Below are positions 1 to 64,000 of a DNA stretch of 64,000 nt, in pieces (positions within the stretch are counted from its first letter, which is position 1; each line of letters begins with the position of its first letter). The notes below the pieces were generated by a model, which saw only the letters and a program-made list of their open reading frames with translations, searched no databases and was not told the DNA's origin. The stretch covers positions 186,001 through 250,000 of the forward strand of contig CAMFLR010000006.1 of assembly GCA_945957605.1 (NCBI GenBank), given 5' to 3'. Made by a program: the position numbers and the translations under genes. The stretch is from an uncultured Isosphaeraceae bacterium (GTDB taxonomy: Bacteria; Planctomycetota; Planctomycetia; Isosphaerales; Isosphaeraceae).

Positions 1-53
1 CGTTTTCTCTGAGGTCGAGGCATCTCGAAAACAAATTCGGAGGTGGTACAATA

Positions 54-1145
54 ATGGAACGTGTCATACGAAGAGACTCCCACGTTTCGGCGCGTCCCCC
101 TCTCCCCTTCGCCCCTGGTAAAGCGCGAGCGATGCCGCGAACTATTTACTGCCCCGATTGCGGTGTCTCCCTGAACGTCCCCGACGACGCTGCCGGTCGT
201 CGACTTAAGTGCCCGAAGTGCGGGTGCAAGTTCACGGCCGACGGTGGCGCCGCGCACACAGGCGGACCAGCACAAAGCAACAAACCACACACGACGCCGG
301 GCAAGACTCATTCTCCTGCCCGAGACTCGTCGATCACCCTGCCGACGACCGGAAACTCCAGTCACGGCGATGCCGATTTGCCGACCGCCACAGGATCGCT
401 CCGCGAGTTGTTCGACGACGCCTCGCTGCTTCCCGACACTCCGCGCACATCCTCGAAGGCGCCAATGTCCGCCGCCCCCGAGTCGGACGCGATGAGCCTG
501 TTCCAGGACGACGCGCCGACGACTCCGCGACGAAATCGCAACCTCGCCGAAGGCCGCGCCAAGGCAAGGCGTTGTCCCACCTGCGGGACAGTAGTCCCTC
601 AGGGGATGTCGCTTTGCGGCACGTGCGGGCTCGACCTCGATACAGGCGCTCGCGTCGACCTGATGGAAGACATCGACCCGACGCCGACAATCCGCCGCGC
701 CGGTCCGCCGATCGGTGTCTGGATGGTCGGTCTCATCTCGATGGCCGCCGCTGTGATCTTCTCGATCATCTCGCTTGTCAAGATGAGCGCAGGTGAATCC
801 GCGTACGCACTTCTTCTGTGCGTTTGCCTCTTCGGCGTTTTCGCGGCGGTGAGATTTTTGCAGTCGAAGTCGGTTCGCCTGCTGTTGATCGCGCTCACCC
901 TTGGCGCGTTCGTGAATGTGGTCGCGCTGTTGATCCTGCCGATCTACAACGCCAGCATGCACGTTGATGTTCAGGAACGAAAGATCGACGTGACGTCGGT
1001 TGAGGACGAAAACATCAAGATCTCGAACGTCGCCGACAAGCTCAATACCACCGAATTGAGCTGGGGCATCGCGATTCTGGTGACTTACGCGGCAGTGGCC
1101 GTCTATCTCAACAGCCCGCCGATTCGCCGCCACTTCGGGTCGTAA
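54..1145 (+). CDS. Zinc-ribbon membrane protein with four predicted TM helices
   Basis: This is a 363-residue protein of unknown function. Near the N-terminus is a CPDCG...CPKCG zinc ribbon of the MJ0042 type common in planctomycetes. A second ribbon, CPTCG...CGTCG, lies near residues 173-192. Between them is a Pro/Thr/Ser-rich disordered linker. The C-terminal half has about four hydrophobic segments, so the ribbons probably face the cytoplasm from a membrane anchor. The ATG at 54 has a strong GGAGGT about nine bases upstream. However, the first 26 residues look unlike the rest, and the ribbon begins right after a second ATG at 132, so a 337-residue form from 132 is a real alternative. A terminator follows at 1176-1202. 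Family function is not known to me; the coding call is secure. Confidence 0.85.
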   Translation: MERVIRRDSHVSARPPLPFAPGKARAMPRTIYCPDCGVSLNVPDDAAGRRLKCPKCGCKFTADGGAAHTGGPAQSNKPHTTPGKTHSPARDSSITLPTTGNSSHGDADLPTATGSLRELFDDASLLPDTPRTSSKAPMSAAPESDAMSLFQDDAPTTPRRNRNLAEGRAKARRCPTCGTVVPQGMSLCGTCGLDLDTGARVDLMEDIDPTPTIRRAGPPIGVWMVGLISMAAAVIFSIISLVKMSAGESAYALLLCVCLFGVFAAVRFLQSKSVRLLLIALTLGAFVNVVALLILPIYNASMHVDVQERKIDVTSVEDENIKISNVADKLNTTELSWGIAILVTYAAVAVYLNSPPIRRHFGS

Positions 1146-1175
1146 TCGACGTCTTGGAATGAAATCGAAACGAAT

Positions 1176-1202
1176 CAGACCGGGTCATGCCCGGTCTGTT
1201 TT
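1176..1202. terminator. Rho-independent terminator between convergent genes
   Basis: A perfect 9-bp stem, CAGACCGGG (1176-1184) with CCCGGTCTG (1190-1198), has a 5-nt loop and is followed by TTTT on the plus strand. It sits 30 bp after the zinc-ribbon gene and just before the end of the oppositely oriented SGNH gene, so it may serve both. Confidence 0.8.
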
Positions 1203-1223
1203 CGTTTAGTGAGCGCGGTGAAA

Positions 1224-2363
1224 TCATCGTCGCTGGACAAATTCGGGAGGGAGAATCCCGATCGCGAGCTGTGATTCGACCAGATCCTCAACATGTCCGG
1301 CGACGTCATGCCGGTGAGAACGCGAAAGGTTCACCCAGCGATCGGCCGACAGTTCAGAAAGCACTGCGCTCGCGAGATCGTCCGTCAGTGCGGTTGAACC
1401 CGCACGATTGAAGTGCATGGAATCGACGAACATGGACGATTGGTAACCCGAGCGACGTGCGTCGATGATCCTGACATTCGCGAATTTAGTCTGAATGCTT
1501 CTCAATAATTCTTCATACTTCTGCGCCGTCCCATAAACACCGCTGTCGATATACGATTGCTGGACGGGGTCGATAGGCGGAATTAGCAAGTAAACAGTGA
1601 TCGACTTTTGGGCCGTAAGGTCGAGAAACCGCTCCATGTAGGCGAGCATCGTGGAATCCCAGTTGCGCACCATCCAGTCGTCTCGGTTCCAATCAAATTG
1701 CGTGGTTTGGGCAGACTCTGGCGGCACCAAGGCACCTTTGTTGGCACGAAGGTTCCATCGGGTAACAAACGCCTGACACTGAGACGGTCGCACTGCCCCC
1801 TTGAAGGCCCAGTTGATCGCTTCTCGAATGTCGTCTCGAAACCGCACCGAGTTCAGAAAGCTGCGAATAACGATCTCGGCAGCATAGCCAGGCGCGCGAC
1901 TATAGGTTGCTAGATCGTATAACTCACTTGAGTGCAAAAAGTCGGCCCAGAGAGAAACTCGGGCAACCTTGAGATGGGCGGGAGGATCAAGTTGAAACGG
2001 AGTAAAGTCAACGATAACCGCCGAGGGGTTAGCACCAGACTCGAGCGTCCGTTTCAACAGAAAATAGGAAGTCGCAGGAGTTCCAGCCGTAACCGCCAGG
2101 TTGTAGCAACTGCGTTGCAGGCGGGACTCGAGGACGCTGGGGATTACACCAAAAACTACCAGGCTATCGCCAAAACATATGAGGGAGGAGTTTTTTGCCG
2201 GGCCCTTCGCCGCGGCTGCGCTACTGGCCCAGGACTCCACTTGCATATTCGTATATGGTCTATGACGTCCTAGCCAGGTTTCGATTATCAAAACGAGAAC
2301 GAGCATACCAACAAGGCCCTTGGGCCATGCTGCTGGCTTCGGGCCAGCCGTATTTATCAACAC
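1224..2363 (-). CDS. SGNH/GDSL-type membrane-anchored hydrolase or O-acyl-transfer-like protein
   Basis: The protein has one N-terminal membrane helix followed by an extracytoplasmic SGNH-hydrolase-like domain. Block I is visible as FGDSL with the candidate nucleophile Ser. Block V is DSMHFNRAG, carrying the Asp and His of a triad. Such proteins act on acylated polysaccharides or glycoconjugates in cell-envelope work, in the manner of AlgJ/AlgX or DUF1574 proteins; the substrate here is unknown. I place the start at the GTG at 2361-2363, because GGAGAGG (2369-2375 complement) lies at ideal spacing and this keeps a full-length membrane helix. A longer frame to 2453 also begins with GTG, and the first internal ATG (2306) would cut the helix. 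The protein is 379 residues. Its end faces the terminator at 1176-1202. Confidence 0.75.
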   Translation of the reverse strand: MLINTAGPKPAAWPKGLVGMLVLVLIIETWLGRHRPYTNMQVESWASSAAAAKGPAKNSSLICFGDSLVVFGVIPSVLESRLQRSCYNLAVTAGTPATSYFLLKRTLESGANPSAVIVDFTPFQLDPPAHLKVARVSLWADFLHSSELYDLATYSRAPGYAAEIVIRSFLNSVRFRDDIREAINWAFKGAVRPSQCQAFVTRWNLRANKGALVPPESAQTTQFDWNRDDWMVRNWDSTMLAYMERFLDLTAQKSITVYLLIPPIDPVQQSYIDSGVYGTAQKYEELLRSIQTKFANVRIIDARRSGYQSSMFVDSMHFNRAGSTALTDDLASAVLSELSADRWVNLSRSHRHDVAGHVEDLVESQLAIGILPPEFVQRR

Positions 2364-2985
2364 GTAAGCCTCTCCGATCGGGATTAGTCTGAACGCGGAA
2401 AACCAACAAGGGATCGATCTCGGCCAACGATTGCCTAGTCTTGCACGACGCACCGCTCTTCAAACTAATAAGCGGGCTCAGTTACAAAGCGAGCCCGCAA
2501 GACTGCTTGCTACATTCATCGATCGAAGTGTTACAGTTACTTTATGGATTAATCGTAATTTAATAGTTGGATTCGTTCGTATGTGCAATTAGTGTATGAG
2601 CAGCGATCGACTGTGGGTCAGTTAGATCGCCTCATTGGTCTTCGAGGCACCGCACGCTCGACCGGCCCACTTCCCACACTTGCTCATATTCCAGTCGATT
2701 TCGCGAAATGGCCGCAACTTGGTTTCGCTCGTCGCTCGGTCGCGCTAAGTTCAGCGACTCCTAGATGTTAAAGTGGATCCGGCGCTCGAAACCCATGCAT
2801 CGCTTTACGATCCTGATGAGATTTATTGAAAAGACACACAAGGAATGCCGATTTATCAATACAAGATTGTCGCCATTAATAAATTACGCAAAGTTCTGTA
2901 ACGATTATGACGATCTTGCAGTCATCCCAGACGATAACAGCGGAGGTCGGTCGCATCGTCTCGGGGAGACCGGGAGACGGAATCG
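2364..2985. other. AT-richer intergenic region, no convincing gene
   Basis: About 620 bp separate the divergent SGNH and porin genes. The stretch is clearly richer in A/T than the flanking genes and should contain both promoters. The short open frames here (for example 2583-2771 and 2765-3007) have no good ribosome site and no recognisable protein character. I see no repeat or RNA gene, and no defensible Pho box. Confidence 0.5.
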
Positions 2986-4635
2986 TTGTCTGCACGCATT
3001 GTATTGAAAGATTTGGCTTTACGACTCGCATTGGCCGCTCTCGCAGTAACCCTGGCGAGCAAGTCCGCATGCGCTGAAGTACCTCCGCCGGTTCCTCCCG
3101 CGCCACCGGTTCAAGATGCTGCACTCGAGGAACGGTTCAAACGTCAGGATGAAGAACTGCGTCAGCAGCGCGAGATGATCCAGCAGTTACTCGATCAAAA
3201 CAAAAAACTCGCCACTCAGCTCGAATCTCTCAAACCTGCAAACTCTTCATCAGCTTCCGGCGACGCCGCCAACGGGCCCCCGGCCCTGGATGGCGTCGGT
3301 TCGATCTTCAACGACACTCAACCGCCCCGTAGCGACCGTTCCAGCGAAGGTGGCGCAGGCGCCCGAGATAACCCCGCCGACACCGCCCCCAGACGCGATA
3401 AACCAGGCCCAAGCAAGATCAAGGCCGACGTTTTCCTCGGCCCTGGCTGGTTGTTGGAGTCAGAAGACGAGGAATACCAACTCCAGATTCACAACCAAAC
3501 CCAGGTCGAGTTTCGCGGCTACCAACAAGGCGGAATGAAGCCGAGCGGTAGTGGATTTTACGTCCCGCGCGAGCGGTTGATCTTCTCGGGACGCCTCACC
3601 AAGCTCCTCGAATATGAAGGCTCGTTCGAGTACGCCTACGGCCTCACGAATCTGCTAAACGCATTTATCAACTTTCATCCCGACGATCGCTACATGATCA
3701 AGTTCGGGCGATATAAGGCTCCTTTCCTCTACGAATACTACGCGATTTCCAACGTCGACCTGCTTCAGCCCGAACGCTCGCTTTACGCGACGAACTTCGG
3801 TCTGAACCGTGAAATCGGAGCCCAGCTCTGGGGCCAGTTGTTCGATAAACAATTCGACTATGCAGTCGGTGCGTTTGACGGCTCGCGCAACACGCAGCTC
3901 AACCTCGGGAACGGCCGCGATATCAACGCTTATGTGAACGCGAAACCATTCCTCAAAGTCGACGATGACTGGAAGTTTCTCCGCTATCTCAACATCGGCG
4001 GCTCGATCAATTATGGGCAAGAGAGCGAAGCGGTCATTCCGCAGACGTTACGAACCTCGGTTAGCCAGTCGACGAACGGGAACCTGCCCAACGTCGCGCC
4101 GGGTTGGCTCACGTTCAATAACAACGTGATGGAATCGGGCAGCAGGCAGCAAATGTCTCTGCACGGGTCGTATTTCTACAAGGGCTTTTCGCTCTACGGC
4201 GAGTGGCAGACGGGCTACACCTCTTATGGCTTCGTGAACCAACCCGCGCGTTTCCACGTGCCGGTGAACGGCTTCTATGTTGCGGCGGGCTATCTGCTCA
4301 CAGGCGAAGAAATCGACCGTCGCAGCCAGATCAAACCCAAGAAGCCACTTAATCTCAAGGCCGAGAAATTCGGACTGGGTGCCTTCGAATTGGAAACCCG
4401 ATACAGCGAAATCACGCTGGGCAATCAGGTATTCAACGCCGGTCTGGCCGATCCCAACCAGTGGACAAACCACACCAGAATGACCGACCTTGGCGTGAAC
4501 TGGTACCTCAATGAATACGTGAAGATCTATCTCGACTGGCAGCACGCGATGTTCGCGTCGCCCGTCATCTTCGCGCCAGGACGATACCAACTCACCAGCG
4601 ACCTCTTCTGGGTGCGCGGCCAGGTTTACTTTTAA
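2986..4635 (+). CDS. Phosphate-selective porin O/P-like outer-membrane protein
   Basis: This 549-residue protein has a signal peptide ending near Ala-Cys-Ala (about residue 30) and a proline-rich stretch. A short coiled coil rich in Glu/Gln/Arg follows (about 46-82), then a low-complexity linker. From about residue 145 there is a long beta-rich domain with alternating aromatic strands. It ends in Phe (RGQVYF), as outer-membrane barrels do. The layout fits the OprP/OprO porin family, in which trimeric channels pass phosphate or other anions; specificity cannot be read from sequence. The coiled coil before the barrel is common in planctomycete members and may reach the peptidoglycan. The start is a TTG preceded by GGGAG at good spacing. 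The gene converges with the acetyltransferase gene 24 bp downstream. Confidence 0.82.
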   Translation: MSARIVLKDLALRLALAALAVTLASKSACAEVPPPVPPAPPVQDAALEERFKRQDEELRQQREMIQQLLDQNKKLATQLESLKPANSSSASGDAANGPPALDGVGSIFNDTQPPRSDRSSEGGAGARDNPADTAPRRDKPGPSKIKADVFLGPGWLLESEDEEYQLQIHNQTQVEFRGYQQGGMKPSGSGFYVPRERLIFSGRLTKLLEYEGSFEYAYGLTNLLNAFINFHPDDRYMIKFGRYKAPFLYEYYAISNVDLLQPERSLYATNFGLNREIGAQLWGQLFDKQFDYAVGAFDGSRNTQLNLGNGRDINAYVNAKPFLKVDDDWKFLRYLNIGGSINYGQESEAVIPQTLRTSVSQSTNGNLPNVAPGWLTFNNNVMESGSRQQMSLHGSYFYKGFSLYGEWQTGYTSYGFVNQPARFHVPVNGFYVAAGYLLTGEEIDRRSQIKPKKPLNLKAEKFGLGAFELETRYSEITLGNQVFNAGLADPNQWTNHTRMTDLGVNWYLNEYVKIYLDWQHAMFASPVIFAPGRYQLTSDLFWVRGQVYF

Positions 4636-4659
4636 GCGTCGCGATCCGCAAAAATCGCG

Positions 4660-5928
4660 TCAGGCCGTGCCCGAATCAAGCGGGCTTCGCCAGATCGGCT
4701 GAACCGGGAAGAGGATGCGGGCAGCGTCGACTGCCGTCCCCGTCGAACTCTCGACTCCGTCTTCCTCGATCGCCCGATCGATGCCCGTGTGCCCCATTGC
4801 CAGACGCACGAAAGCAGCAGGAGTGAGCGTAAGATGCCGGCGGCTTAGCTTATCAGGCTCAACTGCACCGCCCTTCGCCTCGACGTGCAACAACCAGCGT
4901 GCGTCACCGATCGTCAGCCCCAACTCGATTGGAAGCTGAGTGCCTGACTCAACCGCGCGGCGGCACAACTCAGGCATGATCGACATCAGGAAGCGCTCGA
5001 TGTTCACGACATGGTACATCGAGCATGTACCGTCGTACTCATCCTGATCGACGATCTTCCCCGAGCCCGCCGTGACCATCTCCATCACCGGATGATCGGC
5101 CGGAGCGTGAATGATCACCTCGGGATAAGCGCGTTCAAGCGCTTCAGCCCGAACTCGCCCAAGCAGAGCTTTCAGCGCCTGCGGATGTGCGGCACTCGTG
5201 GCGATCTCGAGGACCTTGTGATCTTTCACGAACGCATAGCCACGGACGGTTTCGCCCTGACATGCAACCCAGATCACGTGTGCATACTTGCGACCGATGA
5301 TCCAGCGCCAGTAATCTTCCGAACGAGACACGGTGCCGGTGGTGTGGCCGAATTGCTTGTCGTAGAGCTGCATCAGGTCGCTGAGCTCGACCTGCCGCCA
5401 CGGCCGCACGTGCCAGAATCCCCCCTTCCCTTCGATCACGCCATCGCTGGCCTGGGGAAGGTTGCGTGAAAGGGTCTGGGCGAATGTCTGGCGGCCGCAA
5501 ACGCCCCAGCCGAGGGGGCGATAGAACTGGGGCATGCCGGTCGTAAGGGCCTGGACGGCGATCTTGCCGTCGCGTGCCCGCGTTTCGCCGAGCCGCATCA
5601 GGTTCTGGGCGAATCCGAGTCCACGGTATTCGGGGAGCGTGCCAACCCACATCACCCCGTTCATCGGGATGACGGCCGAGCCGTAACGAATACTGCGCTC
5701 GGTGAAATGAACGTGGCTGACGACGCGGTTATCGACCTTCGCCACCAGGCGTTGGTCGGGTTTGTAGGAGGGATCTGCGAGTGCGCCGAGGAACGAATCG
5801 CGGTCGGGTCCGTGAAAGACGTGTAGCAACGTTTGATATACCGCTTCGTGATCGGCTTCCGTACCAGCCGAAAACTCGACGGACCCGCGACGATAAGGTA
5901 GCCGGAGAGCCGGCTCGGGAGCTTTCAT
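4660..5928 (-). CDS. GNAT-family N-acetyltransferase, Eis-like
   Basis: This is a 422-residue protein with an N-terminal GNAT acetyltransferase fold. The acetyl-CoA loop is visible in the VGTLPEYRGLGFAQ segment (near residues 95-108), which has the expected Arg-x-x-Gly-x-Gly/Ala pattern. FYRPLGWGVCG follows, typical of the Eis/enhanced-intracellular-survival group. The length and a C-terminal region resembling a sterol-carrier-like domain also match the Eis architecture (two GNAT-type parts plus an SCP2-like tail). Eis-type enzymes acetylate amines on small molecules or proteins; the substrate here is unknown. It starts at an ATG and stands alone, converging with the porin gene. The 175 bp upstream separate it from the next leftward gene. 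Confidence 0.8.
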   Translation of the reverse strand: MKAPEPALRLPYRRGSVEFSAGTEADHEAVYQTLLHVFHGPDRDSFLGALADPSYKPDQRLVAKVDNRVVSHVHFTERSIRYGSAVIPMNGVMWVGTLPEYRGLGFAQNLMRLGETRARDGKIAVQALTTGMPQFYRPLGWGVCGRQTFAQTLSRNLPQASDGVIEGKGGFWHVRPWRQVELSDLMQLYDKQFGHTTGTVSRSEDYWRWIIGRKYAHVIWVACQGETVRGYAFVKDHKVLEIATSAAHPQALKALLGRVRAEALERAYPEVIIHAPADHPVMEMVTAGSGKIVDQDEYDGTCSMYHVVNIERFLMSIMPELCRRAVESGTQLPIELGLTIGDARWLLHVEAKGGAVEPDKLSRRHLTLTPAAFVRLAMGHTGIDRAIEEDGVESSTGTAVDAARILFPVQPIWRSPLDSGTA

Positions 5929-6104
5929 GTCGGAATTGACCTCGGAGTCGGAACCGAATTCACGCGTGACGAGGCCGATCTGCCCAGAAAGTCGTGGCGA
6001 AGTCGTTCCGGCCCTTGCTCCCTCATTCTAGCGCGTCGGAGGCCGGTTCGCGCGGGGCTGGAGGCCAATTCGTTCATTTTTTTGTAAATTGACGGAAGTC
6101 AAGG

Positions 6105-7700
6105 TTATACCGTTGTTAAAATCCGCGACATTGCGTCTTTTATACGCGACTCGTCGAACAAAACAAACGAGTATTCGCGCGATCGCGCGATTCCGTCACG
6201 TCTCAGTCGATCGACAATGTCAGCCCGATCGGCCACCGCCTGCGGCAACTGGTCGGCGAGCTTGGCCGCCAGCCCCTCATTCGTCGCCCGGAACGCCTTG
6301 TAACGGGCCTTGCGCTCAGCCTTTGTCGCCGGCTCCCAGGCGATCAGCCGTTGCTTCTCCGCAATCGCCTCGGCATTCGAGCCCTCGGCCGCCAAGAATT
6401 GCTCGGGCTGCCAGGTCAGGTCGCGAATCTTGCGCTCGGCGCGATGCAGATCGCCAACCGTCGAGTCCGAAGTCGGCAAGCCGAGATGCAACGTCATCGA
6501 AAGCGTGAGGAATTCGGGCGGGTTGATGTGGAAGAATCGCTTGGCGATCTCATCACCAAGTTCGTCGTACTTCGCGCCGCCGATGCCGTGAATGAACAGG
6601 TCAGAAAGAAAGAAACGCGCGAACATCGTTGTGGTGAGCGCGCGTGTGCGGAGTCGGATGCCCTTCTCGGGCAATTCTCGTAGCGCTTCGACGGCACAAC
6701 ACGCTTCACGATCGCTCGCAAGCGGCAATTCGGCGAAGGGCGTCCTTTCGCCGGCAATCCGCAATTCCATCGTCTTGGCAAGCTGACGGGCGAGTAGCGG
6801 ACGCCGCCGCGGTTCTTCCTTGCGCCAGGCCCAAAACGGTGCCTCGAGCCATTCTCCTTCGCGGCCAAGATCGGCCACGGGATGGTTCTTGCTGCGAATA
6901 TGATAAAGCGTGCGATATTCCTTCAGCGCCTGGTTGTGCACCGCCTGAAAACGCGGAAGTTGCGCCAGCAAATGCGACGCAAACCAGAGAAACGCGTCGG
7001 TCTCGCAAATCGTGCTCAGAGGGACGTCCCAATTGCGTACGCCCCATTCTTCCTCGATCAGCCGACGTCCCCGCGCAAACCGCTCACCGACGCGTGTAAC
7101 TGACGACGGCGCATTCATCACATGCGGCCAGAAGCGCTTGAGGAGAGGCGCAGCGACCAGTCCATCGAGCACGCGACGAACCTCGCCGGGAAACGCGGCG
7201 AATCGCGCGGGATCGTTGACGTGCTGGTCTTCGAATGGAGCTTCGCTGATCCAGTCGTCAAAGCTCACCGCTTGCGTGCGCAGGTTCTCGCCAACCGCGT
7301 GCGGAACGCGAATCGCCGCGGCCTTGGGGATGTCGTTATCGACGACGAGATTCAGCCCAACTCCGCCGGTTTTCTGGGCGATTCCCGCGACAGCGAAGTT
7401 CTTGACCCAAACGCCCGGGTGATAGAGTTCGGGCTGATGGCCGGTCGCGATGACGGGCATCGATGGCGACGCATCCGCCGGCATCGGCAGACCGAGCCGC
7501 TCGTGGTAGGCGCGCGCCGCCTCGAAGGCGTCGGCCCGCGCTTTTTCGCGAAGAACCTGGAATTGGCGACCCTGAAAATCGTAGTTCCAGTCGGCAAACC
7601 GATCCGCGTTCGAGGCAGCCAGTTGCGCGGCCGAATCGAGCGCAGGCTGAGCAAGGACGGCTCCATCCTCCCTGGGCGCCCGGATGCGATGTGCCAGCAT
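6105..7700 (-). CDS. Conserved protein, possible distant BshC relative
   Basis: This is a 531-residue cytosolic protein with no signal peptide or membrane helix. I do not recognise it with certainty. Two segments recall BshC, the putative cysteine-adding enzyme of bacillithiol synthesis: GHQPELYHPGVWVKN near residue 90 (compare the GQQ-x-GLL-x-GPLYT-x-x-K motif), and DLFIHGIGGAKYDE around residue 380 (compare the GGPGE-x-AY motif) followed by a Ser-x-Thr-Leu. The C-terminal 130 residues are strongly helical and charged, as is the BshC coiled coil. The ATG shares its A with the stop of the upstream glycosyltransferase (TGATG), and GGGAGG lies nine bases ahead, so the two genes are translationally coupled. 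The BshC link is inference; the gene itself is secure. Confidence 0.7.
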   Translation of the reverse strand: MLAHRIRAPREDGAVLAQPALDSAAQLAASNADRFADWNYDFQGRQFQVLREKARADAFEAARAYHERLGLPMPADASPSMPVIATGHQPELYHPGVWVKNFAVAGIAQKTGGVGLNLVVDNDIPKAAAIRVPHAVGENLRTQAVSFDDWISEAPFEDQHVNDPARFAAFPGEVRRVLDGLVAAPLLKRFWPHVMNAPSSVTRVGERFARGRRLIEEEWGVRNWDVPLSTICETDAFLWFASHLLAQLPRFQAVHNQALKEYRTLYHIRSKNHPVADLGREGEWLEAPFWAWRKEEPRRRPLLARQLAKTMELRIAGERTPFAELPLASDREACCAVEALRELPEKGIRLRTRALTTTMFARFFLSDLFIHGIGGAKYDELGDEIAKRFFHINPPEFLTLSMTLHLGLPTSDSTVGDLHRAERKIRDLTWQPEQFLAAEGSNAEAIAEKQRLIAWEPATKAERKARYKAFRATNEGLAAKLADQLPQAVADRADIVDRLRRDGIARSREYSFVLFDESRIKDAMSRILTTV

Positions 7701-8416
7701 CAGGCACAACCTCCCGCGACGGTCAACCCTGCGAGTTCGATCGCCTTGCGGAACACGTCGCGATAGTGATTGAGCCGGTAGCTCGCGTCGTCAAGCGCGC
7801 CGCCGAACGCCCGCGATTCGTCGAGATAAATGAGCGGCACCGGTACTTCCAAGATGCTCAGCCCGCGATCGACCGCCTGCACCCAAACCTGAAGCGGCAT
7901 CGCATAGCCGTCATCAGTGATATGAAGCTTTTCGAGCGCCGATCGCCGGTAGGCCTTGAAGCCGCAGAACGCATCGGTCAAATTCAACTGTAGGCACTCG
8001 TTTAACCAACGGGTGACCTCGATATTGATCCGCCGGCGCTCGATTGGCGGGACCTGCGACGGGTCGAAAATCTTGAGATACCGGCTGCCTGAAACGATGT
8101 CGGCATCGACGAGCCGGGCGGCGACTTCGGGAATGCGGCTCGGCTCGTGCTGGCCGTCGCAATCGAGTGTCACCAGGCCGTCATAACCGCCGCGGATCGT
8201 CTCCGCGAATGCAGTCTGCAAACCGGCGCCGTAGCCGCGATTTTTGGGATGGCGAATCACCTGAATCTGCGGAAACTGCGCAAGGCGTTCAGGGGTGCCG
8301 TCGGTCGACCCATCATCAACAACGAGCACGTGTTCCGCATACTTCAGTACTTCGTGAAGGATGCCGTCGAGGTGCTTTTCCTCGTTGTAGACCGGAATAG
8401 CCGTCAGTAATGCCAT
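7700..8416 (-). CDS. Glycosyltransferase family 2 (dolichyl-phosphate-mannose-synthase-like)
   Basis: This 238-residue GT2 enzyme starts with the nucleotide-sugar fold: AIPVYNEEKHL at the N-terminus, VVDDGSTDGT near residue 33, and TLDCDGQHEP near 82 as the DxD-type metal site. The SGSRY motif follows near 111. There is no C-terminal membrane helix, so it is a soluble or peripheral DPM1-like transferase. These move a sugar from a nucleotide donor to a lipid phosphate or similar acceptor at the membrane. It is the first gene of a two-gene leftward unit, and its stop codon overlaps the next start (TGATG). The acceptor is unknown. Confidence 0.88.
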   Translation of the reverse strand: MALLTAIPVYNEEKHLDGILHEVLKYAEHVLVVDDGSTDGTPERLAQFPQIQVIRHPKNRGYGAGLQTAFAETIRGGYDGLVTLDCDGQHEPSRIPEVAARLVDADIVSGSRYLKIFDPSQVPPIERRRINIEVTRWLNECLQLNLTDAFCGFKAYRRSALEKLHITDDGYAMPLQVWVQAVDRGLSILEVPVPLIYLDESRAFGGALDDASYRLNHYRDVFRKAIELAGLTVAGGCA

Positions 8417-8711
8417 CGAAGGACCCCAGTTGGCGGAAAATCCGGCGCTTTGGGCAAAGGTTCAACCGACGTTCATCAATCCCTCGCAAATCAGGGACCC
8501 TCGCATTCTAGGTGCAACGAAAGAGAAGTCAACGAGCACCGGAGCTCCCCGAAAACCCCCTCCCCAAGCCGAAACTCCGAGCCTGCTTGCGTCCCGTGGT
8601 TCGCCCCCTTGACCGTGGTGAGTTAAAGGGCCTAGCATGGACGCTGTTATTTTTTCGGAGCGCCCAAATCGCGGGCGTTCCTCCTAATTTCTTCATCCCT
8701 TGAACGACGCA

Positions 8712-11700
8712 ATGACCGAAGCCAACGCTCAAGAGAAGCTCCCCGACGCCGAATCCGCGCCGGCGGAAGCCGCAGCCGCCACGCCCACTCCGGAGCCGTG
8801 GACCGGTGAAAAGGTTTCCGAGTGGAACGCGTATTACGACCTTTTCGTCGCCGCCATCGTGTTTCTGCTCGCGTTCTTCGGCTCGGCGAACAAGGTCACT
8901 CAGCCCAAGGTCTGGAACCAACTCCAGTCCGGTCGCGACATCGCCGAGACAAAATCGCCGGTCACCACCGATAGGCACTCCTATACAGAGGATGGCCATC
9001 GCTGGGTGCATGTCTCGTGGCTTGCCGACCTCATCCATTACGAGGTGTATTCGCTCGCGGTTGGCTTCGTGCAGGTTGATCCTTCGAGCCAGATCGACTC
9101 GAACCTTCCCGAGGTTCAGCAGCTCAAGCGGCAGCAGATGGAGCGAAACGAACAGTACGGCGCGGCCGCTTTGATCGGCCTGAGTGCGTTCCTTCGCGCC
9201 CTCACCGTGCTTGTTTTGCTGCGAATCCGGCATAAAGGACCCGGCCTCTGGTGGGCCGCCGTCTGCGCGGGCGTGATGCTGGGCGTTTATTACCTTCCCC
9301 GACTGGGATTCGCGTTCGGTGGAATCGCCCAGCCGGCGGTTATCGACGGCAGCACCTGGGCTCAGTTCCTCTTCGCGGTCGAATTGCTCTGGCTGTTCCG
9401 CATCTTCTCACAAGGGCGCACATGGCCTCTCTTCGGTCTCGTCCCGCTCTTCCTGATCTGGGCGAACGTTGATGAGTCGTTTCTGTTCGGCCTCTTGATC
9501 TTCGCGGCCGCCGCGATCGGTCACGCGTTCATGCGCAAGCCGGTTGCCTTCAAAAAGCCGAAAGAAGACGAGCCCGAAACACCCTGGGTTTGCCCGAAGC
9601 GTGCGCTTATTTTCCTGGGAATCTGCGCTGCGATTTGCCTGGTCAATCCCTCGATTCACCTCGCTTACGGTGCAGCGGTTGCGTCACTCGTTCCTACGCT
9701 CGGCTGGGTTTCCGGGCCGGCGATTCAAGAACAGCTTTCCTACTTCGGTAAGACGGCCAGCAGCGACCCCAACTCGTCGTTCCTGGAAACCTCGGGCTTC
9801 TTCCTGATCACCGCGGGTCTCGGGGTGATTTCATTCATCGTCAATCAGAAGAACTTCAAGCTCGACCGCTTCCTCGTGTTTGTGGTCGCAGCCGGATTGT
9901 GGGCGATCACCATTCGCCAGCAGCCGTTCTTTGCGATCGCGATGGTGGCGATTCTCACCCTTAACGGCCAGGAGTGGTATCACGGACTGGTTGGCACTGA
10001 AGGCCGACTTGGTTCGGGATGGGCCGTCTTCTCGACCGGCGGGCGAGCCATCACCTTGCTCGCATTCGCCGCGGCGATCACCCTCAAGCTGCTGAACGCC
10101 GGGATCTCGGATCAGGCGCCGCAGTTCGGCTTCGGTTTCGACCCGGACAACTTCCCGTTCGAGTCGGCACAGGCAATCGCCGACGCCCCGCTTGAAGGAA
10201 ACGTCTTCAATACCCGGTTGCCGCACGGCGATGCTCTCATTTGGCGTGCCTCGCCCAAACGCAAGACGTTCATCGACAGCCGCCGCCATCTGTTCACGAA
10301 CGACACCATTCAGAAGTTCGAGACGCTCCAGCGAGCGCTTCGCGACAACGATGTCCCCACCACCCGCCAACTCCTCAAGGAGCACAACATCTCGGCGGTA
10401 ATGCTCAGCATCGAGAACTCCCCGCGCACCTACACAGCCCTTCTCGCTGGCAAGCAGTGGATTCCGTTCTACGACGACGGCGCGGTCGCGATGTTCGGCC
10501 AGCCCGAAGCGCCGGCGAACGACCTGGCCTACTTCCAGAAGAATCGTCTCGACGCCGACAATCTCGTTTACAAAAACCCGAGACTCGCTCCCTCAAACGA
10601 GACGTTACCGTCGTTCACGAGCGACCTCGACAAGATCTACAAGGATCGCACGATCTCGCACAGCCAGTCGCACAGCTCCGCAGCCATGCGCTGGACGCGT
10701 CCGCTCGACGTCTCGCCCGAAACGCCGTACCTATCGAGCCCGTCGCAGCTCATCATGGCTGTACGCGAGTTACGTGAAGGTCTCTTGATCAAACCGAACG
10801 ACTGGCGTGCTTACACGCTGTTGGCGGAAGTTTACGGCCGCTTGCTGACGGAAGAGTCGGCGCTGATCGCCGGCTATCCGCTGACGACCAACAACATCGC
10901 CGCGATCAACAGCGCGCAGCCGCAACTGGCACTCTTGGGAACGCGCGTCCGCCAGGTCATCACGACGCTCAACTACGCGATCATGACCACGCCGCCGCCC
11001 AGCACGGCCGACGACTTCAAGGCGCTCGCAGCGCTCAACATGAAGCTCGCGAACTACTATTACCTGATGGGCTGCATCGATCTCTTCCGCGATCGCATCG
11101 CGGCGGCGCTCGAGAACCTGAGCATGGTCAAAGACGCGCCGACCGAAACGGTCCAGAACCTGACGAAGCAACTCATGGAGACGAACAATCAGCTCAGCGA
11201 GCTCTCCGCGCGGCTGATGAATCTACCGGTCGACGCTTCGTCTGGCCCGCTTCAAAAGGCGGACATCGCGCAGCGAAATGGCGCGGTCGGCATGGCGATT
11301 CAAGCGCTCGACGAAGCCAAGGAAGCCGGCATGAACGGCGTCAAGCCAACGCTTGTCGATCTTCTGACAATGACCGGCCAGCCCGAAAAGGCGATGTCGG
11401 TTTGGACCTCGGGAAGCACGCCCGATCCTTACCTTTCAGACGGGCCCGGAACCGCTGCAATGCGTCAGGGGCGCGTGTTCATGTTGATCGGTAATTACAG
11501 CAGCGCGATTCAGCTCATGGCGCGTGATGCGATTACCGAACTCCGATACGAAGATGCGAACAAGGCGCCCAAAGCAACGCAGTCGCTCATCGAAGGCAAC
11601 CCGATGCTCACTGTGCGGTCTCTGCTCGAACTCCCCGACGACTATGCCAAGCTCGCCCAGTGGGAATTTGAAGCCGGCATGGCCTGCCTGGAAGCTGGTG

Positions 11701-11900
11701 TGTCGATCGACATCACCGCCGAGCATTTCACACGTGCCTTGAACTTCAACCCCGACCTTGCGGTTCGGCCGATTATCGAATATCACCTCAAGAAATTCGA
11801 TAAGCCGATCCCCGATAACCCGCGCACCAAGACCGCCGAAGCGACGAAGCCGCCGGCCAATAATCTCCTTCCCGCGCCGGTGATCGGGGCCCCCAAGTAA
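8712..11900 (+). CDS. GT-C-like polytopic membrane protein fused to a TPR-like region
   Basis: This 1062-residue protein has a charged, Ala/Glu-rich N-terminus. Then comes a membrane region of roughly nine helices (about residues 50-460). A soluble segment follows with the pattern VFNTRLPHGDALIWR...KTFIDSRRHLF (about 495-525). A motif of this shape (FNxxxWGGYLIWR...VFIDGR) recurs in uncharacterised GT-C-fold membrane proteins, so I infer a relative of lipid-linked glycosyltransferases. The remainder (about 680-1040) is helical and TPR-like, with pairs such as DWRAYTLLAEVYGRL. The start is the ATG at 8712; a TTG at 8700 is in frame but has no better ribosome site. It is divergent from the glycosyltransferase gene and ends at a strong terminator (11917-11955). 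Enzymatic activity is unproven. Confidence 0.8.
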   Translation: MTEANAQEKLPDAESAPAEAAAATPTPEPWTGEKVSEWNAYYDLFVAAIVFLLAFFGSANKVTQPKVWNQLQSGRDIAETKSPVTTDRHSYTEDGHRWVHVSWLADLIHYEVYSLAVGFVQVDPSSQIDSNLPEVQQLKRQQMERNEQYGAAALIGLSAFLRALTVLVLLRIRHKGPGLWWAAVCAGVMLGVYYLPRLGFAFGGIAQPAVIDGSTWAQFLFAVELLWLFRIFSQGRTWPLFGLVPLFLIWANVDESFLFGLLIFAAAAIGHAFMRKPVAFKKPKEDEPETPWVCPKRALIFLGICAAICLVNPSIHLAYGAAVASLVPTLGWVSGPAIQEQLSYFGKTASSDPNSSFLETSGFFLITAGLGVISFIVNQKNFKLDRFLVFVVAAGLWAITIRQQPFFAIAMVAILTLNGQEWYHGLVGTEGRLGSGWAVFSTGGRAITLLAFAAAITLKLLNAGISDQAPQFGFGFDPDNFPFESAQAIADAPLEGNVFNTRLPHGDALIWRASPKRKTFIDSRRHLFTNDTIQKFETLQRALRDNDVPTTRQLLKEHNISAVMLSIENSPRTYTALLAGKQWIPFYDDGAVAMFGQPEAPANDLAYFQKNRLDADNLVYKNPRLAPSNETLPSFTSDLDKIYKDRTISHSQSHSSAAMRWTRPLDVSPETPYLSSPSQLIMAVRELREGLLIKPNDWRAYTLLAEVYGRLLTEESALIAGYPLTTNNIAAINSAQPQLALLGTRVRQVITTLNYAIMTTPPPSTADDFKALAALNMKLANYYYLMGCIDLFRDRIAAALENLSMVKDAPTETVQNLTKQLMETNNQLSELSARLMNLPVDASSGPLQKADIAQRNGAVGMAIQALDEAKEAGMNGVKPTLVDLLTMTGQPEKAMSVWTSGSTPDPYLSDGPGTAAMRQGRVFMLIGNYSSAIQLMARDAITELRYEDANKAPKATQSLIEGNPMLTVRSLLELPDDYAKLAQWEFEAGMACLEAGVSIDITAEHFTRALNFNPDLAVRPIIEYHLKKFDKPIPDNPRTKTAEATKPPANNLLPAPVIGAPK

Positions 11901-11916
11901 TTCGATCGTCCAAGCA

Positions 11917-11955
11917 AAATCGCCCGGCCGAGGAACCATCCTCGCCGGGCGATTT
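11917..11955. terminator. Strong hairpin terminator between convergent genes
   Basis: The arm AAATCGCCCGGCCGAGGA (11917-11934) pairs with TCCTCGCCGGGCGATTT (11939-11955) across an ACCA loop, with one bulged C. A-rich and T-rich flanks on the two sides make it usable from both directions. It lies between the convergent ends of the TPR protein gene (11900) and the sigma-factor gene (11977). Confidence 0.8.
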
Positions 11956-11976
11956 CATTTCGAATACAAAAATCAC

Positions 11977-14337
11977 TTACTGGTCCGTCTCGATCTTCGC
12001 CCCTTCTTTCCTGGCCGCCTCGACGAACATTGCACCGTTGAAAATATCCTTGGGAAACGCATCAGCTTCAATCTTCTTAACACTCACATGCGAATAAGAA
12101 GGAGCCTCCGACTTGTTATTTGACGGCTTCTCGAGCTCCAATCCGCGTGTGACGACTTCCTCCCAGACCGACACATACCAAGAGCCATTTGACAACTTCT
12201 GAAACGTCTTCGCGTTCACTTCGGTCTTCGTCCAATCTTTTTGCCCCGGCATCATCTCCCACTCGACCTGCTTCACGGCAATGAAATCGTGGTACGGGTC
12301 AAGGGTGAAGATACGAATCCATGGCTGAACGCCACCGTCACCGGTGCCGATTTCGTCTTCCGCGCGGACTACGATCGAACGAGTAGCGACATTCGTCGCC
12401 TTGAGTCGATCGCGACGAATCAGGAGTAGCGGCCACTGTCGCTCGAAGAATTCGGGATATCTGTCGTATCCAGTACCGAGCACATGAAGCTGGCTTCCCT
12501 TGGGCGGAGTAAGCCGTGTAAGGTTGTGAGTTCGCTTGCCGTCGGTAAGCGATACATTCACCGCCTGATCAATGGGCAGCCACGCCGCGATTTGGTCGGC
12601 ATCAAACGCGAATTCTCTTTCGCCCATCACCGCCCGCTCAATATCTTTGGGACGTGGCGTGCGACGCTGATTATCCGCTCGGTAACTGCGTGGTTGGTAA
12701 AGATCAATGGCGTGGAACCTATCCGAAGTTCTTGCGTTGCACCAGTTCTCGACGAATTGCAGACTCGCCGACCAGTATTCGAGCGCGAGGGTCCCCGTGA
12801 AATCGGAGCTGACGACACGCAGATCGCGCGGGAATTTGCGGACGGAGCCTGCCTGCGAATCCAGGATATAGCGAACTTCGGCAGGTACTTCTTCCCAAAG
12901 GGACGACTTTTTCGGCTCGACGTCGACAATCTTAGTGCCTCGCGGAACACCCAGCGCAGCGAGATCGGCAGGGCCGGTGTCCGGATAGTCAAAGGTGGTC
13001 TTCTCGAACTCGGTACCGTACCGGTGCTGGTCCGCAACCTGGTAGCGGCGAAGCTTCGAGACCGGCCGTCGGGTAACATCATCAATCCAAAGTTGCTCTT
13101 TAAGACGAATCGCTCCTAGCGCATCGTGTTCGAAGGAATCGACGCGAACCGCTTTTCGTCCGTCGAGTGTGTCATACACGCAATCCCAGGATAAGGCGTT
13201 TGATTTTTTCGCCTCATCCGGCGTGAAGTAAGGAATCTTGCGGTCCACCTTCGTGAGCAAGTCGAACGCGCCTGGCGGAACCAATCTGCCAAGCGAATCT
13301 CGGATCATTCCGTAGTAATACGCGCCGCGTTTGGTGATGTCACCCTTACCGTTGTATGAATATTGCACATATTTGGCGGTATCCAGCATCGACACGGCAT
13401 TGCCATCGCGACGGAATTCGAGCCCTGTATCAAGATTCACCCATACCTCGGCGCCGCGATCATTTTTCATATGAATCCAGCGCACCGGTTGCAGTTCGAC
13501 TTTCGATTTCGACACTGCAGGTTTGGCCTGCACCGACGCCTTCGGTTCGGGATCGTCCATCATCGCGCGCGTCACTCCGGCTGCGACGATCAGCGTAACC
13601 ACGCCAATCACCGCGGCGAGTTTTGCGGCCGAAAACAATCGCGGACGTATCGTGCGCGCCGCGGCGATCGTCGCTGTCACCCATGCGGCGGGCACCGCGT
13701 CTCGAATTGCGAACGGGAAACGATTCAAAAGCATGATCATAGCTCCGTGACGAGTGAGTTGAGACCGCAACCGATCTCTTGCCCCCGCCAGGCGGCGCCG
13801 GAGTGTCGCCTCGCCGACACGCAAGATCTGAGCAGCCTCGACCTGGGGAACCCCTTCGAGGTCGCACAGAACCAACGCGCGGCGAAACTGCTCGGGTAAA
13901 CGAGCGATCGCTTCGTGCAAGGCAGCGATCGCCTCGTTGTTCATGCTTGTTCCGGAGAACACGCTCATATCGGCTCGGCCGCGTTCGCGAACTCGTCGCC
14001 GGGCCGATTCGCGGCTGCACCGTAGAGCGACGTTGTATGCGACGCGATACAACCAACCGCAGAGCGAATCCTTCACCCAAAGCGCATCGGCCCGTCGCAC
14101 GAGAATGAGAAACGTCGCCTGAAATGCGTCCTCGACGTCGGCTTCGTCGCTCAAAATATCGCGACAGACCGCCGTGACCATTGGGCCGTGGCGCGCCACG
14201 AGCACGGTGAATGCATCTTCATCGCGGTGGTAAACGAACCGCCGCAACAGCGCTACATCCGCCTGCCCCGCGACCGATTTCCCAGAAAACAGCACGTCGA
14301 GATGTCTTACAGCATCTCCTAGCCGAGTCCCTCGCAT
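11977..14337 (-). CDS. Membrane-anchored ECF sigma factor with large C-terminal domain (paralog A)
   Basis: This is a 786-residue fusion. Residues 1-100 form sigma region 2 (VEDAFQATFL in region 2.2, WLYRVAYN in region 2.4). Residues about 135-195 form region 4 with a helix-turn-helix (ARLPEQFRRALVLCDLEG, then AAQILRVGEATLRRRL). The SGKSVAG start and GPMV segment place it in the planctomycete ECF01-Gob type. A single membrane helix spans about 235-258. The last 520 or so residues are predicted to lie outside the cytoplasm and match no domain I know; parts resemble beta-sandwich lipoprotein-like folds. No separate anti-sigma gene is adjacent, so the ectodomain may itself control the sigma part. 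A GGAG ribosome site precedes the ATG. It is a tandem paralog of the next upstream gene. Confidence 0.85.
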   Translation of the reverse strand: MRGTRLGDAVRHLDVLFSGKSVAGQADVALLRRFVYHRDEDAFTVLVARHGPMVTAVCRDILSDEADVEDAFQATFLILVRRADALWVKDSLCGWLYRVAYNVALRCSRESARRRVRERGRADMSVFSGTSMNNEAIAALHEAIARLPEQFRRALVLCDLEGVPQVEAAQILRVGEATLRRRLAGARDRLRSQLTRHGAMIMLLNRFPFAIRDAVPAAWVTATIAAARTIRPRLFSAAKLAAVIGVVTLIVAAGVTRAMMDDPEPKASVQAKPAVSKSKVELQPVRWIHMKNDRGAEVWVNLDTGLEFRRDGNAVSMLDTAKYVQYSYNGKGDITKRGAYYYGMIRDSLGRLVPPGAFDLLTKVDRKIPYFTPDEAKKSNALSWDCVYDTLDGRKAVRVDSFEHDALGAIRLKEQLWIDDVTRRPVSKLRRYQVADQHRYGTEFEKTTFDYPDTGPADLAALGVPRGTKIVDVEPKKSSLWEEVPAEVRYILDSQAGSVRKFPRDLRVVSSDFTGTLALEYWSASLQFVENWCNARTSDRFHAIDLYQPRSYRADNQRRTPRPKDIERAVMGEREFAFDADQIAAWLPIDQAVNVSLTDGKRTHNLTRLTPPKGSQLHVLGTGYDRYPEFFERQWPLLLIRRDRLKATNVATRSIVVRAEDEIGTGDGGVQPWIRIFTLDPYHDFIAVKQVEWEMMPGQKDWTKTEVNAKTFQKLSNGSWYVSVWEEVVTRGLELEKPSNNKSEAPSYSHVSVKKIEADAFPKDIFNGAMFVEAARKEGAKIETDQ

Positions 14338-14447
14338 GGCGCTCCGTCTCCGCCTGGCTCAATCTTCTGCCCTAAAAAGAGCGCCCGCGAGGAAATCCGA
14401 TCATCTTTTTTCCAGATTCCTGATGATATTGCCCAGCAAGTCCGCAA

Positions 14448-16829
14448 TCAATTCGGCTCGATCTTCGCTCCCTCCTTCTTCGCCGCCTCCAAAAACGCCG
14501 GGCCATCGAAGATCTTGTTAGGAAATTCGTTGGCGCGCAACGGTTTCACGTCGACGCGCGTAAACCCCGTTCTGTCTGGTTTTTTCGTCGGGGGCTTCTC
14601 GCGTTCCAATCCTCTCGTGAGCGTTTCTTCCCAGAGCGACACATACCAGGATCCATTAGGAAGTTGCTTGAACCCTCGTGCGATCTTTACTTCAACTTGC
14701 CAGGAATCGTTGTCGAACTCCTTTCGCCACGTCTCTTCCTTGATCATGGTCCAGTCGTGCGTGGGGTCGATCGTGTGATACTTGGGATACGGCACGTTCT
14801 TATTTCCCACCGAAAGCGTTCCGTTCGACTTGATCACAATTGCACCCGCCGGCGTGTCTGCAGCGGAAGGCATGACTTCCAGATTCATGAGCAATCGGTG
14901 ATAGATCGACCATTGTTCGTCAAAGAGCTGGGGAAAGCTATCGTACGAGTCATCCATCACGTGCACGCGGAGATCATTTTCACCAAAACGCGTCAGGTGA
15001 TACGTCATCTCGCCCGTTGCCAGTCCGGTGTTCGTCGACTTCTTGACGGGAAACCAGGCGGCGACGCGGTCGGAATCAAAACTGCCATCGGGAGCGTTCT
15101 TAAGCGTGGGAAACAGATCATCCGGGCGTTCGCCGAAGTTCTGATTGTCGGCCCGGAAATTCTGGCCCTGCGAATAAGGTAGCGAGCCACGACCGCTGTT
15201 GAGAATTCTATTGCAATATCGATTCACATAATTCTCGGTAACCGACGTATATTCGAGGTGAATCACGCCGCGACGGTCCTTGGTTACAACGCGAAGGTTG
15301 CGGGGAAACTTGCGAATCGCCGCGATTTCCCCTTCGATCACTCGGCGAATCTCCGGCGCTTGATCGGCAATGCGGCTCGATTTCTGCTTTTCGGAATCGA
15401 CGATCGGCAAGTTCTTTGGCACACCGAGCGCAGCGAGATCGCTCGGACCGGTTTCGGGATAGTCGTAATCAATGGTCTGAAAAACCTTGCCGTATTGCTG
15501 CTGTTCGCCGAGCTGGTATCGCTTTTTCTCACGCACCTTGCAGCGAGTTTCGGCGTCGTACCAGGCTTGGCGTCTGATTCGCAAAGCACCAAGCGCATCG
15601 CGTTCCCAAACGTCGAGCCGAATCATTTTGCGGCCGTCGACCGTGTCGAAATTGAAGTCTTGCGGCAGCACCATCGGAATTGCGCGAAGTGCATCGGGCG
15701 TGCGCGAGGGTACGCGCAGTGTCGGTTTGAGCACGAGATCATCGCCACTGGGAACGACGTATCGTCCCAATTCGTCCTTTTGACCACTTAGCCAGCTCAG
15801 ACGCGACTTCACGATCGACTTGCTGTCCTTCTCATACTCAAGCCGCTCGCGTTTTGCGGCGTCGACCATCGTTACGCGATCTTCGAATCGTCCTACTTCG
15901 ATGCCTGTGTCGCAATTCGCCCATCCCTCATCGCCACGATCCGATTTGAAATGGAACCAGCGCACCGGCGTGGTAACGATTGCTTTTTTCACTTCAGGCG
16001 TGGGAGCAGCAGGCTTTGGCATCACCGCAACAGGACGCGGTTCATCGCGGCTTTGGGCCGACGCAATGCTCAGCGCCGAAACCAGGCTGGCGACGATCAA
16101 GACTCCCGCGAATTTCATCAATGACGACGACACCGGCCGAACGAAACGGGCGGCGCGTGCGGTGGCCTCGAGCCATCCGGCCGGCAGTTGGGTCGACATC
16201 CGCAATTGCAAACGATTGAGCAGCATGGGGAGAGCACCGTGGCGGGAAAGGTGGTTTTTGAGCCGTTCCCGCGCGTGGGCTAGCCGCCGCCGCAGAGTCG
16301 CCTCGCCGCAGCGCAACAGTTGCGCGGCTTCGAGCTGCGGCATCCCCTCGAGATCGCACATGACCAGCGGTTTGCGAAACCGCTCAGGCAGCCGGGCGAT
16401 CGCTTCGTGAAGATCGGCGAATTCGTCTGTGTCGGTCGAAGTTTCGGCAACAACGCTGAGATCTGCCGCCGGTTGCTCCCTCTCGCGCAATTTTCCGGCA
16501 TTGCGCCGGACGCGAAGCGCAGTGTTGTAAGCAACGCGGTAGAGCCAGCCTCCCAGCGATTCTTCCACCCAGAGCGAACCCGCGCGGCGGACCAGCGCGA
16601 GGAACGTGGTTTGAAACGCGTCTTCAACGTCGCGTGGATCGCGCAAAATGTCGCGACAGACAGCCCAAACCATCGGGCCGTGCCGCGCAACGATCACGCC
16701 AAACGCCTCTTCGTCCTGCCCGGCGACAAAGCGCCTGAGCAAGCTCGCATCCCCCTGCCCCGCGACCGACTTCCCCGAAAACAGCACGTGAATGTGCCGC
16801 ACCGTCTCGCCGATCCGCGTGCTCGCCAT
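14448..16829 (-). CDS. Membrane-anchored ECF sigma factor with large C-terminal domain (paralog B)
   Basis: This 793-residue protein has the same plan as its downstream neighbour and aligns to it without gaps over residues 1-200. Sigma region 2 includes VEDAFQTTFLALVRRA and GGWLYRVAYNTALR; region 4 includes EAAQLLRCGEATLRRRL. One membrane helix spans about 236-258. The long C-terminal domain shares motifs with paralog A: VRW-x-H/F near its start, TGPSDLAALGVP in the middle, and NGSWYVSLWEE near the end. This ectodomain conservation shows that the whole fusion was duplicated, not only the sigma part. The genes are 110 bp apart with no clear terminator between, so co-transcription is possible. 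The signal sensed and the target promoters are unknown. Confidence 0.85.
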   Translation of the reverse strand: MASTRIGETVRHIHVLFSGKSVAGQGDASLLRRFVAGQDEEAFGVIVARHGPMVWAVCRDILRDPRDVEDAFQTTFLALVRRAGSLWVEESLGGWLYRVAYNTALRVRRNAGKLREREQPAADLSVVAETSTDTDEFADLHEAIARLPERFRKPLVMCDLEGMPQLEAAQLLRCGEATLRRRLAHARERLKNHLSRHGALPMLLNRLQLRMSTQLPAGWLEATARAARFVRPVSSSLMKFAGVLIVASLVSALSIASAQSRDEPRPVAVMPKPAAPTPEVKKAIVTTPVRWFHFKSDRGDEGWANCDTGIEVGRFEDRVTMVDAAKRERLEYEKDSKSIVKSRLSWLSGQKDELGRYVVPSGDDLVLKPTLRVPSRTPDALRAIPMVLPQDFNFDTVDGRKMIRLDVWERDALGALRIRRQAWYDAETRCKVREKKRYQLGEQQQYGKVFQTIDYDYPETGPSDLAALGVPKNLPIVDSEKQKSSRIADQAPEIRRVIEGEIAAIRKFPRNLRVVTKDRRGVIHLEYTSVTENYVNRYCNRILNSGRGSLPYSQGQNFRADNQNFGERPDDLFPTLKNAPDGSFDSDRVAAWFPVKKSTNTGLATGEMTYHLTRFGENDLRVHVMDDSYDSFPQLFDEQWSIYHRLLMNLEVMPSAADTPAGAIVIKSNGTLSVGNKNVPYPKYHTIDPTHDWTMIKEETWRKEFDNDSWQVEVKIARGFKQLPNGSWYVSLWEETLTRGLEREKPPTKKPDRTGFTRVDVKPLRANEFPNKIFDGPAFLEAAKKEGAKIEPN

Positions 16830-16914
16830 GGCGTTCCTGCTCCTCGCGACGTTCGTCTTCCGAGAATAGCTAAGTCCGCCCGCACGCCCCGCCGATCATT
16901 TTTCTCCCGAACTC

Positions 16915-17604
16915 TTAAGGTTTTTCAACCAGCTCAACATTATCGACCCGCGCCACAATGTCTTGAAAATCGTCGTTCGTTGAATACTCCCAGCCCAGCA
17001 AGTAACTATGCGGCTTGATCTTGCCGGTCGCCTTGTCGCGATAGGGATAAATCATGAGCTTGTAAGGCTGCTTCGCAAGTCGCGGATTCACCGCCTTCAC
17101 AACCTTCGGTTCACTATAAACATCGCTCTCCGCCAGTCCGTCATTCGACACCCACAAGCCAAACGGCGCATCGCCAGGATCAAACGACGTCTTGGCCCCT
17201 TCATGCAGTTTGGGCGGCATGTTGGCGCCAGTTTTCACGTCCTCGGTTGTGTTCTTGGCCTTGTAGGTCCAGAGGGTCTGCTTGTCAGGCTTGCTCGCGT
17301 CGGCACCAGGACGATACCAACCGCCTCGGTTCACCGTTTCCAATCCCAGCGCGATCTCCGGAACAAACGTCACCGGCCCCGGTCCCGCCTTGCGAAACAA
17401 TCCCGGCACTTCGACTGCGGACTTCTCGACCGGATTCTTCAGGTCGCCGTACATCGAAAGCCCGTAATTGTCGCGGAGTACGACAACCCAATCCGGCTCG
17501 TTCGGGCCGGGGGCGACCTTCGGCTGCTTGGCGGTTTGCGCCAATGAGATTGAGTACGCAGATGACGCCAAAACCACCGCCAGCAACGCGAATCTTCGGC
17601 TCAT
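16915..17604 (-). CDS. Secreted protein of unknown function
   Basis: This is a 229-residue protein with a clear signal peptide (SRRFALLAVVLASSAYS, cleavage near LAQ-T). The mature part is mostly beta-rich, with many Tyr, Trp, Pro and Lys and no cysteine. I recognise no domain. The ATG at 17604 has GAGGA at good spacing. An in-frame TTG at 17619 would overlap the end of the YfhO-like gene; either way the two genes are a tight leftward pair. Downstream on the same strand come the two sigma-factor fusions, so it may belong to the same transcription unit. Confidence 0.75.
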   Translation of the reverse strand: MSRRFALLAVVLASSAYSISLAQTAKQPKVAPGPNEPDWVVVLRDNYGLSMYGDLKNPVEKSAVEVPGLFRKAGPGPVTFVPEIALGLETVNRGGWYRPGADASKPDKQTLWTYKAKNTTEDVKTGANMPPKLHEGAKTSFDPGDAPFGLWVSNDGLAESDVYSEPKVVKAVNPRLAKQPYKLMIYPYRDKATGKIKPHSYLLGWEYSTNDDFQDIVARVDNVELVEKP

Positions 17605-17615
17605 CGCAACGGTCC

Positions 17616-20579
17616 TCAAGCAGTTTGAATCATGCGAAATGGCGCGGGGCTCCGGCGCCTGAGAAACGCCCAGGTGCTTGTGACGAACATCCCGAAAACT
17701 CCCGCAGCCGACGCCATTTTGCCCACGGCGAACGATCGCGGTTGATATTCGTAAACCAGCTTATGTTTGCCCGATTCAACCGCCGCACCGCGCATCATCC
17801 GATTCACGCGAAGAATCTCGGAGGGTTGACCGTCAATCGTCAGCGTCCAGCCGGGATAGTAGACGTCCGAGAGAATCACGAATCCGGGTCGATTCATCGA
17901 GACTTCAAGCTCGACGCGCTGGGGGTTGATCAGCTTAACATTCACCGTCTCGTCAAAACCGGTCGGACCGTGCGACCGATATCGCGCGAACGCCGCACCA
18001 TTTGACGTCTCCAGAATCGCGATTGACTTCAAATCAAGGACGTGCCGCGTCTCGTCTTCCCAGAGCGAGTCGCCGTTGTAAAGCATCTCTTCCATCGGAT
18101 CCTTGCGCTGCATGCGCGAGAGACCTTCAATCGGCGGTGCCAATCGCACGTCGTGCACCACCCAGGCCCGGGGAAATGCGTTGGGATTTCGCACGATCTG
18201 GAAGTCAGAGTTGCGCAGGAATTCCTGCTGCCGCTTCTCGCTATCGGGGCCTTCCCACGCATTGGTTGGTGGGTAAATTCGCTCGATCTCTTGCAGAAAC
18301 GCGGCCGCGCCTCGCTCGGGACTTGTCCAGGGCGTGATCATCGGCAGCACAAAGTAACGCGAATTCCAGAGGTCGAATCCACGCCTTGGAAAATAGACTG
18401 GGCGATCTTCCAAGTTGAGGTGCATCTTCTGGGCGAGCGCAGGAGTGAGCTTCACCGTGAATGGCGAGAAGAACCATTCGTAATCGTAAAGCTCGGCGAC
18501 GCCCTGCGTGTGGGTGTATTCCACGTTGTACGGCAGACCATACTTGGGCTGGATCGTATCGCGTTCCCAGCGAATGAAGTCGACAACGCGTTCGTGCGAA
18601 TTTTCCTGACGCCACGCTTCCGGCCCCCAGATCGGCATGCGGTGAATTCGGTACGGCCCTGGCGCAGGATTCTGCTTCTCCGCGGCCTCAATGATCTCGA
18701 GAACCTTGGGCTTGCTCTCGAACTCGGCTTGATTGGATGTCATGACCAACCTGGCATTCGCAACCGCCAGATCGACGCCGACGATCGCGATCATCAAACA
18801 TGCGGCGAGTTGTGGTCGTTGGGAGTTGAGTCGCACGATCAACGCGAAGATAGCGAGCAACACACAACATTGCCCAAATGCAGCCACGATATTGAACCAT
18901 GCTCCGCCCGGCTCGAGCGGGCCAAACGACGATGCGAACGAATTGCGCTGAAAGATTCCGCGAATCTGACCGGCAAAAATCAGGGAGCCACACAATCCAG
19001 CAATCGAAAGCCCCGCAAGAATCTTGAACGCCCGAGACCGCCTCGCATCGTCCCTGCTCGACACACGATCCCAGCCAAAACCCGCGAGCAGCGTAACCGC
19101 CAGTACGGTAAACGTCAGCAACTTGCTGGGATAGCGAAACTGCTGGAATCCCGGAACAAATGTTGAAATGAACCAATAAAAACTACCGTCGCCATCGCGA
19201 AGATAGCCATCGAGGCGAATCGCGTTTGTATCGTAAGGATCGTGGGGGCCGACGTAGGAAGCGATCGGCGAGAAAAACCGGCCGAGCCAGAGTGGGCTAA
19301 GATATTCGCCGAACGATGCGAGCAAGGTGACGAAACCAATGATCGTCAACCACCCGCGCCAGGTTGGCCCGCGTTTGAATCCCATACCAGCGAGGGCGAG
19401 CAAGAGCGTCAGCCCACCGACATAGAGCGACGGCACCCAGATGCGATGTCCTGTCGCCGGAGGAATTACTCCGAGCCATGACCGATTGCCGTCGTTGATC
19501 GTGCCAAACACATTCGGCCACGCAAACTCGACGACGCGATACGGCTCGAGGCTAAAGGGATAAATGTCGTGCGAGCCTTCTTCAGTATTCCGGCTCGTCA
19601 GCCTCGTGAACTCGATCACTGGGAGAAGTTGGGCCGACGCCGCGAGTCCACCGAGCCCCGCAGCCACGACGAGGCCCATGTATTGCTGTGCCAGCGTTCG
19701 GGCACCGGGTTGCCGTCTTCGCCATTTATCGAAGAAATAGAATCCCGCCATAGCCCACAAACAGAGGACGCCGATGGGCACAAAAGGCGACCACGTAAAC
19801 GTGGGAACCGGGATCTTTTTGGGTCGAGCTTCGCCCAGAACGTGCGCGACAAAAATCGTCACGCCAAACCACGCGAATATGCCCATGCCAATGAGTAGCC
19901 AGTGGCGAGGTCGTAGGCGAATGCCGCTATCGTCGGGCGATTTCGGCGGCTTGCGTGTAAGCAAAAGCGCGTAGCCACCAGCGCACAATCCTTCGAGATA
20001 CGCCGCCTGCGGCTCGCCTCCGAGCACTTGCATCGCCAGAACGACGGCCAGGCCAACAATCGCGATTCGCTGTCCTTTTCTCAGCCAGGCGTCAATCGCC
20101 CAGAATCCCCACGGCACCCACGCCGCACCGACGAGATAGATGATGTTGCAATACTGAAAGAGCACCGGCGCGCCAAAGGCATAACTGAGTGCGGAGATGA
20201 CGGCCCCTGTGATGCTAATCCCCAACGATCTCGCAAAAATGAACATCCCTGCAAAGCAAAGGATTGCATGTACAATGATGTAAACGCGGGCGGCGAGTGC
20301 ATAAGGCAGAACCGCGTAAATGATTTTGCCGGGATAGAGAACGGCCGCAGTGGGATTGCCAAGCAGCGGCATACCCGCGTTCTCTTCGGTTTCCCAGAGC
20401 GGTACGCGACCCGCATCCCACTCCGACTGCACCTTCTGGTACAGCGGATAGTAGAAATGCGCAGCATCGCGATAGGCGAATTGCCGCCCGAGAATGGCGT
20501 CGCCGAAGAACGCCCAGAGGGTAAACAATCCTACGAGGGTCGCGACGATGATCGGAGCCCGGCGAGCCATCAAATTCAT
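17616..20579 (-). CDS. YfhO-like polytopic membrane protein
   Basis: This is a protein of about 987 residues with roughly twelve to fourteen hydrophobic helices in the first 620 residues and a long extracytoplasmic C-terminal part. Near the end is a beta-rich segment (PGFVILSDVYYPGWTLTIDG) and then a last membrane helix. The N-terminal pattern FAYRDAAHFYYPLYQ followed by LWETEENAGMPLLGN is characteristic of the YfhO/GT-C-like family. Bacterial YfhO proteins are linked to sugar decoration of surface polymers; the sugar and polymer here are unknown. I chose the ATG at 20579. An upstream GTG at 20606 and another ATG at 20570 are alternatives. It is the first gene of a leftward run with the secreted 229-residue protein and the sigma pair. 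Confidence 0.85.
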   Translation of the reverse strand: MNLMARRAPIIVATLVGLFTLWAFFGDAILGRQFAYRDAAHFYYPLYQKVQSEWDAGRVPLWETEENAGMPLLGNPTAAVLYPGKIIYAVLPYALAARVYIIVHAILCFAGMFIFARSLGISITGAVISALSYAFGAPVLFQYCNIIYLVGAAWVPWGFWAIDAWLRKGQRIAIVGLAVVLAMQVLGGEPQAAYLEGLCAGGYALLLTRKPPKSPDDSGIRLRPRHWLLIGMGIFAWFGVTIFVAHVLGEARPKKIPVPTFTWSPFVPIGVLCLWAMAGFYFFDKWRRRQPGARTLAQQYMGLVVAAGLGGLAASAQLLPVIEFTRLTSRNTEEGSHDIYPFSLEPYRVVEFAWPNVFGTINDGNRSWLGVIPPATGHRIWVPSLYVGGLTLLLALAGMGFKRGPTWRGWLTIIGFVTLLASFGEYLSPLWLGRFFSPIASYVGPHDPYDTNAIRLDGYLRDGDGSFYWFISTFVPGFQQFRYPSKLLTFTVLAVTLLAGFGWDRVSSRDDARRSRAFKILAGLSIAGLCGSLIFAGQIRGIFQRNSFASSFGPLEPGGAWFNIVAAFGQCCVLLAIFALIVRLNSQRPQLAACLMIAIVGVDLAVANARLVMTSNQAEFESKPKVLEIIEAAEKQNPAPGPYRIHRMPIWGPEAWRQENSHERVVDFIRWERDTIQPKYGLPYNVEYTHTQGVAELYDYEWFFSPFTVKLTPALAQKMHLNLEDRPVYFPRRGFDLWNSRYFVLPMITPWTSPERGAAAFLQEIERIYPPTNAWEGPDSEKRQQEFLRNSDFQIVRNPNAFPRAWVVHDVRLAPPIEGLSRMQRKDPMEEMLYNGDSLWEDETRHVLDLKSIAILETSNGAAFARYRSHGPTGFDETVNVKLINPQRVELEVSMNRPGFVILSDVYYPGWTLTIDGQPSEILRVNRMMRGAAVESGKHKLVYEYQPRSFAVGKMASAAGVFGMFVTSTWAFLRRRSPAPFRMIQTA

Positions 20580-20999
20580 TCCTGCCTGACTAACCTCAGC
20601 GACCACGCGCCATCACGTGCGGCCTCGACGGATTCGATCGTAACATGCCGCCCCCCGGAAACGAAAACATCCGGCGCCCTTTCTCGCGAAGTCGTCAGAG
20701 CCCTCGTTGATTCAGTTCACAAATCTCACCCGACCGCAGGGACTCGCTAATGTTTCTCGGCCGATTTAGAGAATCGCAGTGGCAATGGACACAACAATCG
20801 GCTGATTCCCGCTAAGGCCTGCTGAGACCAGTCAACGCCTCTATCTTCGATCCGTTGATCGCTCTCAGAGGCACGTTGAAGACCCTTCCACAAGAAAATC
20901 TTGGCAGGTGAATGAACGAACGCAGCTTAGGATGAGTGCGTGCGGTCTGCGTTCGGCATTCTCATGCGCACCTCCCGCTACAGATTTCGGAGCTCAAAT
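20580..20999. other. Divergent intergenic region, no gene seen
   Basis: About 420 bp separate the divergent YfhO-like and WD40-like genes. It should hold both promoters. An in-frame extension of the WD40-like gene back to a GTG at 20940 is possible. I find no repeat, RNA gene or terminator. Confidence 0.5.
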
Positions 21000-22238
21000 A
21001 TGCTCTCACGGCAAAACTCTCCGACGTCGTTAATCACCCGCCGGAGTCTCCGATGCGCGATCGCACTCGTCCTTGGCGGACAACTGATGTGCGCCAAAGG
21101 AGAGGAGCCTAAGCCTCGAGAGAATCCTTCGGCTGTGGAATTTCCAGAGATTCTGGGCAAAGACGTCGTGCCACTCGTTGACATAAAAAGCGACGAGTTT
21201 GGCGAGCATGTCGGCACTATCGACCGACTGGCTTTTGATCCGAGCGCGAAAACACTTGCCGTCGCCAGTAAGTACTCGAAACGGGATGATGGGGGTGTTT
21301 CGCTTTTCGACGTAAGATCCGGAAAGAAAAAGGCCGGATTCTTCGGCGCCCGCTCCCAATGGGTTTACAGTCTCGCATTCAGCCCGAAGGGTGATGTACT
21401 TGCTGCTTCGGATCACGAAGGCGGGCTGAAATTATGGGACGTCATCAACGGGCGCAAGATCGAAGATCTCATCGGTATAAAGCCCGATGAAATCGACTTG
21501 CTCAAGGATGAAAAGAATTCGAGCGGTCATCTGAGATTCGACAGAGACGGCCACACGCTTTACCTGCTGTCCGGACGGGAAAGACCCGTTCGTCGCTGGG
21601 ATATTTCAACTCGAATGGAACTCGCAGCGTGGTCACTTCCAGCAAAAGCGACTGCAGTGGACATTGGTCTCAACCCCGATCGCATTTTTGCATGGCTCAG
21701 TGAATCAGGTGGACCAGGAGTCTCTCGTGAAGAAATGACATGGCTCTTCCTCTGGAACGTCGCCGAGAAGAAGGAGATTTGGAGGTATTCCAAACTTATC
21801 GCGGTGGATGCGTGGATAAGCGTCAGTCCAGATGGGCGGCGAGTGACCGTGCGCGATGTTTCACACGACGAAAAGTTGACTCCAGAGAGTACGTTGAACA
21901 TTCTCGACGGCGCTAGTGGTCGACTGCTTGGGACTTTCGTTTCTCCGGATCCAATCCACTTTGTCGACATGAGTCCGAGCGGTCGCTACGTTGCCACGCA
22001 AAGTTGCGTCGAACGGACAGAGAACGGGCGCCGAGTCACCGTTTGCCGAATTCGCATCGTGGATGTCGACCGAGCATCACTCGTCTTCACGATTCAGCCG
22101 AAACTGATTAATTCTGGCCTGGGACCGATTGCGTTTAGTCATGATGACAAGCTGATTGCTTTGCGTACAGGACCTGACTCGGAAGTTCAAATCTGGGACT
22201 TCGAGAAGCTTCGAGAGCGTGCGAGAATGAAACCTTAG
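21000..22238 (+). CDS. Secreted WD40-like beta-propeller protein
   Basis: This 412-residue protein has an Arg-containing N-region, a hydrophobic stretch (CAIALVLGG) and a likely signal peptidase site soon after. The rest is a WD40-like propeller. Repeats read IDRLAFDPSAKTLAVAS...VSLFDVRSG, then VYSLAFSPKGDVLAAS...LKLWDVING, and later copies end in RRWDIST, LFLWNV and VQIWDFEK. Such propellers mediate protein contacts and often occur as secreted or periplasmic scaffolds in planctomycetes. The ATG at 21000 has CGGAG at good spacing and gives the better signal peptide. A GTG at 20940 with an AGGA site is also possible (432 residues). Its partner is unknown. It converges with the peroxidase gene. 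Confidence 0.8.
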   Translation: MLSRQNSPTSLITRRSLRCAIALVLGGQLMCAKGEEPKPRENPSAVEFPEILGKDVVPLVDIKSDEFGEHVGTIDRLAFDPSAKTLAVASKYSKRDDGGVSLFDVRSGKKKAGFFGARSQWVYSLAFSPKGDVLAASDHEGGLKLWDVINGRKIEDLIGIKPDEIDLLKDEKNSSGHLRFDRDGHTLYLLSGRERPVRRWDISTRMELAAWSLPAKATAVDIGLNPDRIFAWLSESGGPGVSREEMTWLFLWNVAEKKEIWRYSKLIAVDAWISVSPDGRRVTVRDVSHDEKLTPESTLNILDGASGRLLGTFVSPDPIHFVDMSPSGRYVATQSCVERTENGRRVTVCRIRIVDVDRASLVFTIQPKLINSGLGPIAFSHDDKLIALRTGPDSEVQIWDFEKLRERARMKP

Positions 22239-22378
22239 AGGCTGATCAGTTGGCGCAGAAACCGAGTAAGAAAAAAGGCGCGGAACAGAGGGAATGATCC
22301 CCATGCCCGCGCCCGGTTTGATGCATTCAAGCTTCGCAAAAGCGTTCCGATGAGCAGAGCCGGCGCGGCCCGGATTCA

Positions 22379-23854
22379 TCAATAACGCAGGCCAATCATC
22401 GTGTGCGGCGAGTCGAGCCCCGCCTTCTTGGGCGGCGACGGCGGCGTCAGAGCCGCGCGAGGATCTGGGCTCTTGCCATCCGCACCCGGCGGCAAGGTTG
22501 GCAGCGCCACTTTTACTTCAGCACCGGTCAACGACTTCATGAACTCGACGAGGTCCGCCTTTTCCGAAGGAGTCAGCTTGAGCGGCTGAATATCCTTGTC
22601 GAGCGACGGATTCGGATTCCCACCCTTGTCGTAGAAGTCGATCACGCCCGCCAGCGTCGTTTCGCTGCCGTCGTGCATGTAAGGTCCAGTGCGAGTAACG
22701 TCGCGCACGGTCGGCGTCTTGAACGCACCAACGGACTTCTCGTTCTTGGCCCCAATCGGCTCGATCGCGAAGCGTCCCAGGTCGGCGAACTTGCCGTCTT
22801 TCTCGATCCAACCAACGCCAAGGTTGTGGAACTCCTCGTCCGAGAAGTTCGCACCGGCGTGACACGACGTACAACCGGCTTTCTTGAGGGGCACACCTGC
22901 CTTGAACTCATCGTCTGTTCGAAGCCTAAGACCAAACAAGACCATCCCACGCTTGGCACTATCGCTCATCGCCTTGAGCGATTCTGGCGAATCACCCATG
23001 GCGTATTGGTCGTAAGCCGAATTGCCGGTGAGTGCGGTGGCTCGCTCGAATGCCGCGATCGCCTTGGCAACGCCGTCGAGCGTCACGTCGGTACCGAATA
23101 CCTTCTGGAACTGTTCGCGATAACCCGGAATCGTTCGCAGACGTTCGATAATCTGCTTGTAATCCTGGTCTCCCATTTCGATCGGATTCTGCGGCGGCCC
23201 TTGCGCCTGGCCTTCAAGCGACGGAGCGCGGCCGTCCCAGAACATCGTTCGGCCGAACACAGAGTTCAGAACCGTCGGAGCGTTGCGACCGCCGACCTGC
23301 CCTTTGATTCCAATCGACGTCTTGAGCTGGTCGGTCCAACCCTTTTCGGGATTATGGCAGGTTGCGCAGCTTACCGTGGTGTCCTTGGAAATTCTCGCAT
23401 CAAAATAAAGCTGCTTGCCCAGTTCGACCTTCCCCTTCGTGAGCGGGTTCGAAGCGGGCGAGAACGAGGCGATCGGGCTCAGACCCAGCGGCGAGGTCAC
23501 GACCAGCGGTTCGTCTTTAACGTGCGTCTTATCGGCGGGGAGCCAGAGGAAATTCGTTGGGGTGGGGTTCTTGCTCTCGCCGCCCTTCACGTCGCCGGAC
23601 ACGACGTCGATCAACTGCTTGGGATCGACCGTCCGCACGGGGGTGACGGGAACTTCAGGCTTGCCGCCCTTGCTGTCGCCTTTGACTTCGGGCGCGTGTT
23701 CCGACTTCGCAACGGTTTGCCCCGGCGATGGCTGATTCGGCTTGAGATTCGGGGGCGCGGGGGACGGAAACTCTTTGGTCTCAAAACAGCCGAAAATCAT
23801 CAACGTCGGCAAACACGCGAGCAGCGTCAGATAAGAGCGCGAACGCGACTTCAT
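22379..23854 (-). CDS. Di-haem cytochrome c peroxidase / MauG-like lipoprotein
   Basis: This 491-residue protein has a lipoprotein signal peptide (LPTLMIFGC, Cys as lipid site) and a long Pro/Lys-rich linker. Two c-type haem sites follow: SCATCH near residue 170 and GCTSCH near residue 335. The spacing and the NAPTVLNSVFGRTMFWDGRA and FKTPTVRDVTRTGPYMHDG segments match bacterial cytochrome c peroxidase/MauG proteins. These reduce hydrogen peroxide or oxidise a partner in the periplasm. Many planctomycete genomes carry several paralogs, so the exact reaction is open. The ATG at 23854 has GGAG nine bases upstream; a longer frame to 23947 lacks a signal peptide. A ferredoxin gene lies 136 bp upstream on the same strand. 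Confidence 0.9.
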   Translation of the reverse strand: MKSRSRSYLTLLACLPTLMIFGCFETKEFPSPAPPNLKPNQPSPGQTVAKSEHAPEVKGDSKGGKPEVPVTPVRTVDPKQLIDVVSGDVKGGESKNPTPTNFLWLPADKTHVKDEPLVVTSPLGLSPIASFSPASNPLTKGKVELGKQLYFDARISKDTTVSCATCHNPEKGWTDQLKTSIGIKGQVGGRNAPTVLNSVFGRTMFWDGRAPSLEGQAQGPPQNPIEMGDQDYKQIIERLRTIPGYREQFQKVFGTDVTLDGVAKAIAAFERATALTGNSAYDQYAMGDSPESLKAMSDSAKRGMVLFGLRLRTDDEFKAGVPLKKAGCTSCHAGANFSDEEFHNLGVGWIEKDGKFADLGRFAIEPIGAKNEKSVGAFKTPTVRDVTRTGPYMHDGSETTLAGVIDFYDKGGNPNPSLDKDIQPLKLTPSEKADLVEFMKSLTGAEVKVALPTLPPGADGKSPDPRAALTPPSPPKKAGLDSPHTMIGLRY

Positions 23855-23990
23855 GAATGAGGCTCCATCAAGGTGAAAGTCGAGGCGCATCGGCCTGGAA
23901 AAGCGCGCAACGGGGACGCCCAACCGCAGTTGCTTCGGTCGTCCCACGTTTGAATCAGATTGTGGCCGGCCCGGTTTGGGTCAGTCCGGC

Positions 23991-24353
23991 TTATTTCTTG
24001 GCGACAAGCTTCTCAGCATTGCGCTGGGCGGAGTCGACCAGGTCGTTCCAGTGGCGGTCCATGTAGCTCGGCGGGCCGCCCTTCACTGCAACGGCCTGGG
24101 CTACGAGCGTGGTGTCGATCATGTCGATCGCGTCCCAGGGGCAAACCTGGGCGCAGTGCTTGCAGCCGATGCATCGGTCAAGGTCGACGTCGCACCAGGT
24201 CTGGAGGCTCGGGTGTTCTTCGCCCGGAACCTTGTAAATGCACTCGACCGGGCAAACCTCAACACACGACTCGCATCCCGTGCACCCGTCGGCGTGGATG
24301 ACCGCAAGGATCTTGGGGACGACCTTGCGAGGTTTTCCGGCTAGTGAGGCCAT
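23991..24353 (-). CDS. 2[4Fe-4S] ferredoxin
   Basis: This is a 120-residue cytosolic ferredoxin with two cluster motifs: CTGCESCVEVCP near residue 24 and CIGCKHCAQVCP near residue 61, each with the Cys-x2-Cys-x2-Cys-x3-Cys-Pro spacing. The 25-residue gap between motifs and the long helical C-terminal tail (about 35 residues) make it larger than simple clostridial ferredoxins. It would carry electrons to or from a redox enzyme, but no obvious partner enzyme is adjacent. The peroxidase downstream is periplasmic, so a direct link is unlikely. It is divergent from the thioesterase gene. Confidence 0.92.
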   Translation of the reverse strand: MASLAGKPRKVVPKILAVIHADGCTGCESCVEVCPVECIYKVPGEEHPSLQTWCDVDLDRCIGCKHCAQVCPWDAIDMIDTTLVAQAVAVKGGPPSYMDRHWNDLVDSAQRNAEKLVAKK

Positions 24354-24526
24354 TTCTATCAGGTCCCGTATGTGTGAACGGTGGAGCGACTGGCGCGTGG
24401 CGCGACCGCTTCACTGGACAATATTCCGGCGATCAATAATGATTATCGTTCAGTCGCCGCTCGGGGTCAAGAATCCCTTGGCGAATCTTCCCGAAAAGCC
24501 GCAAAGTCAGCAGGTTGCATCCCCTC

Positions 24527-24943
24527 ATGAAATCGATTCCGCGCATCGGGATGACTGGCGAGGAGCGAATCGTCGTCGGTCCGTCCAACCAGATCGTCTT
24601 TGCCGACGACGTGATGCCCGCCGTTCTTTCGACCCCCTGGCTCGTCGCGCACCTCGAATACGCCAGCCGAGACGCGATCGTCTCGTGCCTTGAAGATCAC
24701 GAACGAAGCGTCGGAACTTTCATCGAGGTCGAGCACCTCGCCCCTACCCCGGTGGGGTTCACGGTCGTCTGCAAATCGCGCGTGATTCATGTTTCCGGGC
24801 CCGTCGTGACATTTCAGATCGAAGCCCACGACGGTGTTGATGTTGTCGCTCGAGGATTGCACCGACGGCGCGTCATCGACGCCAGGCGCTTCGCCAAACG
24901 CCTGGATCGCAAACGCAACAAGGCTGATTCCAAACCAAGTTAA
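24527..24943 (+). CDS. FlK-like hot-dog thioesterase
   Basis: This is a 138-residue protein of hot-dog fold. The motifs VLSTPWLVAHLEYAS (helix alpha-1) and VGTFIEVEHLAPTPVGFTV closely follow the fluoroacetyl-CoA thioesterase FlK family. In that family a Thr, a Glu and a His make the active site; candidates visible here are the Thr of LSTP, the Glu of LEYAS and a later His. Most FlK-like proteins act on other acyl-CoAs, so fluoroacetate is not implied. The ATG at 24527 is preferred over an upstream TTG at 24515. It is divergent from the ferredoxin gene. Confidence 0.85.
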   Translation: MKSIPRIGMTGEERIVVGPSNQIVFADDVMPAVLSTPWLVAHLEYASRDAIVSCLEDHERSVGTFIEVEHLAPTPVGFTVVCKSRVIHVSGPVVTFQIEAHDGVDVVARGLHRRRVIDARRFAKRLDRKRNKADSKPS

Positions 24944-25038
24944 ACGCGTGTTGGAAACCGCTTGACCGCCACCCTCGGCACTGGTGGAATCGCACCCGGG
25001 TTGTTGCAACAAATCGACACACCTTGGGTGGCTCGGCC

Positions 25039-26148
25039 ATGGATCGCAGAACCTTTGTGGCAGCGGTGGGTGCATCGGCAGCGAGCCTGGCAGCAACTCG
25101 CGACTCGGCGAAGGCCGACGAGACGCCCGCCAAGCCCAAACCGCGATCGCACAAAATGGTCGTCGGCTGCCAGAAAGGGCCGACGACGCCCGAGATGCTC
25201 GACTACTTCAAGCGTCACGGCGTCGATCACATCTGCGGTTATCCGCCCCTTGCCAAAGGTGCCAAGCGCTGGAGTCTCGACGACCTCAAACGGACACGCG
25301 ACCTTTGCGAGCAACATGGCGTCACGCTCGCGATGGTTGCATTGCCGTTCTTGAGTTCGAGCCACATCGATCGCGAACAGCGCGGGGCGATCATGCTCGG
25401 CGACAAGGACGAGCGCGACCGCGATATCGACGACATCATCGCCATGATCGGCATGTGCGAGGAAGTTGGCATTCCGGCATTCAAGTACAACATGAGCCTG
25501 TTGGGCGTGCTGCGAACGAAGTCGACGCCGGGACGAGGCGGCACGGTTTATTCGACCTGGAAACTCAAGGACGCAAAGGCTTCACCCGAACTCACCCGCG
25601 CGGGCAAGGTGACGGCCGAAATGGCCTGGGAACGCATCACCTACTTCCTCGGCCGAGTCATTCCCGCCTGCGAGCATCACAATGTCCGCGCCGCCTGTCA
25701 TCCGCACGACCCGGGAGTTCCGCCCGCAGGTTTTCAAGGGATTTGCCGCGTGCTCGGCTCGTTCGACGGGCTCAAGAAGTTCGTAAGCATCCACGAAAAT
25801 CCGTACCACGGCCTGAACCTTTGCCTGGGGACGATGGCTGAGAATCTCGCCGATCCCGGTCGGGAGATTCACGAAGTCATCCGATACTTTGGAGCTAAAA
25901 AGAAGATCTTCAACATCCACTTCCGCAACATCAAAGGCCATCGCGACGATTTTCGCGAAGTCTTCCCCGATGAAGGTGACATGAACATGGTGGAAGTCGC
26001 GCGAACCTTGCGCGAAGTCGGCTTTGAAGGAATGGTAATGCCCGACCACATGCCGCATCACGCCGATGACAAGGCAGGTTTGCAGGCGTTTGCGTTTGGG
26101 TATGGCTACATTAAAGCAGTGCTTCAGGCGGTTGAATTGTTGGGGTAA
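25039..26148 (+). CDS. Mannonate dehydratase-like TIM-barrel enzyme with Tat-type signal
   Basis: This is a 369-residue protein. The N-terminus MDRRTFVAAVGASAASLA is a twin-arginine type signal. The rest is a TIM barrel with mannonate dehydratase (UxuA) motifs: ACHPHDPGVPP near residue 220, FNIHFRNI near 290 and VMPDHMPHH near 335. His, Asp and Cys or His residues at these places bind the metal in UxuA. UxuA converts D-mannonate to 2-keto-3-deoxygluconate. An exported copy suggests work on external uronate products, or a different sugar acid in the same fold (sugar phosphate isomerase/epimerase superfamily). The ATG at 25039 is preferred over an upstream TTG at 25024. Confidence 0.8.
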   Translation: MDRRTFVAAVGASAASLAATRDSAKADETPAKPKPRSHKMVVGCQKGPTTPEMLDYFKRHGVDHICGYPPLAKGAKRWSLDDLKRTRDLCEQHGVTLAMVALPFLSSSHIDREQRGAIMLGDKDERDRDIDDIIAMIGMCEEVGIPAFKYNMSLLGVLRTKSTPGRGGTVYSTWKLKDAKASPELTRAGKVTAEMAWERITYFLGRVIPACEHHNVRAACHPHDPGVPPAGFQGICRVLGSFDGLKKFVSIHENPYHGLNLCLGTMAENLADPGREIHEVIRYFGAKKKIFNIHFRNIKGHRDDFREVFPDEGDMNMVEVARTLREVGFEGMVMPDHMPHHADDKAGLQAFAFGYGYIKAVLQAVELLG

Positions 26149-26314
26149 AGGCCCAGCAAAAACGATGTGTTCGCAGTTGGAGTCGCGTAGAACCAGTTCG
26201 ATCATTCGATCCGTTGGCCCGCGCACGGCCGCATGGGTTCGCGTACAGATAGTCGCATCATTATTGATTCAGTTGTCTCACGCGCGACGAGTAATTCTCA
26301 GGTCCGCACTTCAA

Positions 26315-26707
26315 ATGAAATCGTCACCCAAAGTTTGCATCGCCGCTTTCATTTTTGTCGCAACCTCTACCGCCATCAATATTTATCAATATTCACAAAT
26401 CAGACTAAAAAATACAGTGATTGCCGAATTGAAGGAGATAACGGATTCTGAGCAACAAGAAGTCGTTGCAGCAGCGATTGAAGCTTACAAGCAAAACTCC
26501 AAGAACCAGTACCACGTGGAAATCTCCCAGGAATACCTTGCCAGATTTCGATCGAAAGCGACATTCAATAAATCGGCTCAAACTTGGAACGTGAAACTCG
26601 TCCGGAACGTCATGAACGATGCACCTGCGAAGGAAACGTACAACTTTAACGTAAGTCGTCGGTATGTCGGAAAGTTGGTCAGCGTCGAACTCGTCGGCGG
26701 CCTATGA
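26315..26707 (+). CDS. Small membrane-anchored protein of unknown function
   Basis: This is a 130-residue protein with one N-terminal membrane helix (CIAAFIFVATSTAINIY) followed by a short helical stretch rich in Glu and Lys. A mixed domain follows, ending in NVSRRYVGKLVSVELVGG. I recognise no family. The frame is open back to 26066, but the ATG at 26315 gives a sensible anchor and the upstream part overlaps the end of the dehydratase gene out of frame. There is no clear ribosome site, and the base composition is more A/T-rich than the neighbours. The gene may be a recent acquisition. Confidence 0.5.
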   Translation: MKSSPKVCIAAFIFVATSTAINIYQYSQIRLKNTVIAELKEITDSEQQEVVAAAIEAYKQNSKNQYHVEISQEYLARFRSKATFNKSAQTWNVKLVRNVMNDAPAKETYNFNVSRRYVGKLVSVELVGGL

Positions 26708-26844
26708 GTGCCATGAAAGACGCAGTGAGTCGGCCCCGTCCGATGCTTGCCTTTCGACCTGAATGACCAACACTGACGTGATTCTTCTCGGCAGCGGAAG
26801 ACAGCCCGCCGCAAGGTGAACCACCGAACATGGTAGTTGCTGCA

Positions 26845-27219
26845 TTACTCGAACCCATTTGCCCTTGCCCTGTCGGGAAGTGCGGCGACCTGAGATCTCG
26901 TATCCAACATTTTCCTGTACCAATACACGGCCTTATCGTTTTCGCCTGAGTCGACACAGTAAAGCCACAGATTATTCGCGGAGAAATGATGTCCGCAGTT
27001 GAACGCCCGCTCTAACCACTTCAATGCGAGCGGGAAATTATGGTCGGCTCCCATACCGACCGAGTAGAGAAACCCGACATGGTGCATCGCAAGGCAGTCG
27101 CCCTGATCGGCTCTTGCCAACAATTCAGAAAACACAGCGCGGCAATATTGATCAAGCTGCTCCGAGCCTTCGTCCACTGTACATGAAGGTATAAACTGGA
27201 TGATTTCGTACGTTGTCAT
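26845..27219 (-). CDS. Sel1-repeat-like small protein
   Basis: This is a 124-residue protein with one clear Sel1-like repeat: AMHHVGFLYSVGMG, then FPLALKWLERAFNCGH and a second, weaker copy. Sel1 repeats are TPR-related helical hairpins used for protein contacts. There is no signal peptide or membrane segment. The start is the ATG at 27219, with only a weak ribosome site. It lies between unrelated small genes. The partner is unknown. Confidence 0.65.
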   Translation of the reverse strand: MTTYEIIQFIPSCTVDEGSEQLDQYCRAVFSELLARADQGDCLAMHHVGFLYSVGMGADHNFPLALKWLERAFNCGHHFSANNLWLYCVDSGENDKAVYWYRKMLDTRSQVAALPDRARANGFE

Positions 27220-27292
27220 AGGCTCGCTCGCGGCATGGATTTAGACGTTGCATGTCGATCGGCCGAGTCCTCGGGACTAGAGCGTCGATCGA

Positions 27293-28192
27293 TCACCTAT
27301 CTTTGATCAGATCCGCCATCCGATCGCGCACCGTCTTCGCCGAATGCGTTTTGAGCGTTTCGATCGTCTTGGCACCGAGCGAATCCACTTTCACGCGACC
27401 ATCCCCAACCGCATCAAGCAAGTGATTCGCACGAGCTTCTGTGCGCACCATCGCCGCCAGAGCCAGCGCGCGGTTTGTCGCATTGAGATCAGGCAAAGCC
27501 GCAATCAGAGCCACACTCACCTCTTTCACCGGCTCGCGGATGTCTCCCAACGCACTGACCGCTCCCATCTGCAATTCTGAATTTGTCCCTTTGCGAAGAT
27601 ACTTCAATATCTGTTCACCACGACGTCCCCACGGCTCGACACCCAGCATCCGAATCGCGTCGTACCGCGTCCCTCGAGCAATTTTCGAGTCGTCGGCCAT
27701 CGTCGAGGCCAACTCCAAGGCTCGACGATAGCGCGACGCAAGCCCCTTATTCTCCTCAATCGCGGCAGTAATACGCTGGTCGGGCCAGTCGCCCGCCTGG
27801 GTGATTCCGTTGATGATCCCGCCACCGATCACGACCGCACGCCAGTCGTCGAGCCCGCCAGTCGGCTCGGGCACTGAAACGTCCATCACCTTGGCAAGTT
27901 CTTCCAGTTCGTTCCGCTTTCCGGCAGCGATCGCCACGCGCCAGATCCAGGGGATCCTCACATATTCTTCTTTCGTGCCGGGATTCATGCCGTCGACGAG
28001 AGCGATAATCAGCTTATCCGCGGGCACGGTGCGAGCGGCGATCAGGGCTTCACGTTCGGCGTTTGGTTTTGTTTGATCGAGAATCTGCGCCGCGACTTGC
28101 GCAGGATCGGCGGCGACGGCAAATCTGGCCGATACGCCAATCATCACGAATGATGCGACCACAGAATATCGCAAAGACTTCAGAGAAGCCAT
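27293..28192 (-). CDS. Secreted HEAT-repeat-like protein
   Basis: This is a 299-residue protein with a signal peptide (SLRYSVVASFVMIGVSARFAVA) and then alpha-helical repeats of HEAT type, including LQMGAVSALGDIREPV and RYDAIRMLGVEPWG. Planctomycete secreted HEAT proteins are common, often as protein-interaction scaffolds. The ATG at 28192 has AGGA eight bases upstream and directly begins the signal peptide. The open frame back to 28357 includes another ATG at 28210. It follows the metalloprotease gene on the same strand, 161 bp downstream, with no terminator visible between. Function unknown. Confidence 0.75.
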   Translation of the reverse strand: MASLKSLRYSVVASFVMIGVSARFAVAADPAQVAAQILDQTKPNAEREALIAARTVPADKLIIALVDGMNPGTKEEYVRIPWIWRVAIAAGKRNELEELAKVMDVSVPEPTGGLDDWRAVVIGGGIINGITQAGDWPDQRITAAIEENKGLASRYRRALELASTMADDSKIARGTRYDAIRMLGVEPWGRRGEQILKYLRKGTNSELQMGAVSALGDIREPVKEVSVALIAALPDLNATNRALALAAMVRTEARANHLLDAVGDGRVKVDSLGAKTIETLKTHSAKTVRDRMADLIKDR

Positions 28193-28353
28193 GTTCACAT
28201 CCTTTGACATTGACCAGACCCGGGGCAACATCGCTATGGCCGAAATTGGAGCACCACCGAAACCAGCGGTCAAGCCTCGCGCCAACGCAATCGGCCCTTC
28301 CCGCGGAGTTTTTCCCACGGAAAGGGCCATAGTTGCGATCTCATTCGATCCGC

Positions 28354-30201
28354 TCATCGTTTCGCCGTGTGCTTCACAATCACGGGGTGTTTGGTGACGA
28401 CCGGGTGTTTGGGAACGACAACCTTGTGTGATTTCACCGGCGTCTTCTTGGGGGTCTTCGCGCCGACCTTCACTGGAGGTGTCACGACAGGTGTTGATAC
28501 CGCTGGCCCAACAGTGGTCGATACGATGTGGTTCTCACTCGCAACCGGACCAAGGTAGTCGATCTGTGATGGGTCAAACGCCAGGGCATCGGGATCTGAC
28601 TCGGCGTCGAGCAGAGTCGCACGATCGAGAACATCGGAGCCGATCGCACCGTTGGCGATGAGTTGATCGACCGTCGTTGCGTCGAGACTGCCTACGCTCG
28701 TCAACCCAGTGTGGATGATTGGCGTCCCTAAAGCGCGTCCGCCGATGATTGCGCTGATGTAGTTGTTGTTGATCGGGATCCGATCGAATCCGGAATGCGT
28801 CGTGATCGTGATGTCGTAATTGCCGGTCGTCACGCCGTCGCGGCCGCCGACCACCATGATGAAGCTACTCCCGCTCTTGAGATTCGAGATTGTTGCGACA
28901 CCCTGATTATTGGCCCGGGCGACGGAAAGCAGATTCGTGCCAGAGGAGTCGTACATCATGATGACCGGGCTGAGATTGCCAGTCGTCGCCTTCACCGAAA
29001 AGCTCTCGTAGTGGTAGCCGCTCGACAGCGAGGCGTAGGAATAAACCTGGTAATCGCCCTGGCGAGTCAGGTCGCCGAAATGAATTGTTTGGCCGGTCAG
29101 GTTAACGATTGATTCTGAGACCGACGGATCAACCAGGGATGTATCGGCAATCTGTCCAGGTCCTGCATCCTGCGACCGTTTGCCTAGCACGTTCTGAAGG
29201 GTGCGGAAGGAGTTTTGTGTCGCCAAAGTGACGTCTGCCTGCAATGTCGAGTCGTAGTAATGCGGAGTTGGCGAACCGAAGTTCGTGGTCTGGCCGTTGA
29301 AGTTCGCCGAGGTGATTAGCAGGCTTTTATTGGCGACGTAGTTATCGCTCGTGTCGTACGACATGATGTCCGGCGTCGTGCCGACGCCAAGAGCAGTCGG
29401 GTCGCTCCCGCCGTCGCTACGGACGTGCGACAATCCGAATGTATGGCCCGCTTCATGCACGATCGCTTGCCGGATCGTCGCGACGTCGGCGTGCGTGGGC
29501 TGGGCACGAGTCGTGATCGTCGACTGGCACGATAGCGTCCTGGTTGGGTCGTTCGTCGAGCCGAAGGTTGGGTCGATAAAAGCGATGTCGTAAGTATCGG
29601 AGTTGATCGTGTGATCGTCCTGCGACAGGTGAACCTTGCGGAACCCGACAGGGAAGAAGAGATTCACGTTGGCATCGGTTTGGGCGTCGACGAACGCACT
29701 TGGCGTCCACGAATGTGTGCTCTTCGTGAAGGAATAAGGGTTGGCAGTGACCGTTGTGCTAGACGTATCGCTATTACCGCCGATGAATATCGTGGTGTCG
29801 CCGTTACCCTGGCTGTAGTTCCCTGCACCATACGCTCGAACCACTTGAACGTCGAACGGGGCGAACACTTCGGAAACCTGGAACAGAATGTTCTGGATGT
29901 CATCGTTGCGATGCGTCAGATTCGTGTCGCCCGCTTCCGACTCGAACGGGCGGACGGTATCGAAGTTATTGCCGCTCGTGTCCGTCGGGACTTGTCCGCC
30001 GTCGAAGTTCAGATAAAGATGAGTTCCAGGAGTCACATGTCCTAGCAGCGCCGCCGCGTCGGCCACGTCGGTCACCGTCATCAATTTGCGATCTTCAAGC
30101 GCTTCGAGCGAGCGAAACGCACGGTTTTTGCGGCGAATCTTGGCGTTGCGGCGGGTGGTTTCAGAAGCGAAGAAGCAGCGGATTGCAGTAGCCAGAGCCA
30201 T
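28354..30201 (-). CDS. Secreted metzincin-like zinc metalloprotease with LEDR motif and PPC-like domain
   Basis: This is a 615-residue protein. The N-terminus carries the planctomycete LEALEDRKLM motif (about 32-41), thought to mark exported or surface proteins. A protease domain contains HEAGHTFGLSH (about 249-259): three zinc-binding His and a catalytic Glu, followed by the Met-turn DIMSYD. Near residues 385-475 is a beta-sandwich resembling a bacterial pre-peptidase C-terminal (PPC) domain. The tail is rich in Lys, Val, Pro and His (KHPVVTKHPVIVKH), which could bind anionic surface polymers. AGGA precedes the ATG. It is divergent from the sigma factor gene at 30365. Substrate unknown. Confidence 0.85.
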   Translation of the reverse strand: MALATAIRCFFASETTRRNAKIRRKNRAFRSLEALEDRKLMTVTDVADAAALLGHVTPGTHLYLNFDGGQVPTDTSGNNFDTVRPFESEAGDTNLTHRNDDIQNILFQVSEVFAPFDVQVVRAYGAGNYSQGNGDTTIFIGGNSDTSSTTVTANPYSFTKSTHSWTPSAFVDAQTDANVNLFFPVGFRKVHLSQDDHTINSDTYDIAFIDPTFGSTNDPTRTLSCQSTITTRAQPTHADVATIRQAIVHEAGHTFGLSHVRSDGGSDPTALGVGTTPDIMSYDTSDNYVANKSLLITSANFNGQTTNFGSPTPHYYDSTLQADVTLATQNSFRTLQNVLGKRSQDAGPGQIADTSLVDPSVSESIVNLTGQTIHFGDLTRQGDYQVYSYASLSSGYHYESFSVKATTGNLSPVIMMYDSSGTNLLSVARANNQGVATISNLKSGSSFIMVVGGRDGVTTGNYDITITTHSGFDRIPINNNYISAIIGGRALGTPIIHTGLTSVGSLDATTVDQLIANGAIGSDVLDRATLLDAESDPDALAFDPSQIDYLGPVASENHIVSTTVGPAVSTPVVTPPVKVGAKTPKKTPVKSHKVVVPKHPVVTKHPVIVKHTAKR

Positions 30202-30350
30202 CGAAGTCGTCCTTTTGAAGTTTCTTTTCCGATCATTCCCGGCCGATCGTTTCGGCCTACACCCCCTTCATCGCGGTCTCGAAACAAAACGCACAAAAAT
30301 CGGAAAAAATCACAATCGATCGATCTCGACGTACCAGACGGCGTGCAGAA

Positions 30351-30356
30351 AGGAGG
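30351..30356 (+). promoter_or_regulatory. Strong Shine-Dalgarno for the ECF sigma gene
   Basis: AGGAGG lies eight bases before the ATG at 30365. It fixes that start, although the same frame is open back to 30086 (through the divergent protease gene). Confidence 0.85.
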
Positions 30357-30364
30357 TTTTCGCC

Positions 30365-30967
30365 ATGTCGCAAATCGACTCCCCCGACGTGCCGCAGTTG
30401 GTTGCACGCATCCGCAGTGGCGACTCCCGCGCAGCCGAGGAGCTTGTACGCCGCTACGAACCGCTGATTCGCCGCGAAGTCCGGTTTCGCCTCGAAGACT
30501 CACGCCTGCGCAGGGTGTTCGACTCGATGGACATCTGCCAGTCGGTGCTGGGCAGCTTTTTCCTTCGCGCAGCCGCAGGACAGTTCGACCTCGAAGACTC
30601 AAATCAACTGCCCAAGCTGCTCGTGTCGATCACGCGCAATAAGGTTGCGTCTCAGGCGCGTCGCCAGACCAGCCAGAAGCGCGACCAGCGCCGAAACGCC
30701 GGTAGCGATCCCGACGGCCTCGCCGCCATCCCTGGGCGCGAGGAAACGCCAAGCATGATTGTGGCGGGAGACGAACTGATTCATCGCTTCCGCGCCGGGC
30801 TCGATTCCGAAGAACTCGCGCTCGCTGACCTTCGCGCCGGAGGAATCGGCTGGTCCGAAATTGCCGAGAGACTCGGTGGAACCGCGCAGGCCAGGCGCAT
30901 GCAGCTTGCCCGCGCGGTCGACCGTATGGCGAAGACGCTCGGCGTCGATGGTGCCAGCGATGAGTGA
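30365..30967 (+). CDS. ECF sigma factor of the kinase-linked (ECF43/STK-like) type
   Basis: This is a 200-residue cytosolic sigma factor. Region 2 runs from about 10 to 90: RRYEPLIRREVRFRL, then FDSMDICQSVLGSFFLRA in the place of region 2.2. Region 4 is near 140-190 (LADLRAGGIGWSEIAERLGG). The region 2.2 motif reads D-S-M-D instead of the usual D-A-E-D, so an acidic residue is missing. In kinase-linked ECF sigma factors such as EcfP of Vibrio parahaemolyticus, missing acids are compensated by phosphorylation by the adjacent kinase (PknT). The next gene here is a Ser/Thr kinase overlapping by 8 nt, so the same logic is likely; that is inference. A strong ribosome site sets the start. Confidence 0.88.
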   Translation: MSQIDSPDVPQLVARIRSGDSRAAEELVRRYEPLIRREVRFRLEDSRLRRVFDSMDICQSVLGSFFLRAAAGQFDLEDSNQLPKLLVSITRNKVASQARRQTSQKRDQRRNAGSDPDGLAAIPGREETPSMIVAGDELIHRFRAGLDSEELALADLRAGGIGWSEIAERLGGTAQARRMQLARAVDRMAKTLGVDGASDE

Positions 30968-32606
30968 CGCCTCAGGCAGTTCCGGCGATCTTCGCGACTT
31001 TCAGCGCAGCCGATGGCGCGCGGGCGAGCGAATTCCCGCCGAGGTGCTGCTCCGCGAACACCCTGACATCAACTCGAACCACGACGTCGCCGTCGACATC
31101 ATCTACGGTGAATATCTTCTCCGTGAAGAGCTTGGCGAACATCCCAACATCGACGAATTCGCCCGCCGCTTCCCGCAATTCGCCAACACGTTGCGTGATC
31201 AAATCGCGATCCACGACGCGATGCGCACCCTCCCAACCGGCGACGGCGGAACAAATCCCATTCCCTCCCCCGGCGACGCCACGCTTCACACCCACAGCGT
31301 TCCGCACTCAAACTCGGGCCAGCTTCCGCAAACCATCGGCCGCTACACAATCATCGACCGACTTGGACGCGGCGGCATGGGCACCGTTTACCTCGCACAC
31401 GACCCACAACTCGAACGCAGGGTCGCGCTCAAAGTGCCGCTGTTCGACGACGGCCCGCACGGCCGCACCGCCGCGTGGTTCCGTCGCGAAGCGAAAATTG
31501 CCGCGACCCTGACCCATCCCAACTTCTGCCCGGTCTACGACGTCGGCGAGCACGATGGGCAGCTATTCATCACGATGCCCTTCATCGCCGGCGAAACGCT
31601 CGCCAGCCGACTCGCGCGGGGCGGACCAGTCCCATGCCGTGAAGCCGTCGCCTGGGTGATCAAAATCGCCCGCGCTCTTGCTGAAGCGCACCGAGCGGGA
31701 ATCGTGCACCGCGACCTCAAGCCATCCAACATCATGATCGACGCACGCGGTGAGCCGATCGTGATGGACTTCGGCCTCGCTCGCCGTGAAGCGCCGGACG
31801 TCGACCTGGCAACGCCATTCGGCATGATCGTCGGCACGCCGGCGTATCTCGCTCCCGAGCAAATCGCCGGACCATCCACTCCGGCTGGAGACGTCTACAG
31901 CTTGGGCGTTCTCTTCTACCAGATGCTCAGCGGCAAACCGCCATATTCAGGGAAATTCGAAGACGTGCTTCGAAGCGCGATTCAAGGAAATCCGCCGCCA
32001 CCTTCAGAGATCGTTCCGGGTATTGATCCGCACACCGAAGCGATCTGCCTCAAAGCGATGGACGCCGACCCGCTCGATCGCTTCGATTCGATGGATGCCT
32101 TCGCCAATGCCCTACTCACACCCAAAACTGTGCCGATCGAGCCGCCCACCGCAAAAACGCGACGCAATCGAAGTGTTATGGTTATCGCGGCCATCGCGAT
32201 TATCACGCTAGGTGCCGCAATTGGTTGGAGCCTCTGGTTCCGTCCTGCCCAGTCCCCTGCCGATGCGCTTCAGGCCGGCAGTATTTGGAGCGGAAAATTC
32301 CACTTCCGCCCGCCCGCAGGCGCATATGTCGGCGAAGTCTCGCTTCGCATCACCGAGCGCGAGGGGGATCGATTCGTCGCGACTTATTCAACGGAAAGCG
32401 GCGATTACCAATGGAAGGCGATCGGCACGGTTCAAAAAGGCGAGATCGCGTTCGGCTTCGAGAGTGCAATCCGCGAAAAGGAGCCGCGTGACGTCGTCGG
32501 CCGAGCGAAGGTTTATGGGCATCTTGAAGGGAATACGGCGAAGCTCGTTTTTGACCATGGCATTGATGGCGTGGCTGACATGGAACTCACTCGAACGAAT
32601 CCATGA
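30960..32606 (+). CDS. Ser/Thr protein kinase with membrane helix and C-terminal sensor-like domain
   Basis: This is a 548-residue Hanks-type kinase. The first 120 residues form a helical N-terminal domain (DLRDFQRSRWRAGERIPAEVLL) typical of planctomycete kinases. The kinase domain (about 125-395) shows the glycine loop LGRGGMGTVYLA, the VALK lysine, HRDLKPSNIM and the metal site DFGLA; GTPAYLAPEQ is the substrate loop. One membrane helix follows (about 405-428, IAAIAIITLGAAIGW), then about 120 residues of beta-rich outer domain. All catalytic residues are present. The start ATG lies inside the end of the sigma gene (8-nt overlap), so the pair is translationally coupled. The likely substrate is that sigma factor. 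Confidence 0.93.
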   Translation: MSDASGSSGDLRDFQRSRWRAGERIPAEVLLREHPDINSNHDVAVDIIYGEYLLREELGEHPNIDEFARRFPQFANTLRDQIAIHDAMRTLPTGDGGTNPIPSPGDATLHTHSVPHSNSGQLPQTIGRYTIIDRLGRGGMGTVYLAHDPQLERRVALKVPLFDDGPHGRTAAWFRREAKIAATLTHPNFCPVYDVGEHDGQLFITMPFIAGETLASRLARGGPVPCREAVAWVIKIARALAEAHRAGIVHRDLKPSNIMIDARGEPIVMDFGLARREAPDVDLATPFGMIVGTPAYLAPEQIAGPSTPAGDVYSLGVLFYQMLSGKPPYSGKFEDVLRSAIQGNPPPPSEIVPGIDPHTEAICLKAMDADPLDRFDSMDAFANALLTPKTVPIEPPTAKTRRNRSVMVIAAIAIITLGAAIGWSLWFRPAQSPADALQAGSIWSGKFHFRPPAGAYVGEVSLRITEREGDRFVATYSTESGDYQWKAIGTVQKGEIAFGFESAIREKEPRDVVGRAKVYGHLEGNTAKLVFDHGIDGVADMELTRTNP

Positions 32607-32836
32607 GGATCCAGTGTTCGCGGTCATGCATCGCACCCGGACATGAATTCATTCGGGTGACATGACGTTCACTTACGCACAATGCGATCGTGCGTTGCGC
32701 CTCCATATGAATACGCGAAGCCTCGAACGCGTCTCCTCCCCCTGGAAGATCGCGAACGCATTTGGCATGATTTGCCCACGTCCTTGGTCTCGGGTCGTGC
32801 GGTTCTTCGTTTTCGCCACTCTTCAGGTGCGGTGCC

Positions 32837-34354
32837 ATGTCGCGCAAGGTTGCGGTTTTCTGGCCGGGTGATTATCGCGCAAAGCCCAACGAATGGGCCC
32901 TGCCCCAGTCGCGCGAAACCACCGATCAACTCTTTCGCGCACTCAAGAAGCTTGGGCGAACGCCGTACCTCGTCGAGGGTTATCTCACGCGCCCCGATGA
33001 AGCGATTTCCAAGCTGGGACCGATCGACGACCCGATGATCGGAGTTTTCGTCCACTGGACGTATGCCCCGCACACCGTCGATGGCGTCGTGGGCAAGGAC
33101 AACCCCTTGCTCATGGCCTCGAACTTCTCCGGCACCTGGCCCGGCCTGGTCGCGCTGTTGAACACGGGTGCGTCGCTCGAATCGGTCGGCCGGCATGTTT
33201 CGCGCGTCTGGACCGACGCCCCTGACTGGACGCTCGACACCGCTTTCATGGACCGGCTCGACGAGTGGAACTCAACCGGTCGCATTGAATACAGCGCGAA
33301 CGAAATCAAAGGCACGGCCGTAATCACAGAAGAGGCCCAGAAACGCGCCGAAGGCGTGCTCGCCGAGATTCGCCGTAAACGCATACTCGCCCTCATGTTG
33401 GGCGATACGTCGATGGGCATGATCAACGGCTATTTCGGGCCGCGTCTGCTCTATCCCATCGGGTTCTCGGAACACAAGGTCGACCAGGCGTGGCTTGTCG
33501 ACCGCACGCGTTCCGTCAGCGATGCGCGCGTGGAAGACGCGTTCAAATTCGTCCAATCCAAGGGAGTGACATTCCACTGGCGCGAGAAAGATGCCGAGGA
33601 TTTCACCGAGGAATCGACGAAGGAACAACTTCGCGGCTACCTCGCAGTCCTCGACTTGCTCGCGGAATTCGGCGCCGATTGCGTCGGATGGCAATATCAG
33701 CTCGGCTTGCTCAAACTCCTTCCCCCCAGCGACTTTGCGGAAGGTCTCCTGAACTCGCACGCCCGGCCCGAAGGAAATGGACACGCCGTCATCACCAGCA
33801 CCGAGGCCGATCAGGGAAACCTTGTGCCGATGGAGTTGATGAAGCGGCTGCTCGAAGCCAAAGGACTTCCCGGCGCGGTGATGTTCCACGACGTGCGCTG
33901 GGGAGCCAAGCACGACGGCCGATTCCTCTGGGTCTTGCTCAACTCGGGAAGTTGCGGCGCTTATGCCTTCAATCACGACACCTCAACCCTCGCCGGCACT
34001 CACAGCTATCGCCAACCGTCGGGCTATTTCCCTGTCGCAGGCGGAACGTTTGCAGGCGTAAGTAAGCCAGGGCCGATCACCTGGGCCCGCTCCTGGATCG
34101 ACCGCGACGGCGAGCTCGTGATGGATCTGGGGCGCGGCGAATCGGTCGAATTGCCCGAGTCGGTTCGCGAAAACTGGTGGCAAGGGACGACGCGACAGTG
34201 GCCGTTCATGGCGGCTGATTTAGGCTGCTCGATGGAGACGATCATGGCTCATTATATGAGCAATCACGTCGCCGTTGCGTATGGCGATATCTTCGGAGAA
34301 ATGGCCGCTTTGAGCCAGTCGCTTGGCTTCCGAATTCGTGTCCTTTCGCGGTAA
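32837..34354 (+). CDS. Possible L-fucose/L-arabinose isomerase-like protein
   Basis: This is a 505-residue cytosolic protein. The first part resembles the N-terminal fold of L-fucose isomerase (IGVFVHWTYAPHTVDG, then MASNFSGTWPGLVALLN). Later there are FGADCVGWQYQLGL, TSTEADQGNLVPM and VMFHDVRWG, with Glu, Asp and His in places that could bind a metal. FucI/AraA enzymes interconvert aldoses and ketoses. Some planctomycete relatives are only distantly related and unproven, so I treat the sugar as unknown. The start ATG at 32837 has AGGTG upstream. It lies between the kinase and a DUF1570 gene on the same strand. Confidence 0.6.
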   Translation: MSRKVAVFWPGDYRAKPNEWALPQSRETTDQLFRALKKLGRTPYLVEGYLTRPDEAISKLGPIDDPMIGVFVHWTYAPHTVDGVVGKDNPLLMASNFSGTWPGLVALLNTGASLESVGRHVSRVWTDAPDWTLDTAFMDRLDEWNSTGRIEYSANEIKGTAVITEEAQKRAEGVLAEIRRKRILALMLGDTSMGMINGYFGPRLLYPIGFSEHKVDQAWLVDRTRSVSDARVEDAFKFVQSKGVTFHWREKDAEDFTEESTKEQLRGYLAVLDLLAEFGADCVGWQYQLGLLKLLPPSDFAEGLLNSHARPEGNGHAVITSTEADQGNLVPMELMKRLLEAKGLPGAVMFHDVRWGAKHDGRFLWVLLNSGSCGAYAFNHDTSTLAGTHSYRQPSGYFPVAGGTFAGVSKPGPITWARSWIDRDGELVMDLGRGESVELPESVRENWWQGTTRQWPFMAADLGCSMETIMAHYMSNHVAVAYGDIFGEMAALSQSLGFRIRVLSR

Positions 34355-34452
34355 CGAATCATTTCGGGCTTGCCACGGCGCATCCGGTCGAGAACAATCG
34401 TTATGAGGCGCACCCCACTCACATCCGCGCTGCGTGAAGGAACCACCGAGCG

Positions 34453-36129
34453 ATGATATCGCATGCGGACGATAAGGCGCTCCTTCGCGCTCCCTTCCGG
34501 GATCGCATCGATTTCGCGCGCATCGTCCGCCCCTCGTTCGGCCCCCTCGCCGCACTTGCGATCACAAGCGTCGCCCTCGCCAGCTCGGCCATACGAGTGG
34601 TCGCCTCATCGATTGCCACATTCGACACGCCTCCTATCCCGCGGCTCGTTTCTCCCGCGCGGCCCGTTCGGCCGTTGCCAGTCATCACACCAACGCCCGA
34701 ATTGCCGCCCGCGCTCGTAGCAGCCCAGACGCCAGCGACGCGACCAGTCTCGAACACCAAACCAGCGACCAAGTCGGCCGACTCTTCAACTAAGCCCGCC
34801 AAACCAGTTCCGGCGACCCCTTCCAAGTCCGCGCAAACTCCGCCCAAACCCGAACCGCTGCCGCCCACTCCCGCCAGTGACGCCAAGCGAATTATGGTGC
34901 GCGATCGCCGCGGACATGTGGTTGTCACGCGCGTCCACGGTACCGGCAAAGGCGATCAGGTGGCGGTTTTGCTGCCCGACGGTTCGATCGGCTGGCCCGA
35001 CGGCCTGACCTACACCGAGAAGCCGTTCGTCCCCGCGACGAAGGCCGAGATGAAGGCAGCGCTTCAAAGCGAATTCAACGACTTCCAAACGATCGACACA
35101 AAGCATTACATCGTCGCGTTTCAGGGGACGCGTCCGTTCGCGCAGAACAGCGCGCAAATGCTCGAGAATCTCTACGCGAAGGTGAGCGATGTTCTTAACA
35201 AGCGTGGAGTCCCCGTACACGAGGCCGAATTCCCGCTCGTCGCCGTAATCTTCCATACCGAAGACGACTTCCGGCGCCACAAGCGCGTTGCGCCCGACGT
35301 GCAGGCCTATTACGACATCCTCAGCAACCGCATCTTCCTCTACGAGAAATCGAAGCGCGATCAGATGGCGCCCGAGGTCTCGGCGCTCGAAAAGCCGCAG
35401 ACCGTCGCACACGAGGGGACACACCAGGTCCTTCAAAACATCGGTGTCCATCCCAGGCTCGCCAACTGGCCGCTCTGGCTCGTCGAAGGGCTTGCCGAAT
35501 ACTGTGCGACACCGAAAATCGCCAAGAGCGGCGTGCCCGTCTGGGATGGACTCGGTCAGCCCAACCTGCTTCACCTGGCGACAATTCGCGACCTCAGCGA
35601 TCCACTCGCCGTGATGGTCCGAGGCAATGGCGCAGCCCGCATCGAACGTGACCTCAGCAAAACGCTCGTCGAATATCTCGTTACCCGCTCGGAACTGACT
35701 CCCACCGACTACGCACTCGCCTGGGCTCTGACGTATCATCTCGCTCGCACGCGAAGCGACGAATTCCTCGATTTCGTCCGTGAAATGTCCGCGCTCAAAC
35801 CGCTCGAAGAGCGAACGCCCGACCAGCATCTCAAATCATTCCGCGCAGCATTTGGCGAGAACCTGGTCAAGATCGAAGCCGCCGTTTCCAAGGATCTCCG
35901 CAAGCTCCGACAAATCGACGCCTTGCCCTACTATGCCGTGTTCTTTGAACAACAGCTTGGTGGCTCGTTTATTCGTCGTGCGATGGTAAGCCAGTCACCG
36001 TCTGTCATTCGCCAGTGGATCGAAAACTCGACAGCCCCCGCCGGAGGAATCCCCCACTGGCAAATCTCCGAGCATCCCTCAAGGGCACGTGCAACACTCG
36101 CTGTAGATCAGTGGGTAGGCGGCGGCTAA
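34453..36129 (+). CDS. DUF1570-type putative zinc peptidase, membrane-anchored
   Basis: This is a 558-residue protein. A hydrophobic segment near residues 35-55 (LAALAITSVALASSAI) is a membrane anchor or signal sequence. A long Pro/Thr/Lys-rich linker follows (about 58-140). The catalytic-like part has TVAHEGTHQVLQNIGV near residue 318 and LWLVEGLAEY about 30 residues later. This gives His-Glu-x-x-His plus a distal Glu, the gluzincin-like arrangement typical of DUF1570, a family abundant in planctomycetes. Activity is unproven. Its substrate could be a wall or surface protein. It ends about 155 bp before the convergent ceramidase-like gene. Confidence 0.8.
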   Translation: MISHADDKALLRAPFRDRIDFARIVRPSFGPLAALAITSVALASSAIRVVASSIATFDTPPIPRLVSPARPVRPLPVITPTPELPPALVAAQTPATRPVSNTKPATKSADSSTKPAKPVPATPSKSAQTPPKPEPLPPTPASDAKRIMVRDRRGHVVVTRVHGTGKGDQVAVLLPDGSIGWPDGLTYTEKPFVPATKAEMKAALQSEFNDFQTIDTKHYIVAFQGTRPFAQNSAQMLENLYAKVSDVLNKRGVPVHEAEFPLVAVIFHTEDDFRRHKRVAPDVQAYYDILSNRIFLYEKSKRDQMAPEVSALEKPQTVAHEGTHQVLQNIGVHPRLANWPLWLVEGLAEYCATPKIAKSGVPVWDGLGQPNLLHLATIRDLSDPLAVMVRGNGAARIERDLSKTLVEYLVTRSELTPTDYALAWALTYHLARTRSDEFLDFVREMSALKPLEERTPDQHLKSFRAAFGENLVKIEAAVSKDLRKLRQIDALPYYAVFFEQQLGGSFIRRAMVSQSPSVIRQWIENSTAPAGGIPHWQISEHPSRARATLAVDQWVGGG

Positions 36130-36284
36130 CTCGCAAATCTGTGCTCTGAATCAAGCGAATCGATACTTAAAAAGCGATGATCAAATCCATCGTAATTCTA
36201 ATTCCGAGTTTCTTCGCTATCTTCGCTGCCTTCTGTTCAAAAACTCCCCCTGTTTCCTACGGTCCTATCCCATTTGCCTCTCTC

Positions 36285-37568
36285 TCACTTAACCTTCTTA
36301 AGCTGTGCGACAGCGGTTTCGACCAGGGCCTGCCCGGCCCACGGCGCTAGCTTCGCACTTCGCGCAGTGCGGGGTTCATATCCCCCGGCATAATAAGCCG
36401 ACGGCGTTGGAACATATCCAACCCAGTCGTTCGCCAGGCTCACAACCCACGTCTTCGGGAACGGGCTCGCCGCCTTGATATCGAGACCGAGCTGGCAAAA
36501 GAACTCCGCGCCGTTCGTGGCGATCCCCATGTCGCCAATGCGCAACGCCTGCACCTCGCACGCGACGTGCGGGTTCTTCTTCCGCTCCTCCTTGATCAAG
36601 TCGCGTTCCCGCGCGTAAACCCGCTCGGCCACCGTCCCCCCGCCAAGCCCAGTTTCCGGCCCCTTCGGCTCCTCACGTTCGTCGCGAATCGGAATGTTCA
36701 CAGCGGTCTTTGAAGCGTTGAGCGCGACGTCCTTTTTCCACTCCATCCGCCCGACCGTCTGCGCCACCTCGCCTCCCAGCGACAGGCCAAACATCGCGCC
36801 CCATTCCGGCCCGAATTCGCGTCCCGTCCGCAAGTTATCAACCTGCGTCACATCTCCCGCAGCACCGAGCAAGAAACCCACCGGCAGAGTCGGGTTGCGA
36901 TAGTACATCCGCAACGTATCGCGGAGAAAATAGACGTAATCAGCCGAGAACCCCGGTCCACTTCCAACCGTGAGATGACACGCGAAGTTCACGAACAGCC
37001 CCAGCAGTTCCCCACCGACACCGCGCGCCGCCAGAACCCCAACGTCCGGATCAATCGGCCCAGCAGGTTTCACGATATCCGGTTTCCCCTTGCCCGGATG
37101 CGTCATCTGACGACCATCACGCATCAGAAAACGCCGATTAAAACTGATGCTCGGTTCGTGACCGATTCCGTAGCCAATCTCCGCCGCGTGCAACCGAGAA
37201 TTCGCGAGCATGACCGCGTCGGAAACTCGCTCGGCCACGAGCTTGCAATAAGCCGGGTCAGCCTCGCATTCGAAGCAACTGGCAATCGGCCCGCCCGAGT
37301 GCGTATGACTGGCACCAATAAGCACGTTTTGACCGGGAATCTGCGTCTCTCGGGCAATTCGCTCGCGTGCAGCCGACGTCACATCAGCGGTAATGAAGAG
37401 CGCATCGAGTCCCACGAGCGCAATTCGCGTGGTGTCGTTGCGAATCACCATGGCAACGGCGCGGAGCGGATCGTGTACTTCCTTGATCGTCCGAACCGTC
37501 ATCCCCCCAGGGCTTTGCGCTCCGAGCGGCGGCGTCACGTCGGTTTCAGCAAATCCCACGTGAATCAT
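36285..37568 (-). CDS. Neutral/alkaline ceramidase-like hydrolase
   Basis: This is a 427-residue protein matching the N-terminal domain of neutral ceramidases. The motifs are VGFAETDVTPPLG at the start, GLDALFI, then GASHTHSGGP near residue 90 (His for zinc and the catalytic region), and FVNFACHLTVGSGP near 200. Ceramidases split N-acyl bonds of sphingolipids. The C-terminal immunoglobulin-like domain of full enzymes is missing and the protein has no signal peptide, which is typical of the planctomycete homologues; their substrate is not known. The ATG at 37568 has GAGGG eight bases upstream; a longer frame to 37604 is less likely. Confidence 0.85.
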   Translation of the reverse strand: MIHVGFAETDVTPPLGAQSPGGMTVRTIKEVHDPLRAVAMVIRNDTTRIALVGLDALFITADVTSAARERIARETQIPGQNVLIGASHTHSGGPIASCFECEADPAYCKLVAERVSDAVMLANSRLHAAEIGYGIGHEPSISFNRRFLMRDGRQMTHPGKGKPDIVKPAGPIDPDVGVLAARGVGGELLGLFVNFACHLTVGSGPGFSADYVYFLRDTLRMYYRNPTLPVGFLLGAAGDVTQVDNLRTGREFGPEWGAMFGLSLGGEVAQTVGRMEWKKDVALNASKTAVNIPIRDEREEPKGPETGLGGGTVAERVYARERDLIKEERKKNPHVACEVQALRIGDMGIATNGAEFFCQLGLDIKAASPFPKTWVVSLANDWVGYVPTPSAYYAGGYEPRTARSAKLAPWAGQALVETAVAQLKKVK

Positions 37569-37714
37569 GGTGAATTCCCTCGATTCGAGCGCAGAGAAAG
37601 GCATCTCGCGCCCCTGCCCGCTTGCATGAAACGGCGATTCCGTTAGAATGATTCCACGTCGGTCAGCTCATCGCCAGTGCCCACCTGCGGAACTGTCGCC
37701 CGAGCCCGATCAAT

Positions 37715-37787
37715 GGGGACGTAGCTCAATTGGGAGAGCGACGGCTTTGCAAGCCGTAGGTTGCCGGTTCGATCCCGGTCGTCTCCA
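37715..37787 (+). tRNA. tRNA-Ala (anticodon TGC)
   Basis: This 73-nt sequence folds as a full cloverleaf. The 7-bp acceptor stem pairs GGGGACG with CGTCTCC (one G-T pair). The D arm is TAGCTC...GAGC, and the anticodon stem ACGGC/GCCGT frames the loop TTTGCAA, giving anticodon TGC. The T arm contains GGTTCGATCC. Discriminator base is A; CCA is not encoded. Confidence 0.97.
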
Positions 37788-38126
37788 CTAACACCGGTTT
37801 GAAGCCTAAGATTTGTTCGCGTTTCCAAATGTGCAAATGAGCCTAAATTAACTCAAAACTGTTACAGAACTGCAGTCACGTTTAGAAAATGCAACCGCGA
37901 TAAAAAAACATTGGAACGGCTCTTGCGCGAAAGCGTAAACTAAGTTTGCTTGGGCTCTACGCTGGACGCGAGTTTCAAGGTAAAGGATCGTCGCGCCGGT
38001 GGCGACGATGCACACTACTTGAGGTGGGATCTTCGCCAGCATCCCACACCGTATTCCGTTGCGGCACGCCCGACCGGTCCCCCCGCCGAGCCGTCGGCGT
38101 TTTTCCTTACTAAGACGAGAGATTGG
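37788..38126 (+). other. Leader region of the TPR gene, with a sigma-54-like promoter
   Basis: About 340 bp between the tRNA and the TPR gene. The first half is A/T-rich; the sigma-54-like element is listed separately. The remaining part up to the ATG is a leader of about 190 nt with no clear hairpin or riboswitch. Confidence 0.5.
37912..37927 (+). promoter_or_regulatory. Candidate sigma-54 (-24/-12) promoter
   Basis: The sequence TGGAACGGCTCTTGCG matches TGGCACG-N4-TTGCW at most key bases, with the invariant GG and GC exactly ten bases apart. An A-rich tract lies just upstream. Transcription would begin near 37938, about 190 bases before the ATG of the TPR gene. Mismatches are the fourth base (A for C) and the last base (G for A/T). 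A chance match is possible. Confidence 0.4.
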
Positions 38127-41100
38127 ATGATGAAGCGACGCAAGCTGAACGTCAAAGTTTTGCTTCTCCTCGTTGGACTCAGCATTGTCTCGCTTATTGG
38201 TTTCTATTTTCTCCACAAATTCCAGGTCAACCGCACGGCTGACTACCAGTTGACAATCGCCGACAAGGCCGAAAAAGCTGGCGACCTGCAAAAAACGGCC
38301 GATGCGCTCGAGATCTATCTCGGCTTTCGCAAGAAAGACATAGACACCATGTCGCGGTGGGGATTCGTCCTCGCCAAAAAAGCGAAAACGTTTCAGCAGA
38401 AGAAGCGAGCGGCGGAAGTGCTGGAACGAGTCGCGGGTGACGACCCCTCGCGAACCAAGGAACTGCGCGAGTCGGCCGAGCTCTATACCGAACTCGGTCG
38501 AACGGTTAACCCCATGTTCTTCCGTTTTGCCGCCCCACACTGGAAGACGCTCGGCGACCTGAACCCGAAGGATGGGACCATCGTCGCCAAGAAAGCGGTC
38601 GCGGCCGCCGCTGCGGCTAACTTTAAAGAGGCCGATACTCTCTACGAAGGTGCAATCAAGCTCTCGCCGGATGTGATCGACCTTTACGTCGATCACGCGA
38701 ACTTGCTCAAGATGCGCATGAACATGCCGGACCGCGCCGGGACCGTGATTAACACCATGGTCTCGAAAAATCGCGACAATGCGAAGGCGTACGTCGAACG
38801 CGCTCGCTTTCGGCTCGGGATGAATGCTGACGGTTATCAGGAAGACCTGGCCAAGGCTCGCGAACTTAAGCCTGATGATCTTGAGCTTCGGATTTTGACC
38901 GCAAGGCTCTATATGCGTGACGGTACGCCTGCAAAGGCGATCGACGAGCTCAAACCAATCCTCGCCGACAATCTGAAGTCTTTCGCTCTCTATCAAGAGC
39001 TTGGTCGCGCACAGACCTTCGCGGGCAAGGCTGACGACGCAATTGCAACTTACCGGCAGGGTATCGCCGAACTGCCCGATGCTTTGGTGCTGAACTACGC
39101 GCTTGCGGAAGTGTATATCACATCCGGTCGATTCGCAGATGCGAAGCCCCTCATCAAGACGCTTCGAGGCAACGCTGCGCTCGAGCTGGACGGGACCTTC
39201 CTCGAAGCCTACTCGGAATATTCCCAGAAAAACTATCCGCAGGCGATCAAAACGCTGGAATCGATCGTCAGCGTTCTTTCCAAGCTGCCCGTCGAACGTC
39301 GGCCCAGTGAACTGGATCGCAAGACAAACACGCTGCTGGGCCAGGCCGAAGAATTGTCGGGGAATCCAGAGCGCGCTCTTGCCGCTTACAATCGTGCCAT
39401 CCTCACCGCATCCGACGCGACGCAGCTTCGCCTTCGAGTCGCCACGGTCCTCCTGTCTCTCGGGCGGGTCGACGAGGCGGTCCGTGCTTATCGCGATATC
39501 CCGTTGGCAGTCCCAGGTGCTCGCGCTGGACTGATTCGCGCACGGTTCGTACAGAACGCAGCGGCTCCGCCGGAAAAGAGGCGATGGGACGACCTCGAGC
39601 GCTACGTTGCTGAGGAAGAACGGCTGGCTACGACTCCGCTCGAACGACTGACCGTTCGCCTGACCTATCTCGTCGCACGCGGCCAAACCACCGAAGCACG
39701 TGAACTTGTGGCCAAAGCGCACAAGGATAACCCCAACGAGATTTTTCCCGCCCTATCGCTTTCTGAACTGCAACTCGCCGAGAAGAATTACGCGGACTCG
39801 CTCAAGACGCTCGACGAAGCGCAGGCAAAATTCGGCGATAAGCCCGAGATTCGCCTCTCGCGCGTTCGCTACTGGACAACAGTGGCAGCGGCGGATCCAG
39901 CGAAAAAAGACGAAGCCGCCAAACAACTTGCAGCAATCGGTAACGATCTCAGCAAGTTTACAGCCCCCGCGCAGTCCAGCATCTTCGAGTCACTCTCCGC
40001 GGCAAACCGCAGGCTCGGCAACCGAGAGCAGTCCGACCTGATGCTGAAGGACTCGATCGCCCAGGCACCAGACGACCTCCGTCTTCGTGTCAAGGAACTT
40101 AGCCAGGCGATCGAGAGCGGTAAGGACGACGCTGTGCAAGAGGCAATCGCCCAGCTCAAGCGGATCGAAGGAGCCAACGGCATCTTCTGGCGCGTCGGTG
40201 AGGCAAATCGCCTGTTCATCCACGCTCAGAAAGCCAGGTCGGCGAACGCTAGTGCGAACATCAAACCAACGCTTGAAGAAGCCCGAGCACTGATCGACGA
40301 GACTTTCAAACTACGTCCCGACCAGATTGAAGCAACGCGTGTTCTCGGCCTGATCGACGACCTCGACGGCAAGCCCGAAGCTGCTCTCCCGCGGATGCTC
40401 AAGGTGTTCGAACAGGGAGTTCGTCAGCCGTACATGCTCCGTCGCCTCGCCTACCTCCTGCTCGAGCGGAACCGGTTCGTCGACGCGAACCGAGTGATGT
40501 CGGCAATCGAGTCCCAGGGTCTGCGAACGCCTGAGGAAAAGAAGCTCACGGCAGAAATTGCTGTACGATCGGGCGACACCGCCCGCGCCCAGAAATTGCT
40601 CAAAGAAGTCATTGACCCCAAGTCGACCGACGCGCTCTCGTACAACTGGCTGGCGCAGATGTATCTGGCGCTGAAAATGCCGCCCGAGGCGGAAGCCGCC
40701 GCACGGCGTGCCGTTGCTCTTTCGCCGGCACTTGCCCCCGCCCAGTTGAACCTGGTGCTGTCGATCATCGCGTCCGGCGACAAGGCCCGCGCCGTGGCTG
40801 CCGCCGAATCCGCCGAGAAGACGATTCCAGCGACGTTCAAGCTCGAGCACGCCGAAGTTGCACAGGCGATTGGCAACCTTCAACTCGCGAACAAGTGGTA
40901 CGGCGAAGCACTCGCCGAAAACCCCAAAGATCCTCGCACGCTTCGCGAGACCTCGCAGTTCTATCTGACGACGAATCAGGTTGAAAAAGCGATCACCGGC
41001 TTGCGGACGCTCATGGAGCTTGAACCCGCGATTTCTCCTCTGTTGCTCCACGAGGTGAGGCGTTCGCTTTCGGCGGCGCTCGTCAATTCGCGTCGGCCCA

Positions 41101-42368
41101 AGGCACTGATAGAAGCCGACTCGTTGATCGACGCGAACCTCAAAGAACAGCCCGATTCGGCCGCCGATCTGCGTGGAAAGATCAACGTTCTCGCACAGCT
41201 CCCCAGCCGGCGTCGAGAAGCGATCAAGACCTTCGAAACTCTTCGCAGCAAGCAACCGCTCACGCCGGAAGAAGGGTTCGCATACGCACAGATCCTCGAT
41301 AACGAAGACCAGTGGCCTGCGGCCCGTACGCAAGTTCTCGCCGCACTCAATGCGCCGAATCCGCCGGTGCGCGGGGCCCTCTGGTATATCAATCGCCTCT
41401 TGCGCAAAAACGATCTCGACGAATCTCTGGCCTGGATTACCAAGTTCGAGAAGCTCGAACCCAAGTCCATCGACTTCCCGATGCTGCGTGCTCGCTGGAT
41501 GTCGCAGAAAAAGCAAAATCCCGCAGCCGTTGCATTGATGGAAGCGAAGGCGAAGGACTTACCCGAATACGCACCACTGTTCGCCCGCGTGCTCGAGGAA
41601 ATTCACGAGCCCGATGCAGCGATCAAAATGGCGCGTGAATACATGAAAACGTCGAAGGCTCCGGCTGCCCCACTCGTACTGGCCGAGGCACTCGCGCGAA
41701 ACGGCCAGCTTCCCGAAGCGCTCGACCTCATGGATTCGGCCTGGGAGAAAGCCGACCTTGGCCAGATGCTGATCGCCATCAGCAACGTGCTCGACACCCC
41801 CGCCTGCCGATCCGATAGCGAAGCGCACACACGTCTGCTCAAGGGGTTGACCGACGCGTTGGCGAAGCATCCCAAGTCGTTGGCGATCATGAACCTCATC
41901 GCACAGGTTCTGGTCGCTGAGAAGAAATTCGGCGAGGCGGAGGAGTACTATCATCGCGCAATGGCGGTGTCGCCCAACGACTCGAGCGTTTATAATAATT
42001 GCGCCTGGATGCTCACGTTCGTACCCGGCCGGACGAACGATGCGCTGAACATGATCGACAAGGCGATCGAGATGGACGGCGCCGAGTCGCACTTCCTCGA
42101 CACTCGCGGACTCATTTATCTGACTCTGGGACAGGGACAAAAGGCAGCGGCCGATTTCGAGCAGTCGATCGCCGGCAAGCCGCACGACCTGGCGACCGTT
42201 CACTTCCACCTCGCGCTCGCACAAGAGGCGAACGGTGCGCGTCAGAAGGCCAACGAATCGCTTCGCACGGCAGAGTCGCTCGGCTTCAAGCCCGACACGC
42301 TCCATGTCCTGGAGCAGCAGTCGTATCACGAGTTGCTTGGCAAACTCGGCACGCAAACGAAGAAGTAA
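38127..42368 (+). CDS. Giant membrane-anchored TPR protein
   Basis: This is a 1413-residue protein with one N-terminal membrane helix (VLLLLVGLSIVSLIGFYFL) after a short basic segment. The rest is almost wholly tetratricopeptide-like helical hairpins, for example SFALYQELGRAQTFAGKADDA, DALSYNWLAQMYLALKMPPEAE and SSVYNNCAWMLTFVPGRTNDAL near the end. TPR arrays hold proteins together. The anchor topology places the array most likely outside the cytoplasm. The start is the first of two adjacent ATGs, with a weak GAGA site; the upstream frame lacks protein character. A kinase-TPR gene follows 120 bp downstream, so the two may work together. A sigma-54-like promoter lies about 200 bp upstream. Confidence 0.88.
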   Translation: MMKRRKLNVKVLLLLVGLSIVSLIGFYFLHKFQVNRTADYQLTIADKAEKAGDLQKTADALEIYLGFRKKDIDTMSRWGFVLAKKAKTFQQKKRAAEVLERVAGDDPSRTKELRESAELYTELGRTVNPMFFRFAAPHWKTLGDLNPKDGTIVAKKAVAAAAAANFKEADTLYEGAIKLSPDVIDLYVDHANLLKMRMNMPDRAGTVINTMVSKNRDNAKAYVERARFRLGMNADGYQEDLAKARELKPDDLELRILTARLYMRDGTPAKAIDELKPILADNLKSFALYQELGRAQTFAGKADDAIATYRQGIAELPDALVLNYALAEVYITSGRFADAKPLIKTLRGNAALELDGTFLEAYSEYSQKNYPQAIKTLESIVSVLSKLPVERRPSELDRKTNTLLGQAEELSGNPERALAAYNRAILTASDATQLRLRVATVLLSLGRVDEAVRAYRDIPLAVPGARAGLIRARFVQNAAAPPEKRRWDDLERYVAEEERLATTPLERLTVRLTYLVARGQTTEARELVAKAHKDNPNEIFPALSLSELQLAEKNYADSLKTLDEAQAKFGDKPEIRLSRVRYWTTVAAADPAKKDEAAKQLAAIGNDLSKFTAPAQSSIFESLSAANRRLGNREQSDLMLKDSIAQAPDDLRLRVKELSQAIESGKDDAVQEAIAQLKRIEGANGIFWRVGEANRLFIHAQKARSANASANIKPTLEEARALIDETFKLRPDQIEATRVLGLIDDLDGKPEAALPRMLKVFEQGVRQPYMLRRLAYLLLERNRFVDANRVMSAIESQGLRTPEEKKLTAEIAVRSGDTARAQKLLKEVIDPKSTDALSYNWLAQMYLALKMPPEAEAAARRAVALSPALAPAQLNLVLSIIASGDKARAVAAAESAEKTIPATFKLEHAEVAQAIGNLQLANKWYGEALAENPKDPRTLRETSQFYLTTNQVEKAITGLRTLMELEPAISPLLLHEVRRSLSAALVNSRRPKALIEADSLIDANLKEQPDSAADLRGKINVLAQLPSRRREAIKTFETLRSKQPLTPEEGFAYAQILDNEDQWPAARTQVLAALNAPNPPVRGALWYINRLLRKNDLDESLAWITKFEKLEPKSIDFPMLRARWMSQKKQNPAAVALMEAKAKDLPEYAPLFARVLEEIHEPDAAIKMAREYMKTSKAPAAPLVLAEALARNGQLPEALDLMDSAWEKADLGQMLIAISNVLDTPACRSDSEAHTRLLKGLTDALAKHPKSLAIMNLIAQVLVAEKKFGEAEEYYHRAMAVSPNDSSVYNNCAWMLTFVPGRTNDALNMIDKAIEMDGAESHFLDTRGLIYLTLGQGQKAAADFEQSIAGKPHDLATVHFHLALAQEANGARQKANESLRTAESLGFKPDTLHVLEQQSYHELLGKLGTQTKK

Positions 42369-42488
42369 GCCAACTGCGCTTAAAGCGACCGCCCAAGAGT
42401 CACAACCGGCCCTCCGTTCGACTATGATCTTACGGAGGGCCGTTTCGTGCATGCCTCGGCACGACCGCCCCGCCGAGGACTCGGACTC

Positions 42489-45400
42489 ATGGCATCAGAA
42501 GCTGATCACACACGCAATCACTTACTTGGTGTTCTCGCGCTCCGCATGGAGTTCGTCACGCGCGACGCGATGCGTAGGGCGCTCAAAATTTGGGAGGCTG
42601 ACCGAACGAGGCCGCTCGGAACGATCCTCCTCGAAGCGGGTTCGCTGCATCCCTCGCGTGCCTCGCTGCTCGAAACCCTCGTCGACGAACATCTGCAAGT
42701 CCACGGCCCCGGCTCGCGCTCCCCGGATGAAACTGTCACCGAGTTAAACAGCAAAACGAACATCGACCTGCAATCAACTCTCGAACAATTGCTGAGCGAA
42801 GCACCCGCAGCGCCCGTCGCCGAAGCAAACGTTGCCGACATCGGCAACATGGCGACCATTGCCGACCCCGAACTCGCCGAGCCTGTGGTTGAAGACGATC
42901 CGTTCGCGACTGTAACCGAGGCTTCCGCGCGAAAAGCACTCGGCAATGCCAAAACAATGGCGAACCAGGTCGATCCCTCAAGCACGCATAGTAAAGCAGG
43001 AACAAGCGCCGAGCTATCACCTGGCAGTTTGCATCCAGCTCCCGTAGCTGAACCTATTTCCGCCTTTCACGCGGGCGCAACGCCACTGCGTTACAGCATC
43101 GTCAAGCACCACGCCAAGGGTGGGCTCGGCGACGTCTACATCGCGCGCGACAAGGAGTTGGCCCGCGAAGTCGCCCTCAAGGAAATTCAGGAACGCTACG
43201 CCGACCGCAACGACAGCCGCCAGCGATTCATCTTCGAGGCCGAGATCACCGGCCGGCTCGAACATCCCGGAATCGTCCCCGTCTACGGCCTTGGCGCCTA
43301 TGCCGACGGACGACCGTATTACGCGATGAAGTTCATCAGCGGCGAGACGCTGCGCGATGCGATCGACCGCTTTCACCTCGCCGACGAAAACGGTGGACGC
43401 AACCCCGGCGAACGCGAGGTCGCCCTCCGCGAATTACTCGGCCGATTCATCGATGTTTGCAACGCCATTGGTTACGCCCACAGCCGAGGGATCCTGCACC
43501 GCGACATCAAGCCCGGCAACGTGATGGTCGGCAAGTTCGGCGAAACGCTCGTCGTCGACTGGGGCCTCGCGAAGGCGATCGACCGCCCCGACATCGCCGT
43601 CAGTGGCGAAACTGAAGACGCTCCGCTCAAACCATCTTCCGGCGGTGGTTCGACACCAACGTTGGCCGGCTCAGCCATCGGCACCCCGCAGTTCATGAGT
43701 CCCGAGCAAGCAGCCGGTCGGCTCAACGAAATGGGCCCCGCCGCCGACATTTACAGCCTGGGTGCCACGCTCTACGCCCTGCTTTCCGGCGAGTCACCAT
43801 TCAGCGAACATTCGACAATTGTCGTGCTTGAAAAGGTCAAGAAGGGTGAATTCAAACCTCCGCGCGAGATCAACCCTCTCGTACCCCCAGCGCTGAATGC
43901 GATTTGCCTCAAGGCAATGTCCCTGGCATCTGCGGACCGGTATGGCAGCACGCGCGAGCTCGTCGTCGACGTCGAACACTGGCTGGCCGACGAGCCTGTC
44001 TCCGTCTACCAAGAACCACTTTCCAAGCGCGTCCAGCGCTGGGCGAAACGGCACAAGCAGGCGGTTGTGGGTGGTGCGGCCGTGGCACTCACGCTGTTTG
44101 TTTCACTGATCGTCAGCAACCGCCTGATCGCACAGGAGCGCGACCGTACGATCATCGCCAAGCGCGAGGCCGACACGCACTACACCCAGGCGCGTACCGC
44201 AGTCGAAACGATGCTCGACGAAGTTGGCGCGATCGACCTGGCCGATGTCCCGCTGATGGAACCAGTTCGCCGCCGCATGCTCCAATCCGCGGCCGAGTTC
44301 TATCAGGAGTTCCTCAAGACGCGATCACAAGACCCTGCCCTTCAATTCGACATCCTTCGCTCGCACGGACGTCTGGGTGAAGTCCAGGAGCTTCTGGGCG
44401 ATTACAAGGCGTCGGAAGCGTCATATCAAGCAGCAATCACCGCTTATAATCAATTGAACGACACACAAAAAGCCGATCCCGTATTTCAACGCGCGCTCGC
44501 TTCGGCCGAGTTGGGGCTTGGGATCGTACAGAAAAAATCAAACCGATTCGTAGAAGCTGAGTCGAGCCTGAGAAAGGCAATCGAAACCCGCGAAAAGATT
44601 GTTTCGAGCACGAACTCACCAAACGATCGCCGCGAGGCCGCGCTGAATCTCTATCACCTCGGCGCGATCCTCGCACGTCAAAAAACACGATCCGACGCCA
44701 ACGAGAAAACGTATCGTGCCGCGCTCGATGAACAACGTGCACTCCTCAATCTGCTTCGCGGCCAGAAAAACTCGGATCTCCGGCGCGACCTCGCGCGGAA
44801 CCTGAATAACCTGGGAATCCTCCTGCGAATCGAGGATCCGAAAGCCGCGCTCGCCGCTTTCAACGAAGCGTATGACTTGCAAACCGCACTTGAAAAAGAA
44901 TCACCGACGAGTCCATCCTACGTGTGGCAAGCAGCCCGCACAGCTTCCAATATTGGCGGCTTGCTTTCGCTCATGGGCGAAAACAACCTGGAAAAAGCGG
45001 GCGACTTCTTGAATCGGGCGCGGTCGCGTTTTCAAAAACTCGTCGCCGATTTTCCCAAAATCCCCGACTATCGCCAGGAACTCGCCGCCACCGAGAATAA
45101 CCTCTCTCAGCTCGCGCTCGACGACTTTTACGGTGAAGATCCGGGCAAGAAACCGGAAATGCTCGAAGCTCATTTCCTTCTCGCGAAGCAACTCATCGAT
45201 CACGCAGTCGAGCTCCGCGAGACCCTCGTGCGCGACTTCCCGACGCGTCCCGACTATACGCAGGCTCTTGCCATCGCGCTACGCCAGCGTGCTGAAATCT
45301 TGCGGCTTGAAGCTCAGCAAAAGAGCGAAGCAGAACGTGCGGCAGTGCTCGACACAGCCGCCACGATCATCACGCGGTCGATCGACCTGCAAGCCAGCCT

Positions 45401-45968
45401 GCTCAAGCAGTTTCCAACCGCGCGAGACTACGACCTCGAACTCGCTCGCAGCCACGATGAGGCCGGCCAAATCGCCGTGCTCGCGTCGCTCAGTCAGGCG
45501 AGCGGTAACCGCCTTGCCGATGCTGCGGAACACTTCCAGCAAGCGGTCGATCTCATCAAGGTCTCGCTCGCGTCCAATCCAAAGTCGAAATCGATGCGCC
45601 GCCAGCTTGGTGAAGTGGTGCAAAATCTTGCATTTGTGCATCTTGATCGCAAAGAACTCGCCAAGGCGGTCGACGCGATCGAGGTCGCGGTCACAAGTTT
45701 GGCTGACGATCCCAGCGAACTCGAACGCGCCGCGGCAGCTTATGCCAAGGCCGTCGAGATCGCACAAAATGGCGCACCGAGCGACGGCAAAACGACCGCC
45801 GACAGTCTCGCCGCTCGCAGCGTCAGCTTGCTGGAACAGGCCAACAAGGCGGGAACGATTTCTCCCGCCGAGTTGGCCAAGCCTGTTTACGTGCCGCTAA
45901 AAGATCGCGCCGACTTCAAACGCGTGAAGCAAGCCATCGAGGCCCGAGCGAAACAGCCCGTTGGCTGA
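42489..45968 (+). CDS. Ser/Thr protein kinase fused to TPR-like repeats
   Basis: This is a 1159-residue protein. The N-terminal part (HLLGVLALRMEFVTRDAM...LGTILLEAGSL) is a helical module seen at the start of many planctomycete kinases. A linker follows, and the kinase domain runs from about 200 to 500: AKGGLGDVYIARD, the VALKE lysine, HRDIKPGNVM near 336 and DWGLAK near 356 (Trp replaces the usual Phe of DFG). GTPQFMSPEQAAGR completes the activation loop. A membrane helix lies near 525-548, then about 600 residues of TPR-like helices on the other side. The ATG at 42489 has GAGGA upstream. It likely pairs with the TPR protein before it. Its stop lies 3 bp from the end of the convergent barrel gene. 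Confidence 0.93.
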   Translation: MASEADHTRNHLLGVLALRMEFVTRDAMRRALKIWEADRTRPLGTILLEAGSLHPSRASLLETLVDEHLQVHGPGSRSPDETVTELNSKTNIDLQSTLEQLLSEAPAAPVAEANVADIGNMATIADPELAEPVVEDDPFATVTEASARKALGNAKTMANQVDPSSTHSKAGTSAELSPGSLHPAPVAEPISAFHAGATPLRYSIVKHHAKGGLGDVYIARDKELAREVALKEIQERYADRNDSRQRFIFEAEITGRLEHPGIVPVYGLGAYADGRPYYAMKFISGETLRDAIDRFHLADENGGRNPGEREVALRELLGRFIDVCNAIGYAHSRGILHRDIKPGNVMVGKFGETLVVDWGLAKAIDRPDIAVSGETEDAPLKPSSGGGSTPTLAGSAIGTPQFMSPEQAAGRLNEMGPAADIYSLGATLYALLSGESPFSEHSTIVVLEKVKKGEFKPPREINPLVPPALNAICLKAMSLASADRYGSTRELVVDVEHWLADEPVSVYQEPLSKRVQRWAKRHKQAVVGGAAVALTLFVSLIVSNRLIAQERDRTIIAKREADTHYTQARTAVETMLDEVGAIDLADVPLMEPVRRRMLQSAAEFYQEFLKTRSQDPALQFDILRSHGRLGEVQELLGDYKASEASYQAAITAYNQLNDTQKADPVFQRALASAELGLGIVQKKSNRFVEAESSLRKAIETREKIVSSTNSPNDRREAALNLYHLGAILARQKTRSDANEKTYRAALDEQRALLNLLRGQKNSDLRRDLARNLNNLGILLRIEDPKAALAAFNEAYDLQTALEKESPTSPSYVWQAARTASNIGGLLSLMGENNLEKAGDFLNRARSRFQKLVADFPKIPDYRQELAATENNLSQLALDDFYGEDPGKKPEMLEAHFLLAKQLIDHAVELRETLVRDFPTRPDYTQALAIALRQRAEILRLEAQQKSEAERAAVLDTAATIITRSIDLQASLLKQFPTARDYDLELARSHDEAGQIAVLASLSQASGNRLADAAEHFQQAVDLIKVSLASNPKSKSMRRQLGEVVQNLAFVHLDRKELAKAVDAIEVAVTSLADDPSELERAAAAYAKAVEIAQNGAPSDGKTTADSLAARSVSLLEQANKAGTISPAELAKPVYVPLKDRADFKRVKQAIEARAKQPVG

Positions 45969-45971
45969 CGC

Positions 45972-47420
45972 TCAGAAGCGATACGTCAAGTTCCCGATGA
46001 TTTCGTAGCTGAACGGCCGAGGACCGGTGACCGGCGTCACGACGCCGAACGACACCTTCGTGTGTTCGCGAATGAAGGCGTTCAGGCCATACGTCAGGTC
46101 GACGACGTCCGGCGTTCCCGCAGGGTCACGTAGGTAACCGCCACGATGGTTGAGCGGCGTGTTTACGTGCGTTTCAAACGTCGGCACAAGCGCGGTCAAC
46201 CAGCCGTCTTCGTCGTCGTCGCGATAGACGTAGTAGCCAATGCCGAAGTCGTTATATGCGTAAGTGACGTCCTGCGAGCTCGTCGGCACGCTCACCGAGT
46301 TGAAGCCCTGGAAGAAGAAGCGGTCAAACGCCCAGATGTAGCCAATGTACGGCGTGAATCCGGCGAAGTGCAGGTTCGTTACCGTGCGATTGCCGCCGAA
46401 ATAGCTCGGCCCCGTCGGCGCGGTGAATGCTAGACCGGCCGAGATGATGCTGCCGCTTTCGTCATCACTCCAGAGCGCGAACTTCGAGATCAGCGAAAGA
46501 TCGCCGACGGTCGTCGTTGTGCCAGTGAACTTGGAGTAGCGGTCGGCCAAAGCAATAGTATTGAGCGGCAACTGCGCACCAATCGACGCACGGCCATCCA
46601 TGAACGTCTTTTCAAACCCGAACGTGTTGCGATAGACCTGAATCGACCCAACCTGCGAACCGTACTGCTGGTTGATCTGCTTGTTCACATCGTTGAAGTA
46701 ATTCGTGAAGAAGTAAACACGATCCACCGGTCGCGGTGTTTGCATTTCCGCGATCTTGAACGCTCGGACCGCCGGCGCGAGAATCGCGCCATGCCTCGTG
46801 ATGTGGGGATAGTTACCAGTTGGACCACCTGGCGGATTCGGCGATGGAATACCTGGAGGGCTCGGCGGCGTCGGCGGAGTAAAGCGTGCGGCCGGACTCG
46901 CGAAGCCGAGACGAGCGAGCGTTACGCCACCGACGTTGTCGCCCTGGAACTCAACGGTCCGGCTGGGCCGGCGATTTCCGGCGAGAGCGAATGCGGAGTT
47001 CTGCTGCGCAAATAGATTCGAGCCGGCGAACGAGCTTGTCGTTGGGTTTGTCGGCGTAGTGGGGGTCGCGAGCGCGGTTGAACCAGGCTCATCCGTTGTG
47101 GCGGGTGCGTTGGGATCTGGTGTTGCCGGCCGAGGCTGTGCCGGGCGAGCGGGAGTCTGCGGTGGATTCGCGCTCGGCGTCGTCGGAGCGGGAGCCTGAG
47201 TCGTTCGCACTGCCGCGTCGCGGTTGGCCGCACGTTGCCGCAGCGCGGGCTGTTGCTCCCGAACTTCTTGCCACGTAACGGGCTTGCGCGCTGGGGCTTC
47301 GGGCTCGGTTGCGTCATCACCCAGGCGATTGCTGGGCGCGTACGTCTGAGCCGATGTTAAGCCTGTCGTCGCCAGTAGGAGGACTGCGGTCGCAATCCCG
47401 AGGCGGTATCGCCCATCCAT
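45972..47420 (-). CDS. Outer-membrane beta-barrel protein
   Basis: This is a 482-residue protein with a signal peptide (LGIATAVLLLATTGLTSAQ), then a low-complexity Pro/Ala/Thr-rich region (about 35-125). A beta-rich C-terminal domain of about 300 residues has repeated aromatic strands and ends in Phe (IIGNLTYRF), as outer-membrane barrels do. No known porin family is clear. The ATG at 47420 has GGGAG at good spacing; the longer frame to 47504 lacks an N-terminal signal. It converges with the kinase gene and follows the beta-helix gene on the same strand. Confidence 0.75.
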   Translation of the reverse strand: MDGRYRLGIATAVLLLATTGLTSAQTYAPSNRLGDDATEPEAPARKPVTWQEVREQQPALRQRAANRDAAVRTTQAPAPTTPSANPPQTPARPAQPRPATPDPNAPATTDEPGSTALATPTTPTNPTTSSFAGSNLFAQQNSAFALAGNRRPSRTVEFQGDNVGGVTLARLGFASPAARFTPPTPPSPPGIPSPNPPGGPTGNYPHITRHGAILAPAVRAFKIAEMQTPRPVDRVYFFTNYFNDVNKQINQQYGSQVGSIQVYRNTFGFEKTFMDGRASIGAQLPLNTIALADRYSKFTGTTTTVGDLSLISKFALWSDDESGSIISAGLAFTAPTGPSYFGGNRTVTNLHFAGFTPYIGYIWAFDRFFFQGFNSVSVPTSSQDVTYAYNDFGIGYYVYRDDDEDGWLTALVPTFETHVNTPLNHRGGYLRDPAGTPDVVDLTYGLNAFIREHTKVSFGVVTPVTGPRPFSYEIIGNLTYRF

Positions 47421-47554
47421 GGCAAGCTCCCAGCCGATCCTCGGCTGTCGCGTTCGCGTTCCACCGAACACGCGGATCCAAGGCGCATCCGTTCGCCCCG
47501 TCACCCATGTATCGGCAAGTCAATTAACCCGACTGAACCGCAAACCCCCGAATC

Positions 47555-47570
47555 GCCTGGTCTACCAGGC
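47555..47570. repeat. 16-bp palindrome between two leftward genes
   Basis: GCCTGG and CCAGGC flank a TCTA loop 13 bp after the end of the beta-helix gene. It could be a weak terminator or RNA-processing hairpin, but there is no T run after it on the minus strand. Confidence 0.3.
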
Positions 47571-47582
47571 CAAACAATGCCC

Positions 47583-50500
47583 TTACTTCCCACGCAGCTT
47601 GCGAGGACCGCTCGGCACAACGGCCGGCGCCGCAACTGCCGCGGGCGAAACGGTCGAGCTCGTGAAGTAAATCAGGTTGCCCGTCGTTCTGTTATTGAAC
47701 GAACCATTAATCTGCTTGATGGCACTCTGCCCACCGCCAATCGAATTCGCCGCGGCCGAGAGCGTGCCGCCAATCGTGTTCGCGGAAACGCCGTTCAGCA
47801 ATACGCCGAGTGCGTTGGCGAGCGAAGGATTTCCGCCTGGCAGCAGACCAATCACGTTCCCCGCCACAACATTCGCCTGCGCCTGGCTGCCAAACAACTG
47901 CACACCTGCAACCGGGTGATTGGCAATGATATTCGCACCCAGGCCCGATGCATCGCCAATCGCATTCGCAGGCGCCTGGTTCAGGAAGATGCCAATCGCA
48001 GCGCCACTCAGGCCGACCAGCCCTGTCGCGTCGGTTCCAATCTTGTTGCCGGCGATGAAATTCGCCCGTGAGCCGTTACCCGACACGTTGATATCGGCCG
48101 AGCTGCTCCCCGTGACCACGTTCCCTGCGCCGGCTGTGTTGCCACCGATCGAGTTGTTCGCCGAGCTATCGATCAGCACGCCAATCTGGCTATTGCCAAT
48201 CGCCTTCAGGCCGGTGACATCGGTTCCAATGAAGTTCCCCTGCACCACATTGCCCGAATTGCTTGCCCCTTCGATCTGAATTCCGATCGATCCATTACCG
48301 GAGATGAAGTTGCGAGCCCCGGCATTCGTGCCACCGACCGTCGTTCCCGGCGATTGAATCAAGATGCCGTCAACTCCATTGGGAATCGCCTTCACACCGT
48401 TGGCATCGAGACCAATGAAATTCGCGCCGATGTGCGTACCGGTCGCCGTGGTGCCATTGAGCTGAACGCCCACCGACCCGTTGCCTGAGATCAAATTGCG
48501 ATCGGCCGGCGAATTACCACCGACAAAGGTCCCAGGCGCCCCGTTGAGATAGACGCCAACGAGTCCATTCCCGATGGCTCTCTCACCGGTCGCATCTGTT
48601 CCAATGAGGTTTTGCTGAAGCTGCGTACCAGTCGCCTGCGCCCCCAGCACCTGAACGCCCACCGAGCCGTTCGCCGAGATCACGTTCTGGCGAATAACTG
48701 TGCCAGGCACCTGCGTCAAGAAAATCCCGTCCGACCCATTCGGCGCCGCAGTGTTATTCGGGCTGAGGCCAATCAGGTTACTGAGGATCTGAATATTGGC
48801 CGAAGCAGATCCGGTGATATCAATACCACTGACCTTGTTATTGCCGATCACGTTATTCTGAATCACAAGGCCTGTCAGGCTGTCGCCCGCGATACCGTCA
48901 GTACCGCCAGGGAGCGATTGTCCGTTCGAGGCGAAGCCAATGTAATTGTTGGCGATTTGATTATTGCTTGCTCCCGGGCCGTCCATCTCAATCCCGGCGC
49001 CCTGATTTCCCGCAATCAGGTTGCGTGATGCGGCCGTCGGTCCACCGATTGTCACGTTCGAGGCCCCAAGCACGGTCACGCCATCGCCGATATTCCCATA
49101 GGCCCGGCTGCTGCTACTATCAAGCCCGATGATGTTCTGCGCGATTAGCGCGCCCGATGCTCCGGCACCGACGACCTGCACCCCCGATCCGACGTTGATC
49201 GAAAGCGTATTCCGCCTGACGACGACGCCAGGAGCATTATTGATCAACAATCCCGCTCCGATATTGGGGGCGGGATTATTGTTCACATCAATGCCAACGG
49301 TGTTGCCCAAAACCTGATTGCCGGTCGACTGAGCTCCCGAGATGACAATGCCGCTCGTCGAGTTGCTACCGACGAAATTCCCGGTCCCAGCCGCAGCGCC
49401 AATCGTGTTCGAAGCCGATTGATCGACCACGATTCCCACGAGATTGCCTCGCCCAGGCGCCCCGGCGAGTGTGAGGCCAATCCGGTTATTTGTGATCGTG
49501 TTTTGATTCGAGCCCGCAGCCAGGTAAACCCCGGCGTTCAGGTTCGAGGAAATCACGTTACTGGCGCCAATCGTATTTTGCGACGCACCGACGAGCTGCA
49601 CGCCCACGCCGTGGTTGCCAGAAACGCTCGAGACACTGCCCACGACGTTCGTAGCAACGCTCACGCCACTCGTACCGAACAGCGTAATGCCATTTCCGCC
49701 ATTGGCTGCAATCGAGTTGCCGCTGATCGTTGCGGCCCCGCCATCGACACGAATGCCGTCTTGCACGTTGCCCAGGTTCAGCGCGGCGCTGGCGTCGGTA
49801 CCGATGTCGTTGCCGATAATGCTGACCGCGGTATTGCCCTTATCCAGGTGAACGCCATGAACGCGATTACCGCCGATGACATTCGCAGACTGACCCGCCC
49901 CGCCAATCGTAACCCCGTTTGATGTCCCCACAAAAACGCCGTCGGTGCCGTTGCCGATCGTTTTCGAGCGGCTCGCGTCGAGTCCAACCGTGTTTCCCTT
50001 GATCGCAATGTTCTGCGACCCAATCACCGCGATACCTTCCAGCGAATTGCCGGAAATCGTGTTGCCACCATTTGGCGACGAACCAACCGTGTCGCCCGTT
50101 TCGCCGACAAGCAAGATGCCGCGACCCGCATTTGGAATCGCCGCGCCGCCGTTCGCCGACAGACCAATCTTGTTGCCGCCAATCACGTTCGCCGAGCCGC
50201 CCTGCAGCAGAAGGCCAGTGCCGAGATTTCCCGAGATCAGGTTGTTCTTGAACGTGTTCGTGTTGGATCCAGCAATCGCGGCAATCCCGTTCTGCTTGTT
50301 CGCCAGAGCCGAGAGCCCGTCTCCCGTGGTGCCGATCAGGTTGGAATCAACCACATTCTGCACGGATTGTTTGCTGAGGATCGAAATCCCATTCCCCTGA
50401 TTGCCCGACAAAACATTGCCGCTGATCGTGTTTTTGCTCGACAGGATGAGCAAACCATCGCCGCTGTTGGCGAGCGGCGTCACACCATCACGCTCGACGC

Positions 50501-52697
50501 CCACAAAGTTCGACGTCAGGATATTGCCATCAGCGAATGGGTTGAGCCGAACTCCGACGGTGTTATGACCAATCACGTTGCCCGAGATCGTGTTTGCGCT
50601 CGGGCCGGCGGGCGACTGTTGGTCCAGATTGAGGTCGAATACGATGCCCGGACCGTTGTTTCCCGCGAGCAACGTCCCGATCGTGTTCGAAGCGATCAGG
50701 TTGTTGATCGTTCCACCGCCCTGAACCTCGATACCGAACCCACCATTGCCGGCGATGATGTTCCCCGCTGCGGGCGTTGCACCACCGATCGTGTTGGCCG
50801 TTGGCCCGGTGTCTGCACCTTGAAGTTGAATGCCGCCTTGCGTGTTGGGAATAACAACCGTACCGCCGAGATTCAGACCGACGAAGTTGCCTTGAACCAG
50901 GTTGTTCGACGCGATGCTACCACTAATTGCGATGCCAAACTGATTGCCCGAGACGACGTTCGCTGTGAAAGGCGATGTGCCGCCGATGGTGCTTCCCACT
51001 CCACCGATCGAAATACCGGCGATTGCGCTACCAAGCTTCGCATTGCCCGTAATGTCTGTGCCGATCAGGTTGTTGAAAACCGCCGTGCCAGTTGCCTGGA
51101 TATCGATCTCGATGCCGATGATGTTGCCCGAAATCAGATTCCCCTGCCCTGCTGCTGCCCCGCCAATCGTCGAATTGCTGCCGTTGACATAGATACCCGC
51201 ATCATTGTTCGCGACGACAGTCTTCCCCGTCGGATCGGCGCCGATGATGTTGTTGATGACGAGAGTTGAATCCTCGCCGTTCTCGATATCAATCCCGCGT
51301 GCGCCATTCCCTGAGATGACGTTGTTGCCGCCAGAGCCAACTGCACCAATGGTGTTTAGCTTGGTCGGCACAGGGTTTTGCAGCGTGCTGCCGGGCAAGA
51401 ACACTCCATCAAGCGTATTTCCGAGCGCGGTGCCAGCGAGATTCAGGCCAATCGTGTTGCCAGCAACCAGGTTGCTTGAGCCGCCCAGCGTAATTCCATT
51501 GCCCAGGTTGCCCGAGATCAGATTAGCGAGGCCGGCTGTTGTGCCACCGATCGTCGCATTACTGGCATCGATATTGTTAATCCCATCGCCCTGATTCGCG
51601 AGCGCCGTCGCGCCCGTGATATCGGTACCGATGTAGTTCCCCTGAATCACAGTTGCCGTGCCGATGTTGCCCTGCAACGTGATGCCAGGTCCCGTGTTAC
51701 CCGAGATCAGGTTGCCGCTATTGTTCGACACCGAAATTCGCTGACCGCCCACCGTCGTGTCGGTCGCGCCATTGATCGAAATGCCGCCCAGGGTGTTGCC
51801 AATCGCCACAGCGCCGCTGCCGTCGGTACCGATGAGATTCCCGGAAATAGCGGTCGTCGCCGAACCAGTGTCGAGCGCAACACCGTAACCGCCATTACCC
51901 GAAATGACATTCGCGAAAATGGGCGATGCACCGCTGCCAATCGAGTTCAGCGAACCGCCCTTGACCTCGACACCGTTATTACCGTTCGCCATCGATGTCT
52001 GGCTGGTCGGGTCGAGCCCGATCACATTGCCGAGCACCGAGTTGCTATCGGAAGTTCCGGTGATGTCGACGCCGTCGTTGCCATTTCCGGAGATGACGTT
52101 GCCACCAATCGCCCCGTTTGGACCGACGGTGTTTCCCGATGCGTTCACAAGCAAGATGCCGTCGAGCAAGTTGCCTGCGACCGTTGGCCCGTTACTGGAA
52201 GTGCCAGGATCAACACCAACATAGCATCCGTCGACAATGCATCCCGCGGCGCCGTTGATCACGATGCCGTTGTTGGAAAAGTTGATCACACCAAGGCCAC
52301 GAATTTCCGTGCCCGCCGCGGAACTATCGACAGTCAACCCGTCGGTTCCGGACTGGCTATTCTGGCCATCAATGACGACGGTAGGGATACCAGCGTAAAT
52401 CGGATCCGAAGTGCCATCAATGAGCACCTTCGTTGTGATATCAGGCAGCGCGGACGCGAGAAGAATGTGCAGTCCACCGTCGGACCGGAAGGTAATCGTA
52501 TTTGGACCTGGCGTACTATTCGATTGATTGATCGCATTGCGCAGTGTCCCCTGCGCACCGTCATCAAACGGCGAAGTGACGAGAAAATTCGCCAGCAAGC
52601 AGCGATCTTCAAGGTAATCGACCGCCAACCGGCCGACCTCGCCGCCGCGCACAGCTTGCCCGATCGTCAGACTCCGGCGAACTCGTCGATTACGCAT
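47583..52697 (-). CDS. Giant parallel beta-helix surface protein with LEDR motif
   Basis: This is a 1704-residue protein. The N-terminus has a basic segment and the planctomycete VDYLEDRCLLA motif, followed by the domain FDDGAQGTLRNAINQSN found at the start of many surface beta-helix proteins. The remainder is a long array of short repeats such as NTIGG, NVISGNGGYGV, GNLIGTDGSG and NLISGNTGPGI, rich in Gly, Asn and Ile. These match right-handed parallel beta-helix (NosD/pectate-lyase-like) repeats. No catalytic site stands out, so it is likely structural or adhesive. The ATG at 52697 is chosen; the TTG at 52730 is less likely. It may be a fibre or cell-surface layer component. Repeats make it prone to recombination. 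Confidence 0.85.
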   Translation of the reverse strand: MRNRRVRRSLTIGQAVRGGEVGRLAVDYLEDRCLLANFLVTSPFDDGAQGTLRNAINQSNSTPGPNTITFRSDGGLHILLASALPDITTKVLIDGTSDPIYAGIPTVVIDGQNSQSGTDGLTVDSSAAGTEIRGLGVINFSNNGIVINGAAGCIVDGCYVGVDPGTSSNGPTVAGNLLDGILLVNASGNTVGPNGAIGGNVISGNGNDGVDITGTSDSNSVLGNVIGLDPTSQTSMANGNNGVEVKGGSLNSIGSGASPIFANVISGNGGYGVALDTGSATTAISGNLIGTDGSGAVAIGNTLGGISINGATDTTVGGQRISVSNNSGNLISGNTGPGITLQGNIGTATVIQGNYIGTDITGATALANQGDGINNIDASNATIGGTTAGLANLISGNLGNGITLGGSSNLVAGNTIGLNLAGTALGNTLDGVFLPGSTLQNPVPTKLNTIGAVGSGGNNVISGNGARGIDIENGEDSTLVINNIIGADPTGKTVVANNDAGIYVNGSNSTIGGAAAGQGNLISGNIIGIEIDIQATGTAVFNNLIGTDITGNAKLGSAIAGISIGGVGSTIGGTSPFTANVVSGNQFGIAISGSIASNNLVQGNFVGLNLGGTVVIPNTQGGIQLQGADTGPTANTIGGATPAAGNIIAGNGGFGIEVQGGGTINNLIASNTIGTLLAGNNGPGIVFDLNLDQQSPAGPSANTISGNVIGHNTVGVRLNPFADGNILTSNFVGVERDGVTPLANSGDGLLILSSKNTISGNVLSGNQGNGISILSKQSVQNVVDSNLIGTTGDGLSALANKQNGIAAIAGSNTNTFKNNLISGNLGTGLLLQGGSANVIGGNKIGLSANGGAAIPNAGRGILLVGETGDTVGSSPNGGNTISGNSLEGIAVIGSQNIAIKGNTVGLDASRSKTIGNGTDGVFVGTSNGVTIGGAGQSANVIGGNRVHGVHLDKGNTAVSIIGNDIGTDASAALNLGNVQDGIRVDGGAATISGNSIAANGGNGITLFGTSGVSVATNVVGSVSSVSGNHGVGVQLVGASQNTIGASNVISSNLNAGVYLAAGSNQNTITNNRIGLTLAGAPGRGNLVGIVVDQSASNTIGAAAGTGNFVGSNSTSGIVISGAQSTGNQVLGNTVGIDVNNNPAPNIGAGLLINNAPGVVVRRNTLSINVGSGVQVVGAGASGALIAQNIIGLDSSSSRAYGNIGDGVTVLGASNVTIGGPTAASRNLIAGNQGAGIEMDGPGASNNQIANNYIGFASNGQSLPGGTDGIAGDSLTGLVIQNNVIGNNKVSGIDITGSASANIQILSNLIGLSPNNTAAPNGSDGIFLTQVPGTVIRQNVISANGSVGVQVLGAQATGTQLQQNLIGTDATGERAIGNGLVGVYLNGAPGTFVGGNSPADRNLISGNGSVGVQLNGTTATGTHIGANFIGLDANGVKAIPNGVDGILIQSPGTTVGGTNAGARNFISGNGSIGIQIEGASNSGNVVQGNFIGTDVTGLKAIGNSQIGVLIDSSANNSIGGNTAGAGNVVTGSSSADINVSGNGSRANFIAGNKIGTDATGLVGLSGAAIGIFLNQAPANAIGDASGLGANIIANHPVAGVQLFGSQAQANVVAGNVIGLLPGGNPSLANALGVLLNGVSANTIGGTLSAAANSIGGGQSAIKQINGSFNNRTTGNLIYFTSSTVSPAAVAAPAVVPSGPRKLRGK

Positions 52698-52967
52698 CTC
52701 AAAATTCCCCGGCGTGCCCAGGTCGACCAAATGCGCGAGCGATTACAACACCATCGTTAATGTCCTATTCTCTGTCAAATTCCGCGGATGACTTGAACAA
52801 TTTACTCGACGTCAAACGATACAAACCACCAGCGCCCGCAGACTCGCTTGCGAATTAGCCAATCCAATAGGTCAATGCGGTCAATCAAGTCTGCGTGACG
52901 CGCAAAGTTTGCCAGAACTTGCGATGTTGCTGTCTCGATTGTTCGAGTGAAACCACGGATCATGTGG
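52698..52967. other. Intergenic region, nothing recognised
   Basis: About 270 bp between two leftward genes. It is somewhat A/T-rich and should hold the promoter of the beta-helix gene. No hairpin, repeat or open frame worth calling. Confidence 0.4.
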
Positions 52968-53354
52968 TCAACCGTCGTCTGATTCCATCTCTGGCTGAGC
53001 GTCGATGGTGTAATGTTCCGGTTTGCGTAGGGTCACCTCGGGTGGGTTTGCTCGAGTGAGCACATCCTCGACCTGGATGGCAAATTCTGGATCGAGTTTC
53101 ACGGTAAGCAATTCGGGATGATTCGACGACACGTAGTGGAGAAACGACCAGTTCCGGAGCCGATCGTCGGTGCAAACGGCCTGAATTGCACGCACGACCT
53201 CGCCAAATTCCTTGATTGTCTCAACGCTGATATTGTGATCGCTAAACTGAATATCAAGCGAGATATCGCCTGTCGAGTTCGACTGGCACGCCGGGCATGG
53301 ACAAAGTGCGCCGAACTTCGTTTCGCCACAATTGAGACATAACGCCCAGGTCAT
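52968..53354 (-). CDS. Small zinc-ribbon-like protein of unknown function
   Basis: This is a 128-residue protein that opens with a Cys-rich segment (CLNCG...CPCPAC), likely a zinc ribbon, followed by a mixed domain of about 90 residues with no known match. There is no signal peptide. GGAGG precedes the ATG at ideal spacing, so translation is well supported. It is the most downstream gene of a patch of small leftward genes between 53 and 60.4 kb. Confidence 0.7.
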   Translation of the reverse strand: MTWALCLNCGETKFGALCPCPACQSNSTGDISLDIQFSDHNISVETIKEFGEVVRAIQAVCTDDRLRNWSFLHYVSSNHPELLTVKLDPEFAIQVEDVLTRANPPEVTLRKPEHYTIDAQPEMESDDG

Positions 53355-53459
53355 CTCAAAACCTCCCCTTTCGAAATCGTCACGGATTCAATGGGCTGGA
53401 TTCGCTCCCACTTCAAACTCCTCAATTCGCACTTACGCATGCTAAGCGATCAACGATCA

Positions 53460-54206
53460 TCAAATCTTAACGACTTCTCCGCGCCATCCGTTCAAAGTGC
53501 GTTCGCCGATCACGAGGCAACTCGCATCTCCGTCGGCCTCGGCAACCGGCTCACCTCGTGGACTCCAAATCGCGCTCTTTCCAACCGACTGAAACGTCCC
53601 CACCGAGTCAGCATGATTGGCCATCACCACAAGCATGCCGAACTGAGTCGAGTACGCGCGAAGGCGAGGCGCGTCGGTCGCGTACCACTCCTCGTTGAGA
53701 AACACGCCCGCTGCATAAATGCTGCCCCCCTGCTCTAAATACCCCTGCGGATGCGATGCCTTGGAAGCGTCGGCACAAATCGCCAGACCGACGTTTTCTG
53801 CACCGTTCGCGAGTATCAACCACTCGGCACCAGGCGCAAAATACGTTGGTTCTGTACCGCCGAGGTGCATTTTGATGTAGCTCCTCCTGTTCCCAGTATC
53901 CTCCAAAATAACGGCCCCCAAGCCTGGCAATCCCTCACCAATCTTGAGCGGCGTCCCCACGACTACCGCCATCTGAAAACATTTCGCGAGCACAGCAAGT
54001 GGCGCCAGACGCTCGTCGCTTGACTCAATCGCAAACTCTGCGGCGAGGTCAAGCTCGTAGCCGGTCAACGAGAGTTCTGGAAATATCAGCAGCGAAACAT
54101 TCCTTCGGCCTGCAGCCTCGATGGCGTTTGCATGAGTTCGTAGGTTTCGCTCCCAGTCGCCCCGCACCGACGCCACCTGCGCCGCTGCGATCTTAAAACT
54201 CTTCAT
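53460..54206 (-). CDS. Carbon-nitrogen hydrolase (nitrilase superfamily)
   Basis: This is a 248-residue enzyme. The catalytic triad is visible: Glu in FPELSLTGYE near residue 44, Lys in YIKMHLGG near 114 and Cys in LAICADASK near 145. It begins with KIAAAQVASVRGDWERN, the typical first strand. These enzymes hydrolyse amides or nitriles of small molecules; the substrate is unknown. The ATG at 54206 overlaps the end of the upstream zinc-ribbon gene by 14 bp, so the genes are coupled. A longer frame to 54248 lacks the family start. Confidence 0.9.
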   Translation of the reverse strand: MKSFKIAAAQVASVRGDWERNLRTHANAIEAAGRRNVSLLIFPELSLTGYELDLAAEFAIESSDERLAPLAVLAKCFQMAVVVGTPLKIGEGLPGLGAVILEDTGNRRSYIKMHLGGTEPTYFAPGAEWLILANGAENVGLAICADASKASHPQGYLEQGGSIYAAGVFLNEEWYATDAPRLRAYSTQFGMLVVMANHADSVGTFQSVGKSAIWSPRGEPVAEADGDASCLVIGERTLNGWRGEVVKI

Positions 54207-54582
54207 GCGTTTCAACACCAGATACGAGTTCGTCTGGATCGTTCTCATTATCGTGAGGCGAATCGTCGATCACGAGCTTTCCACGCCCCAGCGCCAATCC
54301 ACCAAAGAGCGCAAAGCCACCGGGTAAGAACGCGCCAACGGCAGCAAACTGCCCGTCGGATTCATGTAAGTCGTACCGAGGTAAGGAAGCAAGGGCCACG
54401 ATCAGCAGCAATATGCCGAGCACAACGAGCGCCCCGCCGCACGCACGTTTTGGCCAGGGCGCAGGTTGTACTCGAACCTTTGACGGATCGAATCTCTTCT
54501 CACAGCCATCACATGTCACCAGTCCGTTCTGAACCGGTACCTGCAGCCTTCGATCGCAATAAGGACAGGTCAACTTCGACAT
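54193..54582 (-). CDS. Zinc-ribbon protein with two membrane helices
   Basis: This is a 129-residue protein. A zinc ribbon sits at the N-terminus (CPYCDRRL...CDGCEKRF), then two hydrophobic segments (CGGALVVLGILLLIVALASL and AFLPGGFALFGGLALG) and an acidic tail. The layout recalls the larger zinc-ribbon membrane protein at the left end of the window. GGAG lies nine bases before the ATG at 54582; a longer frame to 54738 is unlikely. It overlaps the nitrilase gene start by 14 bp. Function unknown. Confidence 0.75.
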   Translation of the reverse strand: MSKLTCPYCDRRLQVPVQNGLVTCDGCEKRFDPSKVRVQPAPWPKRACGGALVVLGILLLIVALASLPRYDLHESDGQFAAVGAFLPGGFALFGGLALGRGKLVIDDSPHDNENDPDELVSGVETHEEF

Positions 54583-54631
54583 GCCACACTTCTCCAGAGA
54601 TACAGTTGTCACTGACCAGGACGACTCGCGT

Positions 54632-55000
54632 CTACGAAGTCGCCAGAATCCATTCTCGCGCTGCCTCGACATCCGCCGCGCGAAAATGCTTGATCTCAGC
54701 CGACACGAAATGCGAAGCAAGATGCTCCGCGATATCACCGAAAGGTGAGTCGGTCACAAGTGCGACCTTCTTGACCTGGCGATGATGGTCTTGCACAAAT
54801 CGAACATGCGCAACGAATGCCCGGAAATCTTGCCATCCGGGAAACGAAGACACTTCGATGATAATCCCCGCCAGTCCACCCGTCTCCTCGATGTGCGGGT
54901 CAACCAGTTGGGCAACTTCCGCAAAATCCTCCGCTGCGAGCGCCGATTTGGGACGAAGGTAAAGAATCGACTGCGAAGCATCGAGTTCGTGTTCAATCAT
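54632..55000 (-). CDS. SpoIIAA/STAS-like protein
   Basis: This is a 122-residue cytosolic protein resembling the SpoIIAA-like (STAS-related) family. It has LYLRPKSALAAEDFAEVAQLV at the start, then IIIEVSSFPGW near residue 47 and VALVTDSPFGDIAEHLASHF. No conserved phosphorylatable Ser is evident as in true anti-sigma-factor antagonists. Family members occur as stress-linked proteins; the function here is unknown. It is the first of three closely spaced leftward genes that end with the nitrilase. Confidence 0.8.
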   Translation of the reverse strand: MIEHELDASQSILYLRPKSALAAEDFAEVAQLVDPHIEETGGLAGIIIEVSSFPGWQDFRAFVAHVRFVQDHHRQVKKVALVTDSPFGDIAEHLASHFVSAEIKHFRAADVEAAREWILATS

Positions 55001-55316
55001 GGCATCTCACCCCGATGAAACATCACCCGTTCAAGCTTGATTGACGCTGCCTGGTTCTTCGTGCTCGAAAACCGTCCCCAACTGGATATGTTCCTGGAGA
55101 GGATGGTGAAAATCCACTGCGAATCAAGGAAGCAGTTCGTGGTCGATATGCGGTTAGCGCTTTGAACGGAAAACTCGCAGTTCCTACCGCGGCCTCACAC
55201 GACGTATCGAGAAAAACCACAGACGACCAGTCTCATCCGGCCCGAAAAAAGCCGGAACTTGCCACGCCAGCATTGTGCGATTCTTGCACGCGCCTGACTT
55301 CTACACCGACTGACAG
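55001..55316. other. Intergenic region, nothing recognised
   Basis: About 316 bp between two leftward genes. The short open frames on both strands (for example 55023-55220 and 55162-55374) have no protein-like character or ribosome site. It presumably carries the promoter for the STAS-nitrilase unit. Confidence 0.4.
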
Positions 55317-55742
55317 CTACAACCCGAGCCTATCGACAAACTCCGCAAAATCATCCGCGAACACTGTCCAGTAGTTCGGAAGACCTCGTCCTGGCCATTC
55401 GAGACTCATCACACGCGGTTTCGATCGATCGACCGAGTAGTCGAGCAAAATCGGCGAGTCGGAGCCCATTCCGAAATCAGCAATCTCAACGACCGCCTCA
55501 GCAACAAGCTCATGCAAAGCACCGTCATGGGAGTAGAATTTCGCGCCACTACCGCGCAAGATTTGCGCGACCGTGTGAAACGGAGGCGAATACAGATAAA
55601 CCTTGCGGAGCATGCGCGGCCGGTCTTCAGCAACCAGGGAACGGTTATTCTGCTGAAGTGCCTCTGCTGAATCACGCGGCCACCTTCCGGCTTCTAGCAT
55701 CTCAACGAGCAGTTCCGGAATGCGTAGCCCCTCGACTTCCAT
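55317..55742 (-). CDS. SUKH (SMI1/KNR4-like) protein
   Basis: This is a 141-residue cytosolic protein. The segments GSDSPILLDYS, PRVMSLEWPG and the ending NYWTVFADDFAEFVDRLGL match the SMI1/KNR4 (SUKH) fold. In bacteria these are often immunity proteins against polymorphic toxins, but many stand alone. No toxin gene is adjacent here. The ATG at 55742 has GGAG at good spacing. It follows the next gene upstream by only 32 bp, so the two are likely one unit. Confidence 0.6.
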   Translation of the reverse strand: MEVEGLRIPELLVEMLEAGRWPRDSAEALQQNNRSLVAEDRPRMLRKVYLYSPPFHTVAQILRGSGAKFYSHDGALHELVAEAVVEIADFGMGSDSPILLDYSVDRSKPRVMSLEWPGRGLPNYWTVFADDFAEFVDRLGL

Positions 55743-55774
55743 CGAACTCCAATCTTGTTGAAGAGAACCTATCG

Positions 55775-56272
55775 TTACGCAAGCGGCACGGGGATAAACG
55801 CGAGGGGGCGAGCGGAAGTATCCAGTGCAAGGCCACATAGCATTTCAGCGAACTCTTCGACAACCGGATCTCCTCCCGGCCCCCAGTTCGACCGCCCATC
55901 GGCCGCCAGTTCCGAGACAATCGTAAACTCCTCACCACTCGATGGCATTAACGCCCGCTCGAGACAGAAGACGCGGCACTTTCCTTCGATCCGCACAACC
56001 CCAACAAAATAGGCCTCATTTCGCGCGGCAGGAGGCGGCAGCGTGAGGACAATGACCTCCGGCGCGTCTTTCTCCCCGCGATACCAAAGCGCGACGCCCT
56101 CGCTCGGAACGCGTTCGTCGGCCGGCAATTCCTCGCCCATCATTTCCCAGAGATTCGCAAGGTACGATGGGTCGCCACCTGCTCCAAATGTGGCAAAAAA
56201 CCGATCCGTGTTTTGAAGCGCCAACTGGGCAATGATGTATTTCATCTGCATATGGTGTGTACGTGAATCCAT
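55775..56272 (-). CDS. Small protein of unknown function, paired with the SUKH-like gene
   Basis: This is a 165-residue protein with no signal peptide and a mixed alpha/beta character. Segments are FFATFGAGGDPSYL, EVIVLTLPPPAARNEAYFVGVV and a helical C-terminal part. I do not recognise the family. The ATG at 56272 is chosen because of an AGGAG upstream; internal ATGs at 56251 and 56245 are also possible. Its tight spacing with the SUKH-like gene suggests a shared job, perhaps immunity or stress response; that is inference. Confidence 0.6.
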   Translation of the reverse strand: MDSRTHHMQMKYIIAQLALQNTDRFFATFGAGGDPSYLANLWEMMGEELPADERVPSEGVALWYRGEKDAPEVIVLTLPPPAARNEAYFVGVVRIEGKCRVFCLERALMPSSGEEFTIVSELAADGRSNWGPGGDPVVEEFAEMLCGLALDTSARPLAFIPVPLA

Positions 56273-56492
56273 TTGCAAGCTCGCTCCTGATTGTCATGGG
56301 AATGAACAAAGATACGCGGCGATTTCCAGGTAATCGCGAGCCGATCGTTCCACTCTGGATTAGAGGCCAGACCTCGGTGAAGCGGTCACCATAACAACTC
56401 AGGTTCATCCGCGGCACCAATCACGTCTTCGCCTTCGCAGTCGAGCTGCTTAGCTCAATTGATCATGCGAATACATAATGGTGGGACCGCGA

Positions 56493-57053
56493 CTATTTTC
56501 GTTCTGGAGCGCGGTTTGGCGGCGGTAATCTTCGACCGCCCAGCTTGAGCCCTGTGATCTTCGCAACCATGGGTTTGTCCTTCGGTTTTGAATCACGCGA
56601 ACTGACGAAGCACTCAGCCACGCCCTGGTCAACATTGATGAGAATCAGGTCCACGTTGTCGGGGCAATAGCTCGACCAGTCGACTGATCCGTCGGGACGC
56701 GGTATCGGCGCGTCGAAGAGAGATAGGCCACCGGAGCTTGCCGCATCGTCGCCAAAGTCCTTGAACAGGTAGCCACACAATCCGGCTGCGGAATCAGCCG
56801 CCTCTCCATGTCTCATGCGTGAAGCAGCTTCAACAGCCACCTTCAAACAGGCAGGGCCACCGCCATCGGACCCGTGCAAATAAACGCCGGGGCTGTACCC
56901 GCCATGGTCGTCGCAGCATACGAACAAGACACGATCTGCCCCGCTCAAAGGTACTGGAGGCAGTCGCTCCTTTTCCTTGCGAGGAATAAGCCGGAATGCG
57001 AGCATCACGACCACGAGCCCTAGCAGGACTTTGATGACGTCTCGACGGTCCAT
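56493..57053 (-). CDS. Membrane-anchored small protein of unknown function
   Basis: This is a 186-residue protein with one membrane helix near the N-terminus (VIKVLLGLVVVMLAFRLI) and an extracytoplasmic part of about 150 residues. The latter contains RVLFVCCDDHGGYSPGVYL and Asp/Gly/Ser-rich stretches, without a known domain. The ATG at 57053 follows a GGTGG site; a GTG at 57062 is an alternative. A terminator-like hairpin lies upstream at 57284-57325, separating it from the pseudopilin gene. Confidence 0.6.
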   Translation of the reverse strand: MDRRDVIKVLLGLVVVMLAFRLIPRKEKERLPPVPLSGADRVLFVCCDDHGGYSPGVYLHGSDGGGPACLKVAVEAASRMRHGEAADSAAGLCGYLFKDFGDDAASSGGLSLFDAPIPRPDGSVDWSSYCPDNVDLILINVDQGVAECFVSSRDSKPKDKPMVAKITGLKLGGRRLPPPNRAPERK

Positions 57054-57373
57054 GATTCCCACCGCATCGTGAGGAGGAAAATCGCGTGCACCACTCTGCT
57101 GCTCGATACGCCGATCCTGAACTTGACGTTGCAGACGCCGTCAGAAACGCAATGGTACCAGCACAGGATACAAATGTCACCTACCAAGAGGAAGAACGAG
57201 CATCGCGGAGTCGTGCGGTCCGACTACAAAAGTCTTGAGACAGGAGCACTGCGCCACGCCCAATCGTTAACAGAGTAGAAACGAAAATCCCCTCAACGCT
57301 TGCCAGAAGCGAACGAGGGGATTTTTTATGCAACGCAATTCTACGGCAGTCGCTACAGCACCAAGAGCCGCAG
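57054..57373. other. Intergenic region with a bidirectional terminator
   Basis: About 320 bp with the terminator at 57284-57327. The rest should contain the promoter of the 186-residue protein gene. An open frame at 57069-57278 on the plus strand lacks a ribosome site and protein character. Confidence 0.5.
57284..57327. terminator. Strong rho-independent terminator
   Basis: An 11-bp perfect stem, AAAATCCCCTC (57284-57294) with GAGGGGATTTT (57315-57325), has a 20-nt loop and a T run on the plus strand. On the minus strand it follows the pseudopilin gene by about 47 bp and ends in TTTT, so it can end that gene. Confidence 0.85.
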
Positions 57374-58450
57374 TTAGAAGGAATCAGCGCTCACCACTTC
57401 GCCGCCGTTAATCGTCCCCAGCGCCTGATAGACACCGGGATTGAACTGCGCCGGGTTGGTCACAGACCAGACCTTCGTCGACTGGTTCATCGTGGCGCCG
57501 GGCGGAGTACCAGTGCTGTCGAGCGCCCAGGTCGAGATGGAATCCTTGAGGAACCGGACGGAGCCGTCGCAGAAGGCGAAGTTGGCGCCGCCGGGGTGAA
57601 AGCTAGTCGAGGCGTTGAGGAACGCACCACCCTCGGTATAACCGCCGCTCGTGGCACCGTCGTCCCAGTTCTGCGTCTTTTTCTGGACGTTGATGGGATA
57701 GAAAACCGTGAACGCGGTATCGCCGTAGTTGCCCGAAACCCACCAGTTCCACTTGTTGAACGAGTTCTCCTTGTCCGTCGAGCTAAGCAGCCCGTGCGCG
57801 TGCTCGCTGAAGGCGATCGAGTTGCTCGTGCCGTCGGTGATCGAAGAAATCGAGACGACCCCACGAGTGAAACCCGAGCCTAGCCCGAAGACTGGACTAA
57901 TACCGTTGGAGACAATCGCCCCGTTCTGCTGCTGGAGCGATGCCGATGGGTTCGAGATGACCGACGCCCATGACCCGTAACAGCCCGCATAGCTGGTGAA
58001 GTAGAAATTTTGCGGCAACGTTTTGCCGGCTTTTCCTGCCGCCTCGGTAAACAAGACGCCGGTGATCTGCGAGTCGCTGGGGCACCAGAGAATGTTGAGA
58101 CCTACGCCCGATACCGTGACGTTCGGGTCGCAACGATAGTTGAAGTTGGTGTTGTAGGAGGAATAGATCGGCGACTGCTCCATATAGGCCAGAAGCGCCA
58201 CGAAGCAGCTCATCGCCTGGCTGACGCCCCTGGCGGGCGTGAACTGGGCAAAGGCTGCCATTGGGTAACAGGCGTTGGCGCTTTCGTAGTTCGCCAGCGC
58301 CAGGCCGAGTTGCTTCAGGTTGTTCGTGCACTGAGCGCGACGAGCAGCCTCGCGCGCGGCCTGCACGGCCGGCAGCAACAGGGCGATCAGCACGGCAATG
58401 ATCGCGATCACAACCAGCAGTTCGATAAGAGTAAAGCCTCGACGTCGCAT
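57374..58450 (-). CDS. DUF1559 type II/IV pseudopilin-like protein
   Basis: This is a 358-residue protein with a prepilin N-terminus: [20 protein letters not shown], where cleavage follows Gly and the Phe is methylated. It continues with [18 protein letters not shown], then an extracellular DUF1559 domain. The near-terminal [13 protein letters not shown] is the family signature. These proteins form very large families in planctomycetes and are thought to be pseudopilins of secretion or fibre systems; the individual role is unknown. GAGGT precedes the ATG at 58450. A small lipoprotein gene sits 250 bp upstream and a strong terminator lies downstream. Confidence 0.95.
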
Positions 58451-58699
58451 CCGATGACCTCTTGGATCGTTCTGCCGCCCGGCGGGGTGCATGAAACAAC
58501 ATGCCCCTCGATACGGAAGCCAACCGGGCTACATTGGCGGCACAAAAACAAGTGCACCGCCTTCTATCTCCGGACGATGAATAATCGCGGAAGCTTTCGC
58601 GAACATTCGCCCAAAGCCGATGGAACCTGGCACCGCCGTGTCTGGAACGTGGATTTCGCGGGGGGTGGGATAGAGGAGGGAAAGGGAATGCGGCTGACT

Positions 58700-58885
58700 T
58701 TACTTGCTATTGGTCGCACTCGATTTCGTCTTGCCGGCGGGGACGTTAGGGAAGGCGTTGTCCTTGCGAGCGCCGACCGAGATCGAGCCCACGGGAGGTT
58801 GCGTGGGATCCTGAACTCCGCAACCATTCACGCCGACAAGCGCGACGATCAAGAGACCAATCCCGACATTTCGAAACAAGAGCAT
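58700..58885 (-). CDS. Small lipoprotein
   Basis: This is a 61-residue protein with a lipoprotein signal peptide (VGIGLLIVALVGVNGC, Cys as lipid site) and a mature part of about 40 residues rich in Pro, Val and Lys. Small lipoproteins of this kind often lie beside DUF1559 pseudopilin genes in planctomycetes. GAGG precedes the ATG at 58885; a TTG at 58897 is in frame but not needed. Role unknown. Confidence 0.7.
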   Translation of the reverse strand: MLLFRNVGIGLLIVALVGVNGCGVQDPTQPPVGSISVGARKDNAFPNVPAGKTKSSATNSK

Positions 58886-59226
58886 GAAGATCCTCAACTC
58901 GCTTCGTGTTCAGCGAACCGAGACAACGGCTCGCGATGAGATCGTAGGGCGAGCGATCGCGAGGAAACAAGAGGGCGAGCTGTGAAGCTTTGGTGATGAA
59001 TTAAGAGGAGAGTTCGATGGTCGTTTTGGCGAAAATTTCTGAAGTCTCAGACCATGAAAATTGCACGTCGCTTCCGAAAACGTTGGCGTCAGGTCGACAC
59101 GCCGCTGTAATAGACAGCGTAGCGGGCTCTACGCAAGTCGGCGTAACGGAGTTCGACACTTTGCCTGTCGTGGAAATCCGACACGCGAGCTTAACAGGAT
59201 AAAACCAAGCACTTTTCGCGCAGTCG
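58886..59226. other. Intergenic region with a possible small open frame and hairpin
   Basis: About 340 bp. On the plus strand, 59017-59202 encodes 61 residues behind a good GAGGAG ribosome site, but the protein has no recognisable character. A 6-bp stem, GCGTAG/CTACGC, lies at 59117-59134. The longer minus-strand frame at 59001-59366 overlaps the next gene and is not credible. Confidence 0.35.
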
Positions 59227-59559
59227 CTATGAGTCGGACGAAACCCTTTCTGCAAATCGCACAGCTTCGCTTTTGAGCGCCCTGACCAATCGCCAGGCAA
59301 AATCAGGCGGTTCGCCTTCCGCGCAGAGTGAGACTTGGTAGTTGACTCCCTGCGGACATCCGGCAATCCAGGTTTCTATCGTTTGAAAGTCGTCGGCCTC
59401 AGTGACATAAAGTCCAATGATGTCGTTGTCCGACCAGGCGTATCGCCAGGTGTCGTGACCATCGAATTCAAATGGAGGGAGATCTAGCGAGATTTCAAGC
59501 GCCTCGCAGACGTCCTCCAACTCCACCGTCGACCTCGCCGCGTAATAGATCCACATCAT
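59227..59559 (-). CDS. Small acidic protein of unknown function
   Basis: This is a 110-residue protein with no signal peptide. It is rich in Glu, Asp and Trp (EDVCEALEISLDLPPFEFDG, then DTWRYAWSDNDIIGLYV). I recognise no family. It starts with two adjacent ATGs and a weak AGGG ribosome site. It lies in the patch of small leftward genes. Confidence 0.55.
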   Translation of the reverse strand: MMWIYYAARSTVELEDVCEALEISLDLPPFEFDGHDTWRYAWSDNDIIGLYVTEADDFQTIETWIAGCPQGVNYQVSLCAEGEPPDFAWRLVRALKSEAVRFAERVSSDS

Positions 59560-59721
59560 CTTGGTTAAACCCTATAGTTATAACATCGAAGTGAACGCGT
59601 TTTCGCTTCGCCCAGTTTCCTAACTGATTAAACATATCAGCACCGAAAAACTGAGACTAGCGGCCCACCGAGTTCTCCCCGAACACAACACGTCGAGCTT
59701 CCTCTTGCCAGCACTGCGCAT

Positions 59722-59962
59722 TCAGAACAACGTGGCAATCGCGATGAGAAAGTTGGTGAAGACCGCACGAGCCACAGCGTCGAACGACGTAGCTCCCGCC
59801 ACGGCGCCCCGAAACATCTCGACAACTATACTTAGACCTGAGGATGGGCCTAAAGCCGCGAAGTTCAGACGTGGGGCATTTGGGCGGCGCGATGGCATCG
59901 GCCAAGTTCAGCACCAGCAGTGCAACACACCACACAATGGCTAGCGTTAATATAATCCACAT
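59722..59962 (-). pseudogene. Apparently frameshifted small membrane protein gene
   Basis: Reading from the ATG at 59962 gives a good membrane helix (WIILTLAIVWCVALLVLNL), but after about residue 27 the frame turns into Cys/Arg-rich nonsense-like sequence. The neighbouring frame is open from about 59898 to a stop at 59722-59724. It reads like a natural protein: LNFAALGPSSGLSIVVEMF, then AVFTNFLIAIATLF, a second membrane helix. One single-base change near 59895-59905 would join the two halves into a small membrane protein of about 80 residues. It may be a real mutation or a sequencing error. Two separate overlapping genes are less likely. Confidence 0.45.
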
Positions 59963-60077
59963 CAATTGTTTCCGACGGATCTTCAAGGACTATGAGAATG
60001 GCAGCCTACATCGTCTCTCCCAGAGGGATGATAGAACCATTCCAAATGCAACTTCGATGTGTTTATACGGTACACAA

Positions 60078-60437
60078 TCAAGCGTCTGGTCGAGGCGGCG
60101 AGACTAGCTCGATCGTGTGACCATCAAGATCTCTGATTACCGCTCGGCGGCCCCACTCCGAATCGTGCGGTTCAGAAACGATCACACCGCCGGCCGCTTG
60201 TGTTCGCAAGATCAATTCATCGATCGAATCGACAGAGAACCCAATCCTTACGCTTGCCGTCGGAGCACGGCCAACGCCGAGGGGGTAGAGTTCGAAAATA
60301 ACTCCATCGACAACCGATTGATAATGCTTAGGCCCGTCGCCGTGCCGTTCGAGGGTGAATCGCAGTCCGAGCGTCTGTTCGTAGAACACGGCGGCTCGGT
60401 GGATGTCGCTCGATCGAAGCACGAGAAGGTTTAGCAT
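60078..60437 (-). CDS. VOC-family (glyoxalase-like) protein
   Basis: This is a 119-residue protein with the vicinal-oxygen-chelate fold: LLVLRSSDIHRAAVFYEQTLGLRF at the start, FELYPLG near residue 48, and RDLDGHTIELVSPP at the end. The last motif carries a typical metal-binding Glu. Metal dependence and substrate cannot be told; relatives include glyoxalases, dioxygenases and drug-binding proteins. It starts at the ATG at 60437. Confidence 0.88.
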   Translation of the reverse strand: MLNLLVLRSSDIHRAAVFYEQTLGLRFTLERHGDGPKHYQSVVDGVIFELYPLGVGRAPTASVRIGFSVDSIDELILRTQAAGGVIVSEPHDSEWGRRAVIRDLDGHTIELVSPPRPDA

Positions 60438-60541
60438 CGACTATGCGACAAAAAGGGATGTTTTTTGAACTCTCAGGTTCGTCCAAAGTAGTCGAGCTAA
60501 TCACCGATTGCGAGACTCAAACGATCATCACATGAAAAACG

Positions 60542-60727
60542 CTACTTGGGCGCAATTGGGAAAAACGTCGTATTAACCCACGAGAGAACTCCCAGCAGCA
60601 CAACGCCCAGCACCAGACTCGTCGCGATCAACCACTTTTCGACTGGTAGCAAGGGCTCATAGGGAATCGCGGCAAGTTCTTCGGCGAGGGAAGGATTTGC
60701 ACCAGTTGGTGGCTGCGACTCGACCAT
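60542..60727 (-). CDS. 61-residue single-pass membrane protein, coupled to a YeiH-like transporter
   Basis: This is a 61-residue protein: a soluble N-terminal half (SLAEELAAIPYEPLLPVEKW) and one membrane helix (LIATSLVLGVVLLGVLSW), ending in a short tail. The ATG at 60727 lies one base after the transporter stop (TGA-T-ATG). Its AGGAGG site (60733-60738 complement) lies within the last codons of the transporter. Tight coupling suggests a small accessory subunit of that transporter. A longer frame to 60850 overlaps the transporter and is not credible. I know no family for it. Confidence 0.75.
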   Translation of the reverse strand: MVESQPPTGANPSLAEELAAIPYEPLLPVEKWLIATSLVLGVVLLGVLSWVNTTFFPIAPK

Positions 60728-60728
60728 A

Positions 60729-62171
60729 TCAACCTCCTGCTCCGACGATCGGCGGATGTGCGCCGTGGAAAAATAGCCACGAGATCGCCAGGCCGATCCA
60801 GATGATGAATCCAAAAAGGCTGACGGCGTAAACCAAGGCAAGCCGGCCAATGCCCTCGGCCCAAAGTTGTTTGAGATTCGACGCCATTCCGATCGTAAAG
60901 AACGTCATTGCGAAGAATAGACTTCGAAGGGGGTCAGTTTCTGCATTCGCCGCTGCCAAACGTGGTGCGATTTCCGGGCGTGCCAGCGCAATGCAAAGAA
61001 ACGTGAGGAACAACGCGAAGTAGCCGAAGACGAACGCGGGGAAACGTTTCAAAACGTCACCCACAGGAATTTTGGCGCCTGCCTTTCGCTCGATTCCGTA
61101 AGTCCAAACGGCCGAAAGCACGAGGGCCCAGATGCCAATGAAAACATCGATGAAAACTTTCACCGTGGTAGTCGTTGTCAGCATCCACCCTGGTTCATAA
61201 TTGATGCCATTTTCCATGGCCTTCGCACGGATCAGGCCATCGGTAATCGCGCCGCTCGATACGGCCGCACCGTCGGTCTTGACTGCCAAGCCCATCCAGG
61301 CTGCGGCGACAAGCGGTTCCTTCCAGAGAAATTCCCGTGCTGCGAGGGGAAGAATCACCAGTTCCACAACCGAAAAGATCACGACAAGTGATGAAACCAT
61401 GATGGGGACAACAGGTCGTGCGCGAATCGCTGCGCCGGTGGTGATTGCCGCCGATACTCCACAAATCGAAATGCCTGATGCCAGCGGCGCAGCCCATTCG
61501 CGACTGAACTTGAAGACCGTTCGCGCCAGCAAATACACCAGCGACCAGTAGATGAGATAGGCCTCGATGATCGCCGCGAGTCCGCGAAACATGATCGAGG
61601 TGACAAGCCCCGAGGCCGCCCCAGCCTTCACACCCAGCCCCGCGCCCAGAAGTACAATCGCAGTTTTGATGAACCATTCGGGACGTGCGGCCGGCTTCAG
61701 CCACGCGGCGAACCGAGGAAAAAGATTGCCGACGACCAGTCCCGCGATCAGAGCGATGAGATATCCCGCCTCGCCCGTCAGGCCGAGCGACCAGGTAATT
61801 CCACTGGCTGCACGCTTGTCCGGCGTTTGGGCAATGTAGGCGTAATGGCCAAGGTTCCATGACAAATTACCGATCCAGAAGATCGCGCTGAAGGCGGGTA
61901 TGAACCGCTTCAGTTCGATCTTCCGAATATTTGCGCAAATGCCGATAATTACAGTCAAAAGTACGTAGGTGAGCAACAGTCCGATGAGTCCGGAAACGCC
62001 CGAGTATTTAGGCGATACAGGACGCACGGAGTCGGCGACGCTAAGCCAGACCTTCGGCGCGGCCATCCAGCCCAGCAGATCGACTCCCGCGGCGGTGGGG
62101 AGTGCGATCAGAACGATCGCCGCTCCCAACCACACCGCGAACCAGTCTTCCGACGCAAACCAGGATCGCAC
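60729..62171 (-). CDS. YeiH-family putative sulfate exporter, long form
   Basis: This is a 480-residue polytopic membrane protein of about eleven helices. Segments such as ASGISICGVSAAITTGAAI and WMGLAVKTDGAAVSSGAIT match the YeiH/UPF0324 family, predicted anion (sulfate) exporters. It is longer than the usual 340 or so residues, with extra helices at the N-terminus and a loop near residues 310-350. Start is a GTG with GAGGA eight bases upstream. It follows the PQQ-type dehydrogenase gene by 51 bp and overlaps the control region of the 61-residue protein gene. The true substrate is unknown. Confidence 0.85.
   Translation of the reverse strand: MRSWFASEDWFAVWLGAAIVLIALPTAAGVDLLGWMAAPKVWLSVADSVRPVSPKYSGVSGLIGLLLTYVLLTVIIGICANIRKIELKRFIPAFSAIFWIGNLSWNLGHYAYIAQTPDKRAASGITWSLGLTGEAGYLIALIAGLVVGNLFPRFAAWLKPAARPEWFIKTAIVLLGAGLGVKAGAASGLVTSIMFRGLAAIIEAYLIYWSLVYLLARTVFKFSREWAAPLASGISICGVSAAITTGAAIRARPVVPIMVSSLVVIFSVVELVILPLAAREFLWKEPLVAAAWMGLAVKTDGAAVSSGAITDGLIRAKAMENGINYEPGWMLTTTTTVKVFIDVFIGIWALVLSAVWTYGIERKAGAKIPVGDVLKRFPAFVFGYFALFLTFLCIALARPEIAPRLAAANAETDPLRSLFFAMTFFTIGMASNLKQLWAEGIGRLALVYAVSLFGFIIWIGLAISWLFFHGAHPPIVGAGG
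60733..60738 (-). promoter_or_regulatory. Shine-Dalgarno of the 61-residue protein, inside the transporter 3' end
   Basis: AGGAGG on the minus strand lies five bases before the ATG at 60727 and within the coding end of the transporter gene. It shows translational coupling and fixes the small gene's start. Confidence 0.8.
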
Positions 62172-62222
62172 GGAATATTTCCTCTCGCCAACGATGAGCG
62201 AAGTGGTCTGCCTCGGCGGAAT

Positions 62223-64000
62223 TTATCGGCTGAACCAATAAATTCCCTGACCCGATGCCGACGCGCAGAGGAAATAGACCTCGCCGTTCTGGTCTTCACC
62301 GAACGACATCACCGAGAGATTGCTCGAAGGAATCGGCCGATTCTCGACAACGCGACGCTTCGCCTCGTCATAACGAAGCGCCCAAAGGCGGCCCGAAACG
62401 TAATCGGCGTAGAGATACGCTCCGTCGAGTTCGGGCAGGCGAGGGCCACGATAGACCGCTCCACCCGTGATCGACTTGCCGGTGTCGTGGTGGTAATACT
62501 CCCAGATCGGCTCGATCAGGTCGGGGCGAGGGCCAACGCCCTTGGCACCAAACGGATGAAACGCCTCGCGAAGGTTCCAGCCGTAATTGCCACCCTTCGT
62601 GACGATGTCGATTTCTTCCCAGAGGTTCTGGCCCACTTCGCCGGCCCAGAGCGTGCCAGTCTTGCGATCGAACGCCATGCGCCAGATGTTGCGAAACCCA
62701 TAAGCCCAGATTTCGGGACGAACTCCCGCACGGCCGACGAACGGGTTGTCCTTCGGAATCGCGTAATGGTTTCCATCTCCGTGATGGTCGACGTCGATCC
62801 GCAGAACCTTGCCGAGCAGCGTCCCGAGGGCTTGACCGTTTTCGTGCGGATCGTTGCCCGCCCCGCCGTCACCATGCGTGACGTACAGGTAGCCATCGGG
62901 GCCGAACGTGATGGTGCCGCCATCGTGGTTCCAGTAAGGCTTTTTGAAGCGGAGAATCTCGACCTCAGAAGCCGGATCAGCCTGGTTGGGATTATCCTTG
63001 CTCACCTGAAACCGCGAGACGATGTTCGTCAGCTTTTCGGATTTCAAGGTGTAGAAAACGTAGAAATATCCGTTCTCTTTGAATCGTGGATGAAACGTCA
63101 GGCCGAGAAAACCCTCTTCGTTCGTCTGATCTTTGTAGCTGACGCGATCCTGAATATCGAGGAAGAGGTTGGTTTGCGTCGCCGCCTGGTCGTTGGGGAA
63201 GGAGTGAATAGCTCCGTGCTGTGTTGCGACAAACACGCGATTGGAACCGTCGTTCGCGTGCGTCAGCACGATGGGACGAAGCGGCTGAACCACGCCGTCA
63301 TCATTTTCTGGCTTCCAGCCGGCCCACTTCAAATTCGGAAACGCGAGAACCGGCTTCAGCGGCAGCGGCGTGTCATTCACCTCAGCGCCCGGAATGGTCG
63401 TCGGAAGCGACACGATCGTGCCACCGCCCATATCCGGAATCAGCAGTTGCTTTGTCGATGCCTGCACAGTGAGGTCGGCGGCGTTTTTGAGACCCTCGAG
63501 CAACAAGACCGGCTTGTCGCCAGGACGGGCAATACCAAAGACTCGTCCGCCCTTCCAGTCGCTCACGAACAGCCGGCCGAACTGGTCCCACGCAAGGCCG
63601 TCGGCCGCACCCAATCCTTCGGCGATCTTTTCATAGGATGAATCGGCAAGCTTGATGCGATAGAGCGTGCCAGCGCCGAAGTCGGCCAGAATCAGATGCG
63701 ATGCGCCGTCGAGCAGGAGACCGTTGGGGGTATGCAATTCGGGCAAGCGGTTCTTGTCGATGACCGATGTCACAACACCCTTGGGAGTGATGCGGTAAGC
63801 AGCGCCGGCGCCGCCCTTGCGATCGCCCGAATCGCTTACGTAAAGGTCGCCGTTCTCAACGTTGACGGCGAGATCGTTGAGAAACAGCGGAGGCGTGGGG
63901 AACGCAGTCGCAGGAGCGAAAACCTCAGCCTTGCCGTTGCTGTCGATGCGCCAGACGCGTGTCTTATCGGCGACATAAACCCAGCGGTCGTGAACGACGA
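62223..64000 (-). CDS. PQQ-dependent sugar dehydrogenase-like protein (partial, 5' end outside window)
   Basis: The reading frame is open to the right window edge, so the start is missing; an internal ATG at 63773 is not the real start, because the propeller sequence continues upstream (VHDRWVYVADKTRVWRID). At least 591 residues are present. The N-terminal part is an SMP-30/NHL-like propeller (LFLNDLAVNVENGDLYVSDS, PNGLLLDG). The C-terminal part is a glucose/sorbosone dehydrogenase domain with PYWNHDGGTITFGPDGYLY, THGDGGAGNDP, GTLLGKVLRID and WAYGFRNIWRM. Such enzymes oxidise sugars in the periplasm with PQQ, though many homologues are untested. It is the first gene of a leftward unit with the YeiH-like transporter. 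Confidence 0.88.
   Translation of the reverse strand, partial: VVHDRWVYVADKTRVWRIDSNGKAEVFAPATAFPTPPLFLNDLAVNVENGDLYVSDSGDRKGGAGAAYRITPKGVVTSVIDKNRLPELHTPNGLLLDGASHLILADFGAGTLYRIKLADSSYEKIAEGLGAADGLAWDQFGRLFVSDWKGGRVFGIARPGDKPVLLLEGLKNAADLTVQASTKQLLIPDMGGGTIVSLPTTIPGAEVNDTPLPLKPVLAFPNLKWAGWKPENDDGVVQPLRPIVLTHANDGSNRVFVATQHGAIHSFPNDQAATQTNLFLDIQDRVSYKDQTNEEGFLGLTFHPRFKENGYFYVFYTLKSEKLTNIVSRFQVSKDNPNQADPASEVEILRFKKPYWNHDGGTITFGPDGYLYVTHGDGGAGNDPHENGQALGTLLGKVLRIDVDHHGDGNHYAIPKDNPFVGRAGVRPEIWAYGFRNIWRMAFDRKTGTLWAGEVGQNLWEEIDIVTKGGNYGWNLREAFHPFGAKGVGPRPDLIEPIWEYYHHDTGKSITGGAVYRGPRLPELDGAYLYADYVSGRLWALRYDEAKRRVVENRPIPSSNLSVMSFGEDQNGEVYFLCASASGQGIYWFSR

Follow-up and report, generated by a model that had tools for sequence, protein, structure and literature searches.

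Adjacent planctomycete sigma factor genes encode membrane-anchored proteins with predicted tandem LolA/RseB-fold ectodomains

RESULTS

Two adjacent genes join a sigma factor to a membrane helix and an ectodomain

Two neighboring genes on the minus strand of the window (the whole 64,000-nucleotide stretch of DNA analyzed here) encode proteins of the same architecture: paralog A (positions 11977-14337; 786 amino acids) and paralog B (14448-16829; 793 amino acids). In A, sigma region 2 (Pfam PF04542, residues 46-112; 14002-14202) and sigma region 4 (Pfam PF08281, residues 139-190; 13768-13923) carry the conserved residues Cys58 and Cys158, respectively. These regions are followed by a predicted juxtamembrane helix (residues 217-229; 13651-13689; local pLDDT of about 79-88), which the alignment places after the conserved Pro216, and by a hydrophobic transmembrane helix (residues 234-252; 13582-13638). 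The corresponding features of B are sigma region 2 (residues 47-112; 16494-16691), sigma region 4 (residues 139-190; 16260-16415), a transmembrane helix (residues 233-251; 16077-16133), and an extracytoplasmic part (residues 259-793; 14451-16055).

The Sigma70_r2 and Sigma70_r4_2 scores exceed the Pfam cut-offs in both proteins (36.8 and 37 bits for A, 42.3 and 43.2 bits for B), as do the scores for the NCBIfam sigma70-ECF model (TIGR02937). With regions 2 and 4 present and region 3 absent, A and B are ECF sigma factors (sigma-70 group 4), and each possesses a single hydrophobic helix. The fusion of a sigma factor, one membrane segment, and a large ectodomain that was originally predicted for this locus is therefore confirmed. 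The same prediction pointed to motifs shared by the two ectodomains, and these are not due to chance because the C-terminal halves (approximately 530 residues) are 40% identical from end to end (E 5e-121). The sigma halves are 68% identical.

As had also been claimed, Pfam detects no anti-sigma match among the neighboring open reading frames (ORFs) examined, and neither Pfam nor NCBIfam reveals a recognizable anti-sigma domain within A or B. The fusion genes have no conserved gene neighbors. In the window, a YfhO-type membrane protein of 996 residues (17616-20606, minus strand) precedes a 234-residue ORF (16915-17619) that is without any family match.

The sigma halves belong to a widely used Gob-type carrier

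The genome of 8.8 Mb yields approximately 78 sigma region-2 matches. When residues 1-261 of A are used as the query, 20 Gob-type sigma-transmembrane fusions with long open frames are recovered, A and B included, before the scores drop sharply. All 18 of the others share the pair of sigma regions, a linker of about 60 residues, and the membrane helix. Their ectodomains are very different and unrelated, and include CarboxypepD_reg domains, Poly_export with SLBB, an HlyD-type adaptor, CarboxypepD_reg with redoxin, and unassigned sequences.

Phylogenetically, the sigma parts of A and B form one clade with these 18 sigmas (support 100/99) to the exclusion of the sigmas from the two-gene systems described below. 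Furthermore, each of the five close fusions has both Cys58 and Cys158, as do nearly all of the other Gob-type sigmas of the genome (17 of 18 for Cys58), whereas the pair is absent from the sigmas of two-gene systems. A conserved cysteine in each of sigma2 and sigma4 is a described feature of ECF57, and the two residues have been proposed to link these domains (PMC8999054). Judged from its sequence, then, the sigma half is of the Gob (ECF57-like) type, as originally predicted, with the ECF57 cysteines compared by description. Typical of the juxtamembrane helix across the Gob chassis is the aligned motif P-x-x-[LW]-x-x-x-T.

The modeled sigma part matches solved ECF sigma structures, the best of which are SigW, sigmaE, AlgU, and CnrH taken from anti-sigma complexes. 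The chassis model adopts a compact conformation resembling that of an anti-sigma-bound factor. Because it was computed without a partner and has modest confidence, we do not count this conformation as evidence.

The ectodomain is predicted to comprise two LolA/RseB-fold domains

The ectodomains of A and B have no sequence match in Pfam, NCBIfam, or the PDB, and the Pfam LolA-type and MucB/RseB models match none of 14 ectodomain members, so identification proceeded by fold comparison only. The original prediction had left this region unassigned and proposed that its structure be modeled. AlphaFold2 produced a confident model of residues 284-786 of A (pLDDT 85.6, pTM 0.82, from 34 aligned rows), which was compared with known structures by Foldseek and VIA-align. 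In this model, domain 1 (residues 284-475; 12913-13488) resembles LolA, LprG, LppX, RseB, and ependymin-related proteins, with VIA Z values of about 8-9 to LprG, LppX, LolA, and ependymin-related proteins and 7.5 to RseB. Domain 2 (residues 482-786; 11980-12894) resembles LolB (Z 12.4), DUF1329 (12.3), LolA3 (11.7), and RseB (7.4). Single Z values below 8 could arise by chance, but one superfamily (LolA/LolB/LppX/RseB/MucB) accounts for most of the top 50 structural matches and covers both halves. Thus, contrary to the view that it cannot be assigned, the ectodomain is predicted to consist of two tandem LolA/LolB/RseB-fold domains, each an open beta half-barrel, with the relation being one of predicted fold only.

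RseB and MucB, which have a LolA-type fold, act in the periplasm as lipid sensors controlling the cleavage of an anti-sigma factor (PMC7400510). The ligand of the modeled ectodomain is likely an acyl-bearing envelope molecule, either a lipid or a lipoprotein, although a LolA-type fold is no proof of lipid binding.

Most unfused relatives are encoded directly after an ECF sigma gene

Close fused homologs occur in four other genomes of the same family (Isosphaeraceae). An alignment-based scan of a contig collection recovered four fusion loci, from Isosphaeraceae, Singulisphaera, and Aquisphaera, with nearest named relatives that include Aquisphaera insulae. Together with the assignment of the matching genomes to the window's own family, these affiliations place the host among the planctomycetes of the Isosphaeraceae. 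A single-sequence scan of the same collection returned no match, nor did a search of plasmids.

Homologs that are not fused were sought with a 14-row ectodomain profile across 298 genomes of the class, and their surroundings were scanned for sigma genes. For 29 of the 35 unfused homologs, the reading frame directly before the gene, in the same orientation and nearly always overlapping it, encodes an ECF sigma. Given the density of sigma matches in the present genome, only about 1% would be expected to have such a neighbor. The partner proteins consist of a short cytoplasmic segment, one membrane helix, and then the ectodomain. One of them has a sub-threshold match to an NCBIfam 'anti-sigma factor' model (E 1.2e-5; 25.5 bits against a cut-off of 100). 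Judging from these gene arrangements, the fusions therefore unite in cis a sigma factor and a membrane partner that are separate proteins in other planctomycetes. In these operons (e.g., L031, L033, L034, and L088), the homologous double-domain ectodomain is likewise carried by a protein with a single transmembrane segment, but sigma and ectodomain are encoded by separate overlapping genes, and the sigmas come from other ECF clades that lack the cysteine pair.

The six exceptions are L025, L094, L107, L108, L109, and L112. Among these, L094 (2872-4314, plus strand, genome G267) is a full ectodomain homolog with no sigma gene nearby and an N terminus resembling a signal peptide. This putative signal supports export of the ectodomain and, with it, the extracytoplasmic location originally claimed for the C-terminal part of A and B. 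The L107, L108, and L109 matches are weak and partial. L025 (5260-6990, minus strand) is an unfused paralog on contig C18 of the same genome as A and B; it sits at a contig end and its upstream region is not visible. L112 (809-4684, minus strand, contig C1 of that genome) is a 1291-residue frame with several N-terminal membrane helices, in which the stretch at residues 642-759 matches the second LolA-like domain (E 6e-8).

Sigma and ectodomain halves have different histories

The sigma tree groups the five close fusions (A, B, and L026-L028) with a Gob sigma that bears CarboxypepD_reg, whereas it places two further fusions, L029 and L030, beside two other Gob sigmas. By ectodomain, the seven fusions make up a single group (100/99) that lies nearest to the two-gene partners L031 and L032. 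Constraining the sigma tree to a single clade of all seven fusions is rejected (p-AU 0.0004), which rules out for the sigma halves a single fusion origin followed by plain descent, even though the ectodomains do group. Moreover, the sigma half of B is closer to that of L028, from another genome, than to that of A (support 95/88 to 99/92), which rejects a recent local duplication as the source of the pair. Duplication of the entire fusion, as originally claimed, is in keeping with A, B, and the fusions closest to them, but in the wider family ectodomains have also moved between sigma carriers.

The disagreement between the trees implies that the ectodomain either arrived on the Gob carrier twice or swapped carriers after one fusion. 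The trees thus indicate that its arrival on the Gob chassis, or its exchange of sigma partner, was not a single event. A simple joining of neighboring sigma and partner genes was also rejected. The two-gene sigmas form a separate group (100/99) that is not Gob-type, and HHalign detects no resemblance between the cytoplasmic linker of the fusions and that part of the partners which lies in the cytoplasm (probability 0.2%). Because of this dissimilarity, it appears that the outer part alone moved.

A promoter-like element precedes the fusion genes

The sequence GAAAAA-TGATCGG was first noticed by eye upstream of A and B and was then tested in other genes. On the basis of upstream comparison and pattern counts, the element upstream of A reads GAAAAAAGATGATCGG ... 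TTTTTAG (14372-14412, minus strand), and that upstream of B reads GAAAAATGATCGG, 18 bp, and TTAGCTA (16867-16904, minus strand). All five close fusion genes are preceded by the form TGATCGG, approximately 18 bp, TTAG, wherein TGATCGG lies 66-78 bp before the start codons of A, B, L026, L027, and L028. The sister Gob sigma gene has the same heptamer 77 bp ahead of its own start codon. The best common 8-mer among the five upstream regions has one mismatch in total, compared with a minimum of four in 40 shuffles.

Across three whole genomes (approximately 29 Mb), the pattern AAAA-N0-4-TGATCGG-N15-22-TAG has six matches, four of which precede these fusion genes. In the present genome, TGATCGG-N17-19-TAGNTA has three matches, one ahead of B, one ahead of the sister sigma gene, and one at another site. 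Other genome-wide matches (L115, L118/L121, and L123) could not be linked to a clear target gene, as judged for L115 and L123 by ORF list only. These observations suggest that TGATCGG/TTAG is a candidate autoregulated promoter of the fusion genes, although its conservation may instead reflect common descent of the upstream sequences.

For other Gob groups, no subclade-specific promoter motif reached significance. The regions upstream of L029 and L030 both contain GGATGAATCC and, 13 bp further on, AGTT, which sets them apart from the TGATCGG element of the group containing A and B. This arrangement may represent another promoter that serves another sigma subclade.

DISCUSSION

A proposed one-protein signaling pathway

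A chain of envelope signaling that is normally made of two or three proteins appears to be packed here into one polypeptide. Specifically, we think it probable that each protein combines an ECF sigma factor, its membrane partner, and an RseB-type sensor, with the sigma factor kept tethered until it is released by proteolysis or by a conformational shift. The tandem LolA/RseB fold, together with homology to the membrane partners encoded after ECF sigma genes, makes the reading of the ectodomain as an envelope sensor much stronger.

Under this proposal, the transmembrane helix of each protein would keep the Gob-type sigma on the inner side of the membrane, while the periplasmic LolA/RseB-fold tandem would bind an acyl-bearing lipid or lipoprotein. 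A change in ligand state might then trigger sequential proteolysis or a conformational shift, after which the freed sigma half could bind core RNA polymerase and transcribe a small regulon, including its own gene, from promoters of the TGATCGG/TTAG type. In this scheme, we infer the class of ligand, inhibition by tethering, proteolytic release, and autoregulation. An inhibitory anti-sigma segment in the fusions would be hypothetical, given that their linker does not resemble the cytoplasmic segments of the partners. Proteolytic release is proposed by analogy with IutY of Pseudomonas putida, a single polypeptide that is cleaved by Prc and RseP (PMC5411451). Site-2 protease homologs (PF02163) are present in the genome, but this is weak support because they are also found in 14 of 14 control genomes.

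The main rival, which we consider rather unlikely, is that the sigma factor stays tethered and acts without cleavage, such that a ligand-induced change in the ectodomain passes through the helix to open or close a sigma2-sigma4 clamp at the membrane. A juxtamembrane helix that is both confidently predicted and conserved in motif across the Gob chassis would suit such transmission, as would the conserved cysteines if they link the two sigma domains as proposed for ECF57. ECF sigmas of another planctomycete have also been found in detergent-soluble fractions (PMC8567305). However, a tethered sigma must reach promoters from the membrane, and IutY, the characterized single-polypeptide precedent, requires proteolysis.

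Alternatively, the ectodomain could be an effector and not a sensor, serving as a lipid or lipoprotein carrier whose synthesis is regulated by the fused sigma in a self-limiting manner. Its nearest folds are indeed those of the LolA/LolB carriers, and the genes appear to be autoregulated. We nevertheless regard this as improbable, since the ectodomain is either attached to the membrane beside a sigma or, in 29 of 35 cases, borne by a transmembrane protein downstream of one, as is typical for sigma regulators, and since other Gob chassis bear unrelated ectodomains. Finally, it is very hard to credit that the sigma half lacks sigma activity and is a degenerate scaffold or a remnant that binds DNA, because, despite modest region scores and the lack of a known target gene, all regions score above curated cut-offs, the sigma halves are far better conserved than the ectodomains, and a conserved promoter-like element precedes the genes.

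Relation to known systems

A and B share the layout of IutY, an ECF243 sigma/anti-sigma fusion that we take as the working mechanistic analog, in that a single chain carries the ECF sigma in the cytosol, crosses the membrane once, and bears a regulatory domain in the periplasm. IutY differs in that its cell-surface-signaling anti-sigma part is driven by an outer-membrane siderophore receptor, whereas no such domain is recognizable in A or B. The RpoE-RseA-RseB and AlgU-MucA-MucB systems likewise connect an ECF sigma, through a link that spans the membrane, to a sensor of the LolA fold in the periplasm (RseB or MucB). These are three-protein systems in which RseB contacts RseA non-covalently, in contrast to the covalent LolA-fold pair of A and B, where no RseA-like anti-sigma domain is found.

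The actinobacterial ECF48, ECF52, and ECF53 fusions (e.g., SCO4117) also carry a C-terminal transmembrane segment and extracytoplasmic parts, and proteolytic activation has been proposed for them. Unlike A and B, they place a zinc-finger anti-sigma domain ahead of the membrane segment, and their ectodomains are of other kinds (PMC8999054). The planctomycete ECF01-Gob/ECF57 factors share with A and B the sigma type, a C-terminal extension, the absence of a separate anti-sigma gene, and the two cysteines (PMC8999054). The extensions described in the publications consulted are WD40-like repeats, which are prevalent but not universal in ECF57. A and B have none, and carry instead the transmembrane helix and double LolA fold.

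These findings bear on how planctomycete ECF sigmas without anti-sigma genes are controlled. Fold comparison gives the ectodomain a name, and the related two-gene systems indicate what the fusion replaces. If the proposed pathway is true, an envelope ligand would be coupled to transcription by a transmembrane signaling route within one protein. Perhaps Gob sigmas serve as a plug-in chassis onto which envelope sensors have repeatedly been transplanted. In this case the transplant would be an RseB-like double LolA domain, acquired from two-gene sigma systems on more than one occasion, and the outcome would be transmembrane sigma signaling by one protein with a dedicated promoter. We regard this broader idea as evenly poised between true and false. 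The occurrence of 20 such fusions in one genome suggests a large modular class.

Examples of the other ectodomains in the same genome are an HlyD/RND-adaptor (L046, 1051-2754, minus strand), Poly_export with SLBB (L039, 4676-6709, minus strand), CarboxypepD_reg repeats (L039, 1577-4564, plus strand), and CarboxypepD_reg with redoxin (L045, 914-4609, minus strand). In genome G066, a separate Gob-like sigma fusion (L111, 1374-3245, plus strand) has a C terminus that matches the second half of the ectodomain only (E 8e-6), and a second sigma frame follows it directly.

Follow-up and report, generated by a model that had tools for sequence, protein, structure and literature searches.

An ECF sigma factor with serines in region 2.2 and its overlapping Hanks-type kinase gene: a further sigma-kinase pair of a planctomycete type

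Does a Ser/Thr kinase whose gene starts inside that of an ECF-type sigma factor control this sigma factor, and do serines in the altered region 2.2 of the latter serve as the switch? The question is raised by a locus of the window, i.e., the whole stretch of 64,000 nucleotides analyzed here, which belongs to contig 6 of an 8.8-Mb genome and carries both genes on the same strand. A sequence-only reading had proposed that phosphorylation restores a missing charge, as in EcfP of Vibrio parahaemolyticus. The sigma factor gene comprises:

30365..30967, plus strand: ECF-type sigma factor gene (200 aa, ATG 30365, stop 30965-30967, PF07638)
30521..30544, plus strand: region 2.2 octet D53-S54-M55-D56-I57-C58-Q59-S60 (by translation), which in alignments falls on the contact stretch around Q-E in ECF sigmas of solved structure
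30524..30526, plus strand: Ser54 codon, a weak candidate for a phosphosite; the predicted region 2.2 helix begins at the next residue
30542..30544, plus strand: Ser60 codon, at the usual Glu position; best charge-switch candidate
30746..30754, plus strand: T128-P129-S130 in the linker between sigma2 and sigma4, conserved whether or not a kinase is linked, with a similar motif in TIGR02984-type sigmas
30960..30967, plus strand: 8-nt overlap of sigma stop and kinase start, ATGAGTGA (from the sequence)

The sigma gene has an AGGAGG-type site just 5' of its ATG, and its product matches PF07638 (Sigma70_ECF; 54.4 bits versus a gathering cut-off of 21.1), whereas its score against TIGR02984 (Sig-70_plancto1) stays far below the curated cut-off (40.7 versus 183.75 bits). 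A sigma-70 promoter scan around the sigma-kinase pair gave no match. The predicted structure (mean pLDDT 76.7, 12 sequences) matches the ECF sigma fold, AlgU and sigma-E among others, at Foldseek E-values no better than 0.0063, and sigma-E region 2 alone gave a target TM-score of 0.67 against it; the region 2.2 helix is predicted at residues 55-70, with Ser60 inside it and Ser54 directly before. Translation confirmed that residues 53-60 read D-S-M-D-I-C-Q-S and that, compared with D-A-E-D-L-V-Q-E, two acids are absent (Met55 and Ser60) and two serines present, with D53 and D56 kept. Position 60 corresponds to a core-binding Glu in sigma-70 and canonical ECF sigmas. At the third motif position, an acid is not universal in canonical ECF sigmas, since Escherichia coli sigma-E reads D-V-P-D-V-V-Q-E and Pseudomonas aeruginosa AlgU E-A-Q-D-V-A-Q-E; therefore, only the change from Q-E to Q-S departs from DxxDxxQE, the consensus quoted for ECF region 2.2 (PMC13147305).

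Relatives were gathered by a contig scan (14 loci, the 14 named relatives all being planctomycetes) and then by searches of 40, 119, 198, and 397 genomes, draws that overlap. The clade was defined as the 141 distinct sigmas scoring at least 150 bits against the profile of the window sigma's family, sequence duplicates being dropped. A sigma was called linked when a same-strand kinase domain started downstream at a distance of no more than 1500 nt, a call made by proximity only, so that unlinked sigmas may have a kinase far away. On this basis 116 members were linked, in nine the kinase lay at another place in the locus, 14 had no kinase, and two, without room downstream, were left out, giving an unlinked set of 23. 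Among the 116 linked members, both D53xxD56 acids are present in 113, Gln59 in all, and Ser or Thr at position 60 in 109, with Asp or Glu there once and Ala in four (L009, L011, L012, and L019); position 55 is Ser or Thr in 16. The octet is carried unchanged by 23 of the linked and 4 of the unlinked sigmas. Of 45 genomes in the same family, 16 contain the DNA pattern for D-S-M-D-I-C-Q, which is absent from the single other genome of the same genus. Since D53/D56, Gln59, and Ser/Thr at positions 54 and 60 recur across the linked members, DSMDICQS is, by alignment, a family signature and no local oddity. Furthermore, Ser60 hardly varies among these members, a single one having Glu/Asp, which suggests selection against a permanent acid at this position. 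Because the DxxD acids are retained in the window sigma and in nearly all of its linked relatives, the charge of the region is reduced, not missing; thus, of the EcfP-like scheme proposed earlier, a kinase-coupled sigma with conserved region 2.2 serines is supported, and the restoration of a lost charge is not.

The kinase gene starts, as previously noted, 8 nt inside the sigma gene (ATG 30960, the sigma stop ending at 30967). An in-frame ATG at exactly -8 occurs in 36/116 linked clade members and at -4 in 14/116; judged from this recurrence of both octet and coupling in the family, the overlap is more than chance. The kinase gene comprises:

30960..32606, plus strand: Hanks-type Ser/Thr kinase gene (548 aa, PF00069 146.4 bits)
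30981..31229, plus strand: N-terminal helical domain without a family name (N-domain; profile, AF2 pLDDT 87.9); candidate sigma-recognition module
31338..32114, plus strand: catalytic domain, about residues 127-385 (Pfam/NCBIfam profiles, motifs)
32172..32240, plus strand: one transmembrane segment, predicted at about residues 405-427 (19-residue hydropathy window peaking at 2.23)
32241..32603, plus strand: C-terminal region, presumed extracytoplasmic from its position after the membrane segment; candidate sensor

The P-loop (GRGGMGTV, residue 136), VALK (155), HRDLKPSN (250), DFG (270), and APE (298) motifs are all intact, and by these motifs (P-loop, VxxK, HRDxKxxN, DFG, and APE) the protein is a Hanks-type Ser/Thr kinase. 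Neither the stretch preceding the catalytic domain nor the one following the membrane segment had a Pfam match above cut-off; for the C-terminal region, Pfam gave only a weak Allene_ox_cyc match below cut-off, and one relative was found among the fetched loci (L223).

The overlap, the 116 of 141 clade members with a kinase directly downstream, and the intact catalytic motifs together describe a sigma-kinase pair that is co-translated and of a type widespread among planctomycetes. Given this linkage and what is known of the family, the kinase probably controls the sigma factor. In the explanation that we favor, the membrane-anchored kinase would sense a signal through its C-terminal part, its N-terminal helical domain would recognize the sigma factor, and the kinase would phosphorylate the latter and thereby switch it; phosphorylation near the region 2.2 helix may tune binding to the RNA polymerase beta' clamp, with Ser60 proposed as the first site, Ser54 as the second, and the linker as the third. 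We infer the action of the kinase on the sigma factor, its site, the sign of its effect, and the role of the N-domain, and we put the probability of the explanation as a whole at about 0.5.

The N-domain spans about 85 residues (W-x-x-G-E-R-x-x-V-E-x-Y-L ... D-L-I-Y-x-E-x-x-L-R-E ... E-Y-x-x-R-F-P) and precedes the catalytic domain in 116/116 clade kinases (profile search, E 0.001). It had no match in Pfam or NCBIfam, and no published description of it was met in literature searches aimed at other subjects. It is predicted as six helices; its sequence profile matched only designed helix bundles in the PDB, and fold comparisons gave a best Foldseek E of 5.4 and, in a second comparison, a best Z of 4.7, to TPR-like helical arrays, matches too weak to be informative. 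Further relatives of the domain are A3, L273-L284, and L285-L314. In this genome, 116 kinase hits were merged into about 104 genes, of which 28 start no more than 1500 nt downstream of a sigma gene, the sigma list comprising all 42 PF07638 places plus four further TIGR02984 places; the N-domain is found in 10 of these 28 and in 1 of the 76 others (p 4.6e-6), as detected with a profile that was built from sigma-linked kinases and may be biased towards them. In four other genomes, where 30 of 47 N-domain places were fetched and 29 of the 30 were readable, 17 of the 29 kinases have a sigma gene directly upstream, three have one divergent, and nine have none adjoining.

Distances were compared for 133 of 151 pairs, 18 being dropped. 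Within the clade, sigma distance correlates better with that of the N-domain than with that of the catalytic domain (r 0.64 vs 0.37, n=108), whereas outside it the order is reversed (0.85 for the N-domain vs 0.94 for the catalytic domain, n=25), and nearest-neighbor agreement with the sigma is about equal for the two kinase domains (58/133 and 50/133). These values hint at a tighter tie of the N-domain to the sigma inside the clade but not outside. Exchange of catalytic domains under a fixed sigma/N-domain unit was also considered and rejected: the first correlations (r 0.73/0.72 vs 0.38/0.40, in 96 and 95 pairs) fell to 0.70 vs 0.54 with 133 of the 151 pairs and were reversed outside the clade, and clustering into kinase types revealed no repeated exchange, so that it stays a hint. 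Overall, the N-domain is a candidate sigma-recognition module and, on these profiles, the most useful and most testable new lead of the pair.

The same domain admits another role, in which the kinase is a holder: the N-domain would keep the sigma factor at the membrane in the manner of an anti-sigma factor, phosphorylation of the kinase by itself or of the sigma would release it, and the region 2.2 serines would be lineage variants. The company that the N-domain keeps with sigma genes, both here and in the four other genomes, and the closer correlation within the clade are consistent with this, as is the fact that a sigma with its DxxD acids could bind core polymerase unmodified. Nevertheless, about a third of the N-domain kinases of the four genomes (9/29) have no adjoining sigma, and the catalytic domain tracks the sigma better outside the clade with nearest neighbors about equal; the absence of an anti-sigma fold among the weak N-domain matches counts for little. 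We consider this alternative rather unlikely.

Turning to the switch itself, the serines had been put forward as natural phosphosites, and their conservation is in part consistent with this. Ser60 is not tied to the kinase: Ser or Thr occupies this position in 109/116 linked and 20/23 unlinked sigmas (p 0.37), and the state is unchanged in 10.4 of 11 tree-independent linked/unlinked pairs, so that as a marker of kinase linkage it was rejected, since it tracks lineage. In a wider set of 227 sigmas, Ser/Thr60 is present in 132/151 beside N-domain kinases and in 1/27 beside other kinases, as well as in 10/11 with a kinase elsewhere in the locus, 11/32 with none, and 5/6 without room downstream; on the tree, this association of N-domain and Ser60 is largely that of one lineage, with too few independent pairs for a test. 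Beside kinases lacking the N-domain, position 60 is Glu or Asp in 21/27 sigmas; therefore, a sigma can be kinase-linked with its acid in place. The persistence of Ser60 in sigmas without a downstream kinase, its replacement by Ala in four linked ones, and its constancy on the tree count against Ser60 as the switch. We hold as rather unlikely the bolder proposal of a planctomycete-wide module in which the N-domain recognizes the sigma and phospho-Ser60, at Q-E and not at DAED, switches polymerase binding.

Another view takes DSMDICQS as neutral variation of the lineage: the sigma would need no phosphorylation for full competence, and the kinase would be a sensor that is transcribed along with it but acts on other substrates. 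In its favor, the sigma retains both DxxD acids and Gln59, unlinked relatives still carry Ser60, and Ser54, which lies just before the predicted helix start, has six substitutes across the clade (Pro, Thr, Asn, Glu, Ala, or Trp). Against it, Ser60 is near-invariant, with an acid in one of the linked members, and we regard neutrality as rather unlikely.

Ser54, by contrast with Ser60, goes with the kinase in the raw counts: Ser or Thr occupies position 54 in 110/116 linked versus 16/23 unlinked sigmas (p 0.0012), the latter made up of 8/9 with the kinase divergent or further off and 8/14 with no kinase in reach; linked sigmas against these 14 give p 0.0003 with no tree correction. The tree-aware comparison had 3-4 supported independent pairs and no power. 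Serine is a favored helix-capping residue, and since the helix is predicted to start at residue 55, Ser54 would be in the capping position. One relative, L178 (3081-3671), reads DENDICQG, with Glu54 and Gly60 and no kinase within about 3 kb in either direction, a natural phospho-mimic-like case and a single example. The EcfP mechanism as such, in which phosphorylation within the DAED equivalent (Ser54) supplies the missing charge, can draw on these counts and on the Glu54 of this kinase-less relative, but the position of EcfP's phosphosite is Met55 in the window sigma, acids flank Ser54 on both sides, the independent pairs are too few, and helix capping can account for the serine, which makes it very unlikely. 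Among the candidates, then, Ser60 would be best on chemistry and Ser54 on linkage counts.

Two other sites were tried and rejected. The linker T128/S130 is not kinase-specific, because Ser/Thr130 occurs in 75/116 linked and 19/23 unlinked sigmas; Ser64 is present in 82/116 linked versus 8/23 unlinked sigmas, but the tree pairs go both ways.

Around the pair, a reprolysin-like metallopeptidase gene (28354-30201, minus strand; PF13583, 23.3 bits) lies about 160 nt from the sigma gene in divergent orientation and is possibly a target or a neighbor of the pair. Further off, two adjacent genes (11977-14337 and 14448-16829, both minus strand) encode proteins of ~790 aa in which a full ECF sigma domain, regions 2 and 4 included, is followed by about 590 residues without a Pfam match at 0.001. 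In a 1173-aa kinase with tetratricopeptide repeats (42447-45968, plus strand), the Pkinase match does not begin until profile position 9; about a dozen of the genome's other kinases share this late start, and together they are perhaps a distinct kinase type. The sigma-downstream kinases of this genome fall into at least three kinds by the sigma motif, i.e., DSxDxxQS with the N-domain, D[AP]SDVVQ[ED], and ECF43-like Q[PA]TALVHEA.

Should a single recognition domain and a single switch position be common to a whole lineage of such pairs, a large part of planctomycete signaling would become predictable, the scale in this genome being the 28 of about 104 kinase genes that lie directly downstream of an ECF sigma gene; Ser60 would then add one more phosphorylation point to the contact between sigma and polymerase.

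Direct phosphorylation of an ECF sigma by an adjoining kinase is documented for EcfP and EcfK (PMC8999054, PMC13147305), in support of the explanation favored here. EcfP has STTA instead of the acidic stretch, and its second Thr carries the phosphate (PMC8999054); EcfK (QATE) is described as phosphorylated at T51 and four linker sites, T51A alone being still functional (PMC13147305). With these ECF43 pairs, EcfP/PknT of V. parahaemolyticus and EcfK/PknS of Xanthomonas citri, the window pair shares an ECF sigma beside a Hanks-type transmembrane kinase, here with an 8-nt gene overlap, and a region 2.2 that departs from DxxDxxQE with Ser/Thr present. However, ECF43 sigmas lose the DxxD acids, whereas D53 and D56 are kept here, and their phospho-Thr stands at the third motif position (QTTA/STTA), where the window sigma has Met55; the latter is altered at the later Q-E (Q-S), in contrast to the DAED position in EcfP. 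Two defining ECF43 features are thus lacking, and because the phosphosite is Met, with Ser/Thr there in 16/116 only, the ECF43 scheme is not transferable residue for residue. The contrast is also internal to this genome, where Q-[PA]-T-A motifs occur in six kinase-linked (L023-L028) and three unlinked sigmas (L029-L031), which are like ECF43 by motif resemblance only and form a group outside which the window sigma falls. The window kinase has an N-domain without a Pfam or NCBIfam match, from which no contrast with PknT or PknS is implied.

The window pair also shares phylum and kinase linkage with the planctomycete groups ECF59, original ECF60, ECF61, ECF62, and ECF217, named as phosphorylation groups (PMC8999054). 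For ECF59 and original ECF60, a review states that serine phosphorylation restores charge (PMC8103513); the idea of the sequence-only reading is therefore that printed proposal applied to a new member, and the window pair is a further case of a known sigma-kinase type. Finally, the TIGR02984 sigmas (planctomycete subfamily 1, D-[AP]-S-D-V-V-Q-[ED]) share the phylum, frequent kinase linkage, and a [ST]-P-S linker motif; they keep Glu/Asp at position 60, where the window sigma has Ser60, and most of their linked kinases in this genome are without an N-domain match, whereas the window kinase has the N-domain.
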